Source of the DNA: Caballeronia sordidicola
GTDB taxonomy: Bacteria; Pseudomonadota; Gammaproteobacteria; Burkholderiales; Burkholderiaceae
Direction: 5' to 3'
Assembly: GCF_000729995.1 (NCBI RefSeq)
Contig: NZ_JNFG01000032.1
Coordinates: 1-64,000, forward strand
DNA: 64,000 nt
The notes beneath the pieces are model-generated. The model was given only the letters and a program-made list of their open reading frames with translations, had not been told where the DNA came from and did not search any database. The position numbers were made by a program, and so were the translations under genes. Shown one piece after another: positions 1 to 64,000 of the stretch; the first letter of the stretch is position 1, and each line of letters begins with the position of its first letter.

Positions 1-101
1 ATCACACCAGCTACATATGTGTTTTTTTTTTTTTAAAAGAAGAAGCGGAAATACGAAAGGGGAGCCCGCCCGGGGGGCGCGGAGATGTTAAAAAGAGAAA
101 C

Positions 102-1172
102 CCCCCGCCTGTGACACCACCGCCTGTGACACCACCACCCGTGACACCACCGCCCGTTACACCACCGCCCGTGACGCCACCGCCCGTGACGCCACCGCTC
201 CTGGCCGACCCGACGCCGCTCTATCGAATCGAGGTACCGCTCTATGCAGAGATTTCATCGCTGACGCGCGAACTCGGCATTCAGCAGATCGGTACTTTTC
301 AAGACCGCTCGGGCGAGCAATCGCAGCTAAACGAGACGGGCGCGCTACGTGCGGCGTGGAGCCGTGTCTGGGGCAATCGGACGATCACAAGCAGCGACTC
401 GGGCGTCGATCCGCATTTCAACGGCGCGATCGGGGGCATGCAAATCGGTCAGGATCTCTATGCCGATACCAACGCCGACGGGCAACGGAACCACTATGGA
501 TTTCTGCTCGGTGTAGCGCATGCATCAGGCGATGTCAGCGGTTTCGCGCTCGGCATGCCGGCCGTGCAGGTGGGCAGCCTGAGTATCGATGCCGGGAGCA
601 TTGGCGCTTACTGGACGCATATCGGCGCGGGTAGCTGGTACACCGACACCATCGTGATCGGTAGCACATTGACGATCAAACCATCGTCGAACGACGGCGT
701 CAGCCCGACCACCCATGGCCGGTCGATAGCGGGTTCCATCGAGGCCGGCTTGCCGTTGCCCCTGACCGCAGGCCTGAGCATTGAACCGCAGGCGCAAGTG
801 ATCTGGCAACACGTGGCCATCGATGATCTCAACGACGGCATTTCGAACGTCGCCTTCACTAACCCCAACGCCGTCGCAGCCCGCCTCGGCGTGCGCTTGA
901 CGGGGCGGATTCAAGGACTGGGCGCGACCTGGCGACCGTATGCAGGCGTGAATCTCTGGCGCTACTTCAATGCCACGAGCCACGTAACCTTCGACGGTAC
1001 GACCGACATCCCGGCGCAATCATCATCGACGATTGCTGATATTGCAGCCGGGCTTGCCGTGAACCTGAGTGCGCGCGGCAGCGTCTTCGTGAGCGTGCAC
1101 TACGCAATGAACGCAAGCGGCGCGCACCGCGAGACGGTGGGTGGGGACGCCAGCGTGCGCTGGCGCTGGTGA
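102..1172 (+). CDS. Autotransporter beta-barrel domain, 5'-truncated
   Basis: C-terminal part of a type V secretion autotransporter. A proline-rich linker of VTPPP repeats leads into a barrel domain of about 320 residues that ends in an alternating aromatic strand (V-R-W-R-W), the usual outer-membrane end signature. The stretch beginning with the residues RIEVPLYAEISSL resembles the linker helix and barrel entry of pertactin-type proteins. The frame is open to the left edge, so passenger and signal peptide are missing. The first ~100 bases (long T run, G/C-only tract) look artefactual, so I do not trust the apparent protein upstream of the repeats. The passenger is unknown. Confidence 0.8.
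   Translation, partial: PPPVTPPPVTPPPVTPPPVTPPPVTPPPVTPPLLADPTPLYRIEVPLYAEISSLTRELGIQQIGTFQDRSGEQSQLNETGALRAAWSRVWGNRTITSSDSGVDPHFNGAIGGMQIGQDLYADTNADGQRNHYGFLLGVAHASGDVSGFALGMPAVQVGSLSIDAGSIGAYWTHIGAGSWYTDTIVIGSTLTIKPSSNDGVSPTTHGRSIAGSIEAGLPLPLTAGLSIEPQAQVIWQHVAIDDLNDGISNVAFTNPNAVAARLGVRLTGRIQGLGATWRPYAGVNLWRYFNATSHVTFDGTTDIPAQSSSTIADIAAGLAVNLSARGSVFVSVHYAMNASGAHRETVGGDASVRWRW
111..200 (+). repeat. Six 15-bp tandem repeats (VTPPP linker)
   Basis: Six in-frame 15-base units of the form gtgacaccaccgccc, with third-position variants, encode Val-Thr-Pro-Pro-Pro; the last unit ends in Leu. Such proline linkers separate passenger and barrel in autotransporters. The repeat sits at the contig edge and probably caused the assembly break. 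Confidence 0.85.
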
Positions 1173-1221
1173 AGCGCCTTTGAGCATCGATGCACGGCAA
1201 CGCACAGCGAACCCTCAACCA

Positions 1222-1737
1222 CTATTGCAGATTGCCCCAGCGCTCGACAGCCGGTTCCGCCGATGCCCACTTCCAGCCGCCGCTATCGTCATTACCCTTG
1301 CAGGCCTGCGCGAGGAACCAGTCCTGATGCGCATCCGGCTTGTCGCCGTCCACGACCGAGAACGCGAACTCGCGGCAGGTCGCCAGCGCGCTGCTGAACT
1401 CGCGCAATACGCGGACGTCACCGTGACCGTTCTCCACCGGCAGCGTGTGCTTTACCCGCCACGGTTTCGTATCGCCGATAGGGAGATCGCCCGCGGTGGT
1501 CGCAATGGCGATCTGCTGGTCGCTGTGCAGGCGTTTCATCAGACGCGCGACGGCTTCGTCGGTCGCGGCCTGGACCGCGATACCCACGCCGAACCCGATC
1601 GCCGGGTTAGTCGTCACCACGCCCGTGGATATGCCCGCCGCCGCGCCGGCTGCCGCACCAATCGACCCGCAGCCGCTGAGAAAGACGCAGCTCGCAGCCA
1701 CGCCGGTCGCGAGCATCAAACTGAGGCCGGGCTTCAT
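1222..1737 (-). CDS. Putative lipoprotein, C-terminal WKWASAEPA family (copy 2)
   Basis: 171 residues. The N-terminus has a hydrophobic signal with a lipobox-like L-S-G-C, followed by a Gly/Ala-rich segment, so it is probably a membrane-anchored lipoprotein. The C-terminus G-WKWASAEPA-x-x-RWG-x-LQ nearly matches that of the upstream gene, which marks the two as paralogues. Its ATG overlaps the stop of the upstream gene (ATGA), so they are translationally coupled in one operon. The start was chosen at this overlap rather than at an earlier in-frame codon. Function unknown. Confidence 0.8.
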   Translation of the reverse strand: MKPGLSLMLATGVAASCVFLSGCGSIGAAAGAAAGISTGVVTTNPAIGFGVGIAVQAATDEAVARLMKRLHSDQQIAIATTAGDLPIGDTKPWRVKHTLPVENGHGDVRVLREFSSALATCREFAFSVVDGDKPDAHQDWFLAQACKGNDDSGGWKWASAEPAVERWGNLQ

Positions 1738-2288
1738 TGCAGCGCACCCCAGCGCGGCGTGGCGGGTTCCGCCGACGCCCACTTCCAGACCTGGCCGTCA
1801 CGGCAGATGGACGCAACATAGAAACCGCTGTCCGCCGGCTGATCCTTGGTGGCATCGGTATCGACGGAGAATACGATCTCCTTGCAGTCGAGCGTTCCGG
1901 TGCTGATGGTCCGGCTTACCGTCACGCGGCCTTTCTCGTCCGGCTCGATGGGTACGCTATGCACCGCAAACCACGGCGCCACAGCGCCGACGGCGAGCGG
2001 TCCGGCCGCGCCAGCGATCCTGTCCTGCGTATAGGTGTGCATCACGCGCTCGCTGTACTGCACGCCCGCCTTGGCGGCGGCAACGGCGCCAAGGCCAATG
2101 CCGGTTGCGACCGCGGCGTTGCGCGTCACGGCGCCAGCGATCGCGGCGCCGCCAATACCCGCGCCTGCCACGGCGCCTTCGCTATAAAGTGAGCTGCATC
2201 CTGAAAGCGCGGAGCATGCGAGCGCTCCGGCCAGGAGCGTTGCCAGTGCGACGGCGTTCGGGGGACGCCGGTGAATCAATTTCTGCAT
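1734..2288 (-). CDS. Putative lipoprotein, C-terminal WKWASAEPA family (copy 1)
   Basis: 184 residues with a signal sequence ending in a lipobox-like L-S-G-C, a glycine/alanine-rich region resembling a glycine zipper, and a C-terminal domain ending in VWKWASAEPA-x-x-RWGALQ. A good ribosome site (GAGGAAGGAAC) precedes the ATG. It is the first gene of a two-gene operon with its paralogue, overlapping by four bases. Both probably sit in the cell envelope. I recognise no named family. Confidence 0.82.
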   Translation of the reverse strand: MQKLIHRRPPNAVALATLLAGALACSALSGCSSLYSEGAVAGAGIGGAAIAGAVTRNAAVATGIGLGAVAAAKAGVQYSERVMHTYTQDRIAGAAGPLAVGAVAPWFAVHSVPIEPDEKGRVTVSRTISTGTLDCKEIVFSVDTDATKDQPADSGFYVASICRDGQVWKWASAEPATPRWGALQ

Positions 2289-2557
2289 GGTGCTGTTCCT
2301 TCCTCGCCTTTCTTTATTCTTTCGATAACGGCCACCGGCTTGCTTGTGCGGGCACTGAAGGAACACTAAGCAATCGGAGCGCCCGCGCATTTTGAAGTAC
2401 GCAGCGAAATGAAGGGCAAAGAAATTTGCAAGAAATTGCAAATGCGGGGAACGTGGTGCGCAAAATGAAAACTAGCCGTGACAGTCTGACGTGCGAATGA
2501 GTCGATGAGTCGCATCGGGATCCATCGACTCCATCGACTTCATCAACCTGAGGAGAT

Positions 2558-3628
<1,071 letters not shown>

Positions 3629-4052
3629 GAGTCTTTTGTCCTGCAAATGTTATTCGGGCGACAGCTCGGGGGAAGACGAGGCGGTCACCGCCAGTCGAAT
3701 GGCAGGCCCGTTGTGACTGCCGCTCGGGTGGGCGAAGCATCGTTCGACGGGCACCAGCCTCGTCATTTCGGGAACCGGTGCTTGCATGCGGCTTATCTCA
3801 TAACCCGTATTTAACCATCCGAAACGACTTAGCGCCAATGTGCTTTGCATGGGCTTTGGCCTTTGCAACGCAATTAAATAGATGAATCTACACACGAATT
3901 GAAAACACCGGCCGCGGGCCGGAAAGCTTCACCGATATCGCCAGGAAATTACCTGCGCGGGCGTAATTGTTACGCGTTCAACCCGTGCCGGAGTCCCAGC
4001 GCTTTCACCCAATCGATGGTAATTGCCATAACGCCATGTGTCTTGATCGGGA
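3629..4052. other. Intergenic region, no gene recognised
   Basis: Stretch between the receiver-less activator and the next gene. No convincing coding frame is seen. Its right end leads into the sigma-54-type promoter at 4053, so enhancer sites for an activator may lie here; I could not pick one out. Confidence 0.4.
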
Positions 4053-4067
4053 TGGCACGAAATCTGC
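4053..4067 (+). promoter_or_regulatory. Candidate sigma-54 promoter (TGGCAC-N5-CTGC)
   Basis: The -24 element TGGCAC is perfect. The -12 is CTGC instead of TTGC, with the required 10 bases between the GG and GC dinucleotides. It lies 50 bases before the ATG of the small membrane protein at 4117 and could drive the three genes to 5191. Confidence 0.55.
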
Positions 4068-4116
4068 GCATAGGGTGGCATCTGCAAAACGAAAGGCCGG
4101 GTTCCGGCACCAAACC

Positions 4117-4449
4117 ATGGACGATTCCCTTCATTTCGACATCCACGCGCAAGCGCGCCTGCGCCCGGTCCGCCGGGCTCGCGCGCCTCAGCGAGCGGCC
4201 GAGCGTCCGGAACTCCTGGCGATCGAGCCGATCAACCTTTATCACTGGGCCGCCGTCGCGCTGGTGACTGCGCTGATGTGCGTGGTCATGGCTTGCGCAG
4301 CCGGCACGCCGACGCTCACGCGGGCAGCGAGCGTCACGAGTGCCGTGTTTGCAGCACTCGGCGGCGGGCTTATGCTTGGCGCCATGCTACGCGCGATGCG
4401 ACTGCGCCGTTCGGAACACCAGGCGCCATTCAATACCGGTGCATCGTGA
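4117..4449 (+). CDS. Small two-helix inner-membrane protein
   Basis: 110 residues. An N-terminal Arg-rich cytoplasmic segment of about 45 residues is followed by two hydrophobic helices (starting with residues YHWAAVALVTALMCVVMACA, then SAVFAALGGGLMLGAML) and a short basic tail. No family recognised. It is first of a likely three-gene unit (gaps of 74 and 71 bases) with the DUF883-type protein and a second small membrane protein, downstream of a sigma-54-type promoter. The internal ATG was chosen because upstream sequence looks non-coding and contains that promoter. Confidence 0.6.
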   Translation: MDDSLHFDIHAQARLRPVRRARAPQRAAERPELLAIEPINLYHWAAVALVTALMCVVMACAAGTPTLTRAASVTSAVFAALGGGLMLGAMLRAMRLRRSEHQAPFNTGAS

Positions 4450-4523
4450 TGCGGGCGCAGGAGCTGCCACGTTCGGCGGCACATTCATCAGACGTATCAG
4501 TTATTGGCAAGGGGTTTCATAAC

Positions 4524-4841
4524 ATGAGTCAAACCACAGTCCAGATGTCCCTGGGCAAGCAAAAGATCATCGAAGACATCAAGGTCTTGCTGAACGATTC
4601 GGAAGAACTTGTACGGCTTAGCGCGACGTTGCCCGCGGAAGGTGTGGATGCGTTGCGTACGCGTTTGCGGGATCACGTAGATGCAGCGCGCAATGCGCTT
4701 GAAACAGCGCAATCCAATGCGCAGGAGCGGTATCGCGCTAGTCTGGATGGCACCGTGCAATACACGCGCGACAACCCGTGGCAAGCGCTTGGCATTGCTG
4801 CGGGCATCGGCTTCCTGGCGGGCATTCTGGTTTCGCGATAA
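4524..4841 (+). CDS. DUF883 family (ElaB/YqjD-like) membrane-anchored protein
   Basis: 105 residues. A long amphipathic helical region has the DUF883 pattern (LLNDSEELVRLSA followed by a helix with regularly spaced Arg and Ala), then a C-terminal transmembrane helix with glycines (DNPWQALGIAAGIGFLAGIL) and the final V-S-R. ElaB/YqjD proteins are C-tail-anchored inner-membrane proteins that bind ribosomes and rise in stationary phase or stress. Ribosome site AAGGGG. It fits the stress theme of the surrounding genes. Confidence 0.88.
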   Translation: MSQTTVQMSLGKQKIIEDIKVLLNDSEELVRLSATLPAEGVDALRTRLRDHVDAARNALETAQSNAQERYRASLDGTVQYTRDNPWQALGIAAGIGFLAGILVSR

Positions 4842-4912
4842 CCGCGCGACCGTCGTAACCACTTCAACCGCTATAACCACTTCAATCGCGACAGACAAAC
4901 GGAGTAATCACA

Positions 4913-5191
4913 ATGGCACGACCCAAATTCGGCCTGTTCGGTGCGTTGTTCGCGATCGGCAGCGTCCTCGCCTGGCGATGGGCGCAAGCACAGCGCGACG
5001 CTTCAAAACGGGGTGCCCGCGAGCTGCACCGTTGGGAAGACGAGGGCGGCAAAGTCGTTACGCCGGCAAGCGCTTCGGCTGCTTCGGCTGCTTCGTCTGT
5101 TACGCCCGCGGCGCCGGCCAAGCTGTCGAACGGTGTCGGTAATGGCGCGCTAGGCAGTACACCGGACGCTTGGAATTTCCCGCATAGCTGA
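4913..5191 (+). CDS. Small membrane-anchored hypothetical protein
   Basis: 92 residues with one N-terminal hydrophobic helix (FGLFGALFAIGSVLAW), then a charged segment and a low-complexity Ala/Ser/Pro stretch. Ribosome site ACGGAG lies 8 bases before the ATG. Probably co-transcribed with the DUF883-type gene 71 bases upstream. The spacer between them holds an imperfect repeat of ACCACTTCAA. No known family. Confidence 0.65.
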   Translation: MARPKFGLFGALFAIGSVLAWRWAQAQRDASKRGARELHRWEDEGGKVVTPASASAASAASSVTPAAPAKLSNGVGNGALGSTPDAWNFPHS

Positions 5192-5572
5192 TGCATAGCT
5201 GATAGCGCAACAGCGAAACGGACGCGCCGGGTCCATTGCGCATTCTCAACCCGCGACCCGGAGCATCACGTCCATGCGGCAAGAGCTTACTCAAGAGACT
5301 ATTTGCAACGCACGCTCCGGTGTGCGTTTCACCTTGATAAAGCCTTATAATCGATTAACTCACAGCAATAAGTTCGCTATATGGCAATAATTGCGCGATG
5401 CAATCAGGCGCCATTGGTGAAACCGGAAAGACTTTCATCTTTCTGCGTACTTGATTTTCTCTTGGTGCGCATTCGGCCTGGCGGCGACCTGCTTTCATTG
5501 CACCGTCCCAGAGACCTCCGCGACGCTTCCTGCGCCGCGTGACCCTCAACACTTTGGATAAATTCGAGACGC
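5192..5572. other. Intergenic region before NtrC-type activator
   Basis: 381 bases without a convincing gene. An 11-base direct repeat (GCATAGCTGAT) straddles the stop of the preceding gene. A TATAAT hexamer at 5346-5351 is the best sigma-70 -10 candidate for the downstream activator, but no clear -35 at good spacing is seen. Confidence 0.4.
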
Positions 5573-6979
5573 ATGCCACATGTATTGATTGTCGATGACG
5601 ATCCCAGTACCCGCGAGGCACTAGCCGCGATCATCGGCGAAGACGGACTGACCACAGCGACTGCGGGCGATCTGCGCGAAGCGCGGATTCAGCTTGTGCG
5701 CCAGACGCCGGATGTCGTATTCACTGACCTTAAATTGCCTGATGGTTCGGGCGTCGATCTGTTCGAGGACCTCGATCCCCGATCCGGCGTGGAAATCATC
5801 GTCATCACCGGACACGCGACGGTGGAGTCGGCGGTCAGCGCGCTCAAGATGGGCGCAACCGATTACCTCGTCAAGCCTATCAACATGCAGCGCGTCAAGG
5901 CGATCCTGAGCCGCCTGCCGCGTCCTGGCGACCTGAAGGCGGAGATTGGCACCTTGCGCGGCGAGCTGCGTCGCATGGGCCGTTTTGGCTTGATGCTCGG
6001 CAATTCGCCCGCCATGCAAACGGTCTACGATCAGATCGGCCGGGTGGCGCCTACGGCGGCGTCGGTATTGCTGATCGGTGAGTCGGGTACCGGCAAGGAA
6101 GTCGCCGCGCAGACGCTTCACGAGTTGAGCCTGCGCCGCAAGCATTCGTTTATTGCCGTGAACTGCGGAGCGATTTCGCCGAACCTGATCGAGTCCGAGA
6201 TGTTCGGGCATGAGCGCGGTTCTTTCACCGGCGCTGACCGTCAGCACAAGGGTTATTTCGAACGCGCGAACGGCGGCACGCTGTTCCTCGATGAAATCAC
6301 CGAAATGCCGATCGAATTGCAGGTGAAGCTCCTGCGCGTGCTCGAGACCGGCATGTTCATGCGGGTGGGCACAACGAAAGAACTGGAGACCGACGTACGC
6401 CTGATTGCTGCTACCAATCGTGATCCGGAGCAGGCAGTGCTCGAAGGCAAGCTGCGGCTCGACTTGTATCACCGGCTCAACGTGTTCCCGATCAACCTGC
6501 CGCCTTTGCGTGATCGCGGCACGGACGTCGACTTGCTGGGCCAGGCGTTCCTCGACGAGCTCAACTCACGCTACAACACCAAGAAGACGTTCCCGGCTGC
6601 TGTGCGCGACATGCTCGCGTCGTATCCGTGGCCGGGTAATGTGCGGGAGCTTAAGAACTACGTGCAGCGCGCGTACATCATGTCGGGCGCCGAGTCGGAC
6701 AGCACCGCGACCGTGCCGCTGCAGATCTCGCTAGCGAAGCCATCGGCGGGAACGGCTGTCACGATTCCATTCGGCACGTCGCTTGCCGATGCGGATCGCC
6801 AGTTGATCCTCGCCACGCTCGAGCAATGCGGCGGTGTGAAGACACGTGCAGCGGAGATTCTTGGCATCAGCCTGAAGACGCTCTACAACCGGCTGGTTGA
6901 ATATGGCGATGACGCCGCCAACAAGGCAGCTATAAGCGAAGCCAGCGAAGTGGGTGATGCCGGCGCGGGCCGTTCCTGA
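5573..6979 (+). CDS. NtrC-family sigma-54 response regulator
   Basis: 468 residues. The N-terminal receiver has the acidic pocket D8-D9-D10, phospho-acceptor D52, T79 and K101. The central AAA+ domain has [14 protein letters not shown] and GGTLFLDE, and the Fis-type HTH ends in [11 protein letters not shown]. It would activate sigma-54 polymerase from an upstream enhancer when phosphorylated. No histidine kinase lies beside it, so it is an orphan here. Its AAA+ and HTH are clearly paralogous to the receiver-less activator at 2558-3628, and rpoN lies 4.3 kb downstream. It is a plausible regulator of otsA and the other stress genes with sigma-54-type promoters. Confidence 0.93.
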   Translation: MPHVLIVDDDPSTREALAAIIGEDGLTTATAGDLREARIQLVRQTPDVVFTDLKLPDGSGVDLFEDLDPRSGVEIIVITGHATVESAVSALKMGATDYLVKPINMQRVKAILSRLPRPGDLKAEIGTLRGELRRMGRFGLMLGNSPAMQTVYDQIGRVAPTAASVLLIGESGTGKEVAAQTLHELSLRRKHSFIAVNCGAISPNLIESEMFGHERGSFTGADRQHKGYFERANGGTLFLDEITEMPIELQVKLLRVLETGMFMRVGTTKELETDVRLIAATNRDPEQAVLEGKLRLDLYHRLNVFPINLPPLRDRGTDVDLLGQAFLDELNSRYNTKKTFPAAVRDMLASYPWPGNVRELKNYVQRAYIMSGAESDSTATVPLQISLAKPSAGTAVTIPFGTSLADADRQLILATLEQCGGVKTRAAEILGISLKTLYNRLVEYGDDAANKAAISEASEVGDAGAGRS

Positions 6980-7145
6980 GCCTTGCGTTTATCGCGGTAG
7001 AAAGTAGTGGATGAGTGAGACGCCCGTGTCATTGGGACTTCGAAAGATGTCCGCTTTGGACGGGCGATTTTCTTTGGTAAGCGCGAACGCAGCGCCGATA
7101 ATGTTTGAAAGCCCTTGGTGGATTGGGAGAGGCACCCGGCACCCG

Positions 7146-7160
7146 GGGCATGGCCCTTGC
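7146..7160 (+). promoter_or_regulatory. Possible sigma-54 promoter (GGGCAT-N5-TTGC)
   Basis: GGGCAT, five bases, TTGC with 10 bases between GG and GC. It lies 170 bases before the proline-rich gene at 7331, inside the otherwise gene-free stretch 6980-7330. The sequence around it is GC-rich, so chance is a real alternative. Confidence 0.35.
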
Positions 7161-7330
7161 TGCGACCGAATGGCTGGGCTCGCGGGCGATGCGGTACCTC
7201 GCCCACACAAGTGCCCGGTTCGAGAGTCCTTGGCCGGATCGGCCGCTGCGCCCGCGCTGCACTCGCGCTTGCGTCTTCGCTGCACCTGATCCGAACGAGT
7301 GTCATCATCATAAGATCCAGGGAGCCCGCC

Positions 7331-7615
7331 ATGACCGATCTCACCCCGCTTCAACGCCAATCCCGGAACGTACTGCACGTATGGCAGGTGTTGCGTGTTT
7401 CACGATCGCCGCATTTGATGCCGGTCCACGCGCAGACACCGCAGCCGCCTGACCCGCCATTTAATCCCGACCCGCCGCCTCCTCCGTCACCGCAAGAGCC
7501 GCCGGACACGATTCCGGACCCGACGCGCGAGCCGCCGTCACCGCCGAGTCAGCCGATCGGCGATCCGCCTCCGGGGCCGAACGAAACGCCGCATGTCTCG
7601 GACAAATTGCATTGA
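7331..7615 (+). CDS. Small proline-rich hypothetical protein
   Basis: 94 residues. After 30 ordinary residues, most of the protein is a Pro/Asp/Glu-rich low-complexity tail. No transmembrane helix or signal peptide. A good ribosome site (AGGGAG) precedes the ATG. Such short proline-rich proteins are common hypotheticals in Burkholderiaceae. No function can be assigned. Confidence 0.6.
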   Translation: MTDLTPLQRQSRNVLHVWQVLRVSRSPHLMPVHAQTPQPPDPPFNPDPPPPPSPQEPPDTIPDPTREPPSPPSQPIGDPPPGPNETPHVSDKLH

Positions 7616-7792
7616 AACCGCTGGTTAGCGGGCCATTGAACATATTTCATCGCCGCTGTAAGCATTACAACGTGTTAAGCAAGAATGACCGGATAGACGC
7701 GCTGAGTCCGGTTGTTCTTGCCGGATTTTGTTGGTTGGTTATCGTATTCGCCGCCGAACACTTCTCCGACGGCCTTCTTTCTGGAGGCACCC

Positions 7793-8056
7793 ATGAGGCA
7801 CCCCGCACTCCGTCGTTCAGCACGCCATTCATCGAAGCGTGAGCCGCGGCCTGATCCAGCCAAGATGACTCCACCCGAGGCCGCTGCTGTCCCGGCCGAT
7901 CCGGCCAGTCCCGGCAACCTGCATTCGTCGCATGACCCGGCCGCGCAGAACCGCCCGGCGCCGGGCGTTCCGCCGGACGGTGACCATAACCAGGGTGGCA
8001 TCCGGAAAGAAGGGCTCGATTACCAGCGGGATCTCGGGTCGGAGCAAGACGCCTGA
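7793..8056 (+). CDS. Small disordered hypothetical protein
   Basis: 87 residues, rich in Pro, Ala, Arg and Asp, with no hydrophobic segment, so probably disordered. Start fixed by the ribosome site CTGGAGG seven bases upstream; an earlier in-frame start lacks one. It lies between the proline-rich gene and otsA. No family recognised. Confidence 0.55.
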   Translation: MRHPALRRSARHSSKREPRPDPAKMTPPEAAAVPADPASPGNLHSSHDPAAQNRPAPGVPPDGDHNQGGIRKEGLDYQRDLGSEQDA

Positions 8057-8186
8057 ATTGGGTTTGAAGCCGCCCGATTGCGCAACGCGCGCCACCATCA
8101 AAATCTTCTGCGCAAAGCATGATGGCCGCGTGTTTTTGTTCGCCTGTCACATTTATACACAATTTTTATTTTCCAAAATGTAAAAA

Positions 8187-8201
8187 CGGCACGTGTCTTG
8201 C
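8187..8201 (+). promoter_or_regulatory. Sigma-54-type promoter of otsA (CGGCAC-N5-TTGC)
   Basis: CGGCAC-GTGTC-TTGC matches the sigma-54 consensus TGGCAC-N5-TTGC at all but the first base and has the required GG-N10-GC spacing. It lies 56 bases before the otsA ATG, giving a leader of about 45 bases. An A/T-rich stretch just upstream (8145-8186) could help DNA bending. Confidence 0.75.
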
Positions 8202-8256
8202 GTTGCTATGTCGATCAATTCGAACGAGCAACGACAACTGATGAGGTGAAGCAGTA

Positions 8257-9711
8257 ATGAGCAGATTGATCGTGGTATCGAATCGTGTCGCGCCGATCCA
8301 GGAAGGCAAACCTGCTGCGGGCGGTTTGGCGATCGGCGTTCTGGACGCGCTGAAGGAGACAGGCGGTGTGTGGTTCGGCTGGAGCGGCGAGATTGTGGGT
8401 GAGGCCTCGGCGCCGGTCATCGAGAAGCGCGGCAACGTGACGTATGCGACCGTCGGGCTGACCCGGCGCGATTACGACCAGTACTACCGCGGCTTTTCCA
8501 ATGCCACGTTGTGGCCGACATTTCATTACCGCAACGACCTGTCGCGATTTGACCGTGAGGAATACGCCGGTTACGCACGGGTGAACGAGGCGCTGGCCAA
8601 ACAGCTCAAGCCGCTGCTCGAACCCGACGACATCATCTGGGTGCACGACTATCATTTGCTTCCGTTTGCGCAGGAATGCCGGGCGGCGGGCATCACGAAC
8701 CCCATCGGGTTTTTCCTGCATATACCGTTTCCGGTACCCGAAATCCTGCGGACGGTGCCGCCGCACGAAGAGCTGATCAAGGCGATGTGCAGCTACGACG
8801 TCGTCGGATTCCAGACGGAGTCGGACAAACAGTCGTTTGTCGATTACATCGAGCGCGGGCACTTGGGGCATCTCAGTGAAGACGGGATGCTGCAGGCGCA
8901 CGGGCGCATGTTGAAGGTCGGAGCCTATCCCATCGGCATCTATCCGGACGCCATTGCAAAGACCGCCGAGCAATTTTCGAATCGTAAACCGGTGAAGAGC
9001 CTGCGCGACAGTCTGCGCGGCCGCAAGCTGATCATGAGCGTGGACCGGCTCGATTATTCGAAAGGGCTCGCTGAGCGTTTCCAGGCATTCGAACGTTTGT
9101 TGCTGCATGCGCCGGGATGGCATGGGCGGGTATCGATGGTGCAGATTGCACCGCCAACGCGTTCCGACGTCCAGACATACCAGCGCATCCGCCAGAACCT
9201 GGAAGGGGAGGCTGGGCGTATCAACGGCCGTTTTGCGCAGCTCGACTGGACGCCGATCCAGTATTTGAACCGCAAGTACGATCGTAGTTTGCTCATGGCG
9301 TTGTTCCGCTTGTCGCAGGTCGGCTACGTCACGCCATTGCGCGACGGGATGAATCTCGTGGCGAAGGAATATGTGGCGTCGCAGGATCCGGCCGACCCGG
9401 GCGCGCTCGTGCTATCGCAGTTTGCAGGCGCGGCGGATCAGTTGCCGGGCGCGCTGGTTGTCAATCCGTTCGACCTGTCGCAGATGTCCGAGGCATTGGA
9501 GCGGGCGTTGTCGATGCCTCTCGCCGAGCGCCAGGCACGTCATACGGACATGATGGCGCCGTTGCGTGAGAACAATCTATCGGTGTGGCGCGACGCGTTC
9601 CTGACCGATCTGCGCAGCGTGACCACAGCTGCATCGATGACGAAGAAAGCGGTGCGCCAGGTCACGGAGGCGAAACGGCCGGCGCGTGTATCGAGTCAAG
9701 TATCAAGTTAA
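8257..9711 (+). CDS. otsA: Trehalose-6-phosphate synthase
   Basis: 484 residues, close to the usual ~475 for OtsA. It joins UDP-glucose and glucose-6-phosphate to make trehalose-6-phosphate, a stress and osmoprotection step in the cytoplasm. GT20 landmarks are present: SNRV with R10, the G22-G23 loop, WVHDYHLL with the catalytic-region Asp, VDRLDYSKGL with the Arg/Lys pair that binds phosphate, and the C-terminal RDGMNLVAKEY motif. Ribosome site GAGGTGAAG. No otsB phosphatase lies next to it. It has a good sigma-54-type promoter and a clear terminator, so it is a single-gene unit. Confidence 0.96.
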   Translation: MSRLIVVSNRVAPIQEGKPAAGGLAIGVLDALKETGGVWFGWSGEIVGEASAPVIEKRGNVTYATVGLTRRDYDQYYRGFSNATLWPTFHYRNDLSRFDREEYAGYARVNEALAKQLKPLLEPDDIIWVHDYHLLPFAQECRAAGITNPIGFFLHIPFPVPEILRTVPPHEELIKAMCSYDVVGFQTESDKQSFVDYIERGHLGHLSEDGMLQAHGRMLKVGAYPIGIYPDAIAKTAEQFSNRKPVKSLRDSLRGRKLIMSVDRLDYSKGLAERFQAFERLLLHAPGWHGRVSMVQIAPPTRSDVQTYQRIRQNLEGEAGRINGRFAQLDWTPIQYLNRKYDRSLLMALFRLSQVGYVTPLRDGMNLVAKEYVASQDPADPGALVLSQFAGAADQLPGALVVNPFDLSQMSEALERALSMPLAERQARHTDMMAPLRENNLSVWRDAFLTDLRSVTTAASMTKKAVRQVTEAKRPARVSSQVSS

Positions 9712-9728
9712 AATCTTCCGACAAATTC

Positions 9729-9763
9729 AGCCCCGCGCCGATAAACCGCCGCGGGGCTTTTTG
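9729..9763 (+). terminator. Rho-independent terminator after otsA
   Basis: Nine-base stem (AGCCCCGCG pairing with CGCGGGGCT) with a 12-base loop and a T run, 18 bases after the otsA stop. Confidence 0.85.
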
Positions 9764-9782
9764 TTGGTGGAATCGATGAGCG

Positions 9783-9797
9783 CGGAACAGGACTTGC
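9783..9797 (+). promoter_or_regulatory. Possible sigma-54 promoter (CGGAAC-N5-TTGC)
   Basis: The -12 TTGC is perfect and GG-N10-GC spacing is kept, but the -24 has CGGAAC instead of TGGCAC. It lies between the otsA terminator and the acidic protein gene at 9830, which otherwise has no visible promoter. Confidence 0.4.
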
Positions 9798-9829
9798 GCG
9801 GTGGTTGAGACGTTCATCAGGAGGTGATC

Positions 9830-10183
9830 ATGAGTGGAAGCACATTGGACCCGGATGAAGAAGGCGGCGTGGAGGTAGGCAAGGGACATGGGACCGGCGC
9901 ATTGGGCCCAAGCGATTCGTCCGATAGCGGCTCTGACGTGCAGGGCGAAAAGCGTTATCCGGGCGATATCGAGGACGAACTCGATGCGCACGCGATCGGC
10001 CAGTCCGCAGCGGAGCTGAACAGCGACACGGACCGGTATGGAACGGGCGAGATGGCGTCCGCCGATGGTGACAACAATCTGCAGCCCGACTCGGACATCC
10101 TGCCGGATGGAGTGGACGAGACGCGGGCGATAGACGACGAAACCGCCGACCCGGACGGTGACGAAGCTGACGAAGACGTTTAG
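9830..10183 (+). CDS. Highly acidic small hypothetical protein
   Basis: 117 residues, unusually rich in Asp, Glu and Gly with almost no hydrophobic segments, so probably disordered. A textbook ribosome site (AGGAGGTGATC) stands directly before the ATG; an apparent GTG start inside that site was rejected. It forms its own unit between two terminators. No family recognised. Such acidic proteins are often stress- or desiccation-related, but that is only a guess from context. Confidence 0.65.
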   Translation: MSGSTLDPDEEGGVEVGKGHGTGALGPSDSSDSGSDVQGEKRYPGDIEDELDAHAIGQSAAELNSDTDRYGTGEMASADGDNNLQPDSDILPDGVDETRAIDDETADPDGDEADEDV

Positions 10184-10200
10184 CCCAAGGCAAGCGCTCC

Positions 10201-10232
10201 AAAACGGCGCGCCCGTCAGGGCGCGCCGTTTT
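10201..10232 (+). terminator. Rho-independent terminator
   Basis: Perfect 14-base stem (AAAACGGCGCGCCC) with loop GTCA and trailing T bases, 18 bases after the acidic protein gene. Confidence 0.85.
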
Positions 10233-10372
10233 GTGTTCAAAAACAATAATAAGAAATACTAAGCAATAAGGCGACACTATTTAACACCAACTCGCACCAA
10301 TTTTCATGCAACAGCCAAACCTCAAATCCGCGCTACCATCGCAAAAAGCAAAACTTGCGGGAGCGCCTTACC

Positions 10373-11254
10373 TTGAACACAGCAGCAAGAGACCAAAGAC
10401 TGAAGTCCGTCTGGTCGTGGATCCAGGACCCGGTCGTCCAGTGGTCGCAGGACCACGGGCTGATGTTTTCTGCTGCGATCGCGTTTTTCGCGGCTTTCTC
10501 GCTGGCGCCGACGCTGGTGATCATCATCGCCGTGGCGAGCGTCTTTTTTGGCGCGGATGCGGTCCAGGGGCGTCTGTTCGGCGAAATCGCCGGAATCGTG
10601 GGTACCGACGCTGCGCACGGGCTGGAAGCAATCGTCGCCAATGCCTGGCACGCGGACATCGCGACGCGCACGGCGATCGTGTCGGGCGTGGGCGTGCTGG
10701 TCGGAGCCTCGGCGACCTTTTCGTCGCTCTATACCGCGCTCAACGTGATCTGGCCCGCGCCCATCACGGGCACTCGGGCCAGCATCATTGCCATTCTGCG
10801 GGTCCGCGCGATTTCCTTCGCGTTCGTCCTGGGCGCGGCCGTATTGATTATCGCGTTGCTCGTACTCGATGCCCTCGTGGTTCTGGTCGGTCAATGGGTG
10901 CTGGGCACGAGCGGGCCGTCCTTCCTGATCGCGGCGATAGCGCAGCGGGCAATTTCCCTGCTGATGATGGTGTTCGCGTTCGCGGTGCTGCTCAAATTCC
11001 TGCCCAGCGCGCGCATGCAATGGCGCGACGCCGCGCTCGGTGCTTTGACCGCAGCCTTGTTGTTCGAAGCAGGGAAACGGCTTTTTGCGTTTTATCTACA
11101 GCACGCGGGCACGGCGAATATGTTCGGCGCGGCGGGCTCGCTTGCGATCATCCTGATGTGGTTGTACTACTCGGCGGCGGTGTTCCTGCTGGGCGCGGAA
11201 GTGTCGGCAATGGTCGCCCGCAGACGCACGCAACGAAATTCCGGCTGGCGATAA
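10373..11254 (+). CDS. YihY/BrkB family integral membrane protein
   Basis: 293 residues with about six transmembrane helices. It carries the family's N-terminal amphipathic part followed by AIAFFAAFSLAPTLVII and the conserved region before the last helices (FLPSARMQWRDAALGAL, LFEAGKRLF, SLAIILMWLYYSA). The family was once called RNase BN and is now regarded as a membrane protein of unclear transport function. No ATG fits; a TTG at 10373 with GGGAG nine bases upstream is the best start. It ends in a terminator shared with rpoN on the other strand. Confidence 0.88.
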   Translation: MNTAARDQRLKSVWSWIQDPVVQWSQDHGLMFSAAIAFFAAFSLAPTLVIIIAVASVFFGADAVQGRLFGEIAGIVGTDAAHGLEAIVANAWHADIATRTAIVSGVGVLVGASATFSSLYTALNVIWPAPITGTRASIIAILRVRAISFAFVLGAAVLIIALLVLDALVVLVGQWVLGTSGPSFLIAAIAQRAISLLMMVFAFAVLLKFLPSARMQWRDAALGALTAALLFEAGKRLFAFYLQHAGTANMFGAAGSLAIILMWLYYSAAVFLLGAEVSAMVARRRTQRNSGWR

Positions 11255-11289
11255 AAAACGCCCCTGGAAATAGGCGAGGGGCGTTTTTT
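11253..11289. terminator. Bidirectional terminator between yihY-type gene and rpoN
   Basis: Thirteen-base stem (AAAAAACGCCCCT with AGGGGCGTTTTTT) giving T runs in both directions, between two convergent genes. Confidence 0.88.
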
Positions 11290-11316
11290 TGCAGCCAGCA
11301 AGCTGGAGCGTTTGCT

Positions 11317-12801
11317 TCAACCGCGACGTAATTCCGCAGGCGGCACCTTCATCAAATGGCGATACTTCGCCACCGTCCGGCGCGCCACGATCACGCCCTG
11401 GTCTGCCAGCATTTTCGCAAGGCTCACATCGGACAGCGGCTCGCTGCTGCTCTCCTTCGCGATCATTTCCTTCAGGAGCGCACGCACCGCGGCAGCCGAA
11501 CAGGTACCGCCGCTTTCGGTGCTGAGTTCGCGCGGGAAGAAGTGCTTGAACTCGAAGATGCCTCGCGGCGTGGACATGTACTTGTTGCCCGTCGCACGGG
11601 AGATAGTGGACTCATGAAGTTCAAGTTCGTCGGCGACATCGCGCAGTACCAGCGGCTTCAACGCAATTTCACCATAGTCGAAGAACGCCTTCTGATGCGT
11701 CACGATGCATTCCGCCACACGCTGGATGGTCGTGAAGCGTTGCTGCGCGTTGCGGATCAGCCAGCGCGCTTCCTGTAGTTGCTGCGCCAGCGGCGAGCGG
11801 CTTGCGCCCGCGGACTGCGCGAACAGCTCGGCATACATGCGGTGAATACGTGCACGGGGCAGCACGGCAGGGTTAATCGTCACTACCCAGTTCTTCTTGA
11901 CCTGGCGCACGATCACGTCGGGCACCACATAGTTGTCTTCCGCTGCGCCATAGTTCGCGCCCGGCTTGGGGTCGAGCTTGCGCACGAGCGCACAGGCAAT
12001 GCGCAGTTCGTCCGCGCTGCAGCCAATCTTCTTTTGCAACTCGGCCTGCTCACGCCGCGCGAGCCGCTCGAGATGATGCGTAACGATCTCCAGCGCGACT
12101 TCGCGTCCTGGCGTTTCCGCGTCCAACGCGACGAGTTGCAATGACAAACATTCGGACAGGTTACGCGCGCCGACGCCGGGTTTGTCGAGCGATTGCACGA
12201 GCTTCAAAGCGATATTCAGCTCATCCGTAGACAACGCCGGCTCGATATCCACGAGCTCCGACAGTTCCTGCACATCCTGACGCAGATACCCATCATCATC
12301 GAGTGCTTCGATGATGAGTTGCGCCACTGCCCGGTCGCGATCGTTGATGGGATAGAGGCGCAGCGTGTCGTGCAGCGTTTCATGCAGCGAGGGTTCAATG
12401 CGAACCCAGTCGGCCGGGTCGGAGCCTTCACCATCGCCGTTATTGCGCGTCGAAGTCCGGCCGAACGGATCGGATGAAAACTCGTTCATCGAGTCCTCAT
12501 GTGATTGCGAGTCGCTGTTGTCCGATGTGTCGGCGTTACTCTCAGCGCTCATGGGAGCATCGACGGGGGCGTTCTGATCAACGGCGGCAGGCGTGTCGGC
12601 CATGGAGTTGCCATTGTCAGTAGACAGCGCGTTGTCTTCCGCTTGCGTCTCGTCGTATTCGAGGAACGGATTCGTATCAAGCGCGTTGCGCAATTCCTGC
12701 TGAAACTCAAGCGATGAAAGCTGCAGCAGACGCACCGATTGCTGAAGGCGCGGCGTGAGCGCAAGACTTTGCTTGGTGCGTAGTTCGAGGGAAGGCGGCA
12801 T
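11317..12801 (-). CDS. rpoN: RNA polymerase sigma-54 factor
   Basis: 494 residues, the normal length for RpoN. Region I begins with a Gln/Leu-rich activator-binding segment (QSLALTPRLQQSVRLLQLSSLEF). An acidic Asp/Ser-rich region II follows, then the core-binding region, the -12-contact HTH and the RpoN box ARRTVAKYR near the C-terminus, which reads the -24 element. Ribosome site AAAGGAAC. The usual neighbours of rpoN (lptB upstream; hpf and ptsN downstream) are absent, so this may be a second, dedicated copy. It directs polymerase to GG/GC promoters, several of which occur within 6.5 kb. Confidence 0.96.
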   Translation of the reverse strand: MPPSLELRTKQSLALTPRLQQSVRLLQLSSLEFQQELRNALDTNPFLEYDETQAEDNALSTDNGNSMADTPAAVDQNAPVDAPMSAESNADTSDNSDSQSHEDSMNEFSSDPFGRTSTRNNGDGEGSDPADWVRIEPSLHETLHDTLRLYPINDRDRAVAQLIIEALDDDGYLRQDVQELSELVDIEPALSTDELNIALKLVQSLDKPGVGARNLSECLSLQLVALDAETPGREVALEIVTHHLERLARREQAELQKKIGCSADELRIACALVRKLDPKPGANYGAAEDNYVVPDVIVRQVKKNWVVTINPAVLPRARIHRMYAELFAQSAGASRSPLAQQLQEARWLIRNAQQRFTTIQRVAECIVTHQKAFFDYGEIALKPLVLRDVADELELHESTISRATGNKYMSTPRGIFEFKHFFPRELSTESGGTCSAAAVRALLKEMIAKESSSEPLSDVSLAKMLADQGVIVARRTVAKYRHLMKVPPAELRRG

Positions 12802-13122
12802 TGCGTGTTGTTCCTTTGTGTTGGGACTTTCGTCTTGCGTGGGTCCTTAAGAGCAACAGTCATGCCATGTGAGCTGCCGGGCGCGTGAGCGCTAGCTATC
12901 AATACGATTTTCGTTTGTGGAAGGCACGTCCGGGCGCTCGATCAGCCGGCAAATGCACGCACTTTTTACACGTGCACGAGCAAAAGCACTGCGGTTAAAG
13001 AGAGGCGCTTCGGACCTTACGTCGTGGGTAAACATCGTATGGACAAAACAGCGCAGCGGCGTTGCCGGGTATCGTTTCAAGACGTCTTTCGACGTCATGT
13101 TTGCCGATTGCTACGGCCGGTG

Positions 13123-13137
13123 CGGCACGCTCCTTGC
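13123..13137 (+). promoter_or_regulatory. Sigma-54-type promoter of BON-domain gene (CGGCAC-N5-TTGC)
   Basis: CGGCAC-GCTCC-TTGC has the same 9 specified bases and spacing as the otsA promoter. It lies 157 bases before the BON-domain gene, in the gene-free stretch 12802-13293 between that gene and the divergent rpoN. The rest of this gap shows no convincing gene. Confidence 0.72.
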
Positions 13138-13293
13138 GTCTGACGTATCACTACTCGTGGCGTCTTCGGCGCTGCTTGTAAGAAGACGAGCGGGGCTTTG
13201 CAGCAAACAAGCTGCGGCCGTACGAGGCGGCCTGGCTCAAACAAGACAGCGGTAACGCCGCAGTTTTTTAAATCAACTAGAAGGAGCGTAAAG

Positions 13294-13626
13294 ATGAAAT
13301 CGACCCAAATCCTGAAGGCAGCCGGCAGTATCGCGTGTGTCGTGTTTGCGCTTAACGTCAGTGCACAAGCCGCCACGATGGCGACAGGCGCCTCCACGTC
13401 GATTGGTACAAAGGTCGATGACTCGGCAATCACGACCAAGGTCAAGGCGGAATTGCTTGGTGCGACGAACGTGAAGTCCACGCATATCCACGTTAAGACG
13501 CGTGCGGGCATTGTGTCGCTGACGGGTACGGTGCCCACCGCTGACGACAAGAGCGGCGCGGAAGACGTGGTTTCGAAGGTGGACGGCGTGGCATCGGTGC
13601 GCAACCACCTGAAGATCGTAGAGTAA
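13294..13626 (+). CDS. BON-domain periplasmic protein (OsmY-like)
   Basis: 110 residues. A signal peptide (signal peptide ends near VSAQAA) is followed by one BON domain with the family pattern DDSAITTKVKAELL ... V-x-V-x-x-x-x-G-x-V-x-L-x-G-x-V and a final V-R-N-x-L. BON proteins bind membranes or phospholipid in the periplasm; E. coli OsmY is induced by osmotic stress and stationary phase. Ribosome site AAGGAG. A terminator follows, so it is monocistronic from the sigma-54-type promoter. Confidence 0.9.
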   Translation: MKSTQILKAAGSIACVVFALNVSAQAATMATGASTSIGTKVDDSAITTKVKAELLGATNVKSTHIHVKTRAGIVSLTGTVPTADDKSGAEDVVSKVDGVASVRNHLKIVE

Positions 13627-13638
13627 GGGTGGGTTCGG

Positions 13639-13670
13639 AACTGGCAGCGTGCTCGCTGCCAGTTCTGTTT
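13639..13670 (+). terminator. Terminator after BON-domain gene
   Basis: Eleven-base stem AACTGGCAGCG / CGCTGCCAGTT, loop TGCT, weak T run. Confidence 0.7.
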
Positions 13671-13827
13671 GTATCTGGTGGGTATCTTGTTGCTCGCAGC
13701 GCGGTTTTACGCAGTAATTAGTAAGAAGTCCGATATATATGGATGTTGAATGGTGTCAATCACTCATAACGGGTCTGGTCTTCGCTCAATCGCGTTGAAC
13801 CGGTTCCCCAGGGAAAAGGAGATTTTC

Positions 13828-14145
13828 ATGACTCAAACGAAAAAGTTCGCTTTGCTCGGTGCGTTCGCTTTTGCGCTCTCCGGCCCGGTGCTGGCCCAAT
13901 CAGCCGGAGGCTCGTCAGGTGGGCCGACGGCCGGTGCGGGCGCGAGTGAAGTAGGTGGGCACGCTGGTGCTACTGCGGCGCCTACGGAAGGCGGTATGGC
14001 CGCTTCTGGAAGCATGGGCATGAGCAAGAAGGGCACGCACGGAACGAACTTGCACAAGCAGGATAAGGCTATGCACCTCAAGGGCGCCTCGGCTGCGGCG
14101 GCGGCATCCGCGCTGGGCACAAACGACAAGGGCCAGCCGCAATAA
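13828..14145 (+). CDS. Small exported Gly/Ala-rich protein
   Basis: 105 residues with a signal peptide (KKFALLGAFAFALSGPVLAQ, cleavage after A-Q region), followed by a low-complexity mature part rich in Gly, Ala, Ser and Met and a short Lys/His-rich stretch. Ribosome site AAAAGGAG. Function unknown, probably periplasmic. A weak sigma-54 look-alike (TGGGTA-N5-TTGC, 13679-13693) lies upstream but its -24 is poor. Confidence 0.72.
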   Translation: MTQTKKFALLGAFAFALSGPVLAQSAGGSSGGPTAGAGASEVGGHAGATAAPTEGGMAASGSMGMSKKGTHGTNLHKQDKAMHLKGASAAAAASALGTNDKGQPQ

Positions 14146-14187
14146 GCTGCGTTGTCTTTGGTCCGCGGGTTGAAAGATACCCGCAAG

Positions 14188-14223
14188 AACCCGCTGGCTG
14201 CGGCAGCAGCCGGCGGGTTTTTT
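14188..14223 (+). terminator. Rho-independent terminator
   Basis: Stem of AACCCGC and GGCTGC with their complements around loop GGCA, followed by six T. It closes the small exported protein gene. Confidence 0.85.
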
Positions 14224-14301
14224 AGTTTCCGTTTGTTGGTTTGACGAATATGAAAACCATTGAGGATGCCGAAGGGTTGTGCGAATTTATACGCGCGAAT
14301 G

Positions 14302-14336
14302 TAAAAAAGCCGGTGCACCTTTCGGCGCACCGGCTT
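14302..14336 (-). terminator. Rho-independent terminator of DUF2383 gene
   Basis: Ten-base stem AAGCCGGTGC / GCACCGGCTT followed, on the minus strand, by a T run; 23 bases past the DUF2383 stop. Confidence 0.85.
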
Positions 14337-14358
14337 GCTTTCAGCGAACGTCCATTAA

Positions 14359-14811
14359 TTACGGCTTGGCAGCGGCGTATTGGTCGCGCAGATCGCGAAT
14401 GCGGTCGTGATTTTCGATAACGCCCTGGTATTGGCGCTCAACCACGGCGCGCACATCCGCGGGCAATTCCTTATCCAGCGCGTCACGATAGTTTTTCTTC
14501 GCAACGTCTTCCCCGCGCTCGCATTCCTCGAGGATCCCGTGATCGCTACGGTGGGTCACAGCCGACTTGATATCTACCCAGCCGCGATGCAGCGCTCCAC
14601 CAACCGTGCCGCCGGTTTCCGGCTTTCCGCCCAACCGCTGCACGACATCCTGCAACTCGTGCGCACCGCGTGCACAGTCCTCGGCGCGGCCTGAAAACAG
14701 TTGCTTCAGGGTGACGTCCTTGGTGTCTTCAGCGGCTTTGCGGAAACCTTTTTCGCCGTCCTTCGACGTTTCAACCAGATCGTTCAGTACCGATACGATA
14801 TTAGTGCTCAT
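14359..14811 (-). CDS. DUF2383 (PA2169-type) four-helix bundle protein
   Basis: 150 residues. It has the family's opening (VSVLNDLVETSKDGEKGFRKAAED), an internal helix with GRAEDCARGAHELQ, and HRGWVDIKSA, predicting a ferritin-like four-helix bundle in the cytoplasm. These proteins are widespread, small and stress-linked, with no proven reaction. Ribosome site AAGGAG decides the ATG. A sigma-54-type promoter lies 74 bases upstream and faces a second such promoter for the divergent gene at 15047. Confidence 0.88.
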   Translation of the reverse strand: MSTNIVSVLNDLVETSKDGEKGFRKAAEDTKDVTLKQLFSGRAEDCARGAHELQDVVQRLGGKPETGGTVGGALHRGWVDIKSAVTHRSDHGILEECERGEDVAKKNYRDALDKELPADVRAVVERQYQGVIENHDRIRDLRDQYAAAKP

Positions 14812-14884
14812 ATGTTGCTCCTTAGAGTAATCGAAGATGGCCCGCGATCCCTTGTTTCCCCGAATCGCGGTCCTAGGCAGAGAC

Positions 14885-14899
14885 GCAACGGCTGTGCCC
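14885..14899 (-). promoter_or_regulatory. Sigma-54-type promoter of DUF2383 gene (GGGCAC-N5-TTGC)
   Basis: On the minus strand GGGCAC-AGCCG-TTGC, GG-N10-GC spacing correct. It lies 74 bases upstream of the ATG at 14811, divergent from the promoter at 14997, about 100 bases away. Confidence 0.7.
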
Positions 14900-14996
14900 G
14901 ATACCCCGCTCTTTCGTCGTAGAGGGTCTATGGTTTTCGGGGGTAACGGGGTGTCATCAACCTCGCCAACGCTTCCTGGAAAACAGCGGCAATTAG

Positions 14997-15011
14997 TGGC
15001 ATGTGCTTTGC
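14997..15011 (+). promoter_or_regulatory. Sigma-54-type promoter (TGGCAT-N5-TTGC)
   Basis: TGGCAT-GTGCT-TTGC followed by T differs from consensus at one base. It lies 36 bases before the ATG of the small protein at 15047, so its start of transcription would fall about 25 bases before the ATG. Confidence 0.7.
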
Positions 15012-15046
15012 TAATAGATCGCCCAAAATTGAATGTCGGAGGAGCA

Positions 15047-15292
15047 ATGACCATTAATACGCGCGAGTATCTTGTGTTCGTCGCAATCGTCACATCTGCA
15101 CTCGTGCTGCAAGTGCGTCAGCATCGTGATGAGAGTCTCACGGCGGCGGATGCGCAATCGACGCACGAAGCCCTGTGCAACCCAGCGACGTCAGCATTGA
15201 GAAATGGTCCTCTGCGCGCGAGTTGCGAGCCGGCGAACGACGTGCGAGGCGCAGGTGTCCAGCCGAAGGTACGGATTCAACTGTGGGTGTAA
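15047..15292 (+). CDS. Small hypothetical protein with N-terminal hydrophobic segment
   Basis: 81 residues. An N-terminal hydrophobic stretch (EYLVFVAIVTSALVLQV) may be an uncleaved anchor or signal, followed by a polar domain with two cysteines, so probably exported or membrane-anchored. Very good ribosome site GGAGGAGCA. No family recognised. It is divergent from the DUF2383 gene and each has its own sigma-54-type promoter. Confidence 0.62.
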   Translation: MTINTREYLVFVAIVTSALVLQVRQHRDESLTAADAQSTHEALCNPATSALRNGPLRASCEPANDVRGAGVQPKVRIQLWV

Positions 15293-15314
15293 TTCGTAGC
15301 GTTCCGAACATTCA

Positions 15315-15353
15315 AAGTAAATCGGGCCGCTCACGGAGCGGCCCGATTTACTT
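15315..15353. terminator. Long perfect hairpin between convergent genes
   Basis: Seventeen-base perfect stem (AAGTAAATCGGGCCGCT and complement) with a five-base loop. It lies between the convergent genes ending at 15292 and 15375. T runs are weak, but position and strength suggest a bidirectional terminator. Confidence 0.7.
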
Positions 15354-15374
15354 CAACCTCTGAACTACCCAAGC

Positions 15375-15980
15375 TTACGCACGCGGCGCCGCGAATTCCC
15401 GGACCGGCTCCGGTGGCTTGACCGGATCGAAGTCGGCCCAGCGGCCGTTGCGCCATTGGCCCGATGCACGCTCGACTTCCATGCCGCCCGCATCGCGAAG
15501 AATGGCTGCTGCTTGCGCCTGCAATTCCGGTCCAACATGAACCGCGACGACAACGCCGGAATGCCTTGCATCGAGGGCGTTAGCCGAGCCATGGTTTTCG
15601 GAAGTGGTCGAATCGGCAGCCGGGCGCTTGCCGGACTTTGCGTGCGACATGGCGCCGAACAGCGACCCGACATAGGCGCCTGCTCCGGCAGCAAGCACGG
15701 CGGCCAGCCAGGGCGCTTTGGTCAACACAAAAATGCCTGCACCGACGATCGCACCGATCACCGCGCCGATCGTGGCGCCTTTGCCCGCTCCCTTGCCTGC
15801 GTCCTTCGCGCCTGCGTCGGCATAGTGGTCGCCGCCCGTCTCGAGCCGTGCGTGCTGGCCGCTTGGGGCGACATAAAAGAGCGTGACATCTTCTTCGAGA
15901 AATCCGCCCGCAAAAAGACGCTGGGCTGCGGCTTCGGCTTTAGGAAAGGTTTGAAACCGTCCTGCAATGATCAGAGACAT
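15375..15980 (-). CDS. Glycine-zipper protein, general-stress 17M-like
   Basis: 201 residues. The N-terminal domain (AGRFQTFPKAEAAAQRLFAG ... VTLFYVAP) resembles the general stress protein 17M fold. A glycine-zipper membrane region follows (GKGATIGAVIGAIVGAGIF, then AAVLAAGAGAYVGSLFGAM), and the C-terminal domain repeats the V-x-V-H-V and A-A-x-I-L pattern. Ribosome site GGAGGTCC. Last of a likely four-gene minus-strand operon beginning with the PfpI gene; the terminator hairpin follows it. Confidence 0.78.
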   Translation of the reverse strand: MSLIIAGRFQTFPKAEAAAQRLFAGGFLEEDVTLFYVAPSGQHARLETGGDHYADAGAKDAGKGAGKGATIGAVIGAIVGAGIFVLTKAPWLAAVLAAGAGAYVGSLFGAMSHAKSGKRPAADSTTSENHGSANALDARHSGVVVAVHVGPELQAQAAAILRDAGGMEVERASGQWRNGRWADFDPVKPPEPVREFAAPRA

Positions 15981-16057
15981 GAGGACCTCCGGGAAGCGTT
16001 TATTTCAGTGAACCGGTCGATGAACCGATTGAACCGATGACGGATGGAACGCGCCGC

Positions 16058-16345
16058 TCATTCCGGCTCCATGCCCGCCACGCGGAACAGTCCGCTACGT
16101 AATACAACGCTCTCTCCGCCATTGCTGTCAAGCGCTTCAGCGCACACCGAGCGGATCCTCGCGCGGCCCTGCTCGAACGCCGGCAGCAGGTCGTCCTCCC
16201 GTGCCGACGCAGCGCCGAAATGATCCTCGAGCGCTTCGGCGGAAATGGAACACACCACTGGCTGGCCGTCGATCAGCGCGACGAAATGAAGGGCGTAATC
16301 GTCGCCGTCGTAGGTGGGCGCAGTGTCGGGAAACTGGATGTGCAT
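16058..16345 (-). CDS. DUF1488 family protein
   Basis: 95 residues. Its pattern fits DUF1488: an N-terminal strand (MHIQFPDTAP), then HFVALIDGQPVVCSISAEALEDHFGA, and a C-terminal VLRSGLF. The family is small and cytoplasmic and has no known role. Start set by GAGGA upstream; an earlier in-frame start lacks a ribosome site. It lies 65 bases after the DUF4142 gene in the same direction. Confidence 0.78.
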   Translation of the reverse strand: MHIQFPDTAPTYDGDDYALHFVALIDGQPVVCSISAEALEDHFGAASAREDDLLPAFEQGRARIRSVCAEALDSNGGESVVLRSGLFRVAGMEPE

Positions 16346-16410
16346 GGTGGAGTCCTCATAGGCTGGCCGAGACGGCGGAAAGGATGAGGCGAGCGGAGCG
16401 GAGGCGGCCG

Positions 16411-17091
16411 TCATGATGTCACGCCCTTGAGTTTGGCGAGCTGCTGGGCGATTGCATAGTGATGCTTGATGATAGGCAGCGCTCTGGCGGCAATATTTTT
16501 GAGCTGGGCGTTACCGCCGGCCTTGCTCTCGGTGCTAAAGACGGCGACGGCCTTTCGATGCCCGTCCACAGCCACCTGTGCGATGTAAGCCTTGTCGAAG
16601 TCCGCGCCATGCAACGACTCCAGGCTTCCCGTCACCGACGCGTCCGCGCTTGGCGCCGCCGTGATGCCTTGCCGCTGCGCAACAATATCGAGGTTGCGCG
16701 CGAGCCGGGTGTGATCCGCGATCATCCTTTGCGCGAAGCTCTTGACTTGCGCATCCGACGAATTCGTCAACGCCAGCTTGCTGGCCGCGATTTCGGTTGC
16801 GCCCGCCGTGCCTGCTTCCTGCACGAACTGCTGATCGGCCGGTGACAATTCGGGGTGGGGAGGGTCCGCGGCGGCCAATGGTGCAGACGCGGCGCTGGCG
16901 CCGTTCTCATGGGCCGGCGCCACCACATTGTCGTTTTGCGCGCTTGCGTTCATCGACACAAAACTTGCGGTGAGTGTGAGCGCTGCGAGGGCAGCGATCA
17001 CGCCAGCACTGCGCCGCGGCAATCGTGGAGCCTTCGCAGCATGCAAAGCGTTCAAGCCTTGGCGCGTATTCGTCGGCATCGATTTCGTCAT
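16411..17091 (-). CDS. DUF4142 exported ferritin-like protein
   Basis: 226 residues. An N-terminal basic region and hydrophobic signal (AGVIAALAALTLTASFVSMNASAQ) precede the DUF4142 domain: SPADQQFVQEAGTAGATEIAASKLAL, then VKSFAQRMIADHTRLARNL. DUF4142 is a four-helix, ferritin-like periplasmic domain common in stress loci. ATG at 17091 is preceded by GGAGAACC; an ATG four codons later also exists. It lies 43 bases after the PfpI gene and probably shares its transcript. Confidence 0.87.
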   Translation of the reverse strand: MTKSMPTNTRQGLNALHAAKAPRLPRRSAGVIAALAALTLTASFVSMNASAQNDNVVAPAHENGASAASAPLAAADPPHPELSPADQQFVQEAGTAGATEIAASKLALTNSSDAQVKSFAQRMIADHTRLARNLDIVAQRQGITAAPSADASVTGSLESLHGADFDKAYIAQVAVDGHRKAVAVFSTESKAGGNAQLKNIAARALPIIKHHYAIAQQLAKLKGVTS

Positions 17092-17134
17092 TCGGTTCTC
17101 CGTAGCCCATCGCAAACAATCTGGAATCCGGCAA

Positions 17135-17689
17135 TCAAGCCGCTTTCTTCCGTTCGCTGAGCGCTTCGATGATGACTTTGTTGAACGCAGGGAGATCGTC
17201 CGGCTTGCGGCTCGTGATGAGATTGCGATCGCGATGGACTTCTTCATCGACCCAGGTGCCCCCGGCATTGCGAATATCGTCCTGCAGCGTCGGCCAGCTC
17301 GTCAGCGTGCGGCCGGAAATAATGCCCGCCGAGATCGGCAGCCAGCCGCCGTGGCAGATTACGGCGATAGGCTTACCGTCCTTGTCGAACTGCTTCACGA
17401 TGTCTTGCGCCTTCGCGTCGACGCGGATTGCATCTCCGTTGACCACGCCGCCCGGCAACACGACAGCGTCGTAATCGGATGCACGCGTCTGGTCGAAGGT
17501 GGCGTCGACGTTGACCTTGTCGCCCTTGTCGGTGTGGACGAAACCCTGGATCTGTCCCGGCTTTTGCGAGATCACATGGACTTGGGCGCCGGCTGCCTTC
17601 AGTGCCTTTTGCGGTTCGACGAGTTCGGCCTGTTCGAAACCATCGACAGCGAGAATCGCGACCTTGTAACCAGCGAGGGAACCAGCCAT
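17135..17689 (-). CDS. DJ-1/PfpI family protein (stress-type cysteine hydrolase/glyoxalase)
   Basis: 184 residues. The fold matches PfpI/YhbO: VAILAVDGFEQAELVEP at the start with the conserved Glu, VLPGG, and the nucleophile elbow AVICHGGWLP with its cysteine, followed by an Arg-rich end. Family members act on glyoxal damage or as peptidases under stress. Ribosome site AAGGAGC fixes the ATG. First gene of a likely operon PfpI-DUF4142-DUF1488-glycine zipper, with a sigma-54-type promoter 67 bases upstream. Confidence 0.9.
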   Translation of the reverse strand: MAGSLAGYKVAILAVDGFEQAELVEPQKALKAAGAQVHVISQKPGQIQGFVHTDKGDKVNVDATFDQTRASDYDAVVLPGGVVNGDAIRVDAKAQDIVKQFDKDGKPIAVICHGGWLPISAGIISGRTLTSWPTLQDDIRNAGGTWVDEEVHRDRNLITSRKPDDLPAFNKVIIEALSERKKAA

Positions 17690-17755
17690 GAAATAAGCTC
17701 CTTGGTGCATTGAACGAACCGGCTCTGAGAGTCGGAGCCAGGTTTGTTCAGGTCA

Positions 17756-17770
17756 GCAAAGGGTGTGCCT
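17756..17770 (-). promoter_or_regulatory. Sigma-54-type promoter of PfpI operon (AGGCAC-N5-TTGC)
   Basis: On the minus strand AGGCAC-ACCCT-TTGC, with GG-N10-GC spacing, between the MFS gene and the PfpI gene. It would give a leader of about 55 bases. Confidence 0.7.
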
Positions 17771-17817
17771 ACAAGGCTGTAAGGCAGGGCGGTCTGAAAG
17801 CACCGGATGGGCTAACG

Positions 17818-19185
17818 TCAGGCAGTCGCAGGCGTGTTGCTGCGCGAAATGCGCATCAGGCTGACCATGGCCGCTGCGGCTGCGAAGCCCGCCGCGACGA
17901 ACAGCGTAATGATCGTGCCGTGCTGCGGCGCAATGCCGAAGATCAACGCGACGAGTGCCGCACCGAGCGTTTGTCCCGAGAGCCGTGCGGTGCCGAGCAT
18001 GCCGCTTGCGCCACCGCTGCGATGTCGCGGCGCCGAGGACAGCATCTGGCGATTGTTGGGCGACTGGAACAGACCGAAGCCCAGGCCGCACACTGCCATG
18101 CGCCACGCTATGTCGACGGGCGCGGGATGTACCCCGGTCGTCGCGAGCAGCAGCAAGCCGAGTGTCATGATGGCGAGCCCAATTCCACCGAGCGCCCCCG
18201 CTGAATATTTGTCGGACAGCATGCCGGCGAGTGGCGCGATGAATACGATCACCAGCGGCCACGGCGTCATCAGGAATCCGGTCTGGACCTGGCTCATGCC
18301 AAACGTGTCCTGCAACAGGAACGGCAGCGAGACGAAGGTCAGCATCTGCGCGGTGAACGAGCAGAAGGACGTGACAATGGACAGCGCGAACACCGGGATT
18401 CGCAGCAGGTCGATAGGCAGGAGCGGCGCGGCTTGCGTCAGTTGCCGCCGCACGAAAAAGTATCCGACTATGCCGGCAACAAGAAATTCGCCAAGCACGT
18501 ACTGACGATGTTCTCCGTGACCAAGCCCGTCGACAGCCGTGATCGCGAGGCCGAACACCGCCGCGTTCATCAGCGCGCTGAGATAATCGTAAGGTTGCCG
18601 GTGTCCCGGCGTGCGCGGCAACGCTTTCCATCCGGCGGCGTACGCTGCGATACCGATCGGCACGTTGATCGCAAAGAGCCACGGCCACGTTGCGATCGCC
18701 AGAACGCCGGAGGCAATCGTGGGCCCTATGACCGACGAGATCGCCACCACGGAGGCGTTGATGCTGACGCCGCGGCCAAGATGCTCGTTGGGATAGATCA
18801 TGCGCACGAGCGCCGTGTTGACGCTCATGATGCCCGCCGCGCCGAACCCCTGTATCACCCGCGCAATCGCCAGCGACGTCAGCGACCCGGAGAGCGCGCA
18901 GCCGAACGATGCAATGGTGAACAGCGCGAGTCCCGCCATGTACACCCGCCGGTAGCCGATCCGGTCGCCTAGTGAGGCGAGCGGCAGCAGCGAGACCGTG
19001 ATGGCGAGCTGATACGCGTTGACCACCCAGATCGAGTCGGCGGGACTGGCGTTCAGGTTGCGGGCGATGGTGGGAAGTGCGACGTTGGCGATGGCGCCGT
19101 CGAGCACGGCGAGCGTAATGCCGAGTGCTACGACCAGGATGGCCCAATAGCGTTGAGGAAGAGGAAGGCCTTGTTCTGCGTCCAT
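17818..19185 (-). CDS. MFS transporter, DHA2 (EmrB/QacA-like) family
   Basis: 455 residues, about 14 hydrophobic helices. N-terminal motif LDGAIANVALPTIARNL and the antiporter motif GDRIGYRRVYMAGLALF (motif A) are typical of DHA2 drug:H+ exporters, as is ARVIQGFGAAGIM. It would export a lipophilic or toxic compound across the inner membrane; the substrate is unknown. No periplasmic adaptor gene lies beside it. A long overlapping frame on the same strand is a codon-bias shadow. Confidence 0.9.
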   Translation of the reverse strand: MDAEQGLPLPQRYWAILVVALGITLAVLDGAIANVALPTIARNLNASPADSIWVVNAYQLAITVSLLPLASLGDRIGYRRVYMAGLALFTIASFGCALSGSLTSLAIARVIQGFGAAGIMSVNTALVRMIYPNEHLGRGVSINASVVAISSVIGPTIASGVLAIATWPWLFAINVPIGIAAYAAGWKALPRTPGHRQPYDYLSALMNAAVFGLAITAVDGLGHGEHRQYVLGEFLVAGIVGYFFVRRQLTQAAPLLPIDLLRIPVFALSIVTSFCSFTAQMLTFVSLPFLLQDTFGMSQVQTGFLMTPWPLVIVFIAPLAGMLSDKYSAGALGGIGLAIMTLGLLLLATTGVHPAPVDIAWRMAVCGLGFGLFQSPNNRQMLSSAPRHRSGGASGMLGTARLSGQTLGAALVALIFGIAPQHGTIITLFVAAGFAAAAAMVSLMRISRSNTPATA

Positions 19186-19309
19186 CGATAGGGAAGAGGA
19201 GGGGAGCGGCGAAGTGTAAGGCTCGCGCCTTTCATACGGGTTACTGGAAAAACGCGGAGGGCGGCGCGGCGCCAGGCAATCCGGCGCCCACCACCCCGAG
19301 TTCCGGCAC

Positions 19310-19813
19310 CTATTTCAACTGATACAGGCCGGTGTAGGTAGCAGAATCGATTTCGTTCAGATGCACCATGAAACGCGCGACCGCGTTGGTCGCTGAGACG
19401 TCGAGCGACAGGTGATCCCCATTGAGCGCATGGATCCGGAAAATATACCGGTGCGGTTTGTCGCCGCGCGGTGGCGCAGCGCCGCCGAAACCGACCGTGC
19501 CATAGTCGTTGCGCATTTGCAGCGCGCCGGCAGGCAGCAGGCTGCCGTCGGCCTTGCCGGCATTCTGCGGCAGCGAGCGGGTGTCCACCGGGATATTCAC
19601 CACGATCCAGTGCCAGAAGCCGCTGCCGGTGGGCGCGTCCGGGTCGTAGAGGGTGAGAGCGAGGCTCTTGGCCTCGGGCGGCACGCCGTCCCATTGCAGC
19701 GCGGGCGAGATGTTTTCGCCGTCTACGCCGAATGCCTGCTGATCGAACTCATGATTCTTCGAAAGATATCCGTTGGCCGCGAATTCATCGGACCAGATGC
19801 GAAAGTCAGCCAT
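19310..19813 (-). CDS. YbhB/YbcL family (PEBP/Raf kinase inhibitor-like) protein
   Basis: 167 residues. It has the bacterial PEBP pattern: GENISPALQWDGVPPEAKSLALTLYDPDAPTGSGFWHWIVVNIP, with the ligand-site D-P-D-A-P and H-W, then GFGGAAPPRGDKPHRY. No signal peptide, so cytoplasmic. The biochemical role of bacterial PEBPs is unclear. Ribosome site AAGGAGAC. Single gene. Confidence 0.93.
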   Translation of the reverse strand: MADFRIWSDEFAANGYLSKNHEFDQQAFGVDGENISPALQWDGVPPEAKSLALTLYDPDAPTGSGFWHWIVVNIPVDTRSLPQNAGKADGSLLPAGALQMRNDYGTVGFGGAAPPRGDKPHRYIFRIHALNGDHLSLDVSATNAVARFMVHLNEIDSATYTGLYQLK

Positions 19814-20093
19814 GGGAACGTGTCTCCTTTGATGAGGTTTAAAGGCGTTTGAGGAGTTTGATATCCCGGCACCTGCCGGCGTTCAGCCATTTGCGCAGGT
19901 GCGTCGAGGCCGCAACGCATGCGGCCCTTTCAACGCTTTCGTGCAGCAACCATGCCTGAACTCCTTCATTGTTGCTCAACGCCGAAACGTTTGCGTTACC
20001 CCGGTTAATTCCTTTCAGCTTATTTCCGCCACGTCTGCGCATAAAATGGCGAAACCGGAACATATCAAGCTTGATTATCGGAAAAGGATGGAC

Positions 20094-21587
20094 ATGCCGA
20101 ACAACCAGGGGCGCGTTTTGCAGAGTGTGGCGACGGCATCGACGAGTGGATCGAACGTACCGGCGGACGATGCCGATATGTTCGACCTCGCGCCCGTTTC
20201 GCTGTGGCTCGAAGATTTCAGCGCCGTGCGCGAGGTGTTCGAAGGCTGGCGCGCGCAGGGCATTGTCGACTTGCGCGCTTTCCTGCTCGAGGACCTGACC
20301 CGGATTGCCGAATGCTCGTCGCGCATCCGGGTGATCAAGGTCAACCGGCGCACGCTCGCGCTGTTCGGCGCGAAGGATATCGACCATCTGGTGAGTAATC
20401 TGGGCGCCGTTTTTCGCGACGACATGCTCCTCACCCATGCAGACGAACTTGAGCAACTATGGTCCGGCAAATCGACGTTCGTCAGCAAGACGGTGAACTA
20501 CACGCTCGACGGCAAGCGGCTCGACGTATTGCTGAAAGCGGTGATCCTGCCGGGCCACGAAGCAACCTGGGACCGCGTGCTGGTGACCGTGGAAGACATT
20601 ACCGAACTGGAGGATGTGCGTCGCAAGGCCGCGCTAAGTGAGCTTTATGCGCGCGGCCTGTTCGAGCATTCGCCCGTTTCGCTGTGGGTTGAAGACTTCA
20701 GCAGTGTGAAGGCGTTGCTGGACGATATTCGTGAACGCGGCATTGTCGACTTCCGGACATTTACGAATGTTCATCCGGAATTCATCGAGCGTTGCATGCA
20801 GGAGATCCACGTGCTCGACGTGAATCAGCACACGCTGACCATGTTCGGCGCACTGGATAAAGCGGCGTTGCTCTCGCGCCTGGGCGACGTTTTCCGCGAC
20901 GAAATGGTGGGCCATTTCCAGGAACAGCTCATCGATCTATGGGAGAACCGCCTGTTTCACCAGCGCGAGGTCGTCAACTATTCGCTGGAGGGGCAGCAGT
21001 TGCATGTGCATCTGCAATTCTCGGTGTTTCCCGGGCACGAAGCCAATTGGGATCTCGTCCTCGTCGCGCTCACCGACATCACCGCGCGCAAGAAAGCGGA
21101 AGCGTACCTCGAGTTTCTCGGCAAGCACGACGCGCTGACCAAACTCAAGAACCGCTCGTTTTACATCGATGAAATGAACCGGCTTGAGCGCAAGGGCCCG
21201 TTCCCGGTGACGGCCGTGGCCGTGGACGTGAACGGTCTCAAAGCCGTCAACGATCAACTCGGTCACGCGGCCGGCGACGCGTTATTGCGACGTGCGGGCG
21301 AAGTGCTCGGCAAGGCGGTGGAGAAGCCGAGCCACGCCGCGCGCATTGGCGGCGACGAGTTCGTGCTGCTCCTGCCTGGCATGGACGAACGCGGCGGCGC
21401 AGCAGTGATCGACAGCATCCGGCAACTGCTCGAGGTCAATAACCAGTTCTACTCGGGCATGCCATTGAGCTTCGCGATGGGCGCAGCCACCGCGCAGGAC
21501 GGCGAGCGGCTGGAGGTCATGCTCCAACGTGCCGACGCCGCCATGTACGCAGAAAAGCGTGCACATTACGGCGGCCCGCCCGACTGA
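20094..21587 (+). CDS. Diguanylate cyclase with two tandem PAS-like sensor domains
   Basis: 497 residues from the chosen ATG. Two similar sensor domains of about 140 residues each start with SLWLEDFSAVREVF and SLWVEDFSSVKALL, and each ends in a PAS-like V-L-V-[TA]-[VL]-x-D-I-T. The GGDEF domain has an intact active site (RIGGDEFVLLL), so it should make c-di-GMP in the cytoplasm; no membrane segment is seen. AAAGG six bases before the ATG supports this start, while more upstream ATGs lack a ribosome site. The duplicated input domain suggests an internal gene duplication. Confidence 0.9.
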   Translation: MPNNQGRVLQSVATASTSGSNVPADDADMFDLAPVSLWLEDFSAVREVFEGWRAQGIVDLRAFLLEDLTRIAECSSRIRVIKVNRRTLALFGAKDIDHLVSNLGAVFRDDMLLTHADELEQLWSGKSTFVSKTVNYTLDGKRLDVLLKAVILPGHEATWDRVLVTVEDITELEDVRRKAALSELYARGLFEHSPVSLWVEDFSSVKALLDDIRERGIVDFRTFTNVHPEFIERCMQEIHVLDVNQHTLTMFGALDKAALLSRLGDVFRDEMVGHFQEQLIDLWENRLFHQREVVNYSLEGQQLHVHLQFSVFPGHEANWDLVLVALTDITARKKAEAYLEFLGKHDALTKLKNRSFYIDEMNRLERKGPFPVTAVAVDVNGLKAVNDQLGHAAGDALLRRAGEVLGKAVEKPSHAARIGGDEFVLLLPGMDERGGAAVIDSIRQLLEVNNQFYSGMPLSFAMGAATAQDGERLEVMLQRADAAMYAEKRAHYGGPPD

Positions 21588-21618
21588 GTGCGGCTTAGTT
21601 CGGCACTTGGTTCGTCGC

Positions 21619-22116
21619 TTATTTCGTCACTTCGTCGATACCCTGCGTCAACGCCGGGCAAGCCTCACCAGTCTCTTTTGCGTACTCGGTGGGGTTATTG
21701 GTTTTCATTGCCGCGAAGCGATCGACCGTCGCTTGCGCTTCCGTGTAGCCGAGATTCCACTCGCCGTCGAAATCGGGCGCGGCGGGAAAACTCTTGCGCG
21801 TCATTACCTTGAACCTGTCGATCTTCACGCGGTCGATGTGGCAGATATCGGCGGCGCCGCGTGCAATGTTGGCGCTCGTGCGCACGCCTTCGGCAGCGAG
21901 ACTTTGCGGTGACGGCTGTTGCACCGCGGGATGGCCTGGCGGCAGTGTCTGAGCGGGAAACGGATCTTGGGCGGGCGCATTTTGCGCGCTGGCGATCGAT
22001 GACAGTGCACACGCGCCACCTGCAATAACGCATGCAATCAGGGTCGGCTTGAGCATCGAGTTGAAGGCCGACGCAACGCGGGTCAGGGCTTGCTTGTGAG
22101 TCTTTCGACGAGTCAT
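21619..22116 (-). CDS. Exported hypothetical protein
   Basis: 165 residues with an Arg/Lys-rich N-terminus and hydrophobic signal (LIACVIAGGACALSSIASAQ). The mature region has a Pro/Gln-rich start, a pair of cysteines about 70 residues apart, and a segment D-F-D-G-E-W-N-L-G. Ribosome site AAGGAAC. No family recognised; probably periplasmic. It converges on the diguanylate cyclase gene. Confidence 0.7.
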   Translation of the reverse strand: MTRRKTHKQALTRVASAFNSMLKPTLIACVIAGGACALSSIASAQNAPAQDPFPAQTLPPGHPAVQQPSPQSLAAEGVRTSANIARGAADICHIDRVKIDRFKVMTRKSFPAAPDFDGEWNLGYTEAQATVDRFAAMKTNNPTEYAKETGEACPALTQGIDEVTK

Positions 22117-22288
22117 TCTGTTCCTTGTGGGGGCGCGCAACCGGGGTCTTCAAAATCCTGCGGAAGTATAGCGAAACCGCGGCGAAGCCCCTTGAAACAA
22201 GGGTTTTCGTGAAGAGTCCCTCTGCGATGAACGCCCGAATGCCCATGCTAAAATATTTTCCAACCTAAGGCGCTCTGCACAATAAACG

Positions 22289-22972
22289 ATGAAAACGGCA
22301 AGCAAAGTTGGAGCGCCGGGCCGTTCGGGTCATGTGCTTAAGGCACCGGACATCAAACGAAAGTACGACCCGGAACAAACCAAACGAAACATTATCGACA
22401 TCGCGACCGAGGAGTTCGCGGCGATGGGTTTAAGCGGCGCACGGGTCGACGCCATTGCGGAACGCACCAATACAACGAAGCGCATGTTGTATTACTACTT
22501 CGGCAGCAAGGAAGGGCTGTACGAAGCGGTCTTGGAGGAGGCGTACGGCAAGATCCGCGCGCTTGAACAGTCGCTGCATCTCAATACCAAAGACCCGCGC
22601 GAGGGTTTGCGTGAGCTCGTCGAATTCACGTTCGACTTCCACGATAAACACCGCGATTTCGTCCGTCTCGTGACCATCGAAAACATTCATGGGGCGAAGT
22701 ACGTCAGCCAGTTGAAGACCTTCAGGACGCGCAATGCGAGTGTGGTGAAAACCATCGCGGACCTGATCACTCGCGGCGTGGCGGCGCGGCAGTTTCGTGG
22801 CGATATTGACCCTGTCGATCTCCATCTGTTTATCAGTTCGCTGTGTTTTCATCGCGTCGCGAACCGGCATACATTCACCGCCGCTTTCGGGCGCGATCCA
22901 TCCGGCGCGAGATCGCGGGCCCGGCATCGCCAGATGATTGTCGACGCGGTCATGCGGTTCATGCAGCGTTAA
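22289..22972 (+). CDS. TetR family transcriptional regulator
   Basis: 227 residues. N-terminal TetR HTH: EQTKRNIIDIATEEFAAMGLSGARVDAIAERTNTTKRMLYYYFGSKEGLYEAVLEEAY, followed by an all-helical ligand/dimerisation domain. The N-terminus carries an extra basic tail of about 25 residues. Usually a repressor released by a small ligand; no obvious adjacent target gene. No clear ribosome site before the ATG. Confidence 0.92.
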   Translation: MKTASKVGAPGRSGHVLKAPDIKRKYDPEQTKRNIIDIATEEFAAMGLSGARVDAIAERTNTTKRMLYYYFGSKEGLYEAVLEEAYGKIRALEQSLHLNTKDPREGLRELVEFTFDFHDKHRDFVRLVTIENIHGAKYVSQLKTFRTRNASVVKTIADLITRGVAARQFRGDIDPVDLHLFISSLCFHRVANRHTFTAAFGRDPSGARSRARHRQMIVDAVMRFMQR

Positions 22973-23108
22973 GTTGATCGGCAGTTGCGCTGCGCGAAGA
23001 ACGCCCCGGCCAACATGCCACGAGCGGATTTAATGCGCTGCCCACGCTCCGATTCTGGACGGGTGAACTATGCTTTAACCATGGCAGTCGACCGAAAAGG
23101 AGGACGCC

Positions 23109-23276
23109 ATGGAGGGTTTAGCGAATATCCTCGTCGGGCTGGCGGCGCTTGCCGCGCTCGCGATCGCCGTGCTGGCGCACGATTGGCGTGACGAATTCCG
23201 CGATCGCATGCTGCGCCGCCGCAGTCACGCCGGGTATGGCACGTTACGCGAGTGGTGGCTTCGGCACCGCCATTGA
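23109..23276 (+). CDS. Small membrane protein (55 residues)
   Basis: 55 residues with one hydrophobic helix (ILVGLAALAALAIAVLA) near the N-terminus and a strongly basic, Trp/Arg/His-rich tail. It has one of the strongest ribosome sites in the window (AAAAGGAGG), which is the main support that it is real. Function unknown; probably inner membrane with the basic tail in the cytoplasm. Confidence 0.6.
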   Translation: MEGLANILVGLAALAALAIAVLAHDWRDEFRDRMLRRRSHAGYGTLREWWLRHRH

Positions 23277-23293
23277 GCGTCTGCGTGACCGGT

Positions 23294-23662
23294 TTAAGAG
23301 CGGTCTTTCCTGAACGGACGAGCGGGGGCCGCCTGCAGGACCATGCGTGGCACTGAAGTTATCCGCGACTTTCGATCGGGCGTGAGTTCGGGCGCGGTAT
23401 CGAGTGTCCGGTTGCCGGCCTCGCAGGCGTCGATCTGCAGATACAGCCGATGAATCGTCTGGAGCTGCGTGTGCGAAAGATGCGAGCTTCGCGCGAGCAG
23501 TGCAAGCCGTTCGCGCCAGTAGGTCGGCGGCATGATGGGGCACAACGCGTCGTCGAGCAGTGAACGCCGCAGCACCAGCTCTAGGTGCGTCAGTTCCTGG
23601 TCTGCCATCAGCGCGGAGGGCGCGCCCTGGAGTTTCATGTCGATGTCGAGGACGGAGGTCAT
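23294..23662 (-). CDS. Hypothetical protein with sigma-28-type promoter
   Basis: 122 residues, soluble. The central part (ELTHLELVLRRSLLDDALCPIMPPTYWRERL and then LSHTQLQTIHRLYLQID) looks like a helical domain; the C-terminus is basic and disordered. No family recognised. The ATG lies 6 bases after a FliA-like -10 element, so its mRNA may be nearly leaderless, as for the three small paralogues at 24986, 25284 and 25663. An adjacent in-frame TTG is an alternative start. Confidence 0.62.
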   Translation of the reverse strand: MTSVLDIDMKLQGAPSALMADQELTHLELVLRRSLLDDALCPIMPPTYWRERLALLARSSHLSHTQLQTIHRLYLQIDACEAGNRTLDTAPELTPDRKSRITSVPRMVLQAAPARPFRKDRS

Positions 23663-23668
23663 CAATGC

Positions 23669-23695
23669 CTAACGGCATCGATGATTAAACCTTTA
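23669..23695 (-). promoter_or_regulatory. Sigma-28 (FliA)-type promoter
   Basis: On the minus strand TAAAGGTT, 11 bases, GCCGTTAG, against the FliA consensus TAAAGTTT-N11-GCCGATAA. It ends 6 bases before the ATG of the gene at 23662. Confidence 0.65.
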
Positions 23696-23732
23696 GCGAA
23701 TTTCGGGTTGGTACAAACCCTTATTAGGCAGT

Positions 23733-24131
23733 TTATTGGATGGGTCTTTCCACTGCCCGGTCCAAGTCGGCGCGCGCCCGGTTCACCTTGCGCTCCCAGG
23801 CCGCTATGTTCAGCTGATCCGTGCCCTTTTTCCTGGCACGCTCCAATTCCGCTTCCCAGTCACGCAAACGATTCTTGGCCTCGGCCACGGCGCTGTCGTG
23901 GCGTCTCACTGCGTCTGCGCGTTTTTGCGCGATCGCGTCGGGCGTGCATTCGGCGTTGGTCTTGTTGAGGTCGGCTTGCAGGGCGTCGAGTTGCGCCGTG
24001 TTGTCCTGGTTCAGCGCGGTAGCCATCTGCCGTTCGAGGGCCTGGCGATGGGCATCGCAGGCATCGGTTTCCTGTGAGGCATGAGCGGTCGACAAACACA
24101 GGCTTAAGGCGACGGCGGCAAGCAATTTCAT
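23733..24131 (-). CDS. DUF1090 family periplasmic protein (YqjC-like)
   Basis: 132 residues. A cleavable signal (MKLLAAVALSLCLSTAHA) is followed by a highly charged, Ala/Arg/Glu-rich coiled-coil. The early pattern C-D-A-H-R-Q-A-L-E-R-Q and Cys before P-D-A-I match DUF1090. Probably periplasmic, role unknown. A tandem decamer repeat lies in its upstream region. Confidence 0.8.
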   Translation of the reverse strand: MKLLAAVALSLCLSTAHASQETDACDAHRQALERQMATALNQDNTAQLDALQADLNKTNAECTPDAIAQKRADAVRRHDSAVAEAKNRLRDWEAELERARKKGTDQLNIAAWERKVNRARADLDRAVERPIQ

Positions 24132-24170
24132 AGCGGAATCCGTGGCTGACGAGATTGGGCAGGGTGCAAA

Positions 24171-24191
24171 CGGTACTTAATCGGTACTTAA
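24171..24191. repeat. Tandem decamer CGGTACTTAA, operator-like
   Basis: Two exact copies of CGGTACTTAA separated by one base, so placed on the same DNA face (11-base period), about 40-60 bases upstream of the DUF1090 ATG. It may be a direct-repeat operator; no matching regulator is known. The rest of the gap 24132-24411 shows no gene. Confidence 0.4.
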
Positions 24192-24411
24192 CTTGTACGA
24201 GATGTTCTTTTGTTCGGTCGGGACGGATATTGAATAACGCTCGCGCATTTATTCGTCCGGCCAAAGGTCGGCGTATTTTAACGAGTTTGTGGGGACCGAT
24301 GGGAGCAATGCGATGGCTGGTAATGCCTTGTTCTGCGTCGATGCGGAACGCGTCTTGCGCGAACCTGTTTGGAACTGGCCAAACGTTTACATTTTTGCGA
24401 GGAATACGCCG

Positions 24412-24633
24412 ATGCGTTTCGATTACAAGGGCTTTCACATCGACTGTCGCTCACGACACGATCAAGATGGCTTGTACTACGCGCAGGCTCGCATGATCCA
24501 CATGCCGACAGCGGACGACGCGCATCCGGAAAAACACGAATCAGGCGATATCGATGCGTTCGATAACGACGGCGATGCCATCGCGTGCGCTCGGGCGTGG
24601 GCGCTCGACTGGTGCGACGAGCACGAAGCCTGA
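24412..24633 (+). CDS. Small acidic hypothetical protein
   Basis: 73 residues starting MRFDYKGFHIDCRSRHD, with an acidic middle and Trp/Cys near the end (ALDWCDEHEA). Soluble. Ribosome site GAGGAATAC. Followed 43 bases later by another small gene in the same direction with a similar build (short beta-rich start, helical end). No family recognised. Confidence 0.65.
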   Translation: MRFDYKGFHIDCRSRHDQDGLYYAQARMIHMPTADDAHPEKHESGDIDAFDNDGDAIACARAWALDWCDEHEA

Positions 24634-24676
24634 CGGCGTCATCATGCTAGGATCGCGTCCTGCCAAGGGAGAAGCC

Positions 24677-24880
24677 ATGCGTTATATGCACAATGAACAT
24701 GTCATCGACGTGTTCGTCGAACAACGCGGCACCCGCTGGGACTGGTCCGTGCAGGCGGGCAGCTTGCCGCTGAAGACGAATGCCGGAGAGATGGCGCCGA
24801 CCAGCAATGTCGCCGAAAACGAAGCGCTGCACTGGGCGAAGCGTGAGTTGAACCGACGCTTTCCGGTTGAGCCGGAGTGA
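24677..24880 (+). CDS. Small hypothetical protein
   Basis: 67 residues with a beta-rich first half (HVIDVFVEQRGTRWDWSVQAG) and a helical end (ENEALHWAKRELNRRF). Ribosome site AAGGGAG. Likely an operon with the gene 43 bases upstream. No function assigned. Confidence 0.65.
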   Translation: MRYMHNEHVIDVFVEQRGTRWDWSVQAGSLPLKTNAGEMAPTSNVAENEALHWAKRELNRRFPVEPE

Positions 24881-24951
24881 CGGGTTGTTGGTTCGAACTT
24901 GTTCACGCGTGCTGCTCCGCGCTGCTGCTCAACGCATGCGGAATGCGGGCT

Positions 24952-24978
24952 TAAAGTTCCTTGCAGCGGCGCCGTTAG
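24952..24978 (+). promoter_or_regulatory. Sigma-28 (FliA)-type promoter, paralogue 1
   Basis: TAAAGTTC, 11 bases, GCCGTTAG; seven bases then separate it from the ATG. It differs from the FliA consensus TAAAGTTT-N11-GCCGATAA at three positions. Confidence 0.7.
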
Positions 24979-24985
24979 TGTTGGC

Positions 24986-25159
24986 ATGAATACTAAACAA
25001 CCCACCCCAGAAGCCTCCCGCGATCTCATCCGAGCTGCGGGTGAAACGCTCGAACTGATCTGCCGCCTGCGTGGGGTTGATATCGAAGAGCTCTCCGATG
25101 ACGAGCTCAACGAGTTCTTTTCCAATGCACTTGGCGATGACATCATCGGCCCCTGGTGA
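24986..25159 (+). CDS. LCRLR-family small protein, paralogue 1
   Basis: 57 residues. Core shared with the genes at 25284 and 25663: A-A/G-x-E-x-L-x-x-[LI]-C-R-L-R, about six residues, [LI]-S-D/E, then L-x-x-F-F and A-L-x-D-D/E. This predicts two short helices around a conserved C-R-L-R and an acidic end. There is no Shine-Dalgarno sequence; the ATG lies at the expected transcription start of a sigma-28-type promoter, so translation is probably leaderless. Function unknown. Confidence 0.72.
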   Translation: MNTKQPTPEASRDLIRAAGETLELICRLRGVDIEELSDDELNEFFSNALGDDIIGPW

Positions 25160-25249
25160 GTGGGAAGGACTGCGTGCGGGAACAGGAAGTCGCGCTGTGA
25201 ATCCGCCATGGATCGCAGGGCGTGGTTTTGCAGGGTTTCAGCGACGCAT

Positions 25250-25276
25250 TAAAGCGTCCTCGACCCGTACCGTTAT
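25250..25276 (+). promoter_or_regulatory. Sigma-28-like promoter, paralogue 2
   Basis: TAAAGCGT, 11 bases, ACCGTTAT, then seven bases to the ATG. It is a weaker consensus match than its two neighbours, but every spacing is identical. Confidence 0.5.
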
Positions 25277-25283
25277 TTCGCTT

Positions 25284-25475
25284 ATGAAACTCGACAAGCT
25301 CTCTTATACCGATACCCGCATCGCACTAAATGCCGCCGACGAAGCGTTGGAATTGCTTTGCCGCCTGAGGCAGATTCCGCTCAATAGTTTGTCGGATGCG
25401 CAATTGGGCGAGTTCTTTTTCAATGCGCTTGAAGATGAGCTCGGTGGTGGGGCTTATATCGGTGGGCGAATCTAG
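25284..25475 (+). CDS. LCRLR-family small protein, paralogue 2
   Basis: 63 residues, most divergent at both ends, but the core A-A-D-E-A-L-E-L-L-C-R-L-R, then S-L-S-D and F-F-F-N-A-L-E-D-E-L is clear. The tail is longer and glycine-rich. As in its paralogues there is no ribosome site and the ATG lies seven bases after a -10-like element. An upstream extension of the frame would cover the promoter and does not resemble the paralogues. Confidence 0.7.
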   Translation: MKLDKLSYTDTRIALNAADEALELLCRLRQIPLNSLSDAQLGEFFFNALEDELGGGAYIGGRI

Positions 25476-25628
25476 GGATTGTTTTTGACGCCGATGTGGG
25501 CGGTGTTCATCATGCGCGTCGGGTGTTTTTACGCGAGGTGCCTGGGCGCAGACTGCTTACCGGGTATTACCTTGGCGTGCCGTGGTAAGGCTTGATGCGA
25601 CTAATTGAAAATATCGCGCGTGTGGGTC

Positions 25629-25655
25629 TAAAGTTTCGTCAGTAGAGGCCGTTAG
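25629..25655 (+). promoter_or_regulatory. Sigma-28 (FliA)-type promoter, paralogue 3
   Basis: TAAAGTTT, 11 bases, GCCGTTAG: perfect -35, two mismatches in the -10 against GCCGATAA, seven bases to the ATG. Best FliA match in the window. Confidence 0.75.
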
Positions 25656-25662
25656 CGGATGC

Positions 25663-25839
25663 ATGAACACGACCAACCCCACCGCCACCGCGTTTCGCAA
25701 TCTCGTCATTGCTGCTGACGAGACCCTCCACGTGCTTTGCCGCCTGCGCGGTATTACGATCGACGATTTGTCGGAGGAAGCACTGGAAACGTTTTTCTTC
25801 CAGGCACTCGATGACGAATTCTGGATCGGTGCGCAGTAA
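25663..25839 (+). CDS. LCRLR-family small protein, paralogue 3
   Basis: 58 residues, easily missed because of its size. It aligns without gaps to the core of the two preceding small genes: A-A-D-E-T-L-H-V-L-C-R-L-R-G, then D-L-S-E-E and F-F-F-Q-A-L-D-D-E-F. Upstream DNA also aligns with paralogue 1 (CTAAAGTT ... GCCGTTAG), so the duplicated unit included its promoter. No Shine-Dalgarno; probably leaderless. Function unknown. A longer antisense frame here is a shadow. Confidence 0.72.
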   Translation: MNTTNPTATAFRNLVIAADETLHVLCRLRGITIDDLSEEALETFFFQALDDEFWIGAQ

Positions 25840-25922
25840 GTCGGTGTGCGCCGCGGTAAGTAGCAGAGCGCACTGATATCCGCCGGCATCGGACGGCGGC
25901 TTCTCCCTTTCTTCCTTCTTTT

Positions 25923-26183
25923 CTACGCCAGCAGGTCAGGCCGTCGTGTGAAGCGCGGTTCGTCCAGCCACGCGACAAACTCATCACGCCACTGCTCGAA
26001 AGCGTTCTCGTCCAGGTCGAACACTTCATCGACATGGCCGGCGTCACGCAAGTAGGCGCCCACCACCTGACGCCCGTTCCAATAAGCAACTGCAAAATCG
26101 GTCAGGTCCGCGGTCACGCCGCGCGGCTGATCGCGAAGCAGCATGTTGAGTTGAGCCCTGAAAACGGTAAAGGTCGTGGCCAT
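25923..26183 (-). CDS. Hypothetical protein, 86 residues
   Basis: Soluble, mixed composition, with a pattern F-A-V-A-Y-W-N-G-R-Q-V-V-G-A-Y-L and an acidic, Trp-rich end. No family recognised. The ATG at 26183 gives the cleaner N-terminus (ATTFTVFRAQLNMLL); a GTG nine codons upstream is possible. It converges on the small paralogue genes. Confidence 0.55.
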   Translation of the reverse strand: MATTFTVFRAQLNMLLRDQPRGVTADLTDFAVAYWNGRQVVGAYLRDAGHVDEVFDLDENAFEQWRDEFVAWLDEPRFTRRPDLLA

Positions 26184-26363
26184 GGTCGGGTCCCGGAGAA
26201 AAATCGACACCCTGAGAGGCGAAACAGGGCTCGCTAAGAGTAGCGCTTTCCGGGGCCTTCGTGCAGTGGGATAAGCGGTCCAGGTCGCTTAAGCGCGCGG
26301 CTTGGCGGTGTTGGTGTCGGGATAGATACCGGCACAATGCCGCCGGACGATAGCGGCAGCGAA

Positions 26364-26394
26364 AAGCCCCGTAGCGCAAGGCTTACGGGGCTTG
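26364..26394 (-). terminator. Terminator after tRNA-Arg
   Basis: Stem AAGCCCCGTA / TACGGGGCTT followed by TTTT on the minus strand, about 33 bases past the tRNA 3' end. Confidence 0.75.
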
Positions 26395-26426
26395 GAGATT
26401 CGGTGAGACGGTGTGGGATGCAGCGA

Positions 26427-26501
26427 TGGTCCCCCCGGCAGGAATCGAACCTGCATCTAGCGCTTAGGAGGCACTTGTTCTATCCATTGAACTACGGGGA
26501 G
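26427..26501 (-). tRNA. tRNA-Arg (anticodon CCU)
   Basis: 75 bases including an encoded 3' CCA. The acceptor stem (CTCCCCG with CGGGGGG, one wobble), the D arm, the anticodon stem AGTGC/GCGCT with loop CTCCTAA giving anticodon CCT, and the T arm CAGG-TTCGATT-CCTG all pair. It reads the rare AGG codon. Such tRNA genes are frequent island insertion sites, and accessory genes do follow upstream of it, but no integrase is seen. Confidence 0.95.
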
Positions 26502-26887
26502 ATGGATATTTCAGTGGGCGGACCCAAGCCTTGAGGATACCGGCTTTGGCCTTGCCCAATGTACGCTTTCGGCTGATTTGCTTCTTCCTAAACGAAGCGC
26601 CGTGACGCACTGTGAACCTATGTATTTCTCGACCTTGCCGCCGAACAACGGTTTCGGGGCAAAGACTACGGCGTCGATTTTACCCGTCGCCGAACGCTGG
26701 CGAGCATAGATCCGGTGCAGCGGGCAGAGTATATCAAAGACGTTTAAATCCTAAGTGCGGCTCTGGCGTGGACGCGCGGCGTTCGCTCGAAACTCGTGGT
26801 GTCGCCGATCGTCCGGTAGATTGCGGAGTGACAACAGGCTGCGGAACGTTCCATCATGCGATGAAGCTTCCAATGTGAGGTCGCACT
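26502..26887. other. Intergenic region with a possible gene remnant
   Basis: 386 bases between the tRNA and the SRAP gene. Plus-strand bases 26619-26747 give 42 open codons of protein-like composition ending in a stop, without a usable start and with a stop just upstream. This could be the 3' remnant of a lost gene. Nothing else is recognised. Confidence 0.3.
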
Positions 26888-27847
26888 ATGTGCTATTCGG
26901 CGCAGATCGTGGCGGACTACCGCAAGTACGTGAAGATGTTCGGTCCTGACATCGATATCAGGGAGTTCGCGCGACTCTACTGGGAGCGTGTCCAGGGCAG
27001 CGGCGCGAAGATTGCCAAGGGCATGGATGTGACCTTCATGAATCCGGAAACAGAGGATGAGCGCGGTATCAAGGAGCTGATCGAGCGATATGACTCAACT
27101 CAGATAACGAAGCTTGAACAGGAATTGTTCAAGCAGCGCACACGGCTCGCTGATGCAGAGCGCACACTCCAGACGAAAACCACAAAGGCGGCGATCGAGA
27201 GCAAACGGATCGGCGCTAGCAAGATCGATGGCACGATGCGCCGGCTCGACGACCTGCGTCGAACAGAACCAGCGGAGCGTGACTCGCGGATATTCCCCGG
27301 TCAATACGCTCCCGTCATGGTGATGGAGAATGGTCGGCGCGTCATTAAGCCGATGCGCTATCAATGCAGGCCGGCGGGCAAGCCCGCGATCTACGACGTG
27401 AAATACCCCGGAACCTACAACGCGCGGCGGGACAACCTGGAGGGTTTCTGGAAGGAGCTTTTTGGTTATACGCACGGCCTGATGCTAGTGACCGCATTCT
27501 ACGAAAACGTCAATCGGTCTCGGCTCGAAAATCGCGTGCCGCTTGAGGGGGAGAAAGATGAAAACGTGGTCCTGGAATTCAGGCCTAACCCGCCTCAAGA
27601 AATGCTGATCGCGTGCCTGTGGTCGCACTGGAAAGGGAAGGGCGATCCTGACCTGCTGTCGTTCGCGGCCATCACAGACGACCCACCGCAGGAAATAGCG
27701 CTTGCCGGCCACGACCGCTGCATCATCCCCATCAAGCCTGAACACATCGACGCGTGGCTCAATCCAGATCCTGCGAACCTCGTGGCTCAGCACGCCATTC
27801 TCGACGACCGCAACCGACCCTATTACGAATACCGGATGGCGGCCTGA
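26888..27847 (+). CDS. Long SRAP-domain protein (HMCES/YedK type)
   Basis: 319 residues. SRAP proteins crosslink to abasic sites in single-stranded DNA through Cys2. All four key positions are visible: Cys2 (start M-C-Y-S), N178 in Y-N-A-R, E206 in A-F-Y-E and H275 in G-H-D-R. YedK has about 220 residues; here roughly 100 extra residues between Cys2 and the Asn motif form a charged coiled-coil-like segment (residues ~60-125, KLEQELFKQR and on). Ribosome site GTGAGG. It lies next to a tRNA and an IS remnant, suggesting a transferred gene. Confidence 0.83.
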   Translation: MCYSAQIVADYRKYVKMFGPDIDIREFARLYWERVQGSGAKIAKGMDVTFMNPETEDERGIKELIERYDSTQITKLEQELFKQRTRLADAERTLQTKTTKAAIESKRIGASKIDGTMRRLDDLRRTEPAERDSRIFPGQYAPVMVMENGRRVIKPMRYQCRPAGKPAIYDVKYPGTYNARRDNLEGFWKELFGYTHGLMLVTAFYENVNRSRLENRVPLEGEKDENVVLEFRPNPPQEMLIACLWSHWKGKGDPDLLSFAAITDDPPQEIALAGHDRCIIPIKPEHIDAWLNPDPANLVAQHAILDDRNRPYYEYRMAA

Positions 27848-27923
27848 ACCAGCTCGCTGTTATGTTGAGGATAGAACGACCCGGAGCGGTGCCGAACAAG
27901 CACGTTTCTCGGCACACGGGAAA

Positions 27924-28730
27924 TGACCAAATGACTTTGGTCGTATCTGTTCGGCGGCGGATTGAACCGGTCGACGCAATCGTTTGCGGGAATTGTTCTG
28001 CTGGCGTTTCGTAGTCCAAGGTTTTTCTCAGACGCTCCTTCAATCGTCTCGCCACGGCATTGAGTTCGGCCTGTGCAATACACTGACAGGTCGGTACCTT
28101 GGACAAATACCGCCTCAATAGCCCGTTCGCATTTTCGTAGGATCCGCGCTGCCATGGCTGGTGGGGATCGCAGAAATAAACCTTCATATCAGTGGCCATG
28201 GTGAAACGTTTGCGCCCGGTCATTTCCGTTCCCCGATCCTATGTCATCGACTTATAGGGCGCCTGCGGTAACTTGTACGGATTCCTGATGAGTGCATTGA
28301 TGACCGTCTCGCTATCCTCGCTGGGGATCTTAACCAGCATGACGTAGCGTGTTTGGCCTTCGACGCGCGCCGCTATCTGGCCGCTGCCACTACCGCACAG
28401 CAAATCGCCTTCCCAGTGGCCCGCTACGGCGCGGTCTTCAACTGCGGGGGGGCGTTCGCTGCTCGATACCGTGTCGCGAATCCTGCCGTCTTCTGCGTGT
28501 GGTGCCGCGAACGGCACATAGCCCGAGTACGCCGCCGGTGCTCCGGCAACTCCTTCTTCAGGGCACCACGTGCCTATATGAAGAGAGCGCGATAGAGACA
28601 GTCTCGTGGTAGTCCTCATTGTCCGGGTACGCGCGCTTGAGCCATCCGGCAATCTGCTGCGGCGAGCACTGCAGCAAATTGCCTGCCACGCTGTGCGCCA
28701 GCATCCGGTGCTCAATCGGTTCATCTGTGC
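27924..28730 (-). pseudogene. IS30-family transposase remnant
   Basis: Minus-strand pieces in different frames match an IS30 DDE transposase: an N-terminal part around E-P-I-E-H-R-M-L, then A-G-H-W-E-G-D-L with the first catalytic Asp, TRYVMLVKIP, D-R-G-T-E-M with the second Asp, FCDPHQPWQRGSYENANGLLR with the Glu, and ETPAEQF near the end. It is dead: a TGG-to-TAG change just before D-R-G-T-E-M (28239-28241), a compensated frameshift pair near 28080-28105, a further shift near 28600, and the HTH region is missing. A palindrome GACCAAA-TGAC-TTTGGTC (27924-27941) lies at the 3' end. Confidence 0.82.
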
Positions 28731-28825
28731 GAATTCGTACGGAAGACTACACAATTTTCCGCCAAGGTTCGTAAGACGCGTATGAACTCGCATTTCGCTG
28801 TCAAAACAAGACCAAGAGAAAATAG

Positions 28826-29605
28826 ATGACCGCATTGAATGACGCGTTGCCGCTCGACGGATTCTTACCGGTGAGCGTCGAGAGCGCGCAGGCACTGGCC
28901 GAATCAATGGACGATTCCGGCGTAGGGATACTGCATGATGTCGTGCCGGAAGCGATTCTCACGCAGATGCGCAGTTTCGTCGCTCAGCAGATCGAGCAGC
29001 ATAGCGGCCAATATTTCGGCCTTGAAGGCGAGGCATGGATCGCCGATACCTGCCTCAATCCGCTATTTGAGGACGCGGGCTTTCGCGCGCTATTGCGATC
29101 TCTTTACGAACGGAAGATGCGCGCATCGCCGCCCAGCGACCGGATTTTTCCCGTTCTGCGCGGGCTGACCGGCACGCACGGGCTGCGTCACGCGCTCAAC
29201 TTTCACTACGACTCGTATGTTGTAACCGTACTGCTGCCGATTTTGATCCCCAACGGCCCGGATGAACCCCGAGGCCATCTGATCATGTTCCCGAATTTAC
29301 GCGAAGCGAGGCGCTTTGCGATTGTCAACATCCTCGAAAAACTAATGGTAGAAAGATTGCTGAAGCGGACGTGGCGTTTGCCGCGCGTGCAACGATGGCT
29401 TTCAGCGAAAATCGTGCCGCTGACGCCGGGCAATCTCTACTTCTTCTGGGGCATGCGTTCATTCCACGCGAACGAGGCCTGCCTGCCGTCCAGCGTACGC
29501 TGTACCGCACTGCTGCATTTCGGTGATCCGCACGAGGGCAATGTGTTCAAAGGTATCTCCCAGCGTTTGCACGTAATGAGACTGCGGCGCATGGCGCGAG
29601 ACTAG
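28826..29605 (+). CDS. Putative 2OG-Fe(II) oxygenase
   Basis: 259 residues, soluble. A possible iron triad is visible: H127-x-D129 in F-H-Y-D-S-Y and H214 in S-F-H-A-N-E, followed 11 residues later by R225, which could bind 2-oxoglutarate. This matches phytanoyl-CoA or prolyl-hydroxylase-like folds, with the beta segment V-V-T-V-L-L-P-I-L after the H-x-D. Substrate unknown. It lies directly after the IS30 remnant, and no clear ribosome site is seen, so it may be a late arrival. Confidence 0.62.
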   Translation: MTALNDALPLDGFLPVSVESAQALAESMDDSGVGILHDVVPEAILTQMRSFVAQQIEQHSGQYFGLEGEAWIADTCLNPLFEDAGFRALLRSLYERKMRASPPSDRIFPVLRGLTGTHGLRHALNFHYDSYVVTVLLPILIPNGPDEPRGHLIMFPNLREARRFAIVNILEKLMVERLLKRTWRLPRVQRWLSAKIVPLTPGNLYFFWGMRSFHANEACLPSSVRCTALLHFGDPHEGNVFKGISQRLHVMRLRRMARD

Positions 29606-29857
29606 GCCTTCGCAAGAAGTGGCGCCACGTCGGCCTGAATAGGAGCATCGCTGATGCTGTTGGGGATGTTTGCGTGCTGCAGATTTTCTATAGCAGCGAG
29701 TAGAGGCCTTATCTGATTGTCCGTGGCGACGCCCTGCAAAGTCGCTTTGACGCGAGGTGCCCCACGACAGACTCCCGCAATCGACCGCCACTGCCCAAAA
29801 AACAGCCACAAACGCCCGACTACAAAATCCAAGGCGCGTTGTGTACGCAGCTTCGAC

Positions 29858-30256
29858 CTACGAAGAGCTCACGCCGTAAGCACCTGCCCTTGCCACTATC
29901 GCCGCCAAAACAACCGGCAGCTCGGCGGGTTTCACAAAGTGATGGTCAAACCCTGATTTAACCGACTCGGCCAGATCCGCCGGCCCAGACAGAGCCGACA
30001 CCGCCACCAGCAACGGAACCACACCAGCCTTGAGTTTCCGGATTGCCCTCGCCACTGCCCAACCGTCCAGACGGGGCATCTGGATATCGAGAACCACTAT
30101 CCTCGGATGCCAGGCACCGTATTCTGCGAGCGCGTCCTCCCCATCTCCCGCGGTTCGGATTTCGTAACCGTACGCCTCGAAGAACAGCACGTAAGCCGCT
30201 AACAGATTCGGGTCATCATCGGCGATGAGCAGCCGGTCCGGCTTCGCAATTGACAT
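29858..30256 (-). CDS. Single-domain response regulator
   Basis: 132 residues, receiver only: acidic triad D13-D14-D15, phospho-acceptor D57 in V-V-L-D-I-Q-M-P, and a conserved V-K-P lysine. There is no output domain, so it acts by protein contact, like CheY or a phosphorelay intermediate. Ribosome site GGAGAAAAC. It is divergent from the histidine kinase at 30380, 123 bases away, which is its likely partner. Confidence 0.9.
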   Translation of the reverse strand: MSIAKPDRLLIADDDPNLLAAYVLFFEAYGYEIRTAGDGEDALAEYGAWHPRIVVLDIQMPRLDGWAVARAIRKLKAGVVPLLVAVSALSGPADLAESVKSGFDHHFVKPAELPVVLAAIVARAGAYGVSSS

Positions 30257-30379
30257 TTAGTTTTCTCCGCATTGCTCCTAATGCGCAGCAATTCGAAGGC
30301 CTAATAGAATTATGTGAGCAACATGCGCGTACCATGAGTTCAGCAAATACTTCAAAAGACTCTTTTCGTTGGAGCAGAC

Positions 30380-31501
30380 ATGCGGCTGGCCGACTTCATT
30401 TTGCGCGACATGGAAACGATCCTGGAACAGTGGGAGGCGTTCGCTCTCACCCTGTTCCCAGCAGCGGCAAGCATGAAATCGCTGGAATTGCGGGACCATG
30501 CGCAACAAATTCTGGAGGCTGTAGCCAAGGACTTAACGACCTCCCAGACCAGGGAAGCTCAAAGCGAAAAGTCGATGGGCCGCGCCCCGCAACTGATCGG
30601 AGCCTCGGAGACCGCTGCACAGACGCATGCGGTCCTGCGCGCGCGCAGCGGCTTCGAAATCAACCAACTGACCGCCGAGTACCGCGCACTGCGTGCAAGC
30701 GTTCTTCGGTTGTGGATGGACGCCTGTCAGCCCAAGACGCCCAATCCCGATGACATCATGCGATTCAACGAGGCTATCGACCAGGCGCTTGCCGAATCGA
30801 TCAGCTTTTTCAGTGCCCAGGTAGACCAGGCTCGTAATCTCTTGCTTGGCATGCTTGGGCACGACATGCGCAGTCCGCTCCAGACCATTCAGATGACAGC
30901 GGGCTATCTGGCGGCGCTGAACGCGGGGGAAAAGGTGTCGGGAGCCGCGACCCGTTTGATCCACAGCGGCGCTCGCATGCAAGCGCTGCTGGACGATATG
31001 CTCGATTTCAATCGAACCAAACTGGGTTTGGGTATCAATATCTCTCCAACCAACGTCGACTTGGCCGATCTGTTTGCCGACGAATTGAACCTGGTGCGGG
31101 CAGCGCACCCGGACCACCAGATCGATCTGGAAGTGGAGGGGGACTCCCAGGGTGTCTGGGACGGCCGGCGTTTGCAGCAGTTGCTCGGCAACCTGGTCCT
31201 GAACGCGATTAAGTACGGAACGCCAGACGCGCCGGTAAGGGTGACAATCACCGGCGAGGAGCAGGAAGTCCGTTTCGAGGTCAAGAATAACGGGAACGCC
31301 ATCGAGCAACAGGTTCTGGATCAGATCTTTGATCCTCTCCGGCGAGGCCCGGATCAAGAGAACAAATATGACGCAGACGGCAACTTGGGGCTCGGGCTCT
31401 ATATAGCGCGTGAGGTTGCCAAGGCCCACGGCGGTGGCATCGACGCGCGATCTGACGAGGCCGAAACGGTGTTCGCTGTGCGTCTGCCGCGTCGCAAATA
31501 A
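30380..31501 (+). CDS. Soluble histidine kinase with RsbRD-like N-terminal domain
   Basis: 373 residues. The N-terminal ~150 residues are helical with features of the RsbRD/RsbR-type sensor domain (ILEQWEAFALTLF, E-Y-R-A-L-R-A-S-V-L-R-L-W). The HisKA domain has H161 in G-H-D-M-R-S-P, and the ATPase domain shows N-A-I-K-Y and G-L-G-L-Y-I-A. No membrane helix. It probably phosphorylates the divergent single-domain receiver at 29858-30256. Such input domains are linked to stress sensing in other bacteria. Confidence 0.9.
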   Translation: MRLADFILRDMETILEQWEAFALTLFPAAASMKSLELRDHAQQILEAVAKDLTTSQTREAQSEKSMGRAPQLIGASETAAQTHAVLRARSGFEINQLTAEYRALRASVLRLWMDACQPKTPNPDDIMRFNEAIDQALAESISFFSAQVDQARNLLLGMLGHDMRSPLQTIQMTAGYLAALNAGEKVSGAATRLIHSGARMQALLDDMLDFNRTKLGLGINISPTNVDLADLFADELNLVRAAHPDHQIDLEVEGDSQGVWDGRRLQQLLGNLVLNAIKYGTPDAPVRVTITGEEQEVRFEVKNNGNAIEQQVLDQIFDPLRRGPDQENKYDADGNLGLGLYIAREVAKAHGGGIDARSDEAETVFAVRLPRRK

Positions 31502-31711
31502 TGCGCGGCATGTTTTCGGCGCTGACTTTCTAAAGGACGTGACGATTTCAACAGCAAGACCGTTGCCTACATCGCCACGACTTGATCCAGGCGGGTATTA
31601 GTGCGCTTTAGCGGACGCGGGCTGTCTGCCTTAATTCAGCCCGCAAGGAGGACGTAGCCATGCCCACATCTGTATTGCCCTTCCGCTTTTGCCCCAGACC
31701 GATACTGATTC

Positions 31712-31750
31712 AAAACGCACGCCGCTTTGCTTCAACGCGAAAAGCGGCGT
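31712..31750 (-). terminator. Possible terminator of hybrid kinase gene
   Basis: Ten-base stem ACGCCGCTTT / AAAGCGGCGT just after the kinase stop; the T run is short. The gap 31502-31756 has no other clear feature. Confidence 0.5.
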
Positions 31751-31756
31751 GTCAGT

Positions 31757-33679
31757 TTAGCTCGCAGCCCTGAGCGCCTTGGCGAGTTCAGCCAAAAGGT
31801 ACGGTTTGACGACGAAGGTGAAATCGTCGATGCGTCCATACTGCGCGCGTAATGCTGGAAGCGGATAGCCCGACGCCAGTATCACCTTGAGATCGGGACG
31901 GAGTTCGCGCGCCAGGCGCGCCAGTTGAATACCGCTCATGCCCTTCGGCATGACTACGTCGGTGAACAGGATGTCGATATCGGAACGGCGCTCCAGGATC
32001 GCCATTGCGTCGACGCCGTTGGCCGCAGTCGCGACCTCGTAGCCTATGCTGCGAAAAAGCTGCCCCGCCGCGTCCAGTACGTCCGGCTCATCTTCCACTA
32101 TCAGGACCGTATCCACGCGCTCGTCAGCCGCGACAATCCTGTCATCTGGCGCGCCTTCAACCACGGGCAAGTACATGCTGACGGTCGTACCCTTGCCCTC
32201 TTCGCTGTCGATCACGACGTCGCCACCGGACTGGGCGATGAATCCATAGACCTGGCTCAGGCCCAGCCCCGTGCCCTTGCCAATTTCCTTGGTCGTAAAA
32301 AACGGCTCGAACGCCCGTGCCACCACCGCCGGCGGCATGCCGGAGCCGGTATCAGAGACAGAAACGCAGACGTAAGCACCCGGCGCCAGATTTCCCACCT
32401 CCCCAACACCCAAATGCACACTCTCGACGATGACCTCCAGTTTTCCGCCATCGGGCATCGCATCGCGCGCGTTGACAACCAGGTTCAGCAACGCCGCCTC
32501 GAAGCGGGCGGCATCCAGCGAAACGGTCCCGGCGTCACGCGCCGGCCGTATTTTCATCTCGATGGCGGAATTTCCCGCGCGACGAAGCACGGGTTCGAAA
32601 CTGCTGATCACCGCGTTCAGGTCATAATTTTCGACCATGAGCGGTTGCTGACGGGCGAAAGAAAGCAGTTGCTGGGTCATGAGCGCACCGCGATCGACGG
32701 CGCGCCGCACGGCATCCAGTACTTTCTTGTCGGCGTAACTTTGCGTTCGCGTGGCCAGCACATCCACGCTGCTTGAGATGATCGCCAGCAGGTTATTGAA
32801 GTCGTGGGCAATGCCCCCGGTGAGCTGGCCGATCGCTTCCATTTTCTGCGATTGGAAAAGCGCTGAATTGGCCCGCTCAAGGGCTTCCAACGCCTGCTTT
32901 CGTTCCGTTATATCCCGCGTGACCTTGGCGAATCCCAGCAGTTTTCCCGCCTCGTCGTGGATCGCGTCGACAACGACGTGCGCCCAAAATCGCGTTCCGT
33001 CTTTCCGTACACGCCAGCTTTCCTGTTCGAACCGCCCTTCGGTTGCGGCCGTTGTCAGAGTCTGAGCAGGCAGACCTTTCGCCCGGTCTTCTTCGGTATA
33101 AAAGACGGCGAAATTCGAACCGACGATTTCCTCTTGCTTGTAGCCCTTGATGCGTTCGCCGCCAGCATTCCAGTTTGTGACCACGCCCGTCGGGGAGATC
33201 ATGTAGATCGCATAATCGGTCACGCTCTGAACGAGCAGGCGGAACCTGTCCTCGCTTTCGCGCAACGCCTCTTCGGCCGCTTTACGCTCGGTAATGTCGC
33301 GCGTGATCTTGGCGAAGCCGATCAGCTCGCCTGAGGGACCCCAGATCGGATCGACTACGACGCTTGCCCAAAAACGCGTGCCGTCCCTTCGCACCCGCCA
33401 GCCTTCATCTTCGAACTTTCCCTGTTCGCGGGCGGTTTGTAATGCCCGCGTCGGCTTGCCCGAGCGCCGGTCCTCCTCGGTATAAAACAGGGAAAAGTGC
33501 TGGCCGATGATCTCGTGCGCAGCATACCCTTTGAACCGTTCCGCCCCGGCGTTCCAGCTGCTGACAATCCCTTCAGGGTTCAGCATGTAGATGGCGTAAT
33601 CGGTGATGCCCGTGACGAGTAGTTGAAAGCGCTGTTCCTCGCTCAGATCACGGATCTTTCCGCACTCTTCAGATTTCAT
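31757..33679 (-). CDS. PAS-PAS hybrid sensor histidine kinase with C-terminal receiver
   Basis: 640 residues, no membrane helix. Two similar PAS domains (DYAIYMLNPEGIVSSWNAGAERFKGY and DYAIYMISPTGVVTNWNAGGERIKGY), each with a PAC end D-I-T-E-R-K; a HisKA domain with G-G-I-A-H-D-F-N-N-L-L; an HATPase with N-A-R-D-A-M and G-T-G-L-G-L-S; and a C-terminal receiver with F-T-D-V-V-M-P. The C-terminal receiver architecture is typical of soluble sensors of light, redox or oxygen. No output regulator lies beside it. Confidence 0.92.
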   Translation of the reverse strand: MKSEECGKIRDLSEEQRFQLLVTGITDYAIYMLNPEGIVSSWNAGAERFKGYAAHEIIGQHFSLFYTEEDRRSGKPTRALQTAREQGKFEDEGWRVRRDGTRFWASVVVDPIWGPSGELIGFAKITRDITERKAAEEALRESEDRFRLLVQSVTDYAIYMISPTGVVTNWNAGGERIKGYKQEEIVGSNFAVFYTEEDRAKGLPAQTLTTAATEGRFEQESWRVRKDGTRFWAHVVVDAIHDEAGKLLGFAKVTRDITERKQALEALERANSALFQSQKMEAIGQLTGGIAHDFNNLLAIISSSVDVLATRTQSYADKKVLDAVRRAVDRGALMTQQLLSFARQQPLMVENYDLNAVISSFEPVLRRAGNSAIEMKIRPARDAGTVSLDAARFEAALLNLVVNARDAMPDGGKLEVIVESVHLGVGEVGNLAPGAYVCVSVSDTGSGMPPAVVARAFEPFFTTKEIGKGTGLGLSQVYGFIAQSGGDVVIDSEEGKGTTVSMYLPVVEGAPDDRIVAADERVDTVLIVEDEPDVLDAAGQLFRSIGYEVATAANGVDAMAILERRSDIDILFTDVVMPKGMSGIQLARLARELRPDLKVILASGYPLPALRAQYGRIDDFTFVVKPYLLAELAKALRAAS

Positions 33680-34122
33680 TATTTTAGGTCCACGTGTTCT
33701 AGTGGAGATGTAATCAAAGGGTGCTGCGTCGCAAAAATCGGCGCACGCTATTACCTTTGTATTCTAGGCAAGGCGAGCGAAAGATTCATATTAACCTCAA
33801 AGACCTCAGGATCTCAGATACTGCAATAAACCGTGCCACGCAGCTTCCTTTTCAGTGCCCGGTTGCGTCAGGGCTTCTGCGATCGACTGGGAATGCTCTC
33901 GCGAACGAAGCGGATTGAAGCCGTCTTCCTCTTGCCGTTCGATCAAATTCGGGTTCAGAACAGCGCTTTTTTCTGACGTTTAAAACGAAGGGTGCCAGGC
34001 ACGGCGCTCGAGCGGGGAAGACGCAATCGATCACGGCCGTTATGCCGGTCGCGATACCTACGCTGCCACAATCGGGCTCGCTGATAACGAGGGAAGGGCT
34101 GACATGCCCCCGCAAAAAACGG
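33680..34122. other. Intergenic region, no gene recognised
   Basis: 443 bases between the hybrid kinase and the membrane GGDEF gene. An 87-codon minus-strand frame (33852-34115) has unusual composition and no ribosome site; I do not accept it as a gene. The segment may be a dispersed repeat. Confidence 0.35.
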
Positions 34123-35322
34123 TCAGGTCGGTTTCGGTGAGTCCTTCGTGACGTCGGCCGTCTCGTCGCCCGTGGAGACCGCAGAGACGACGCGATTTCG
34201 TCCCATGGCCTTGGCCGAGTAGAGCGCTGCGTCGGCTCGCGCCATCAGGTTTGCCAGCATTTCATTAGCTTGATATTCGTCCACGCCGGCACTGAAGGTG
34301 CACGTCAGTTCTCCGTGAAGCACGGATAGCGTCGACGCGGCCAGATGCAGGCGCAAACTGTTCACCAGCGTGAGCGCGTCCGCCCTGGTTGTCTCAGGGA
34401 ACAATATCGCAAACTCTTCCCCGCCAAGCCGCCCGAAAATGTCTCCTCGCCGGATGCCCTGCGACACAATCGAGGAAAAGTGAGCGAGTGCGCGATCTCC
34501 GGCCGCGTGGCCGTGAGCGTCATTGACTGCCTTGAAGTGATCAATGTCGAGGATTGCAACCGCGAACCGGGATTTTGTGCGGTTGGTGCGCTCCAGCTGC
34601 AACTCGGCCTGAGCCATGAACTCGCGCCGCACGAGGGCGCCAGTCAACTCATCGATAGCCGCCAGCCGCTCCATCCTCTCCGCCATGCGGTCATAGGCAA
34701 GCATGAGCGCGCCGATCGAGAGACACGGCAGGGTGACAATGCCGAGCGCGAGAAACGCAATGGTCATTGGCGTTGGCTCGAGAAACCGCGTGTGATGTTC
34801 CCAGCCAAGGCCAGCAGCGAGCCCGCGAGCAATATGAACGAACCCGCCGACTGCGGCGACAATCGCGACGAACTGGTAACTGTATCCCGGTCGATGCAGC
34901 GGCCTCTTCGTATAGGTGGTCCAGGCCACCATCAGACGGACATAGGCGAGGAAGCCGGACATCACGACAATCCGGGCATCCGCATTCGGCGAGAAAAAGC
35001 TCCAGTGGACAATGCCGGCCACCAATAGCACGAACGCCACAACTTCATGGAGCCGCGAAGGTCGAAGGCCGAAGAATAATCGGCAACCCTGCAGTACGAG
35101 GAATGCGGCGCCGGCGAATAGGGAACTTGCGAATACGACCGTGAGCGGTGTCGGTGAACTGTCACTGAACGCCAATGCGACAAGTGCGGCCACAATCAGG
35201 ACGTTTGCACTGATCCAGCGAAACAATCCAGGTATCCTGGACCGCACCAGCGAGCCGAATACGACTGCGCTGATCGCGCCGGACATGATTCCGACAACGT
35301 AGAGAGTGACAGAACTGAACAT
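34123..35322 (-). CDS. Membrane-bound diguanylate cyclase
   Basis: 399 residues. The N-terminal ~220 residues contain six or seven transmembrane helices, an MHYT/7TM-like sensor of unknown ligand. The GGDEF domain has an intact catalytic signature (RLGGEEFAILFP) with the substrate-binding D-I-D-H-F-K-A-V-N-D. It should make c-di-GMP at the inner membrane. The C-terminal tail is polar. Weak ribosome site. Confidence 0.92.
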   Translation of the reverse strand: MFSSVTLYVVGIMSGAISAVVFGSLVRSRIPGLFRWISANVLIVAALVALAFSDSSPTPLTVVFASSLFAGAAFLVLQGCRLFFGLRPSRLHEVVAFVLLVAGIVHWSFFSPNADARIVVMSGFLAYVRLMVAWTTYTKRPLHRPGYSYQFVAIVAAVGGFVHIARGLAAGLGWEHHTRFLEPTPMTIAFLALGIVTLPCLSIGALMLAYDRMAERMERLAAIDELTGALVRREFMAQAELQLERTNRTKSRFAVAILDIDHFKAVNDAHGHAAGDRALAHFSSIVSQGIRRGDIFGRLGGEEFAILFPETTRADALTLVNSLRLHLAASTLSVLHGELTCTFSAGVDEYQANEMLANLMARADAALYSAKAMGRNRVVSAVSTGDETADVTKDSPKPT

Positions 35323-35755
35323 AGGTTTTCAGTAGGCAAGGTGACCGAAAAGATCCGCGCGAGGCCGAATAGGTTAAGCGCCTGACACTCTCGTTTTCGC
35401 GTTGTACGAAGGTGCTGAACGACGCCGCCGAGGCTGAGATAATACGCTCTGGCACTAAATCTTCATAGAAATCTGCGGCGATCCAGCGTTCGCGCGCGCT
35501 GGCGGAGCGGCATTTGTTCACAACGCTGGAATCAGCCGGGACTAGCCGGCGTGCTCCGCTCGAATTCTCCTGGCCGCGCACTGAGCGGAGCGCCGTTCTG
35601 GCTGTCAGCTGCTTTATAGCTTTGGCGCAGCGTGAAGCAGCGGAGCGGGTTGGCGCGATGGGTTTGCGCGACCGCTCGAATCAGGTCTGCTAAAGAAGTG
35701 CTCGAGCAAGGCGGGAATGACGGGCTTGGGAAGTCGGGAATCTTGAGGCAACAAC
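35323..35755. other. Intergenic region, no gene recognised
   Basis: 433 bases between the GGDEF gene and a small exported-protein gene. Several open frames exist on both strands but none has a ribosome site or a plausible protein. Confidence 0.4.
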
Positions 35756-36040
35756 CTAAAGCGCCGACTGATCGCCGCACACGCGAGTCGCGGCTCCAGG
35801 ATTGCTGCCGCGCGCAAAACCCGAGATCAGGGTCAACGCCGTTCGCAACATATCGTCGGACACTGTGCTGTCTTTTGGCCGCGCGAATGGTTTGATCGTC
35901 TTGTCCGTGCACTCGTTGCCCCTGACGCGGTCGCTCGGCGGCGCCGCGCTGCGAATGACGTTATCGGCGGCGACGTTTGCGAACACGCTCCCGCTGGCTG
36001 CCAAAGCAAATGCAGCAACCCAGTGTTTCGTCCGTTTCAT
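35756..36040 (-). CDS. Small exported hypothetical protein
   Basis: 94 residues with a signal peptide (MKRTKHWVAAFALAASGSVFA) and a polar mature part with two cysteines. Ribosome site GAGAAGG directly before the ATG; an in-frame start four codons earlier is less likely. Role unknown, probably periplasmic. Confidence 0.65.
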   Translation of the reverse strand: MKRTKHWVAAFALAASGSVFANVAADNVIRSAAPPSDRVRGNECTDKTIKPFARPKDSTVSDDMLRTALTLISGFARGSNPGAATRVCGDQSAL

Positions 36041-36199
36041 GCCTTCTCTCACCGGTCGATTAACAAGCAGAACTGGCGATTATCGTGGCCAACTCATAAC
36101 GGGGTCAACTGAGTCACGCCGCACCCCGCTGCATTGACTCATTCGTCTGGAATAACCCGCTACTTCATCCGATAATACAAATGTCACCCGGCTCCCGCC

Positions 36200-37003
36200 A
36201 TGACCGAACTCGAAACCTCTGTCGTCGTGTTCTTGTGCCTGCTCGCGGCCACGGGGCTTGGCGTGATGGTGCGCCCGCTGCTGCCTGAGGAACACAAGGC
36301 GCATGAAACCGTGCAATTGCTCAAGCTGGTGGTCGGCATGCTGGTAACGTTTGCGGCGCTCGTGCTGGGTTTGCTGACGGCATCGTCGAAAACAACCTTC
36401 GATACCACCACGACCGACATCCGTACCTACGCCGCCGCGCTGATCCAACTCGATAACACCCTGCGCGAGTACGGCCCCGATGCCGACGTTCCTCGCCGGA
36501 TCCTGCGCGCCTACACGGCGGCCGCGATTGCGTCCACCTGGGCGCAGGAACCGCCGCCTCCCGGCGACTATTATGAGAAGACGCTGGTGCCGGGCACAGG
36601 CACAGACAATCTTGACAGCCGCGCGCTGGGCGCCATGCTTGAACGAGCGCAACGATACACTCGCGCGTTGCAGCCGACGGATCAGTTCCACCAGAAGCTT
36701 GCCGAAGAAGCGCAAGACCGGTTTGACCGGCTGATCCAGCAACGCTGGAAGATCGTGGAGGAAGCGCGCGGTTCGGCTTCGTCGCCGTTCGACCGGATTC
36801 TCGTCTTCTGGCTGCTCGTCATCTTCCTTTGCTTCGGACTGATCGCACCACGTAACGCACTGGCGCTGGTTACGATCATGCTCGGGGCGTTATCGATAGC
36901 GTCCACGGTGCTCGTGATCCTCGATCTCGACACACCGTTCACGGGTTCCATCCTCGTGCCGAGCCAGTCGATGCGCGACGCGCTTGCTTATCTCAGCCGC
37001 TGA
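36200..37003 (+). CDS. DUF4239 (bestrophin-like) membrane protein
   Basis: 267 residues. Four hydrophobic helices, two at each end (VVVFLCLLAATGLGVMV, LKLVVGMLVTFAALVLGLL; ILVFWLLVIFLCFGLIAP, ALVTIMLGALSIASTVLVIL), flank a helical soluble loop. This and the S-S-K-T-T-F-D-T after helix 2 fit DUF4239, a bestrophin-like family of unknown transport role in the inner membrane. Monocistronic or followed by the methyltransferase gene 47 bases downstream. Confidence 0.85.
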   Translation: MTELETSVVVFLCLLAATGLGVMVRPLLPEEHKAHETVQLLKLVVGMLVTFAALVLGLLTASSKTTFDTTTTDIRTYAAALIQLDNTLREYGPDADVPRRILRAYTAAAIASTWAQEPPPPGDYYEKTLVPGTGTDNLDSRALGAMLERAQRYTRALQPTDQFHQKLAEEAQDRFDRLIQQRWKIVEEARGSASSPFDRILVFWLLVIFLCFGLIAPRNALALVTIMLGALSIASTVLVILDLDTPFTGSILVPSQSMRDALAYLSR

Positions 37004-37050
37004 AACGCTTGACGCTTAACGTGACGATTAACTTCCCGCCCAATTTTCTG

Positions 37051-37785
37051 ATGCCATCCACGCTCTACACTGACCCGCGCCTGGTTGCGCTGTATGACAC
37101 CCTGAATCCCTTCGCCGCCGATACCGACTTCTACCTGGCGTTGGCTGCAGGCATGCAGCGCGTGATTGATCTCGGTTGCGGAACGGGTTTGCTCGCGTGC
37201 GAACTGGCGTCGCGGGGGCATCGGGTGATGGCGGTCGATCCCGCGCCCGAGATGTTGCATGTGGCGCGACATAGGCCGAACGGCGATAGCGTTCAGTGGA
37301 TTGAAGGCGACGCTCGCGCGCTCGCCTTGCTGCCTCCTGCCGACCTGCTGGTGATGACGGGCCACGTCGCGCAAGTTTTTCTCGACGACACCGCATTCCT
37401 CAATACCCTCAAAGCCGCCCGCTACGCGCTGCGCGACGGCGGCACCCTGGCGTTCGAGAGCCGTAATCCGGCCGCGCGAGCGTGGGATTTCTGGACGCCC
37501 GCGCAATCACGCAGGTTGATCGAAGTGAACGGGGTCGGCGAGGTGGAGGTGTGGCAGGACGACGTGAGCGCAAGCCCGGAGTCGGGTATTCGCTTCAACA
37601 CGTATTATCGATTCGAGGCGACAGGCGAGACGCTGACGTCCGCGAGCGAACTGCGCTTTCGCACTCAGGACGAACTCACCGCGCAGCTCGAAGCCGCAGG
37701 GTTCCGCCACCTCGTGTGGCAGGGCGACTGGGATGGAGCAGCGGTATCGGCCGCGAGCCGGGAACTAATTGGGGTCGCGCGCTGA
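37051..37785 (+). CDS. SAM-dependent class I methyltransferase
   Basis: 244 residues. The Rossmann methyltransferase core shows motif I V-I-D-L-G-C-G-T-G-L-L-A, the acidic residue after beta 2 (V-M-A-V-D-P-A-P-E-M) and G-D-A-R-A-L. The product is unknown; it resembles small-molecule methyltransferases of the Methyltransf_25 type. The ATG at 37051 was chosen over upstream TTG/GTG codons, which would add an atypical leader. Confidence 0.87.
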   Translation: MPSTLYTDPRLVALYDTLNPFAADTDFYLALAAGMQRVIDLGCGTGLLACELASRGHRVMAVDPAPEMLHVARHRPNGDSVQWIEGDARALALLPPADLLVMTGHVAQVFLDDTAFLNTLKAARYALRDGGTLAFESRNPAARAWDFWTPAQSRRLIEVNGVGEVEVWQDDVSASPESGIRFNTYYRFEATGETLTSASELRFRTQDELTAQLEAAGFRHLVWQGDWDGAAVSAASRELIGVAR

Positions 37786-37820
37786 ATCGACGAATGCAAC
37801 GACCTGATCCTGCAGCCGGA

Positions 37821-38003
37821 TCAGAACTCGACCGCTACGAAATCGTCTTTGCCGACGTCGCACAGCGGACAACGCCACGTATCCGGGATCTCGGCGAAAC
37901 GGGTTCCGGCCGCAATGCCTTCTTCCGGCAAACCGTCTTCTTCGTTGTATATCCAGCCACAAATCAGGCAAACCCAGCTTTTATATTCTAAAACTTCACT
38001 CAC
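37821..38003 (-). CDS. Rubredoxin
   Basis: 60 residues. Two iron-binding knuckles, C-L-I-C-G and C-P-L-C-D, sit in the classic rubredoxin frame (YKSWVCLICGWIYNEEDG and a P-D-x-W before the second pair). A one-iron electron carrier in the cytoplasm. No ATG fits; a GTG start gives the normal length. Upstream in-frame sequence is not rubredoxin-like and is probably untranslated. Confidence 0.92.
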   Translation of the reverse strand: MSEVLEYKSWVCLICGWIYNEEDGLPEEGIAAGTRFAEIPDTWRCPLCDVGKDDFVAVEF

Positions 38004-38375
38004 GACAGACTCTTTTTTCTCGTTCGACAAAACATCGTTAAATATTCGACTCGGCGGCTGAATGCCCGAAAGTTCGCCTTTCGGGCGCACCGCACGCGGT
38101 CGCCGAAACATTCGGCGACCCGCATAGTACCGGAATGTCGGAACCGGTTCATCGAAGTGGAACAGCGCCGGGGCAGCGTAAAAGCATGGATCTGCGTGAT
38201 TTCTTATGCTCGGTGTATCCTCTCCCCGGCGGTTTTTGAGTCCTTTGCGTGGCGTCTGGAGGATCGTGCTGCGTCGGACCAAGCGCAGCGCGTGTTACGC
38301 CAAGCATGTCGCACGAAACCGTTTTGGCCTGCCCGGTAGTTGATCAGGCAGCCGCATTCTCTTGGGAGCAAAAAA
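38004..38375. other. Intergenic region between rubredoxin and DUF4399 genes
   Basis: 372 bases between divergent genes, containing their promoters. No coding frame or clear promoter consensus is recognised. Confidence 0.4.
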
Positions 38376-38783
38376 ATGATGTTCAAGAAACTGTTGTCGG
38401 GAGCGGTGTTGTCGAGCGTTTTCCTTGTGGCCGTTGCGGTGCACGCGCAGCAAGCCCGGGTGTTTTTCGTCGAACCGAAAGACGGCGCGACCGTCACAAG
38501 CCCGGTGCATGTGGTCTTCGGCCTGGAGGGCATGGCGCTCGCGCCGGCCGGCGATAAAGACCCGCAAAAAGGTCATCACCATCTGCTGATCGATGCAGGC
38601 CCGATGCAAAAGGGTCTCGTGATCCCAATGAACGATAAATCGCTGCATTTCGGCAAGATGCAGACGGAAGCGGACGTGACGCTGCCCCCGGGCGATCACA
38701 CGCTCACCCTGCAATTCGGCGACGGCGCGCACCAGTCGTTTGGACCGGAAATGAGCCAGACGATCAAGATCCACGTGAAATAA
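38376..38783 (+). CDS. DUF4399 periplasmic protein
   Basis: 135 residues. Signal peptide (FKKLLSGAVLSSVFLVAVAVHA), then a beta-rich domain with the DUF4399 features F-V-E-P-K-D-G-A-T-V-T-S-P-V, G-H-H-H-L-L-I-D and L-P-P-G-x-H-T-L-T-L-Q-F. The His cluster may bind metal. Role unknown; periplasmic. Ribosome site GGGAG. Followed by a terminator. Confidence 0.9.
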   Translation: MMFKKLLSGAVLSSVFLVAVAVHAQQARVFFVEPKDGATVTSPVHVVFGLEGMALAPAGDKDPQKGHHHLLIDAGPMQKGLVIPMNDKSLHFGKMQTEADVTLPPGDHTLTLQFGDGAHQSFGPEMSQTIKIHVK

Positions 38784-38844
38784 AGATTGTTGTGCCGGAT
38801 TTCACCGATCGGGGCGAGGCCGCTCTGGGACTGGCGCTCATCTC

Positions 38845-38872
38845 AAAAACGCGGCGCGGCCGCGTTTTTTTT
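38845..38872 (+). terminator. Terminator after DUF4399 gene
   Basis: Eleven-base stem AAAAACGCGGC / GCCGCGTTTTT and an eight-base T run. Confidence 0.85.
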
Positions 38873-39006
38873 GCGGCTTATTTTTCAACCTACTGCGCCG
38901 CTCGCCTTGTCCTGATGGCATAGGACCTGTAAGCGGCCTCCAGGCACGCCGGTCAAGACCGGTACAATGGCCCCTTCCAGTATTTGCACTTTTCCGGCTG
39001 CCTCCC

Positions 39007-40941
39007 ATGTCGCTTTATTCCATTTCGAACGCGCAACTCGCGTTCGGCCACGTTGCGTTGCTCGATCACGCTGACTTTTCACTCGAAGCGGGCGAACGCG
39101 TCGGCCTGATCGGCCGTAACGGCGCGGGCAAGTCGTCGCTGCTGAAGATTATCGCCGGACTCCACAAGCCGGACGACGGCCTCATCACGCGGCAAAACGA
39201 GCTCACGACCGTGTACGTGCCGCAGGAACCCGAGTTCGACCTGGAGGCGTCGGTGTTCGACGTCGTCGCGTCCGGCTTGTCCCACGAGCGGGAGTTGCTC
39301 GACGAATATGACGTCGTGGCGCACAAACTCGCCGATACCCCCGAAGGTCCCGAGCACGACGCGCTGCTGCATGACATGAACACGCTGCAGTCTTCGCTCG
39401 ACCTGCACGATGCCTGGAACTGGCAAACTCGCGTGGCGACCACGCTGCAGCAGATCGGGCTGGACGGCGACATTCGTTCGGGCGCGCTCTCGGGCGGCAT
39501 GAAGAAGCGCGTGGCGCTGGCGCGTGCGCTGGTCGTGCAACCTGACGTGCTGCTGCTGGACGAACCGACCAACCACCTCGACTTCGACGGCATTCGCTGG
39601 CTGGAAGAAATGCTGGTCACGTTGCGCACCGGTTTGCTGTTCATTACCCACGACCGGGCTTTTCTCGACAAAGTAGCGACTCGCATCGTGGATCTGGATC
39701 GCGGACGCTTGCTGTCGTATCCGGGTAACTACACCGCGTACCAGACGCGCAAGGCGCAGCAGCTTGAGATCGAACAGGTCGAAGCGGCCAAGTTCGACAA
39801 ACTGCTGGCGCAGGAAGAAGTGTGGATTCGCAAGGGCGTGGAGGCGCGGCGTACGCGCAGCGTTGGGCGTATTGCACGGCTGGTGGAAATGCGCAATGAG
39901 CGCGCCGAACGCCGCAACGTGCAGGGCAACGTGAAGCTGGACGTGGGTCAAGGCGAGCGCTCGGGCAAGATCGTCTCGGAACTGACCGACGTGACGAAGA
40001 AATACGGCGATCGAACGATTGTCGACAACTTCACCGCGACCGTCATGCGCGGCGACAAGTTCGGGTTTATCGGTCCGAACGGAGCTGGCAAGACTACGCT
40101 GCTCAAGATGATTCTTGGCGAACTCGCGCCGGACGAAGGCACGGTGCGCACCGGTACGAACACGCAGGTAGCGTATTTCGACCAGATGCGCGCGCAACTC
40201 GACCTCGACAAGACCCTCGCCGACACCATCAGCCCCGGCAGTGAATGGGTTGAGGTGAACGGCGTGAAGAAGCATGTCATGAGTTATCTCGGCGACTTCC
40301 TGTTCGCCCCGGAGCGCGCGCGTTCGCCTGTACGCTCGCTGTCGGGCGGGGAACGCAACCGGCTGCTGCTCGCGCGTCTGTTCGCGCGGCCCGCGAACGT
40401 GCTGGTGCTGGACGAGCCGACCAACGACCTGGATATACAGACGCTCGAACTGCTGGAAGAACTGCTCACCGATTACGACGGCACCGTGCTGCTGGTGAGC
40501 CATGACCGCCAGTTCCTGGATAACGTTGTGACGTCGGTCTTTGCGTCCGAAGGCGGCGGCATGTGGCGCGAATATGTGGGCGGCTTCACCGACTGGCAGA
40601 TCCAGCGCGAACGTTCGGAGAGAATCGCTCTGGACGCCGCCCGTGACACGGCGAAGCAGGCGAAGAAGGAAGACGGCCCGAAGGACAGCGGTGCGGGGCG
40701 CAATTCGCAGCGCTCGAACAAATTGCCCTATAAGGAAGTGCGCGAGCTGGAAGCGTTGCCCGCGCAGATCGCGGCGCTCGAAGCCGAGCAGAAGTCGATT
40801 GCTTCAAAGCTCGAAGATGGATCGGTGTACGCGAAAGATCCGAAAGAAGGCACGCGGCTGAGCGCGCGGCATGCGGCTATCGACGAGGAATTGCTGGTCG
40901 CGCTCGAACGGTGGGAAGAACTGGAAGCAAAGCGCAAGTAA
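39007..40941 (+). CDS. uup: ABC-F ATPase Uup
   Basis: 644 residues, no membrane helices. Two ABC domains: Walker A G-R-N-G-A-G-K-S and G-P-N-G-A-G-K-T, signatures L-S-G-G-M-K-K and L-S-G-G-E-R-N, Walker B L-L-L-D-E-P-T-N and L-V-L-D-E-P-T-N, an inter-domain linker and a C-terminal coiled coil from about residue 560. Uup is a ribosome- and DNA-linked ABC-F factor that limits precise transposon excision and helps ribosome function. The C-terminal coiled coil distinguishes it from EttA-type factors. Confidence 0.93.
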   Translation: MSLYSISNAQLAFGHVALLDHADFSLEAGERVGLIGRNGAGKSSLLKIIAGLHKPDDGLITRQNELTTVYVPQEPEFDLEASVFDVVASGLSHERELLDEYDVVAHKLADTPEGPEHDALLHDMNTLQSSLDLHDAWNWQTRVATTLQQIGLDGDIRSGALSGGMKKRVALARALVVQPDVLLLDEPTNHLDFDGIRWLEEMLVTLRTGLLFITHDRAFLDKVATRIVDLDRGRLLSYPGNYTAYQTRKAQQLEIEQVEAAKFDKLLAQEEVWIRKGVEARRTRSVGRIARLVEMRNERAERRNVQGNVKLDVGQGERSGKIVSELTDVTKKYGDRTIVDNFTATVMRGDKFGFIGPNGAGKTTLLKMILGELAPDEGTVRTGTNTQVAYFDQMRAQLDLDKTLADTISPGSEWVEVNGVKKHVMSYLGDFLFAPERARSPVRSLSGGERNRLLLARLFARPANVLVLDEPTNDLDIQTLELLEELLTDYDGTVLLVSHDRQFLDNVVTSVFASEGGGMWREYVGGFTDWQIQRERSERIALDAARDTAKQAKKEDGPKDSGAGRNSQRSNKLPYKEVRELEALPAQIAALEAEQKSIASKLEDGSVYAKDPKEGTRLSARHAAIDEELLVALERWEELEAKRK

Positions 40942-41277
40942 GCCGGTCTTCGGGACTGGCGTCTTTCCCATATCGAAAAATTTGTCGGAAACAGTAAAAT
41001 ACGTCGCGTTTTCGGGCGCACGGCCGCGAGCAGGATTTGCGAAGGATTGCCACGGTTACACCGTGGTGACACCTTGTAGTGAAACGCTGTAGTCAGGCGG
41101 GAGGCCGTCGCGGTTCCAGGTTAATAACGCGCAATCCGGCGCGGCCGGCCTAGTCTCGGTTGGCCGGGTTGGCCCGCTATGTTCACGCATTCGCCGGTTG
41201 TCCGGCGTGGCCGCTCTCTGAATTCCGCTACCGGATTCGAGCCGCGGCCACCCGGACCGCCGGACCCACGTCCAGAC
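40942..41277. other. Intergenic region before parE
   Basis: 336 bases. It contains a near-palindromic GGTTACACCGTGGTGACACC segment at about 41052-41072 and the upstream in-frame extension of parE, which I treat as non-coding. No other gene is recognised. Confidence 0.4.
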
Positions 41278-43293
41278 ATGTCCACGAAAAAACCCAGCGC
41301 CGCCGACGGCGGCAAGAACAGCGGATACAGCGAAGCATCGATCAAGGTGCTCAAGGGCCTCGAGCCGGTCAAGCAACGGCCCGGTATGTACACCCGCACC
41401 GAAAATCCGCTGCACATTATTCAGGAAGTCATCGACAACGCCTCCGACGAGGCGCTCGGCGGCTACGGCAAGCAGATCACGGTCACGCTGCACGCCGATC
41501 ATTCGGTGTCTGTCGAAGACGATGGACGCGGTATCCCGTTTGGCATGCATCCGGAAGAAGGCGTGCCGGTCGTCGAGATCGTGTTCACGCGCCTGCACGC
41601 AGGCGGCAAGTTCGACAAGGCCGCTGGCGGCGCGTATACGTTTTCCGGCGGCCTGCATGGCGTGGGTGTCTCGGTGACGAACGCGTTGTCCACACGCATG
41701 GATGTGACCGTGTGGCGCGACGGCAAGGTCGCGGATCTCGGCTTTTCGAATGGCGACGTGGTGAAGCCGCTCGAAACCCGTGCCATGAACCGCGGCGAGA
41801 AGAAGTCAGGAACCCGTGTCACCGCCTGGGCCAATCCGAAATACTTCGACTCGCCGAACCTGCCGGTCGGGGAATTGCAGCGGCTCTTGCGTTCGAAGGC
41901 GGTCTTGCTGCCGGGCGTTGAAGTCGTGCTCATCAACGAAAAGACCGGTGAACGCCAAACCTGGAAATACGAGGACGGGTTACGGGGTTACCTGCTCGAA
42001 GGCATGGGCGGCAGCGACTTGCTTATCCCGTTGTTCGAAGGCGAGCGGTTCGCGGGCAACGCGAAGTCGAATGAAGAAACCTTCGCCGAAGGCGAGGGCG
42101 CAACCTGGGTCGTCGCGTGGAGTGAAGAAGGCCCGTTGTTGCGCGAGTCGTACGTCAACCTGATTCCGACCCCCGCGGGCGGCACGCATGAATCGGGCTT
42201 GCGCGACGGCCTGTTCCAAGCGGTCAAGAGTTTTGTCGAACTGCACAACCTTCAGCCCAAGGGCGTGAAGCTGCTTGCGGAAGACGTGTTTGCGCGGGTG
42301 TCGTTCGTGTTGTCGGCGAAGGTGCTGGATCCGCAGTTTCAAGGGCAGATCAAGGAGCGCCTCAATAGCCGCGACGCAGTGAAACTCGTGTCGTCATTTA
42401 CACGGCCCGCGCTCGAACTGTGGTTGAACCAGCACGTGGAGTACGGCAAGAAACTCGCGGAACTGGTAATCCGGCAGGCGCAGGCACGTACGCGCGCCGG
42501 GCAGAAGATCGAGAAGCGCAAGAGCTCGGGCGTGGCAGTGCTGCCCGGCAAGCTGACCGATTGCGAATCGACCGATATCTCGCGCAACGAACTCTTCCTG
42601 GTCGAGGGCGATTCGGCGGGCGGCTCGGCGAAGATGGGTCGCGACAAGGAGTTCCAGGCCATTCTGCCGTTGCGCGGCAAGGTGCTGAACACGTGGGAAA
42701 CCGAGCGCGACCGGCTGTTCGCGAACAACGAAGTGCACGACATTGCAGTGGCGATTGGCGTGGACCCGCACGGTCCGGACAGCCTGGACCAGAAAGCCGA
42801 TCTCTCGAATCTGCGTTACGGCAAGATATGCATCCTGTCGGACGCGGACGTGGACGGCTCGCACATCCAGGTCTTGCTGCTCACGCTGTTCTTCAAGCAC
42901 TTCCCGCAACTGATCGAGCAGGGCAATGTGTGCATCGCGCGGCCGCCGCTGTTTCGCGTCGATGCCCCCGCGCGTGGCAAGAAACCGGCGCAAAAGCTCT
43001 ACGCACTCGACGAAGGTGAGCTCGAGGCGATTCTGGACAAACTGAGGAAGGACGGCGTGCGCGAGACGCAATGGTCGATCAGCCGTTTCAAGGGGCTGGG
43101 CGAGATGAGCGCGGAGCAATTGTGGGACACCACGATGAACCCGGACACGCGCCGCCTGCTGCCGGTTCAAGTCGGCGATCTCGGGTTTGACGACACGGTC
43201 ACACGCATGACGATGCTGATGGGCAAGGGCGAAGCGGCGTCGCGGCGCAGTTGGCTCGAGGAGAAGGGCAACGAAGTTGAAGCCGATATTTGA
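41278..43293 (+). CDS. parE: DNA topoisomerase IV subunit B
   Basis: 671 residues from the chosen ATG. GHKL ATPase: V-I-D-N-A-S-D-E-A with the Mg-binding Asn, D-G-R-G-I-P, then G-G-L-H-G-V-G. Toprim: V-E-G-D-S-A-G-G-S-A, then D-A-D-V-D-G-S-H-I. With ParC it decatenates daughter chromosomes. The frame extends 33 codons upstream to another ATG, but that part is Arg/Pro-rich and unlike ParE. parC starts 86 bases downstream, so this is the parE-parC operon order. Confidence 0.95.
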   Translation: MSTKKPSAADGGKNSGYSEASIKVLKGLEPVKQRPGMYTRTENPLHIIQEVIDNASDEALGGYGKQITVTLHADHSVSVEDDGRGIPFGMHPEEGVPVVEIVFTRLHAGGKFDKAAGGAYTFSGGLHGVGVSVTNALSTRMDVTVWRDGKVADLGFSNGDVVKPLETRAMNRGEKKSGTRVTAWANPKYFDSPNLPVGELQRLLRSKAVLLPGVEVVLINEKTGERQTWKYEDGLRGYLLEGMGGSDLLIPLFEGERFAGNAKSNEETFAEGEGATWVVAWSEEGPLLRESYVNLIPTPAGGTHESGLRDGLFQAVKSFVELHNLQPKGVKLLAEDVFARVSFVLSAKVLDPQFQGQIKERLNSRDAVKLVSSFTRPALELWLNQHVEYGKKLAELVIRQAQARTRAGQKIEKRKSSGVAVLPGKLTDCESTDISRNELFLVEGDSAGGSAKMGRDKEFQAILPLRGKVLNTWETERDRLFANNEVHDIAVAIGVDPHGPDSLDQKADLSNLRYGKICILSDADVDGSHIQVLLLTLFFKHFPQLIEQGNVCIARPPLFRVDAPARGKKPAQKLYALDEGELEAILDKLRKDGVRETQWSISRFKGLGEMSAEQLWDTTMNPDTRRLLPVQVGDLGFDDTVTRMTMLMGKGEAASRRSWLEEKGNEVEADI

Positions 43294-43379
43294 CGCTTTC
43301 ATGCTTCGGCGCACGTGACACCCGGCCTGATGCTGTATGCACACTCTGAACCTCGTCAACGCATAACACTGGAAATCTG

Positions 43380-45692
43380 ATGGACGATCTCTTCGCGGAC
43401 CAAGAAGCCGCGCCTGAAGGCGAAAAACTGACGCTCGGCGATTACGCCGAGCGCGCGTATCTCGACTATGCGGTGAGCGTGGTCAAAGGCCGGGCGCTGC
43501 CCGACGTTTCCGATGGCCAGAAGCCCGTGCAGCGCCGCATCCTGTTCGCGATGAACGAGATGGGCCTCGCCAACACCGCCAAGCCGGTGAAATCGGCTCG
43601 GGTGGTGGGTGACGTGCTGGGCAAATACCATCCGCACGGTGACCAGTCGGCCTATGACGCACTCGTGCGTCTCGCGCAGGCGTTTTCAATGCGCTATCCG
43701 TTGATCGACGGGCAGGGCAACTTCGGCTCGCGCGATGGCGACGGCGCGGCGGCCATGCGTTACACGGAAGCGCGTCTTACCCCGATCGCGAAATTGCTGC
43801 TGGATGAAATCGACATGGGCACCGTCGATTTCATGCCGAACTACGACGGATCGTTCCAGGAGCCGAAGCTTTTGCCCGCGCGCCTGCCATTCGTGCTGCT
43901 GAACGGCGCGTCCGGTATTGCCGTGGGGATGGCGACTGAGGTTCCTTCGCACAATCTGCGCGAAGTCGCGGCCGCTGCGGTTGCAATGATCCGCGATCCG
44001 AAGATCGATCATGCGCGGCTGGTCGAGCTGATTCCCGGTCCGGATTTCCCCGGCGGCGGGCAGATCATTTCGAGTCAGGCCGAGATTGCGGCGGCTTATG
44101 AAACCGGCCGCGGCAGCCTGAAGGTGCGGGCGCGCTGGAAGATCGAAGAGATGGCGCGCGGTCAGTGGCAATTGGTCATCACGGAATTGCCGCCGAGCAC
44201 ATCGGGCCAGAAAGTGCTCGAGGAAATTGAGGAACTGACGAACCCGAAGATCAAGCTCGGCAAGAAGGCGCTGAGTCCCGATCAGTTGCAGACCAAGCAG
44301 ACGCTGCTCGCCCTGCTCGACACGGTCCGCGACGAATCTGGCCGCGATGCGCCGGTGCGCCTTGTGTTCGAGCCGAAGTCGAGCCGTATCGACCAGACCG
44401 AGTTCGTGAATTCGCTGCTCGCGCACACGAGTCTGGAATCGAATGCATCGATCAACCTGGTGATGATCGGCACGGACGGCCGGCCGCGCCAGAAAAGCAT
44501 TGGCGAGATCCTGCACGAATGGGTCAACTTCCGGTTCACGACAGTCACGCGCCGTACGCAGCATCGGTTGGGGAAGGTGAACGACCGGATTCATATTCTC
44601 GAAGGGCGGATGATCGTCTTCCTGAATATCGATGAAGTGATTCGTGTCATCCGGGAAGCCGACGATCCGAAGCAGGCGCTCATGGACCGGTTCAGCCTCA
44701 GCGAGCGTCAGGCCGACGACATCCTTGAAATCCGTTTGCGGCAACTGGCGCGGCTCGAAGCAATCAAGATCGAGCAGGAACTGAAGGAATTGCGCAGCGA
44801 AAAGGAAAAGCTCGAAGAGTTGCTCAACAGCGACGCCGCCATGAAACGGCTGTTGATCAAGGAGATCGAAGCTGACGCCAAGCAATATGGCGACGATCGC
44901 CGCACGTTGATCCAGCCGGAAAAGCGGGCGACGTTCGAGGTGCGGGTGGTCGACGAGCCGGTGACGGTGGTGGTGTCTCAAAAGGGCTGGGTGCGCGCGT
45001 TGAAGGGGCATGGCCTCGATCCGGCCAGCTTCCAGTTCAAGGCCGGCGACGGCATTTACGCCGCGTTCCAGGCGCGTACGCCGGACATGCTGATCGCGTG
45101 GGGCAGCAACGGGCGTGTGTACTCCGTGCCCGTCGCCATCCTGCCGGGCGGGCGGGGCGACGGTGTTCCGGTCACGTCGCTGATCGAGCTCGAGTCGGGG
45201 TCGCATCTGCTGCATTATTTCGCCGCTTCGGTCGATCAGCCGCTGCTGCTGGCATCGAGTAACGGCTTTGGTTTCATGGCCAAGCTGGGCGACATGGTGA
45301 GCCGGGTGAAGGCGGGCAAGTCGTTCATGACCATCGACGAAGGCGCGGCGCCACTTACGCCCATGCCGGTCCTGACGGGCGCGACTCGGGTCGTGTGCTT
45401 GTCGAGCAACGGGCGCCTGCTGGCATTTGATATCGACGAGATGAAGACCTTGTCGGGCGGCGGCCGGGGCGTCATTTTGATGGCGCTCGATCCGAAGGAG
45501 ACGTTGAGGCAGGCGTTGGCTGTCGACGCACGCGGCCTGGTGCTGATCGGCACAGGCCGCGGCGGCAAGGCGCGTGACGAGAAACTCGCGGGCGCGGCCC
45601 TGGAAGCACACGTAGGCAAGCGGGCGCGCAAGGGCCGTGCGCCTGAGTCGACTATCAAGGTGACGGAGTTGCGGCCGGTGTTCGAAGGCTGA
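43380..45692 (+). CDS. parC: DNA topoisomerase IV subunit A
   Basis: 770 residues. The N-terminal breakage-reunion domain has the active-site tyrosine in [10 protein letters not shown] and the quinolone-pocket stretch [13 protein letters not shown], which carries normal residues here (S and Y rather than resistance changes, judged by eye). A coiled-coil and a C-terminal beta-propeller follow. It forms topoisomerase IV with the upstream parE product. A terminator follows. Confidence 0.95.
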
Positions 45693-45721
45693 TAAACGAC
45701 GCGCAATAACGCGTAATTGCG

Positions 45722-45760
45722 CGCCCCGGGTTGGCTAAGCCGGCCCCGGGGCGTTTGTTT
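45722..45760 (+). terminator. Terminator after parC
   Basis: Nine-base stem CGCCCCGGG / CCCGGGGCG, 14-base loop, followed by TTTGTTT. Confidence 0.8.
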
Positions 45761-45903
45761 ATCTCGAAAATACTTGAACTGGCTTCGCCTCGTCGGGTCG
45801 AACGCCCGAAGCTTTCGAAAATAGGCGGCGGATAAGTGCTTGGGTGATTGAGTGCTTGGCTCGGCAGTGGGAACCGGTGATTCACCTGCATTTAGGAACG
45901 TTA

Positions 45904-46362
45904 ATGAATAAAGCGATTGAAGTGGCGCTGTTCCTGCATTTGTTAGGGGTAGCGGTCTGGATTGGCGGGATGATTTTTGCTCACTTCTGTCTGCGGCCGG
46001 CCATAGCGGATTTATCGCCGCAATTGAGGTTGCCGTTATGGGAGTCGGTATTCGCTCGATTTTTCAACTGGGTGGCGGCATCGGTGCTGGTGATACTGCT
46101 GACCGGCGGCTTTTTGCTGACGCAATTCGGCGGCGCCCACGCGGCGTTGCCGTTACACGCCATGGCGGGTCTCGGCATTGTGATGATGCTGATTTTCGGC
46201 CATATCCGCTTTGGCGTATTCCCTAAAATCCGGCGCGCAGTGCAAGCGCAAAACTGGCCGGATGGCGCAAGAGCAGTGGGGACGATCAGGAGGCTGGTCC
46301 TGGTCAATATCGTGCTGGGTGTGGTGACCATTGGCGCAGCGGTGTTGTCGCGGGGAATGTAG
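45904..46362 (+). CDS. CopD-like small integral membrane protein
   Basis: 152 residues with four transmembrane helices. The start ALFLHLLGVAVWIGGMIFAHF resembles the CopD/DUF4149 membrane domain, including the H-L-x-x-x-x-x-W-x-G-G pattern; later H-A-M-A-G-L-G and K-I-R-R fit as well. The family may handle copper or heme redox at the inner membrane; the role here is open. Ribosome site AGGAACG decides the ATG. Confidence 0.75.
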   Translation: MNKAIEVALFLHLLGVAVWIGGMIFAHFCLRPAIADLSPQLRLPLWESVFARFFNWVAASVLVILLTGGFLLTQFGGAHAALPLHAMAGLGIVMMLIFGHIRFGVFPKIRRAVQAQNWPDGARAVGTIRRLVLVNIVLGVVTIGAAVLSRGM

Positions 46363-46513
46363 CGCGTTATTGCACAATCGCTCGCAGAAATGGACAGTGG
46401 ACTGCACCAACAAGTCCCACCGTTTCATTGCGTGTCTGAAGCTATTGCTGCTCATGGTCAACACCTTCACGACAGTCTAAAGTGCTGAGTCCTATCGTTT
46501 TGGGAACTGGGCA

Positions 46514-49500
46514 ATGCGCGCTTTGGACGAGTTGGCAAGGGGACGCTCCGGCTGGGCGGTATCCTGGTCGAAAACGGGGCATCCCTGGCGGGACGTTCCG
46601 ATAACCATCCTGATCGTGATCAATTGTATAGCCGGGAAAGCGAGTGCCACTGACCTCGACAGTTCCTTGACCGGCTATGTGCTGGCTCCGGCGGGCAATC
46701 CGTACAACGTCGTCACCGGCGCGAATATCGATACGACCGCACAGGGCAGCATCGGGATTGATGGGCAGTCCAACAAGTCAGCCACGTGGGCACTCACGAA
46801 TAATGGAACCGTCACCGGCGGTTATTTCTCGGTCGAATTCGACAGCCCCGTTGTACTTGTCAATAACGGATCGCTGATTAGCCGGGCCACGACAGCCGTG
46901 GCGCTATATAGCGGCGGTACCGTGACTAATTCCGTCGGCGCTTTTATTGTGGGCCGGTTCGACGGCGTGTTTGCCAATAGCGCAAGCAGCTCAGTCACCA
47001 ATGCGGGTGATATTGGCGGCTCGGCATCGGATATTACCCAAACCCAGTCGGGGATTCACTTACCGAACGGCGGAACCGTCACGAATCTCGCTACAGGGAA
47101 AATTGCCGCTTACGGTCCAGGCGTTATTTCAAATTCGGCTATTACGATCCAGAACGCCGGACTTATCAGTTCGTTCAACGGTACGGCAATTGACCTGACT
47201 GTCGGCGCAGCCGGCGTCGGCAGCGTGGTTTCCAACAGCGGCACCATCACCGGACAAGGGGGCACGGCGATTCTCTTCGGCCCGAATGACAATACCTTGA
47301 TTCTGGCGGGGACCTCGGTGATTACCGGAATTGTCGATGCGAGTGCGCATGGCGCATCCACGACCAATACGCTGATGCTCGGCGGAGCCAGTCCGGGAAG
47401 ATTCGATATATCGAGCCTTGGTGCATCCGGGCAATATCGCGGCTTCGACATCCTGCAAAAGAACGATTCAGGCACCTGGACCTTGACCGGCACAAATAGC
47501 GCCGCTCAGACATGGCTCGTCAGCGGAGGCGGCGTGGCGATGGCGGGGCGGTTGAGCGGGAGTCTCATTGCAACGCCAGGGGCAGCGGGGATCGACATCG
47601 AGGTATTGTCCGGCGGCGCGGTTATCGCTTCGTCGGGAAACGCGGTGTCGGTCAATGCGTTGAGCCGCGTAGTCAATAGTGGATCAATAAGTAGCAGTGC
47701 AGAGGGTGTCGCCGCGGTGGCCGCAAATGGTGTGGGAACGAGCGTGGTCAACGCGGGTTCCATTGCAGCGAGCGGTGGGAACGCAGCCGGAATTGCGATC
47801 AATGCTTCGACGGGCGCGGCGAGCTTGACGAACGAGCAGGGCGGATCGGTGACAAGTGCAGCCGGCGTTGCCGTGCAGGCCGGCTCGAATGTCTCGATTG
47901 TCAACGCGGGGTCTATCGCAGCGAAGGGCGGGAGCGCAGCCGGGATGACGATCGACGCATCGTCGGGCCCTACGACTCTTCTAAACAAACCAGGCGGATC
48001 GATTACAGGTGCGGCCGGTGTCACAGCGCAGACGGGCTCGAATGTGTCGATCGATAACGCGGGGGCTATCTCATCACAAAGCCCAAACGGAGTGGGTATT
48101 GTGATCGACGCTTCAGCCGGCTCAGCGAGCGTGACGAATGAGCAGGGCGGATCGATTACAAGTGCAGGAGGCGTTGCCGTCCAGGCTGGCTCGAACGTCT
48201 CGATTATCAACGCAGGGTCTATTGCGGCGACGGGCGGGAATGGAGCGGGCGTGACAATCGATGCGCCAACGGGCCCTGCGTCCCTTCTGAACCAAGAAGG
48301 CGGATCGATCAAAAGCGCAGCAGGCGTTGCTGTACAGGCCGGCCCGAATGTCTCGATCACCAACGCGGGGTCTATCGCAGCGGAAGGTGCAAACGCAACG
48401 GGCGTCGCGATCGATGCATCAACAGGTTCAGCAAGTCTGACGAATGAGCAGGGCGGCTCGATTACAAGCGCGGGAGGCGTCGCCGTACAGGCCGGTTCAA
48501 ATGTTTCGATCTATAACGCCGGAACCTTGAGCGGAAGTGGCGCCGCGGTTCGTTTTACAGGATCGGGCAATCGCCTGACGCTCGACAGCGGCAGTCAGGT
48601 ATCAGGCGACCTCGATGGCGGAAACGGCTCGGCGAATGCGCTGGTCATCCAGGGTTCGGGAACACTGTCCAGTCGCACCTACGGCTTTTCCACGTTGGCG
48701 ATGCAAGGCACCGACTGGACCGTATCCAGTTCCGTTCAGGTAGGTAGCTCAAGCGCGATTGAAAGTGGCACCCTGAGCCTGACAGGCACCTTGACCAGCC
48801 CGGTGATAACCGTCGCTCAGGGCGCCACCCTGACTGGAACGGGAACCTTGAATGGCGCGCTCACGTTGCAAGGCGTCATTGCACCCGGCGTGACGAGCAC
48901 CGCAGCGACAACAGGTCTTCAGCCCTTGGCGATCGGCACACTGTCGGTCGCCGGCTCATACATCCAGACCGCCGGCAGCCGCTACGAAGCCAATGTCTCG
49001 CCGCAAGGAATCGACCTCATCAGCGTCGATGGCACCGCAACGCTACAAGGTGGCACAGTAGAAGCGCATTTGCGCGCCGGATTATTCACGCAAAGTGACA
49101 CGTACAAGATACTTAGTACAACTTCTGGTGTAAACGGCGCTTTCTCGGGCATCACAACGTTTAGCCCATTCGTTTTGCCAACGTTAATCTACGACGCGAA
49201 CAATGCCTACATTCACGTCCAACGCGGCTTCCAGTTCGCCGGTGGCACACCGAACCAGATGGCGGTCGAAGCGGCACTTGATCATGGTGTAGCGGGCATT
49301 GGCACGGGCGCTCTGCCCACTCGCGATTTTCTGTCCGTCACGGGTGACCTGCTGAACCTCGAAGGTTCATCGGCTTACGCGGCAATCGACCAACTGGGCG
49401 CGGAAGCCTATACCGCGTTCCCGAACGCCCTCTTCGAAGCCGCCCGCTTGGGCATGGACGCAATCGATTCAAGATTGACCGTGGCCCGCACCACGGGTGC

Positions 49501-50377
49501 ATGTGCTGCGGGCGAGGCGACTGCGTTGTCTGCAAGCGGGGAGAGGGCATGTTCGTGGATCAGCGTGATCGGCAGCACTGGCAGGACAGGCGGGTATGAC
49601 ACGTGGCTCGGCCAGCAAACAAGCGTGGCCGGCGTGATATCCGGCGTCGATTATCGCGTCGCGCCGCGGTTCACGCTGGGAGCCGCGTTGGTTGCCGTCC
49701 ACGGTAATACGTCGATCGACACGCTGCCTGTTCACGGCCAATTCGATAGCTATCAGGCTGCGCTTTACGGCAGCTACGTGCCGGGAGCTTATTGGCTCCA
49801 GGCCACGATCGGCTATGCGCGCAATGACGATGAAATGAAACGCTCCCTCTTTTTCACCGATACCCCGCGCACAGCCCTTGGCAACGTCGATGGAAACCAG
49901 TTCTTCGCATCGCTAAGTAACGGCGTGGATTTTCCAGTAGCAACATTTGGTGTATTCACACCGTTCGTGGCGCTTGAAATACAGAGCGTTGAAAATCCGG
50001 CATTTACTGAAACCGGTGCAGATTCGGTGGATCTGGCAGTCTCAGGGAATACGGCGAATTCAATGCGTTCGTTACTGGGTGCGCAATGGCGTAAAGCCGT
50101 CGAGTGGCTCGGCCGCGCCTGGAGCTTGAACGGGCAACTGGCCTGGGCTCATCAATATGGCACGCAGACACAAGCGATCAATGCGCGCCTCGAAGGCGCA
50201 GCCGACAGTGATTTTACGGTTCACGGCAGCGGACCGGCGCGAGATATGGCACAAGTCGGTCTTGGAGCCCGAGTGGAATTGGGCCGGCAAATCCACGCTT
50301 TTTTGCGCTACGACGGTGAGTTCGGCGGCGGTGGTCACACGCATGCGGGAAGCGCAGGCATCGATTACCGATGGTGA
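46514..50377 (+). CDS. Large autotransporter adhesin with repeat passenger
   Basis: 1287 residues. A long N-terminal signal (hydrophobic core PITILIVINCIAG after a basic leader of ~30 residues) leads to a passenger of about 950 residues made of beta-helix strands (N-x-G-x-[IL] and V-x-N-x-G repeats). It includes five 51-residue exact repeats (residues 411-665). An autotransporter-associated patch (VAQGATLTGTGTLNGALTLQGVIAPG) precedes the C-terminal barrel of ~280 residues, which ends in aromatic Y-R-W. It is secreted through its own barrel and is likely a surface adhesin. It has no recognisable protease motif. Confidence 0.92.
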   Translation: MRALDELARGRSGWAVSWSKTGHPWRDVPITILIVINCIAGKASATDLDSSLTGYVLAPAGNPYNVVTGANIDTTAQGSIGIDGQSNKSATWALTNNGTVTGGYFSVEFDSPVVLVNNGSLISRATTAVALYSGGTVTNSVGAFIVGRFDGVFANSASSSVTNAGDIGGSASDITQTQSGIHLPNGGTVTNLATGKIAAYGPGVISNSAITIQNAGLISSFNGTAIDLTVGAAGVGSVVSNSGTITGQGGTAILFGPNDNTLILAGTSVITGIVDASAHGASTTNTLMLGGASPGRFDISSLGASGQYRGFDILQKNDSGTWTLTGTNSAAQTWLVSGGGVAMAGRLSGSLIATPGAAGIDIEVLSGGAVIASSGNAVSVNALSRVVNSGSISSSAEGVAAVAANGVGTSVVNAGSIAASGGNAAGIAINASTGAASLTNEQGGSVTSAAGVAVQAGSNVSIVNAGSIAAKGGSAAGMTIDASSGPTTLLNKPGGSITGAAGVTAQTGSNVSIDNAGAISSQSPNGVGIVIDASAGSASVTNEQGGSITSAGGVAVQAGSNVSIINAGSIAATGGNGAGVTIDAPTGPASLLNQEGGSIKSAAGVAVQAGPNVSITNAGSIAAEGANATGVAIDASTGSASLTNEQGGSITSAGGVAVQAGSNVSIYNAGTLSGSGAAVRFTGSGNRLTLDSGSQVSGDLDGGNGSANALVIQGSGTLSSRTYGFSTLAMQGTDWTVSSSVQVGSSSAIESGTLSLTGTLTSPVITVAQGATLTGTGTLNGALTLQGVIAPGVTSTAATTGLQPLAIGTLSVAGSYIQTAGSRYEANVSPQGIDLISVDGTATLQGGTVEAHLRAGLFTQSDTYKILSTTSGVNGAFSGITTFSPFVLPTLIYDANNAYIHVQRGFQFAGGTPNQMAVEAALDHGVAGIGTGALPTRDFLSVTGDLLNLEGSSAYAAIDQLGAEAYTAFPNALFEAARLGMDAIDSRLTVARTTGACAAGEATALSASGERACSWISVIGSTGRTGGYDTWLGQQTSVAGVISGVDYRVAPRFTLGAALVAVHGNTSIDTLPVHGQFDSYQAALYGSYVPGAYWLQATIGYARNDDEMKRSLFFTDTPRTALGNVDGNQFFASLSNGVDFPVATFGVFTPFVALEIQSVENPAFTETGADSVDLAVSGNTANSMRSLLGAQWRKAVEWLGRAWSLNGQLAWAHQYGTQTQAINARLEGAADSDFTVHGSGPARDMAQVGLGARVELGRQIHAFLRYDGEFGGGGHTHAGSAGIDYRW
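47744..48508 (+). repeat. Five 153-bp tandem repeats (51 residues each)
   Basis: Units start at 47744, 47897, 48050, 48203 and 48356, each exactly 153 bases. Each encodes x-x-N-A-G-[SA]-I-[AS], a variable segment with I-[DN]-A, a conserved L-x-N-x-x-G-G-S-[IV] and G-V-[AT]-[VA]-Q-[AT]-G-x-N-V-S. Unit 3 is most divergent in its first half. Identical lengths point to recent duplication or recombination. Confidence 0.88.
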
Positions 50378-50461
50378 CGCAGGGAGACCTGATTCAACCG
50401 GTCCTTGCTCCGACCTTAAACACGGCCCCATCGTCCTTTGCGATCTAGTCGACCCCCAGAA

Positions 50462-52870
50462 TCAATCAACCGCATTGGACGGCGCTTCCCCCAACGGCAG
50501 GGCCGCCACGTCGGCCATGAGTCCCAGGCCGCAGACCCCAAACCGGTCGAGTAACGCCTGTACCCCGTCTGCCGGAACCGCGCGAGAAAAGAGAAAGCCT
50601 TGGGCCTCGATCGGTCCAAGCCGGGACAGCCATGCAACCTGCTCCTCGGTTTCGGTCCCTTCAACCACAACCGTCAATCCCAACGACCGAGCGAGATTGA
50701 CAATGGCGGAGACCATCACGCAAACACTGCGGTCGTGCGGAATCGCCTGAACGAACGAGCGATCAACCTTGAGGGTATCGACGGCAAACCGGTTCAGATA
50801 AGACAGCGACGAATATCCGGTACCGAAATCATCCAGTGCGATCCTGACGCCAAGCCGCTTCAACGCAGAGATCTTTTCCGCGACGATATCCGGAAACTCC
50901 ATCATCACGGTTTCAGTAATCTCGAGTTCGAGTTTCCCCGGCGCAATACCGTTTTCGCGAATAGCGGCCGCCACGGTCTCGAGCAAATCCCCGCGCCAGA
51001 ACTGCACCGCTGAGATATTCACGGCGAGTGACAACCCGTCGTAGCCTTGACGCTGCCAGACGGCTAATTGCCGGCAAGCGGTATGAATCACGAAGTCGCC
51101 GATAGGCACGATCAGTCCCGTCGATTCCGCGACCGGAATGAACTCGTTAGCCGGAATCAGACCGTGCTGAGGATGATTCCATCGGGCGAGCGCTTCGAAA
51201 CCCGTGATACATCGCCGGGTCAGGTCGATCTTCGGCTGATAAGCGAGGAACAGTTGATCCTGGGCCAGGGCGACCCGTAATTGCTGTTCCCATTTCATCA
51301 AATGATCGGCGCGATGTGACAACTGCGGCGAATAAAACTGATAGCAGTTCTTGCCCGCGTCCTTCGCGCTGTACATGGCGAGATCGGCCTTCTTCAGCAA
51401 GTCGATTTCGCTTTCGCTCGACACTGAATACAACGCAATGCCAATACTCGCGTGCAACACGAAGGCGCTGCCGCGCACGTCGAACGGCGTCGCGAACATA
51501 TGCGAAACCGCTTCCGCCAGTTCAACTGCTTGCCGTTCGACGTCGACGCCCTTGACCACCACGACGAATTCATCGCCGCCAATACGTGACAGCATGCCGT
51601 TGTCGCTGACCGTTTCCGCCAGCCGCGACGCCGTCATTTGCAGCACGATGTCGCCGGCGTTATGGCCGAGGGTATCGTTGACGGTCTTGAAGTTGTCGAG
51701 ATCGATGAAAAGCAGCGCGAGATGGCCGACGTTCTCCGGCTTGGCAACGTCGTGACGCAGCATTTGCAGCGTGGAATAGCGGTTTCGCAGACCGGTCAGT
51801 AAATCGTATTCAACCAGATGCGTCATCTCGCGCTCACGCCCGAGCAGCTTGCCGATCAGCCCGGTCGCGACCGCGAAAAAGCCAAGCATGGCGAGCGAGA
51901 TGAAAGTCGCCATCAGCAGATAAACGCGCCGCGTGTGATTGAAGTCGGTGAATTCTTCTGCCTGCGACAGACCGACAAGCACACCGAGCGGATAGCCATC
52001 TATGTGCCGATACGAAACGATGCGCGTGACGTTGTCGATCGGATCGACATAGATGCCGGACGCATGCTCGGAAGTCGGGTACACGCCGCTTGCTGTGAAC
52101 CCGCCGCGCGGATCGTTGCCGTCGACCTGTTTCATCGGGCGGCCATCCGGTGAGACGGACGCCGGGCCCGGACCAGGACCTACACCCGTGCTGCGCGCGA
52201 GTACCGAGCCGTTGTCCGAAATCACGGCAACCACGCCGTCGCGTCCGATCGACGCCACGTTGTAGAAGTCGCTTGTGAAGTAGCTGGGATCTTCGGACAC
52301 CACCACGACGCCGGCAAACGACCCATCGGGATGATTCAGGCGGCGCGTGATCTGCAAGGTCCATTGGCGGGAAACGCGGCCGAGTACGGGCTTGCTGATG
52401 TAAAGCAGGTCGTCGTTGGAAAGCTGGTGAATCCGGAAATGTTCCCGATCGGAAAGATCGACTGGTTTTGCTATAGCGCCGGCTGTGGACCCGATCAGCA
52501 TGCCGTGTTCATCGATCAAGGAAACCTGCACGAGCGTGTCGCTTTGCACCACGCCTTTTTCAACCGTGCTTGCGAGGTTGAACTGTCCAGGCGTCTTCTC
52601 GAACTCGTATTTGACGAAACGCGTGATCTGGTCGACCTGATGAATGGCCTTGATCGTGTGTTGCTCGAGCGCGGACGAGAGGATGGCCGCCGAGGCCATC
52701 GACGCATGCGTGGCGGCGTCGCGCTCCACCGACAGGCGCGCGAAGATCACCGTCCACAGCAGGACGAGCACGAGCGCGCCCAGCGCTGGAATGGCGAACA
52801 ATGCGCGGCGCCGTCGCGGAAAATCCGCTTGTTTCATGTCGCGTGGCGCTTTGGGCCGTAATCGATTCAT
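50462..52870 (-). CDS. Dual GGDEF-EAL protein with periplasmic dCache-like sensor
   Basis: 802 residues from the preferred ATG. Two transmembrane helices (ALFAIPALGALVLVLLWTVIFA; VYLLMATFISLAMLGFFAVATGLIG) flank a large periplasmic PDC/dCache-type sensor. The GGDEF is intact (RIGGDEFVVVV), and the EAL domain keeps F-E-A-L-A-R-W and D-D-F-G-T-G-Y-S-S-L. It can therefore make or break c-di-GMP, or both under different signals. An ATG at 52837 is the alternative start; neither has a good ribosome site. Confidence 0.9.
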   Translation of the reverse strand: MNRLRPKAPRDMKQADFPRRRRALFAIPALGALVLVLLWTVIFARLSVERDAATHASMASAAILSSALEQHTIKAIHQVDQITRFVKYEFEKTPGQFNLASTVEKGVVQSDTLVQVSLIDEHGMLIGSTAGAIAKPVDLSDREHFRIHQLSNDDLLYISKPVLGRVSRQWTLQITRRLNHPDGSFAGVVVVSEDPSYFTSDFYNVASIGRDGVVAVISDNGSVLARSTGVGPGPGPASVSPDGRPMKQVDGNDPRGGFTASGVYPTSEHASGIYVDPIDNVTRIVSYRHIDGYPLGVLVGLSQAEEFTDFNHTRRVYLLMATFISLAMLGFFAVATGLIGKLLGREREMTHLVEYDLLTGLRNRYSTLQMLRHDVAKPENVGHLALLFIDLDNFKTVNDTLGHNAGDIVLQMTASRLAETVSDNGMLSRIGGDEFVVVVKGVDVERQAVELAEAVSHMFATPFDVRGSAFVLHASIGIALYSVSSESEIDLLKKADLAMYSAKDAGKNCYQFYSPQLSHRADHLMKWEQQLRVALAQDQLFLAYQPKIDLTRRCITGFEALARWNHPQHGLIPANEFIPVAESTGLIVPIGDFVIHTACRQLAVWQRQGYDGLSLAVNISAVQFWRGDLLETVAAAIRENGIAPGKLELEITETVMMEFPDIVAEKISALKRLGVRIALDDFGTGYSSLSYLNRFAVDTLKVDRSFVQAIPHDRSVCVMVSAIVNLARSLGLTVVVEGTETEEQVAWLSRLGPIEAQGFLFSRAVPADGVQALLDRFGVCGLGLMADVAALPLGEAPSNAVD

Positions 52871-53479
52871 GGGTTTGGTCAGTCCATGGACCCTGTGACG
52901 GGTTGCGCCGATAGTGCGTCCGGAACAACACAAATGAGTGTCGGCATTGCAGTAATGCGTCCAATGCCGGTGAGGCGGGGTGTTATTGCCGATTTCCAAT
53001 AAATCCGGGCCATCGTTCGAGTTTATTTTGCAGCCCCTCTTCGCAGACTGGGACCAGCGTGCGCGTTAAGCACGCTTGCATTTCGCTTACGATGGTTTTG
53101 GTATTACTGCTTTTAGAACTCCGTCCGGCGTTGGCCCGGGTTGACCGATAGCCGCTGGTTATCCAGTCTCCCCCGCGTGAGGCTGATTTCCATAATGGCG
53201 GCTGAGTCAGATAATACCAATGACAGCCGGCTTAGATATTACTGAAGGCCACCCATTTAAGGAAGCGCGGCGGCGAGGCGATGTATCGAGGTATACACGG
53301 ATAGGCTGAAGCGCTTATCTGGAGGGGTTCCGGCCGGGGCGGCGCATGTTTCTGGAAAGTGAATTTAAGCGAGCGAAGTGCGGTATTTTGAATCCCGATG
53401 CCGGGCGGCATCGGGATTAAGAACAAGACTAAAATTCGTTGCAGCGATTTATGCTTCTTAAGCGTTTAAAGCAGCGCTT
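52871..53479. other. Intergenic region with a strong hairpin
   Basis: 609 bases. A perfect 12-base stem AATCCCGATGCC / GGCATCGGGATT with loop GGGC (53391-53418) lies downstream of the RidA gene on the minus strand and probably terminates it, though T runs are poor. No gene is recognised in the rest. Confidence 0.5.
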
Positions 53480-53944
53480 TCAGCTCACTTCGGCAATCAA
53501 TTCGATTTCGACACACGCGCCCAGCGGAATCTGCGCTACGCCGAATGCCGAGCGTGCATGTTTGCCGGCCTCACCGAAAATATCGGCGATCAACTCGGAC
53601 GCGCCGTTGGTCACCAGATGCTGCTCGGTGAACTCGAACGTGGAGTTGACAAGGCTCATCACCTTCACGATCCGCGTCACCCGGTTCAGGTCGCCGACGT
53701 GTGCGTGCAGCGTCGCGATCAGGTCGATGGCAATGGAGCGCGCGGCGGCACGGCCTTCCTCGGTCGTGAGCGTGGCGCCCAGTTTGCCCGCCCACACCTT
53801 GCCGTCTTTCTTCGCGATGTGGCCGGACAGATAAACCGTGTTGCCGCTTTGCGCGCTCATCACGTAGGCGGCGGCGGGGGCGCCGGCCGTCGGCAATTCA
53901 ATGCCGAGTTCCTTCAGCTTGTCGTAGACATTCAGTTGGGCCAT
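53480..53944 (-). CDS. RidA (YjgF/YER057c/UK114) family protein
   Basis: 154 residues. Family features: Y-L-S-G-H-I near the front, A-R-x-x-A-I-D-L-I-A, L-V-N-S-T and the C-terminal R-x-A-F-G-V-A-Q-I-P-L-G-A-C-V-E-I-E, which resembles the usual R-P-x-x-x-V-x-x-x-P. RidA proteins deaminate reactive enamine/imine intermediates made by PLP enzymes. The arginine position is kept, but the following Pro is Ser-Ala here. The adjacent upstream gene is a PLP aminotransferase, a fitting partner. Confidence 0.9.
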   Translation of the reverse strand: MAQLNVYDKLKELGIELPTAGAPAAAYVMSAQSGNTVYLSGHIAKKDGKVWAGKLGATLTTEEGRAAARSIAIDLIATLHAHVGDLNRVTRIVKVMSLVNSTFEFTEQHLVTNGASELIADIFGEAGKHARSAFGVAQIPLGACVEIELIAEVS

Positions 53945-54029
53945 GGGGTATTCCCTAGAAATGGAAAGGATGAAGCGAGAGCGTGCCAGGGCGGTCGTCC
54001 CGCCGCGGCACGCTTGCAGTGCGACGAGA

Positions 54030-55226
54030 TCAGACCAGCGCGCGGATCAGCGCGCCGAGCTTGGCGACACCTTCGTCGATTTTCGCCGGCGGCACGGTCA
54101 CGAACGACAGGCGCAGCGTGTTGTGTTGCGCTTCATTCGCGAAGAACGGGCCGCCGGGCACGAACGCGACGTGCTGCTCGATTGCCTGCTCGAGCAGCTT
54201 CATTGTATCGATGTGTTTCGGTAGATTCACCCACACGAACATGCCGCCTTCCGGACGGTTCCACTCAACGCCCGCCGGCATGTGCTGTTCGAGCGACGCC
54301 AGCATGGCCGCGCATTGGTCGCGATACAGCGCGCGGATCTTCGGGATATGCGTTTCAAGAAAGCCATCTTTGACGACCTCGTGCACGATGCGTTGCGTGA
54401 GGCTCGGCGTATGCAGGTCGGTTGCCTGCTTCGCTTGCACCAGCTTGAAGTGCAACTCTTCGGGCGCAATGATGTAACCCACGCGCATGCCGGGCGACAG
54501 GACCTTCGAGAACGACCCCAGATGCACGATGTGATCGGGCGCCATCGACAGCATGGTTGGCAGGGGTGCGCCCGCGTAGTCGAGGGCGCCGTACGGATCG
54601 TCCTCGATCACCGGGAAGCCGGCGCGTTGCGCGAACGCGGCCAGTGCGGTGCGGCGCTCCAGCGACAGGCGACGGCCCGTCGGATTCTGGAAATTGGGCT
54701 GCGCGTACAGCAGGCGCGCACTAGCCGTCAGCGTGGCGTTGAGCGAGGACGGGATCAAGCCGTGTTCGTCGGTCGGGACTTGCACGTAGTTTGGCTCATA
54801 CATGGAAAACGACTGCAGCGCGCCGAGATACGTGGGCGTTTCGACCAGCACGCGGCTGGCGGGGTCGATCAGCACTTTGCCGAGCAGGTCGAGCGCTTGT
54901 TGCGATCCTGTTGTGATCAGCACTTGAGATGGCCGGATCGACGCGCCGTTGACCGAGTAGCGATGCGCGACCCATTCGCGCAGCGGCAGATAGCCTTCGG
55001 TGGCGCTGTATTGCAGCGCGGCGGCGGGGCTGTCACGCAGGATGCGGTCGCACGCCACGCGCATTTCCTCGACAGGAAACGTAGCCGGCGACGGCAATCC
55101 ACCCGCGAATGAAATGACCTCGGGCCGCTCGGTGACCTTCAGGATTTCGCGAATCGCCGAACTGGTGAGCTTTCTCGCACGTTCGGAAAGTTGCCACGGC
55201 TGGGCTTGAAGGTCGGCTTGATTCAT
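54030..55226 (-). CDS. PLP-dependent aminotransferase, MocR/LysN-like fold type I
   Basis: 398 residues. N-terminal I-S-F-A-G-G-L-P, Y-S-A-T-E-G-Y-L-P-L-R, the N-P-T-G motif in Q-N-P-T-G-R-R, D-D-P-Y-G and the PLP lysine in G-S-F-S-K-V-L-S-P-G-M-R-V-G. This matches 2-aminoadipate/alpha-aminotransferases such as LysN. Substrate unclear. Ribosome site GAGGACC. It is read before the RidA gene in the same direction (85-base gap), a common pairing. Confidence 0.92.
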   Translation of the reverse strand: MNQADLQAQPWQLSERARKLTSSAIREILKVTERPEVISFAGGLPSPATFPVEEMRVACDRILRDSPAAALQYSATEGYLPLREWVAHRYSVNGASIRPSQVLITTGSQQALDLLGKVLIDPASRVLVETPTYLGALQSFSMYEPNYVQVPTDEHGLIPSSLNATLTASARLLYAQPNFQNPTGRRLSLERRTALAAFAQRAGFPVIEDDPYGALDYAGAPLPTMLSMAPDHIVHLGSFSKVLSPGMRVGYIIAPEELHFKLVQAKQATDLHTPSLTQRIVHEVVKDGFLETHIPKIRALYRDQCAAMLASLEQHMPAGVEWNRPEGGMFVWVNLPKHIDTMKLLEQAIEQHVAFVPGGPFFANEAQHNTLRLSFVTVPPAKIDEGVAKLGALIRALV

Positions 55227-55456
55227 GGGGTCCTCGGTTGGTCTCGGTGAGCGGTTTTAATGCGCATGCGGGTTGATAAAAATGCTGCACGGTGCTTCGA
55301 ATAAGGTTTTGCGTACTGCAATTCAGCGCGACAGATGAACGGCGGCGGACGCTTATTATCGCGTGCCTGGTGTTCCGCTGGTCGGGGTCGTTTGTCAAAC
55401 CCGTTTGTTAAACCCGTTTGTCAAACCCAGCAGCGGTAAGAAGCAAGCCGGATGGT

Positions 55457-56323
55457 CTATTGTTCGTCTTCCCGCGCTGTTTCGTCTTGCACAGGCTCGG
55501 CCGTGTCCTCTGGCGTGTCCACGTCATGCGCTGTGGTTGCGTCCTCGGTCTTCTTGCTCTTTGCGCGCTTGCGGGCGGGCTTTGCCGGCGCGACCTCTGC
55601 CTGTCTGACCGCTTCGATCGCTTCCGCCGATTCACCCAGCGTAACGACGGAACCGTCCGCCAACTCAAATTCGGCGACCAGTACCGGCGTGCCCGCCGTC
55701 ACCTCGACCTGCATCAAGTGCGATACCCCGAGCCATGCCAGTTGCTCGGAGATCAGGTGCGCACGCGGATGGAACCCCGTGAGTGACTTCAGCGCAATAC
55801 CCGTTTCCGGTAACGATTCGCTCGGATGCTGCGGCGTGTCCCACTGGATCAGCGATGGCAGGAGCCCGTCACCGGCACCTTGCCACGCTGGAAAAGCGCC
55901 ATCGCCCGGGACGGTGAGACCCCATGCGTTCCCGCCGCGTGTCATGGCTACGACAGCCGGAATGCGCTCCGGATATTGCGCCTGCCAGCGCGTCAGCGAC
56001 TTCGGCCGGTTCACCCCCACGACCCAGTGCACGAGTTGCGGGCCGGCTTCGAGACGCTTGCGCTGCGCCGGGTCGTCGAGTGCAAAGAGGCGAGGGCGCG
56101 GTGTTTCCGGTGTTTCGATTGGCTCCGCGTTCGGGTCGATCGCGATCACTTCGAGATACGCGCCGCCCCACAGGTTCAGCAGGCGGTTATGCGTGCGCAT
56201 CAGCGGATGCGCGCCGCCTCCGGTCATCTCCACGCCAAGTTTCGCGGCGATAAAATCCGCGCCTTCCTCCAGCGTGCGGGCGGCGATAACGAGGTGGTCG
56301 AGTTGCAGCGGATGAGCGGTCAT
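55457..56323 (-). CDS. Glyoxalase-like (VOC superfamily) protein with charged tail
   Basis: 288 residues. The first ~210 form a Glyoxalase_3/VOC-type domain (L-D-H-L-V-I-A-A-R-T-L-E-E-G, G-V-E-M-T-G-G-G-A-H-P-L-M-R-T-H-N, and Y-L-E-V-I-A-I-D-P), with histidine and glutamate candidates for metal binding. The last ~55 residues are a Lys-rich then Asp/Glu/Thr-rich disordered tail. Reaction unknown. A -10/-35 pair is not obvious. Confidence 0.82.
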   Translation of the reverse strand: MTAHPLQLDHLVIAARTLEEGADFIAAKLGVEMTGGGAHPLMRTHNRLLNLWGGAYLEVIAIDPNAEPIETPETPRPRLFALDDPAQRKRLEAGPQLVHWVVGVNRPKSLTRWQAQYPERIPAVVAMTRGGNAWGLTVPGDGAFPAWQGAGDGLLPSLIQWDTPQHPSESLPETGIALKSLTGFHPRAHLISEQLAWLGVSHLMQVEVTAGTPVLVAEFELADGSVVTLGESAEAIEAVRQAEVAPAKPARKRAKSKKTEDATTAHDVDTPEDTAEPVQDETAREDEQ

Positions 56324-56591
56324 AGTGCGCGAGTAGCTTGAAAGAAAATTGCCCGGACAACGCCGGCTGAGCTCGTCAGCATACCCGTTCCGCCCGGCCG
56401 TGCCGCTGCGCCGGGTCTGCGTTAGCCATTCGGCCGGGTAACTGGCCAGACAATTAGCGCACCGCTCAACTCAACGAAAACCGCGCCGAAACCCTCTCCC
56501 CGGCAGAAAAAACGCATGAAACGCATACAAAAACCGCCAACTTTACCTATCGTCCCACTCTGAAATGTATCGGCAACGACCGTAACAGTAA

Positions 56592-56625
56592 CGGTACAAT
56601 CGATCCGATACTCTGCGGTACAGTC
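56592..56625 (+). promoter_or_regulatory. Direct repeats CGGTACA[A/G]TC, possible MocR operator
   Basis: CGGTACAATC at 56592-56601 and CGGTACAGTC at 56616-56625, starts 24 bases apart, just before the MocR-type gene at 56646. Direct repeats next to the gene are typical of MocR/PdxR-type autoregulation. A partly overlapping inverted repeat ACCGT/ACGGT lies a few bases upstream. Apart from this, the gap 56324-56645 shows nothing. Confidence 0.45.
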
Positions 56626-56645
56626 ATCGAACGCATTCAATCCCG

Positions 56646-58100
56646 ATGGAACCTGACATGTCAGTCCCGCTCGACCAGATCCCCGCGCCGCACGGCGCGC
56701 CGCAACTGACGCTCGTAGACCAGTTGGTCCAGTGGGGCCGGCGCCGGATTGACGAGCGGGTGTTCCGTCCGGGCATGCGCATGCCGTCCATCCGCAAACT
56801 GGCAGTGGACAAGGGCGTGTCGCGCTTTACAGTGGTCGAGGCATACGAACGGCTGGTGGCGCACGGTTATCTCGACTCGCGGCGCGGTTCAGGGTTTTTC
56901 GTGCGCGACCGGACCAGTTCCAACGACTCCCATGTCCACCCAACACTAGCCACTGAGCGCGCACCTGTACCCAGCACCATCGACGTGGTCTGGCTGCTGC
57001 GCAATATGCTGCACACGTCGAGTCCGGCGAAAGGACCGGGCATAGGCTATCTGCCGGCGAGCTGGCTGAACGGCGAATTGCTGACCAGCGCGTTGCGCTC
57101 CATGAGCCGGCAAAGCGGCGCACAAATGCTCGGCTTCGGCACGCCGCAAGGGTTCCTGCCGCTGCGCCAGCAAATCCAGACTCGGCTGGAGGAGCTGGAG
57201 ATAGGCGCGTCGACGGAGCAAATCGTGATGGTGTCCGGCGTGACGCAAGCCATTGACCTGATCGCGCGGGTTTTCGTCAAACCGGGCGATACGGTGATCG
57301 TGGGAGACCCCGCGTGGTTCCAGATGTTCGGCCGCTTCGTGGCGCAGGGCGCGCGGCTTGTCGGCATGCCTTACACGCCGGATGGCCCCGATCTCGACGC
57401 GCTCGAAGCCATGGTCCAGACCTGGCGCCCGAAGATGCTCGTCATCAATTCCGTGCTGCAGAATCCCACCGGCACGTCGCTGACCGCGGCGCAGGCGTTT
57501 CGCATCTTGCAACTCGCGGAAACCTACGATTTCATCGTTGTGGAAGACGATATCTACGGCGATCTTTGCCCGACCAATTTTCCCGCGACACGGCTTGCAA
57601 GCCTTGACCAGCTGAAGCGAGTGATTTTCCTCAACAGCTATTCGAAGACGCTCGCGCCGAACTTGCGCGTGGGTTACGTCGCCGCGGCGCCTGAAGTGGC
57701 GAACGCTATCGCCGATCAGAAAATGCTGGTCGGCATGACGAGCCCCGAACTCAACGAGCGCGTGCTGTACAAAGTGCTGACTGAGGGCCACTACCGGCGT
57801 CATGTCGAACGACTGCGTGCAAAACTGGACGGAGTGCGGGAGAAAACCGTCCGCATGTTCGAAAAAGTCGGCTACAAACCATATCTGGTGCCATCGGCGG
57901 GCATGTTTTTATGGGCCGATACCGGCGTGGACTCCGAAGGGCTCGCCGCCGCAGGGCACGAAGCCGGTTTTTTGCTGACGCCCGGCAGCTTGTTTTCGCC
58001 ACATCAACTGCCCAGCACGTGGATGCGCTTCAACATCGCCAATTGCGGTGATCCGGGCCTGCCCGCCATGCTCTCCGCTTACTCGGATCGCGTCGGGTAG
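56646..58100 (+). CDS. MocR-family (GntR-aminotransferase) transcriptional regulator
   Basis: 484 residues. The N-terminal GntR winged helix has R-M-P-S-I-R-K-L-A and V-S-R-F-T-V-V-E-A-Y-E-R-L; the C-terminal fold-type-I aminotransferase domain keeps the N-P-T-G motif and the PLP lysine in S-Y-S-K-T-L-A-P-N-L-R-V-G. Such proteins sense PLP or amino compounds and regulate vitamin B6 or amine genes. It is divergent from the glyoxalase-like gene. An ATG four codons on is an alternative start. Confidence 0.93.
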   Translation: MEPDMSVPLDQIPAPHGAPQLTLVDQLVQWGRRRIDERVFRPGMRMPSIRKLAVDKGVSRFTVVEAYERLVAHGYLDSRRGSGFFVRDRTSSNDSHVHPTLATERAPVPSTIDVVWLLRNMLHTSSPAKGPGIGYLPASWLNGELLTSALRSMSRQSGAQMLGFGTPQGFLPLRQQIQTRLEELEIGASTEQIVMVSGVTQAIDLIARVFVKPGDTVIVGDPAWFQMFGRFVAQGARLVGMPYTPDGPDLDALEAMVQTWRPKMLVINSVLQNPTGTSLTAAQAFRILQLAETYDFIVVEDDIYGDLCPTNFPATRLASLDQLKRVIFLNSYSKTLAPNLRVGYVAAAPEVANAIADQKMLVGMTSPELNERVLYKVLTEGHYRRHVERLRAKLDGVREKTVRMFEKVGYKPYLVPSAGMFLWADTGVDSEGLAAAGHEAGFLLTPGSLFSPHQLPSTWMRFNIANCGDPGLPAMLSAYSDRVG

Positions 58101-58146
58101 CGCTATCGGAGCACGCTCGAGTGCAATCACAACCAGCGATGCACCC

Positions 58147-58174
58147 CTTGAAATTATCGCGGGCGACCTCATGT
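58147..58174 (+). promoter_or_regulatory. Sigma-32 heat-shock-type promoter of htpG
   Basis: CTTGAAA, 13 bases, CCTCATGT, against the sigma-32 consensus CTTGAAA-N(11-16)-CCCCATNT. It lies 87 bases before the htpG ATG and after the MocR stop. Confidence 0.75.
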
Positions 58175-58260
58175 TCCGCAGAATTCGCGCGATGCATTCC
58201 GGCTGCATCGTGACCGCTCTAAAAATCCGTCAACATTAGACACAACCAGAGGAACCGACC

Positions 58261-60168
58261 ATGGCACAAGAAACCATGAGCTTTCAGGCAGAAGTAAAAC
58301 AACTTCTGCATCTGATGATCCATTCGCTCTACAGCAACAAGGAAATTTTCCTGCGTGAGCTGATTTCGAATGCATCGGACGCGGCGGACAAGCTGCGTTT
58401 TGAAGCTATCGAAAATAGTGCGCTGTACGAGAACGATCCAGATCTGCGCATCCGCATCTCGTACGACAAAGCGGCGCGCACCGTGACTATCGACGACAAC
58501 GGCATTGGCATGAGCCGCGACGAAGCGATCTCGCATCTCGGCACGATCGCGCGCTCGGGCACGAAGGAATTCTTCTCGAAACTCTCCGGCGATCAGCAGA
58601 AAGACGCAGCGTTGATCGGCCAGTTCGGCGTGGGCTTTTACTCGGGTTTCATCGTCGCCGACAAGATCACGGTTGAAACGCGCCGTGCCGGTTTGCCGGC
58701 AAGCGAAGGCGTGCGCTGGGAAAGCGCGGGCGAAGGCGATTTCGTTGTCGAACAGATCGAGCGCGCGCAACGCGGTTCGAGCATCACGCTGCATCTGCGT
58801 CCGGAAGAAGACGAATTCCTCTCCACGCACAAGCTGAAGTCGATCATCCAGAAGTATTCGGATCACGTCGCATTGCCCATCCTGATGAAGAAGGAAGAGT
58901 GGGACGCGGAGAAGTCCGAGATGGTCACGAAGGATGAAGACGAGACGGTGAACCAGGCCAGCGCGCTCTGGACGCGTCCGAAAAGCGATATCACCGACGA
59001 GCAATACAAGCAGTTCTATCAGCATCTTTCCCACGATCACGACGATCCGCTCACGTGGACCCACAACCGCGTGGAAGGGCGTAGCGAATACACGCAGTTG
59101 CTGTATGTGCCGAAACACGCGCCGTTCGATATGTGGAACCGCGATCATAAAGGCGGGTTGAAGCTGTATGTGAAGCGCGTGTTCATCATGGACGACGCTG
59201 AACAACTCGTGCCGGCGTATTTGCGTTTCGTGAAGGGCGTGGTCGATTCGGCTGATTTGCCGCTGAATGTATCGCGTGAAATCCTGCAGGAAAGCCGCGA
59301 TGTGAAGGCCATCCGCGAAGGCGTGACGAAGCGCGTTTTGTCGATGCTGGAAGAAGTGGCATCGTCGTCGGCTGAGGCGACGGACGAAGCCGAGAAAGCC
59401 AAGTACACCACTTTCTGGAAAGAGTTCGGCCAGGTGTTCAAGGAAGGCATCGGCGAGGATTACGGCAATCGCGAACGGATTGCGAAGCTTGTGCGTTTTG
59501 CATCGACGCAATCGGATTCGTCGTCGGAGCAGACCGTGGCGCTTGCCGACTACGTGTCGCGCATGAAGCCCGAGCAAACGAAGATCTACTACGTGACCGC
59601 CGATACATGGCAGGCCGCGAAGAACAGCCCGCACCTCGAAGTGTTCCGCAAGAAGGGCGTGGAAGTGCTGTTGCTGACGGATCGTGTCGATGAATGGATG
59701 CTCTCGTTCCTCAACGAGTTCGACGGCAAGCCGCTGCAAAGCGTGGCGCGTGGCGACCTGGATCTCGGTGCGTTGAATGACGAAGAGAAACAGGCGCAAG
59801 AGAAGGTCGGCGAAGAGTTGAAGCCGCTGGTGGAAAGCATGAAGGCTGCGCTGGAAGGGAAGGCCAAGGATGTGCGCCTGACGTTCCGCCTGACGGATTC
59901 GCCTTCTTGTCTGGTTGCCGATGACGGCGACATGAGCGGTTACTTGCAGCGCATGCTGAAGCAAGCAGGTCAGGCAGCGCCGCAGATGCAGCCGATTCTG
60001 GAAGTGAATCCGGAGCATCCGCTGGTCAAGCAGCTTCACGCCGATGACGCGAATTTCGGCGACTGGTGTCACCTGCTCTTCGATCAGGCGATGCTGGCCG
60101 AAGGTGGATCGCTGGAAGATCCGGCAAGTTTTGTGAAGCGGACGAACGCGTTGTTGCTGGCGCGCTGA
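58261..60168 (+). CDS. htpG: Hsp90 chaperone HtpG
   Basis: 635 residues. N-terminal GHKL ATPase with [15 protein letters not shown] and G-Q-F-G-V-G-F-Y; middle domain with E-F-F and [16 protein letters not shown]-terminal dimerisation domain. Dimeric ATP-dependent chaperone of the cytoplasm. Ribosome site GAGGAAC. Single gene with a heat-shock-type promoter and a strong terminator. Confidence 0.97.
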
Positions 60169-60192
60169 TTTCACAGCGGTATAAGAATGTCC

Positions 60193-60218
60193 AAGCGCCC
60201 TTCGGGGCGCTTTTTTTT
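60193..60218 (+). terminator. Terminator after htpG
   Basis: Eight-base stem AAGCGCCC / GGGCGCTT on a TTCG tetraloop with a long T run. Confidence 0.92.
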
Positions 60219-60538
60219 GTACGTGACGCGTCCGTGCCGCGTGTGCCTGAAGTGCAAACGTAAATCAAAGGCTTGACCCAAAAGTCAGCCCTACGGCGCC
60301 GGATCTGATCCGTGCGAGCACGCTTGATGCCACGCCCAGCCTGAGGATCGAAAAAAGTTGAAACGCCATTTCGTCATTTCGGATTAGTCGCGTATTTCAT
60401 TACGTTGAACGTCGACACAATGCGGATGTTTCGGACATTGCCTATTCAGGCAATGTCCTGAAGCAAACTGCTCGTGGAGCAGCGGATTCCTAATCAAAAT
60501 ATCGCATCCACGGACTAATCCGAAAAGGTCTTAAAAAT
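60219..60538. other. Intergenic region, no gene recognised
   Basis: 320 bases before the Ig-like repeat protein. It contains a short inverted motif GGACATTGCCTATTCAGGCAATGTCC (60433-60458; 10-base arms around TATTCA) of unknown meaning, possibly an operator. Confidence 0.45.
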
Positions 60539-62317
60539 ATGTCTACAAACGTTCTGGCTTCAAACGCACCCGCAACGCCCAACATGCTCGGCCTGATCGA
60601 TCACACGTTCAGCAACTATGTGGATTTCGGCTATGGAGCGACTTTGCACGATAGCTCGCCCGGAATCGTCTTCACGACCGTCATTGGCAACACGTATAGT
60701 CTCTACGACAACGGCACGCTGATTGGCACGATGGTTGCCACGAACTCCAATAGTACGAACTGGACCGTTCCTTCGACTCTGCAAATCGGTGCGCATGTGC
60801 TTACGGTGACGGCGACTGATGCGGCGGGCAACACAAGCGCACCATCGGGTATCGACTTCACGCTTGCTGCTCCGTTGCCTGCAACGCCGGTCATTGTTGG
60901 CATGATCGATCATTCGCTCAACGTGGTCGAACTCACTTCTACTTTGCACGACAGCACGCCCGAGATTTGCTTCTGGTCCGTCCCTGGCAACACGTATAGT
61001 TTCTACGACAACGGCGCATTGATCGGCACAATGGTTGCCACGAAAACGTCTACGAACTGGACCGTGCCTGCTTTGAAAAACGGTGCGCATGCGCTTACGG
61101 TCACGGCGACGGATGCGGCGGGCCACACCAGCGCGCCAGCGGAAATGGCCTTCACGGTCGCTGTGCCGTTGCCCGCCACGCCCGAAACACTCGGCCTGAT
61201 CGATCACTCGTTCAGCAACTACGTGGATTTCGGTTATGGCGCGACTTTGCACGACAGCACGCCAGCGTTTGCCTTCAGGGCGGTTCCCGGCACCACGTAT
61301 AGCCTGTACGACAACGGCGCGCTGATCGGCACGATGGTTGCCACGAAAGCGGTTACGGCCTGGACTGTGCCTGTGGCCCTGAAAAATGGTGCGCACGTGC
61401 TTACGGTGACGGCGGCGGATGCGGCGGGCAACACCAGCGCAGCAGCGAGCATTGACTTCAAAGTCGCTGTTTCGTTGCCTGCTGCGCCCAATACACTCGG
61501 CCTGATCGATCATTCGATCAGCAACTATGCGGATTTCGGTTATGGGGCGACTTTGCACGACAGCACACCCGCGTTCGTCTTCTCGTCCGTTGCTGGTAAC
61601 ACGTATAGCTTGTACGACAACGGCGCGCTGATTGGCACGATGGTCGCCACGAAAGCGGTTACGGCCTGGACCGTGCCCGAGGCTCTGCAAAATGGAGCGC
61701 ATGTGCTTACAGTGATGGCGTCAGATGCGGCGGGCAACACTAGCGCAGCGGCGGGTATTGACTTCACGGTCGCTGTTTCGAGCCAGTCGGCTAGCGACGC
61801 CAGTACGCATTTCGCTGTCGGATTGAATGATGCGTTCGTTGCTACCGGCGACCATCAGACTGCCGACTTGAGCTTCGATCCTGCTGCGTACTTCAAACAG
61901 TCGACGGCGCATATTGCGGGCGGCGACACCGGTGTACATACGCTGCACCTCACGGGCAGTCATGAGGTCCTGGATCTGACCTCTTTGACCGGCAAGACGG
62001 CCACCGCCAAGATTTCGGGTGTGGAAGTTATTGATCTCGGCGGACACTCCAATTCGCTGAACCTGTCGCTCCTCGATGTGCTGAATCTCGGTCAAACCAA
62101 CTTGTTCCAGAACGACGGTAACAAGCAAATGGTCGTAAATGGTTCCAACGGCGATACGGTCGACTTGTTACATGCGAAGGTTGCGGGCATTGCCGATACC
62201 GATTGGCAAACGCATGGCACCGCTGCCGTGGGCGGCGTGACGTACAACGTGTACGAACATGCTGGCGCGCATACCGAATTGCTGATTCAGCAAAGCGTGC
62301 AGGTTGTTGTGCATTAA
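60539..62317 (+). CDS. Four-repeat bacterial Ig-like surface protein, no signal peptide
   Basis: 592 residues. Four Ig-like repeats of about 100 residues each, starting with I-D-H at residues 20, 123, 221 and 323 (spacings 103, 98 and 102), carry the Big-domain pattern T-Y-S-[LF]-Y-D-N-G, W-T-V-P and L-T-V-x-A-x-D-A-A-G-[NH]-T-S. A beta-rich C-terminal domain (from residue ~425) follows, with repeated L-H-L-T-G-S-H and L-D-L-x-x-L. No N-terminal signal, so any export would need a C-terminal type I route. Probably an adhesin or biofilm matrix protein. Confidence 0.72.
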   Translation: MSTNVLASNAPATPNMLGLIDHTFSNYVDFGYGATLHDSSPGIVFTTVIGNTYSLYDNGTLIGTMVATNSNSTNWTVPSTLQIGAHVLTVTATDAAGNTSAPSGIDFTLAAPLPATPVIVGMIDHSLNVVELTSTLHDSTPEICFWSVPGNTYSFYDNGALIGTMVATKTSTNWTVPALKNGAHALTVTATDAAGHTSAPAEMAFTVAVPLPATPETLGLIDHSFSNYVDFGYGATLHDSTPAFAFRAVPGTTYSLYDNGALIGTMVATKAVTAWTVPVALKNGAHVLTVTAADAAGNTSAAASIDFKVAVSLPAAPNTLGLIDHSISNYADFGYGATLHDSTPAFVFSSVAGNTYSLYDNGALIGTMVATKAVTAWTVPEALQNGAHVLTVMASDAAGNTSAAAGIDFTVAVSSQSASDASTHFAVGLNDAFVATGDHQTADLSFDPAAYFKQSTAHIAGGDTGVHTLHLTGSHEVLDLTSLTGKTATAKISGVEVIDLGGHSNSLNLSLLDVLNLGQTNLFQNDGNKQMVVNGSNGDTVDLLHAKVAGIADTDWQTHGTAAVGGVTYNVYEHAGAHTELLIQQSVQVVVH

Positions 62318-62367
62318 GACTATTCGACCGTCGCTTGTTGACTAGGCTTGCGCCGAGTCGAATGGAA

Positions 62368-62407
62368 TAAAAAGCCGTTCCGGGAATGATCCCGGAACGG
62401 CTTTTTT
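62368..62407. terminator. Bidirectional terminator
   Basis: Fourteen-base stem AAGCCGTTCCGGGA / TCCCGGAACGGCTT, loop ATGA, with A/T runs on both sides; it serves the converging genes ending at 62317 and 62406. Confidence 0.88.
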
Positions 62408-62663
62408 ACTTCGCTTTTCGTTCCTTGTTCGACTGCGCTACCACCGAGGCCGCGAGCGTCTTGGTTTCTTTCGAATATTTGTTGCTTTCCAGTACTTGAG
62501 CGGCCTTGTGTTCCATTTGCGCGCCCGTCTGATTCAGCGTGTGACTTTGCGATAACGCCGACGCAGCGAGGCTCTTGGCAATCGCCGACGCCTTCGGATC
62601 ATGCAACGTATGCGACGCCAGCGTGGCGACGACCTTCGACGTTTGTTTCGTATTGACCGACAT
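62406..62663 (-). CDS. Small Ala/Lys/Ser-rich hypothetical protein
   Basis: 85 residues, soluble, rich in Ala, Lys, Ser and Thr, all helical in character (VVATLASHTLHDPKASAIAKSLAASALSQS). No family recognised; it recalls small stress or DNA-associated proteins of Burkholderiaceae. Ribosome site GAGGAAAC. A weak sigma-54-type promoter lies 31 bases upstream. Confidence 0.68.
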   Translation of the reverse strand: MSVNTKQTSKVVATLASHTLHDPKASAIAKSLAASALSQSHTLNQTGAQMEHKAAQVLESNKYSKETKTLAASVVAQSNKERKAK

Positions 62664-62693
62664 GCGTTTCCTCTCATGCTTTATAGATGGCCC

Positions 62694-62708
62694 GCAACAA
62701 AATTGCCG
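62694..62708 (-). promoter_or_regulatory. Possible sigma-54 promoter (CGGCAA-N5-TTGC)
   Basis: On the minus strand CGGCAA-TTTTG-TTGC, GG-N10-GC kept, one extra mismatch in the -24. It lies 31 bases before the small gene at 62663. Confidence 0.4.
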
Positions 62709-62798
62709 CGAGCACCGATCATTTTTCGACCGGTTCACCAGTCTCCCGTGAGCGGCCGCCGACATCTATACGAATCCTCCTATATACGTGTCTGGTTT

Positions 62799-62804
62799 TA
62801 TAAT
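62799..62804 (+). promoter_or_regulatory. -10 hexamer TATAAT seven bases before ubiC
   Basis: A perfect sigma-70 -10 lies so close to the ubiC ATG that transcription would start at or next to it, giving a leaderless or near-leaderless mRNA. A GTG upstream at 62788 is an alternative start. Confidence 0.5.
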
Positions 62805-62811
62805 CTCGCGC

Positions 62812-63375
62812 ATGCCGAAAAACCTCTCCACGACACAATGGCGCGACCGTCCGCTTCCCACTTTCACCGCCGATCAGAAGGACTGGCTCACGCGCGGCGG
62901 TTCGCTGACCGCTCATTTGCGTGAACTGGGCGATGTCACCGTCGATGTCACCCGCGAGACGGTCGGGCAGCCGTGGCGGGATGAAGCCGCCGCGCTGGAC
63001 ATCACGCCGCGCACGCCGGTATGGATCCGCGAAGTCGTGTTGCATGTGAACCGCGTGCCGTTCGTCGCGGCGCACAGCGTGGTGCCGCTCTATGCCAGTT
63101 CGGGCGTGTGGCAAGCCATGCGTCGATTAAGGACGCGCCCGCTTGCAGAATTGCTTTATAGCGATAGCAGCGTGTGGCGCTCGCCGCTCACGAGCAGAAG
63201 GATCGATGCACGCGATCCGCTCTATAAGCTCGCCGCGAGACAAACGCCTCGCGAAAGACCGCACGCGTTCGTTGCCCGCCGTTCGGTATTCTTGCGACTC
63301 GACGCGCCGTTGATGGTCACCGAATGCTTCTTGCCGGCGCTTTGGTCTTTCCTCGAGCATTGTGAAAAATGCTGA
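62812..63375 (+). CDS. ubiC: Chorismate pyruvate-lyase
   Basis: 187 residues. UbiC removes pyruvate from chorismate to give 4-hydroxybenzoate, the first step of ubiquinone synthesis. Family traits are the front [22 protein letters not shown] (active-site Arg and Glu region), and R-R-S-V-F-L near a C-terminal L-M-V-T-E-C-F-L-P with its Glu. Slightly longer than E. coli UbiC. It overlaps the next gene by seven bases. Confidence 0.9.
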
Positions 63376-63842
63376 AAGGCTTTCCCCCCATCGCCGATGA
63401 CAACACGCACACGCTGATACTCGGCAGTTTCCCGGGTGTCGCGTCGCTCGATGCCGCGCAGTATTACGCGCATCCGCGCAACCAGTTCTGGCGGCTGGTG
63501 GGTACGGTGATCGACGAGCCTTTAAGCGAGCTTCCCTACGATGAACGCGTGCTGAAGTTACTCACACACGGCATCGGCCTATGGGACGTACTCGCAGCCT
63601 GCGAGCGCGAAGGCAGCCTGGACACCGCGATCCGCCACGCCAATCCCAACGATTTCGCCTCATTCCGCCTGCATGCGCCGCGACTGAAAAAGCTCTGCTT
63701 CAACGGCAAAACTTCAGGGCGTTTCGAGCCCGTGATCCGCGCGGCAGGCTATGAAACCCTGGTCCTGCCGTCGTCGAGTCCGGCGAATGCTATCCTCTCG
63801 TTCGATCAAAAATTGCGCATCTGGCGCGACATCCTTAAATGA
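63369..63842 (+). CDS. DNA-deoxyinosine glycosylase (family 6 UDG-like)
   Basis: 157 residues. The pattern L-I-L-G-S-F-P-G near the N-terminus, [10 protein letters not shown] and the C-terminal L-P-S-S-S-P-A-N-A match the HDG/family 6 uracil-DNA glycosylase superfamily, which removes deoxyinosine. Active-site Asn lies in R-N-Q-F-W. Its ATG is inside the end of ubiC and its own stop overlaps the next ATG, so the three genes form a coupled operon. Confidence 0.88.
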
Positions 63843-64000
63843 CCCAATTAATCAAACGTGCGTCGGCGGAAGCTCGCGCGTTCGGCAGCAAGCGCCAAGA
63901 CAAACTCGACAAGCAAGAGAAAAAGCACGGCAAGCGCTCGAAGCGCGAGCGCGACGAGGATCTCGATGACGCGCCACGCATCGATGTCCCCCGCAAACCG
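63839..64000 (+). CDS. Partial CDS running off the window, basic N-terminus
   Basis: 54 codons visible, cut by the right edge. The ATG overlaps the preceding stop (ATGA), which supports translation. The N-terminus is very rich in Lys, Arg and Glu. In related genomes a spermidine-synthase-like protein with such a leader follows, but nothing diagnostic is inside the window, so I leave the function open. Confidence 0.6.
   Translation, partial: MTQLIKRASAEARAFGSKRQDKLDKQEKKHGKRSKRERDEDLDDAPRIDVPRKP

Follow-up and report, generated by a model that had tools for sequence, protein, structure and literature searches.

How are genes of some sixty codons expressed when each carries a promoter of its own ending a few bases before the start codon? 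This question is raised by a locus of Caballeronia sordidicola. The window analysed here, 64,000 nucleotides of this bacterium's DNA, comes from an assembly (G000) about 10.3 Mb in size. On its plus strand, at positions 24952-25839, lie three small paralogous genes of 57, 63 and 58 aa, each with its own sigma-28-type promoter. A first-pass annotation had described them as three tandem paralogues with identically spaced sigma-28-type promoters, and direct reading of the window bears this out. Judging from the promoter layout and its conservation, these genes, which we call CRLR genes, are likely to be sigma-28-driven, leaderless or nearly leaderless late genes of the FliA regulon.

Layout of the locus

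In copy 1, the -35 element TAAAGTTC (24952..24959), read directly and kept in orthologues, is followed after 11 nt by the -10 element GCCGTTAG (24971..24978), and a further 7 nt lead to the ATG of the 57-aa gene (24986..25159), which is predicted to be leaderless. The same 11 and 7 nt are found in copy 2 between its -35 element TAAAGCGT (25250..25257, again a direct reading), its -10 element ACCGTTAT (25269..25276) and the 63-aa gene (25284..25475); the -10 of this copy reads GCCGTTA in L002, L006 and L007. Copy 3 repeats the arrangement with TAAAGTTT (25629..25636, also read directly), GCCGTTAG (25648..25655) and a gene of 58 aa (25663..25839). Common to all three is an 8-base -35 starting with TAAAG, 11 nt, (G/A)CCGTTA, 8 nt and ATG. 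The last distance depends on how the box is defined, being 7 nt after the 8-mer GCCGTTAG and 8 nt after CCGTTA. Thus the 7 nt given in the first-pass annotation stands when counted from the 8-base -10, whereas its total of 35 bases has to be corrected, as TAAAG starts 34 nt before the A of the ATG.

Taken by itself, the bare motif is weak evidence, because TAAAG-N15-CCGWTA occurs at 32 sites in the whole genome and the same pattern read backwards at 21, a ratio of only 1.5. Flanking sequence was retrieved for 30 of the genome sites, and at four of them an ORF of 45 codons or more starts with an ATG 7-8 nt downstream of the pattern. The four belong to copies 1-3 and a fourth gene, all inside about 2 kb of the window. 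The fourth gene, absent from the earlier description of the locus, is divergent and lies 1.3 kb from the cluster on the minus strand. Its -35 element TAAAGGTT (23688..23695) and -10 element GCCGTTAG (23669..23676) precede an ORF for a 122-aa protein to which no family is assigned (23294..23662, ATG at 23662), and which is predicted to be leaderless or nearly so. The promoter is the same, but GCCGTTA ends 7 rather than 8 nt before the ATG. Both the promoter and the 7-nt spacing are kept in eight of ten named loci (L001-L008; the box of L008 is GCCGTTT).

As for the surroundings, a gene for an SOS response-associated peptidase (SRAP, PF02586) lies downstream of the three-gene cluster at 26888-27847. 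On the minus strand at 27759-28907, ORFs resembling transposases occupy two frames, as if an insertion element, presumably one resembling IS30, had been disrupted. A terminator scan found 5 candidates against a shuffle mean of 3.9.

Spacing between promoter and start codon

Close relatives of copy 1 occur at ten named loci, all of them from Caballeronia or from strains filed as Burkholderia sp., and the paralogues there mostly retain TAAAG-N15-CCGTTA-N8-ATG. Members were then defined more widely as distinct ATG-started ORFs matching the CRLR core, the ATG being a condition of selection. The first-pass annotation had made its reading depend on conservation of the promoter-to-ATG spacing in homologues, and this is what was found: in 67 of the 72 members the -10 ends exactly 8 nt before the ATG, in three it ends 11 nt before it, and two have no recognisable box. 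The 72 do not include a copy 2 that starts with GTG and whose -10 has decayed to GCCCTTA (L004/L055), nor the divergent homologues in G092 and G002, in which no box could be recognised. The -10 boxes of the 67 members at 8 nt are GCCGNTA in 65, ACCGTTA in one and GCCATTA in one, and their -35 elements start with TAAAG (57), TCAAG (7), TTAAG (2) or TCAAA (1). All three 11-nt members (G043, G015, G056), as well as a broken copy in G044, carry an extra ATC directly before the start, so that the distance from box to ATC is again 8; of the two box-less members, one is a decayed copy 2 (L063) and the other an ORF from the G044 locus.

Most genomes beyond the C. sordidicola group have a single distant copy (MRKKRL... 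or a similar sequence), and in many of these copies the -35 and -10 are one base further apart, with the -10 still 8 nt from the ATG. Among members as a whole, the gap alternates between N14 and N15 before GCCG, and since it varies by one base, it is the -10-to-ATG distance that looks constrained. Across 66 distinct upstream stretches (36 N14, 30 N15), column information peaks at TAAAGTT, at GCCGNTA and at the base before the ATG, reaching 1.6-1.8 bits. Between the boxes it is mostly low in the N14 group; the N15 group shows higher conservation over its whole length, as its closer relationship would lead one to expect. In the 58 genomes of the genus, a pattern with N15-16 before GCCG, which misses the N14 copies, was matched 50 times, against once for its backwards version.

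A fixed distance of this size suggests where transcription may begin. Extracts from a study of Campylobacter jejuni (PMC3847290) put mapped starts 6-8 nt downstream of the sigma-28 -10 (CGATwt), and the equivalent hexamer of the CRLR family ends 7 nt before the ATG. In the mechanism we propose, FliA-RNA polymerase would bind TAAAG-N14/15-GCCGNTA and, with the -10 held 8 nt from the ATG, would start transcription at a pyrimidine-A step, on the A of the ATG itself or no more than about one base away. The resulting mRNA would have neither a leader nor a Shine-Dalgarno (SD) site, so that ribosomes would have to initiate on the 5'-terminal AUG, and each paralogue would be a promoter-plus-gene unit of its own. 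The absence of SD sites, which the first-pass annotation had noted as well, extends to the family: in all 67 members at 8 nt, the 12-nt stretch spanning -16 to -5 contains no SD-like tetramer. The base preceding the ATG in these members is C in 64, T in two and G in one. Since C is also the commonest base at this position (24/44) in a control of 44 long genes with an SD-like motif, it supports a start at the A without proving it.

A real promoter could also give rise to RNA that begins a few bases before the ATG, in which case these would be ordinary genes with very short leaders and no SD. We hold this to be unlikely, even though the ATC insertion of one subclade (G043, G015, G056 and the broken G044) implies tolerance of a leader of 3 nt and the fourth gene, with its 7 rather than 8 nt, speaks for it too. 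The sigma-28 -10 position of 6-8 nt given in the same C. jejuni extracts (PMC3847290) would place the start within one base of the ATG on either side, and the pyrimidine before the ATG in 66 of 67 members points the same way.

A transcript starting at or next to the ATG would have precedents. In the leaderless mRNAs of Burkholderia cenocepacia J2315 (PMC4603805) and C. jejuni (PMC3847290), as far as extracts of both studies describe them, the AUG lies at or next to the transcription start and the promoter takes the place of the SD, as is predicted for the CRLR genes. The leaderless-gene promoters in these extracts are of housekeeping type, TA-rich in B. cenocepacia J2315 (PMC4603805) and sigma-70 in C. 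jejuni (PMC3847290), in contrast to the sigma-28-type promoter of the CRLR family.

Two database versions of copy 3 (P0004, P0014) run upstream through the promoter and are 85 rather than 58 aa long. This is an annotation error expected for leaderless genes, and it indicates that ordinary annotation can mishandle such genes.

The sigma-28 assignment and the encoded proteins

The class III (late) flagellar genes, namely fliC, the motA-che operon, tar and flgM, are transcribed by sigma-28/FliA. The consensus of this sigma factor consists of a -35 TAAAG(TTT) and a GCCGATAA-like -10, about 11 nt apart. Both boxes are found in copies 1-3 and in the family, more weakly in copy 2 (TAAAGCGT, ACCGTTAT). 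The same genome, in which the FliA gene lies at G000:C203:71989-72651, offers several yardsticks; of these, motA, motB, che and flgM were named by reading ORF sequences, fliC by a flagellin match and the methyl-accepting chemotaxis protein (MCP) gene by Pfam. Upstream of motA/motB/che (L026/L172), TAAAGATT-N11-GCCGTTAG lies about 325 nt before the motA ORF, and copies 1 and 3 have exactly the same -10. In flgM (L167) the arrangement is TAAAGTTT-N12-GCCGATAA with 29 nt to the ATG, in fliC (L171) it is TCAAGTTT-N11-GCCGCTAA with 98 nt to the ATG and an SD-like AGGAGA, and in the MCP gene (L041) it is TAAAGGTC-N11-GCCGATAT with 29 nt. The close consensus match claimed for copies 1 and 3 in the first-pass annotation is therefore well founded, their -10 being the motA-site box, with close variants at flgM, fliC and the MCP gene. 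Known class III genes and the CRLR family share the -35 TAAAG(TTT), a spacer of 11-12 nt and the -10 GCCGNTA(A/G). They differ in that the yardsticks have leaders (fliC 98 nt, flgM 29 nt, motA site 325 nt), whereas that of the CRLR genes is predicted to be about 0 nt.

As in class III genes, the presence of the CRLR family largely follows FliA. Of the 58 genus genomes, a first search detected the family in 50 and a broader profile (E <= 0.01) in 51, the latter giving no match in G003, G005, G009, G026, G027, G045 and G050. FliA scored above the curated cut-off in 52, being missed in G003, G009, G026, G044, G045 and G050. Taken together, 50 genomes have both, five neither, two FliA only and one the family only (Fisher p = 2.7e-5, a value that overstates independence, because the genomes lacking FliA or the family are all small, at 2.4-4.2 Mb, and losses may be shared). 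In G044, the sole genome with the family only, the copy has ATA in place of ATG, and one of the two with FliA only, G027, is 60% complete and has a TAG within its FliA match. G019, small at 3.9 Mb, retains both.

The first-pass annotation had proposed looking for the arrangement in other Burkholderiaceae. The spacing is indeed conserved, but this scope was too broad: when at most 15 first-look candidates per genome were scored in 398 genomes of the taxonomic family, 53 genomes matched at E <= 0.01, and 51 of these belong to the same genus. Beyond the genus, among the candidates scored, the family is found in G092 (two copies) and doubtfully in G130. The CRLR-like homologues of G092, which belongs to another genus (G092:C71:5008 and G092:C28:1948; L162, L163), have no recognisable sigma-28 box before the ATG.

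Could the boxes be sites of a regulator or sigma factor other than FliA, or be conserved by descent only? The pattern is not strongly enriched genome-wide (32 sites against 21 backwards), and a second small-protein family, described below, has mostly GCCGTAA (16/23) rather than GCCGNTA. Such an origin is nevertheless improbable, given that the same boxes stand at fliC, flgM, the MCP gene and upstream of motA/che in this genome, that presence of the family largely tracks FliA, and that the boxes of the N14 group have stayed the same while what lies between them has drifted.

Turning to the products, copies 1-3 have in common the core A-A-x-E-x-L-x-x-x-C-R-L-R ... F-F-x-x-A-L, with 19 invariant positions including C26-R-L-R and F44-F45...A48-L49, and this core is conserved across two clades. 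AlphaFold2 places helices at residues 8-28 and 38-53 (pLDDT 75, pTM 0.49). Searches with the CRLR protein gave no match in Pfam or NCBIfam up to E 0.1 and a best E of 0.69 against PDB sequences, and a PDB fold search with the modest model (pTM 0.49) gave none at E <= 0.001. The earlier remark that no such protein family had been described thus agrees with the Pfam and NCBIfam results; a literature search of titles and abstract openings, thin on subscription journals, found neither the CRLR family nor leaderless sigma-28 genes. The products are predicted to be two-helix cytosolic proteins with one conserved Cys-Arg-Leu-Arg turn. Speculatively, they might serve as small adaptors or regulators in flagellated cells, a guess from their size and the regulon. 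A midpoint-rooted tree of 68 proteins, without support values, places copies 1, 2 and 3 each with its own orthologues; duplication of the promoter-plus-gene units therefore probably preceded the diversification of the C. sordidicola group.

The CRLR frames are under purifying selection. In three orthologue groups (n = 9, 13 and 20, the first two being those of copies 1 and 3), pN/pS is 0.19, 0.15 and 0.19 over the ORF and 0.33, 0.16 and 0.27 over codons 2-15, so that translation from the first ATG appears to be selected. Short units with their own promoters might be expected of sigma-28-dependent small RNAs with untranslated ORFs, but such loci are very improbable here in view of the pN/pS of 0.15-0.19, the protein core conserved in two clades and an Rfam search of window positions 22900-26600 in which a tRNA was the only match.

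Other genes with the same geometry

In the 58 genomes, TAAAG-N14-GCCGNTA with an ATG 4-11 nt later was matched 118 times, against 29 backwards. By distance from 4 to 11 nt, the matches number 20, 2, 13, 11, 56, 10, 1 and 5; they are not independent, and some at 4 nt are the same sites as those at 8 nt. Seven of the 56 at 8 nt look like one coincidental type, MDKDQLPF, of which five were read. In L201, L203, L210 and L211 the 8-nt ATG is out of frame and the real ORF start, preceded by AGAAGGG, lies 31 nt downstream. In L181 the 8-nt ATG is in frame by chance.

The 8-nt class also contains a second small-protein family, NPHDLP, of 65 aa and the MNxHTLD...IRHARGLKNPHDLP type (G000:C13:77792-77980 [L292], L175, L202 and L272-L291). 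When members of this type were retrieved regardless of promoter, 19 of 20 stood at 8 nt and one at 9, and adding three pattern-found members brings the count to 22 of 23. The -10 of these 23 is GCCGTAA in 16, GCCGATA in four and GCCGTTA in three, and the base before the ATG is T in 21 and C in two. The copy in this genome (G000:C13) has TAAAGTTT-N11-GCCGAAA with 8 nt to an ATG, and that of G044 has lost its -35. NPHDLP resembles the CRLR family in the 8-nt geometry, in size and in an ETxxxIR.ARG-like stretch; it differs in its -10, mostly GCCGTAA, and homology of the two is not supported by profile comparison (probability 0.8%). The NPHDLP family is not a clean marker of FliA, occurring in 56 of 58 genomes and including subtypes such as MDKDQLPF with longer, SD-like leaders.

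The 8-nt geometry is seen again in a third small-protein family, MNKIQ (MNKIQA..., 65-76 aa; L186, L197, L209), in which L197 and L209 had no match in Pfam. It is not confined to small proteins: the ATG of a GT87 glycosyltransferase gene (PF09594; L182:271-1503, L187:1535-2764) lies 8 nt after TAAAG-N14-GCCGATA, and similar sites recur in several other genomes. In other genera, recurring ATGs 7-10 nt past sigma-28-like boxes are in frame in some cases and not in relatives (L226 vs L224; L214/L215 vs L216/L217). Given this inconsistent opening of genes, we do not claim the geometry beyond the genus, and an ATG near a sigma-28-like box is not proof by itself. A further recurring site, TAAAGCTTCC...GCCGTTATA (G000:C24:39582-39619, L118; L119, L121, L122, L124), opens no conserved ORF and may be a sigma-28 promoter that drives a small RNA or a gene whose leader is longer.

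For the genus as a whole, the sites assembled here may outline a leaderless FliA sub-regulon in Caballeronia, a proposal whose chances we judge evenly balanced. It would comprise the CRLR, NPHDLP, MNKIQ and 122-aa families and the GT87 gene, each fixed at 8 nt (7 for the 122-aa family), with sigma-28 polymerase setting the point of ribosome entry and initiation in flagellated cells proceeding independently of an SD. A FliA promoter, a leaderless mRNA and a small protein are each of known kind; their fixed combination, conserved over dozens of species and recurring in a second small-protein family, is new as far as the literature searched shows. If this reading is true, the geometry from sigma-28 to AUG would be a direct link between an alternative sigma factor and translation that needs no SD, and undescribed genes would join the flagellar regulon of a large genus of soil bacteria and symbionts.
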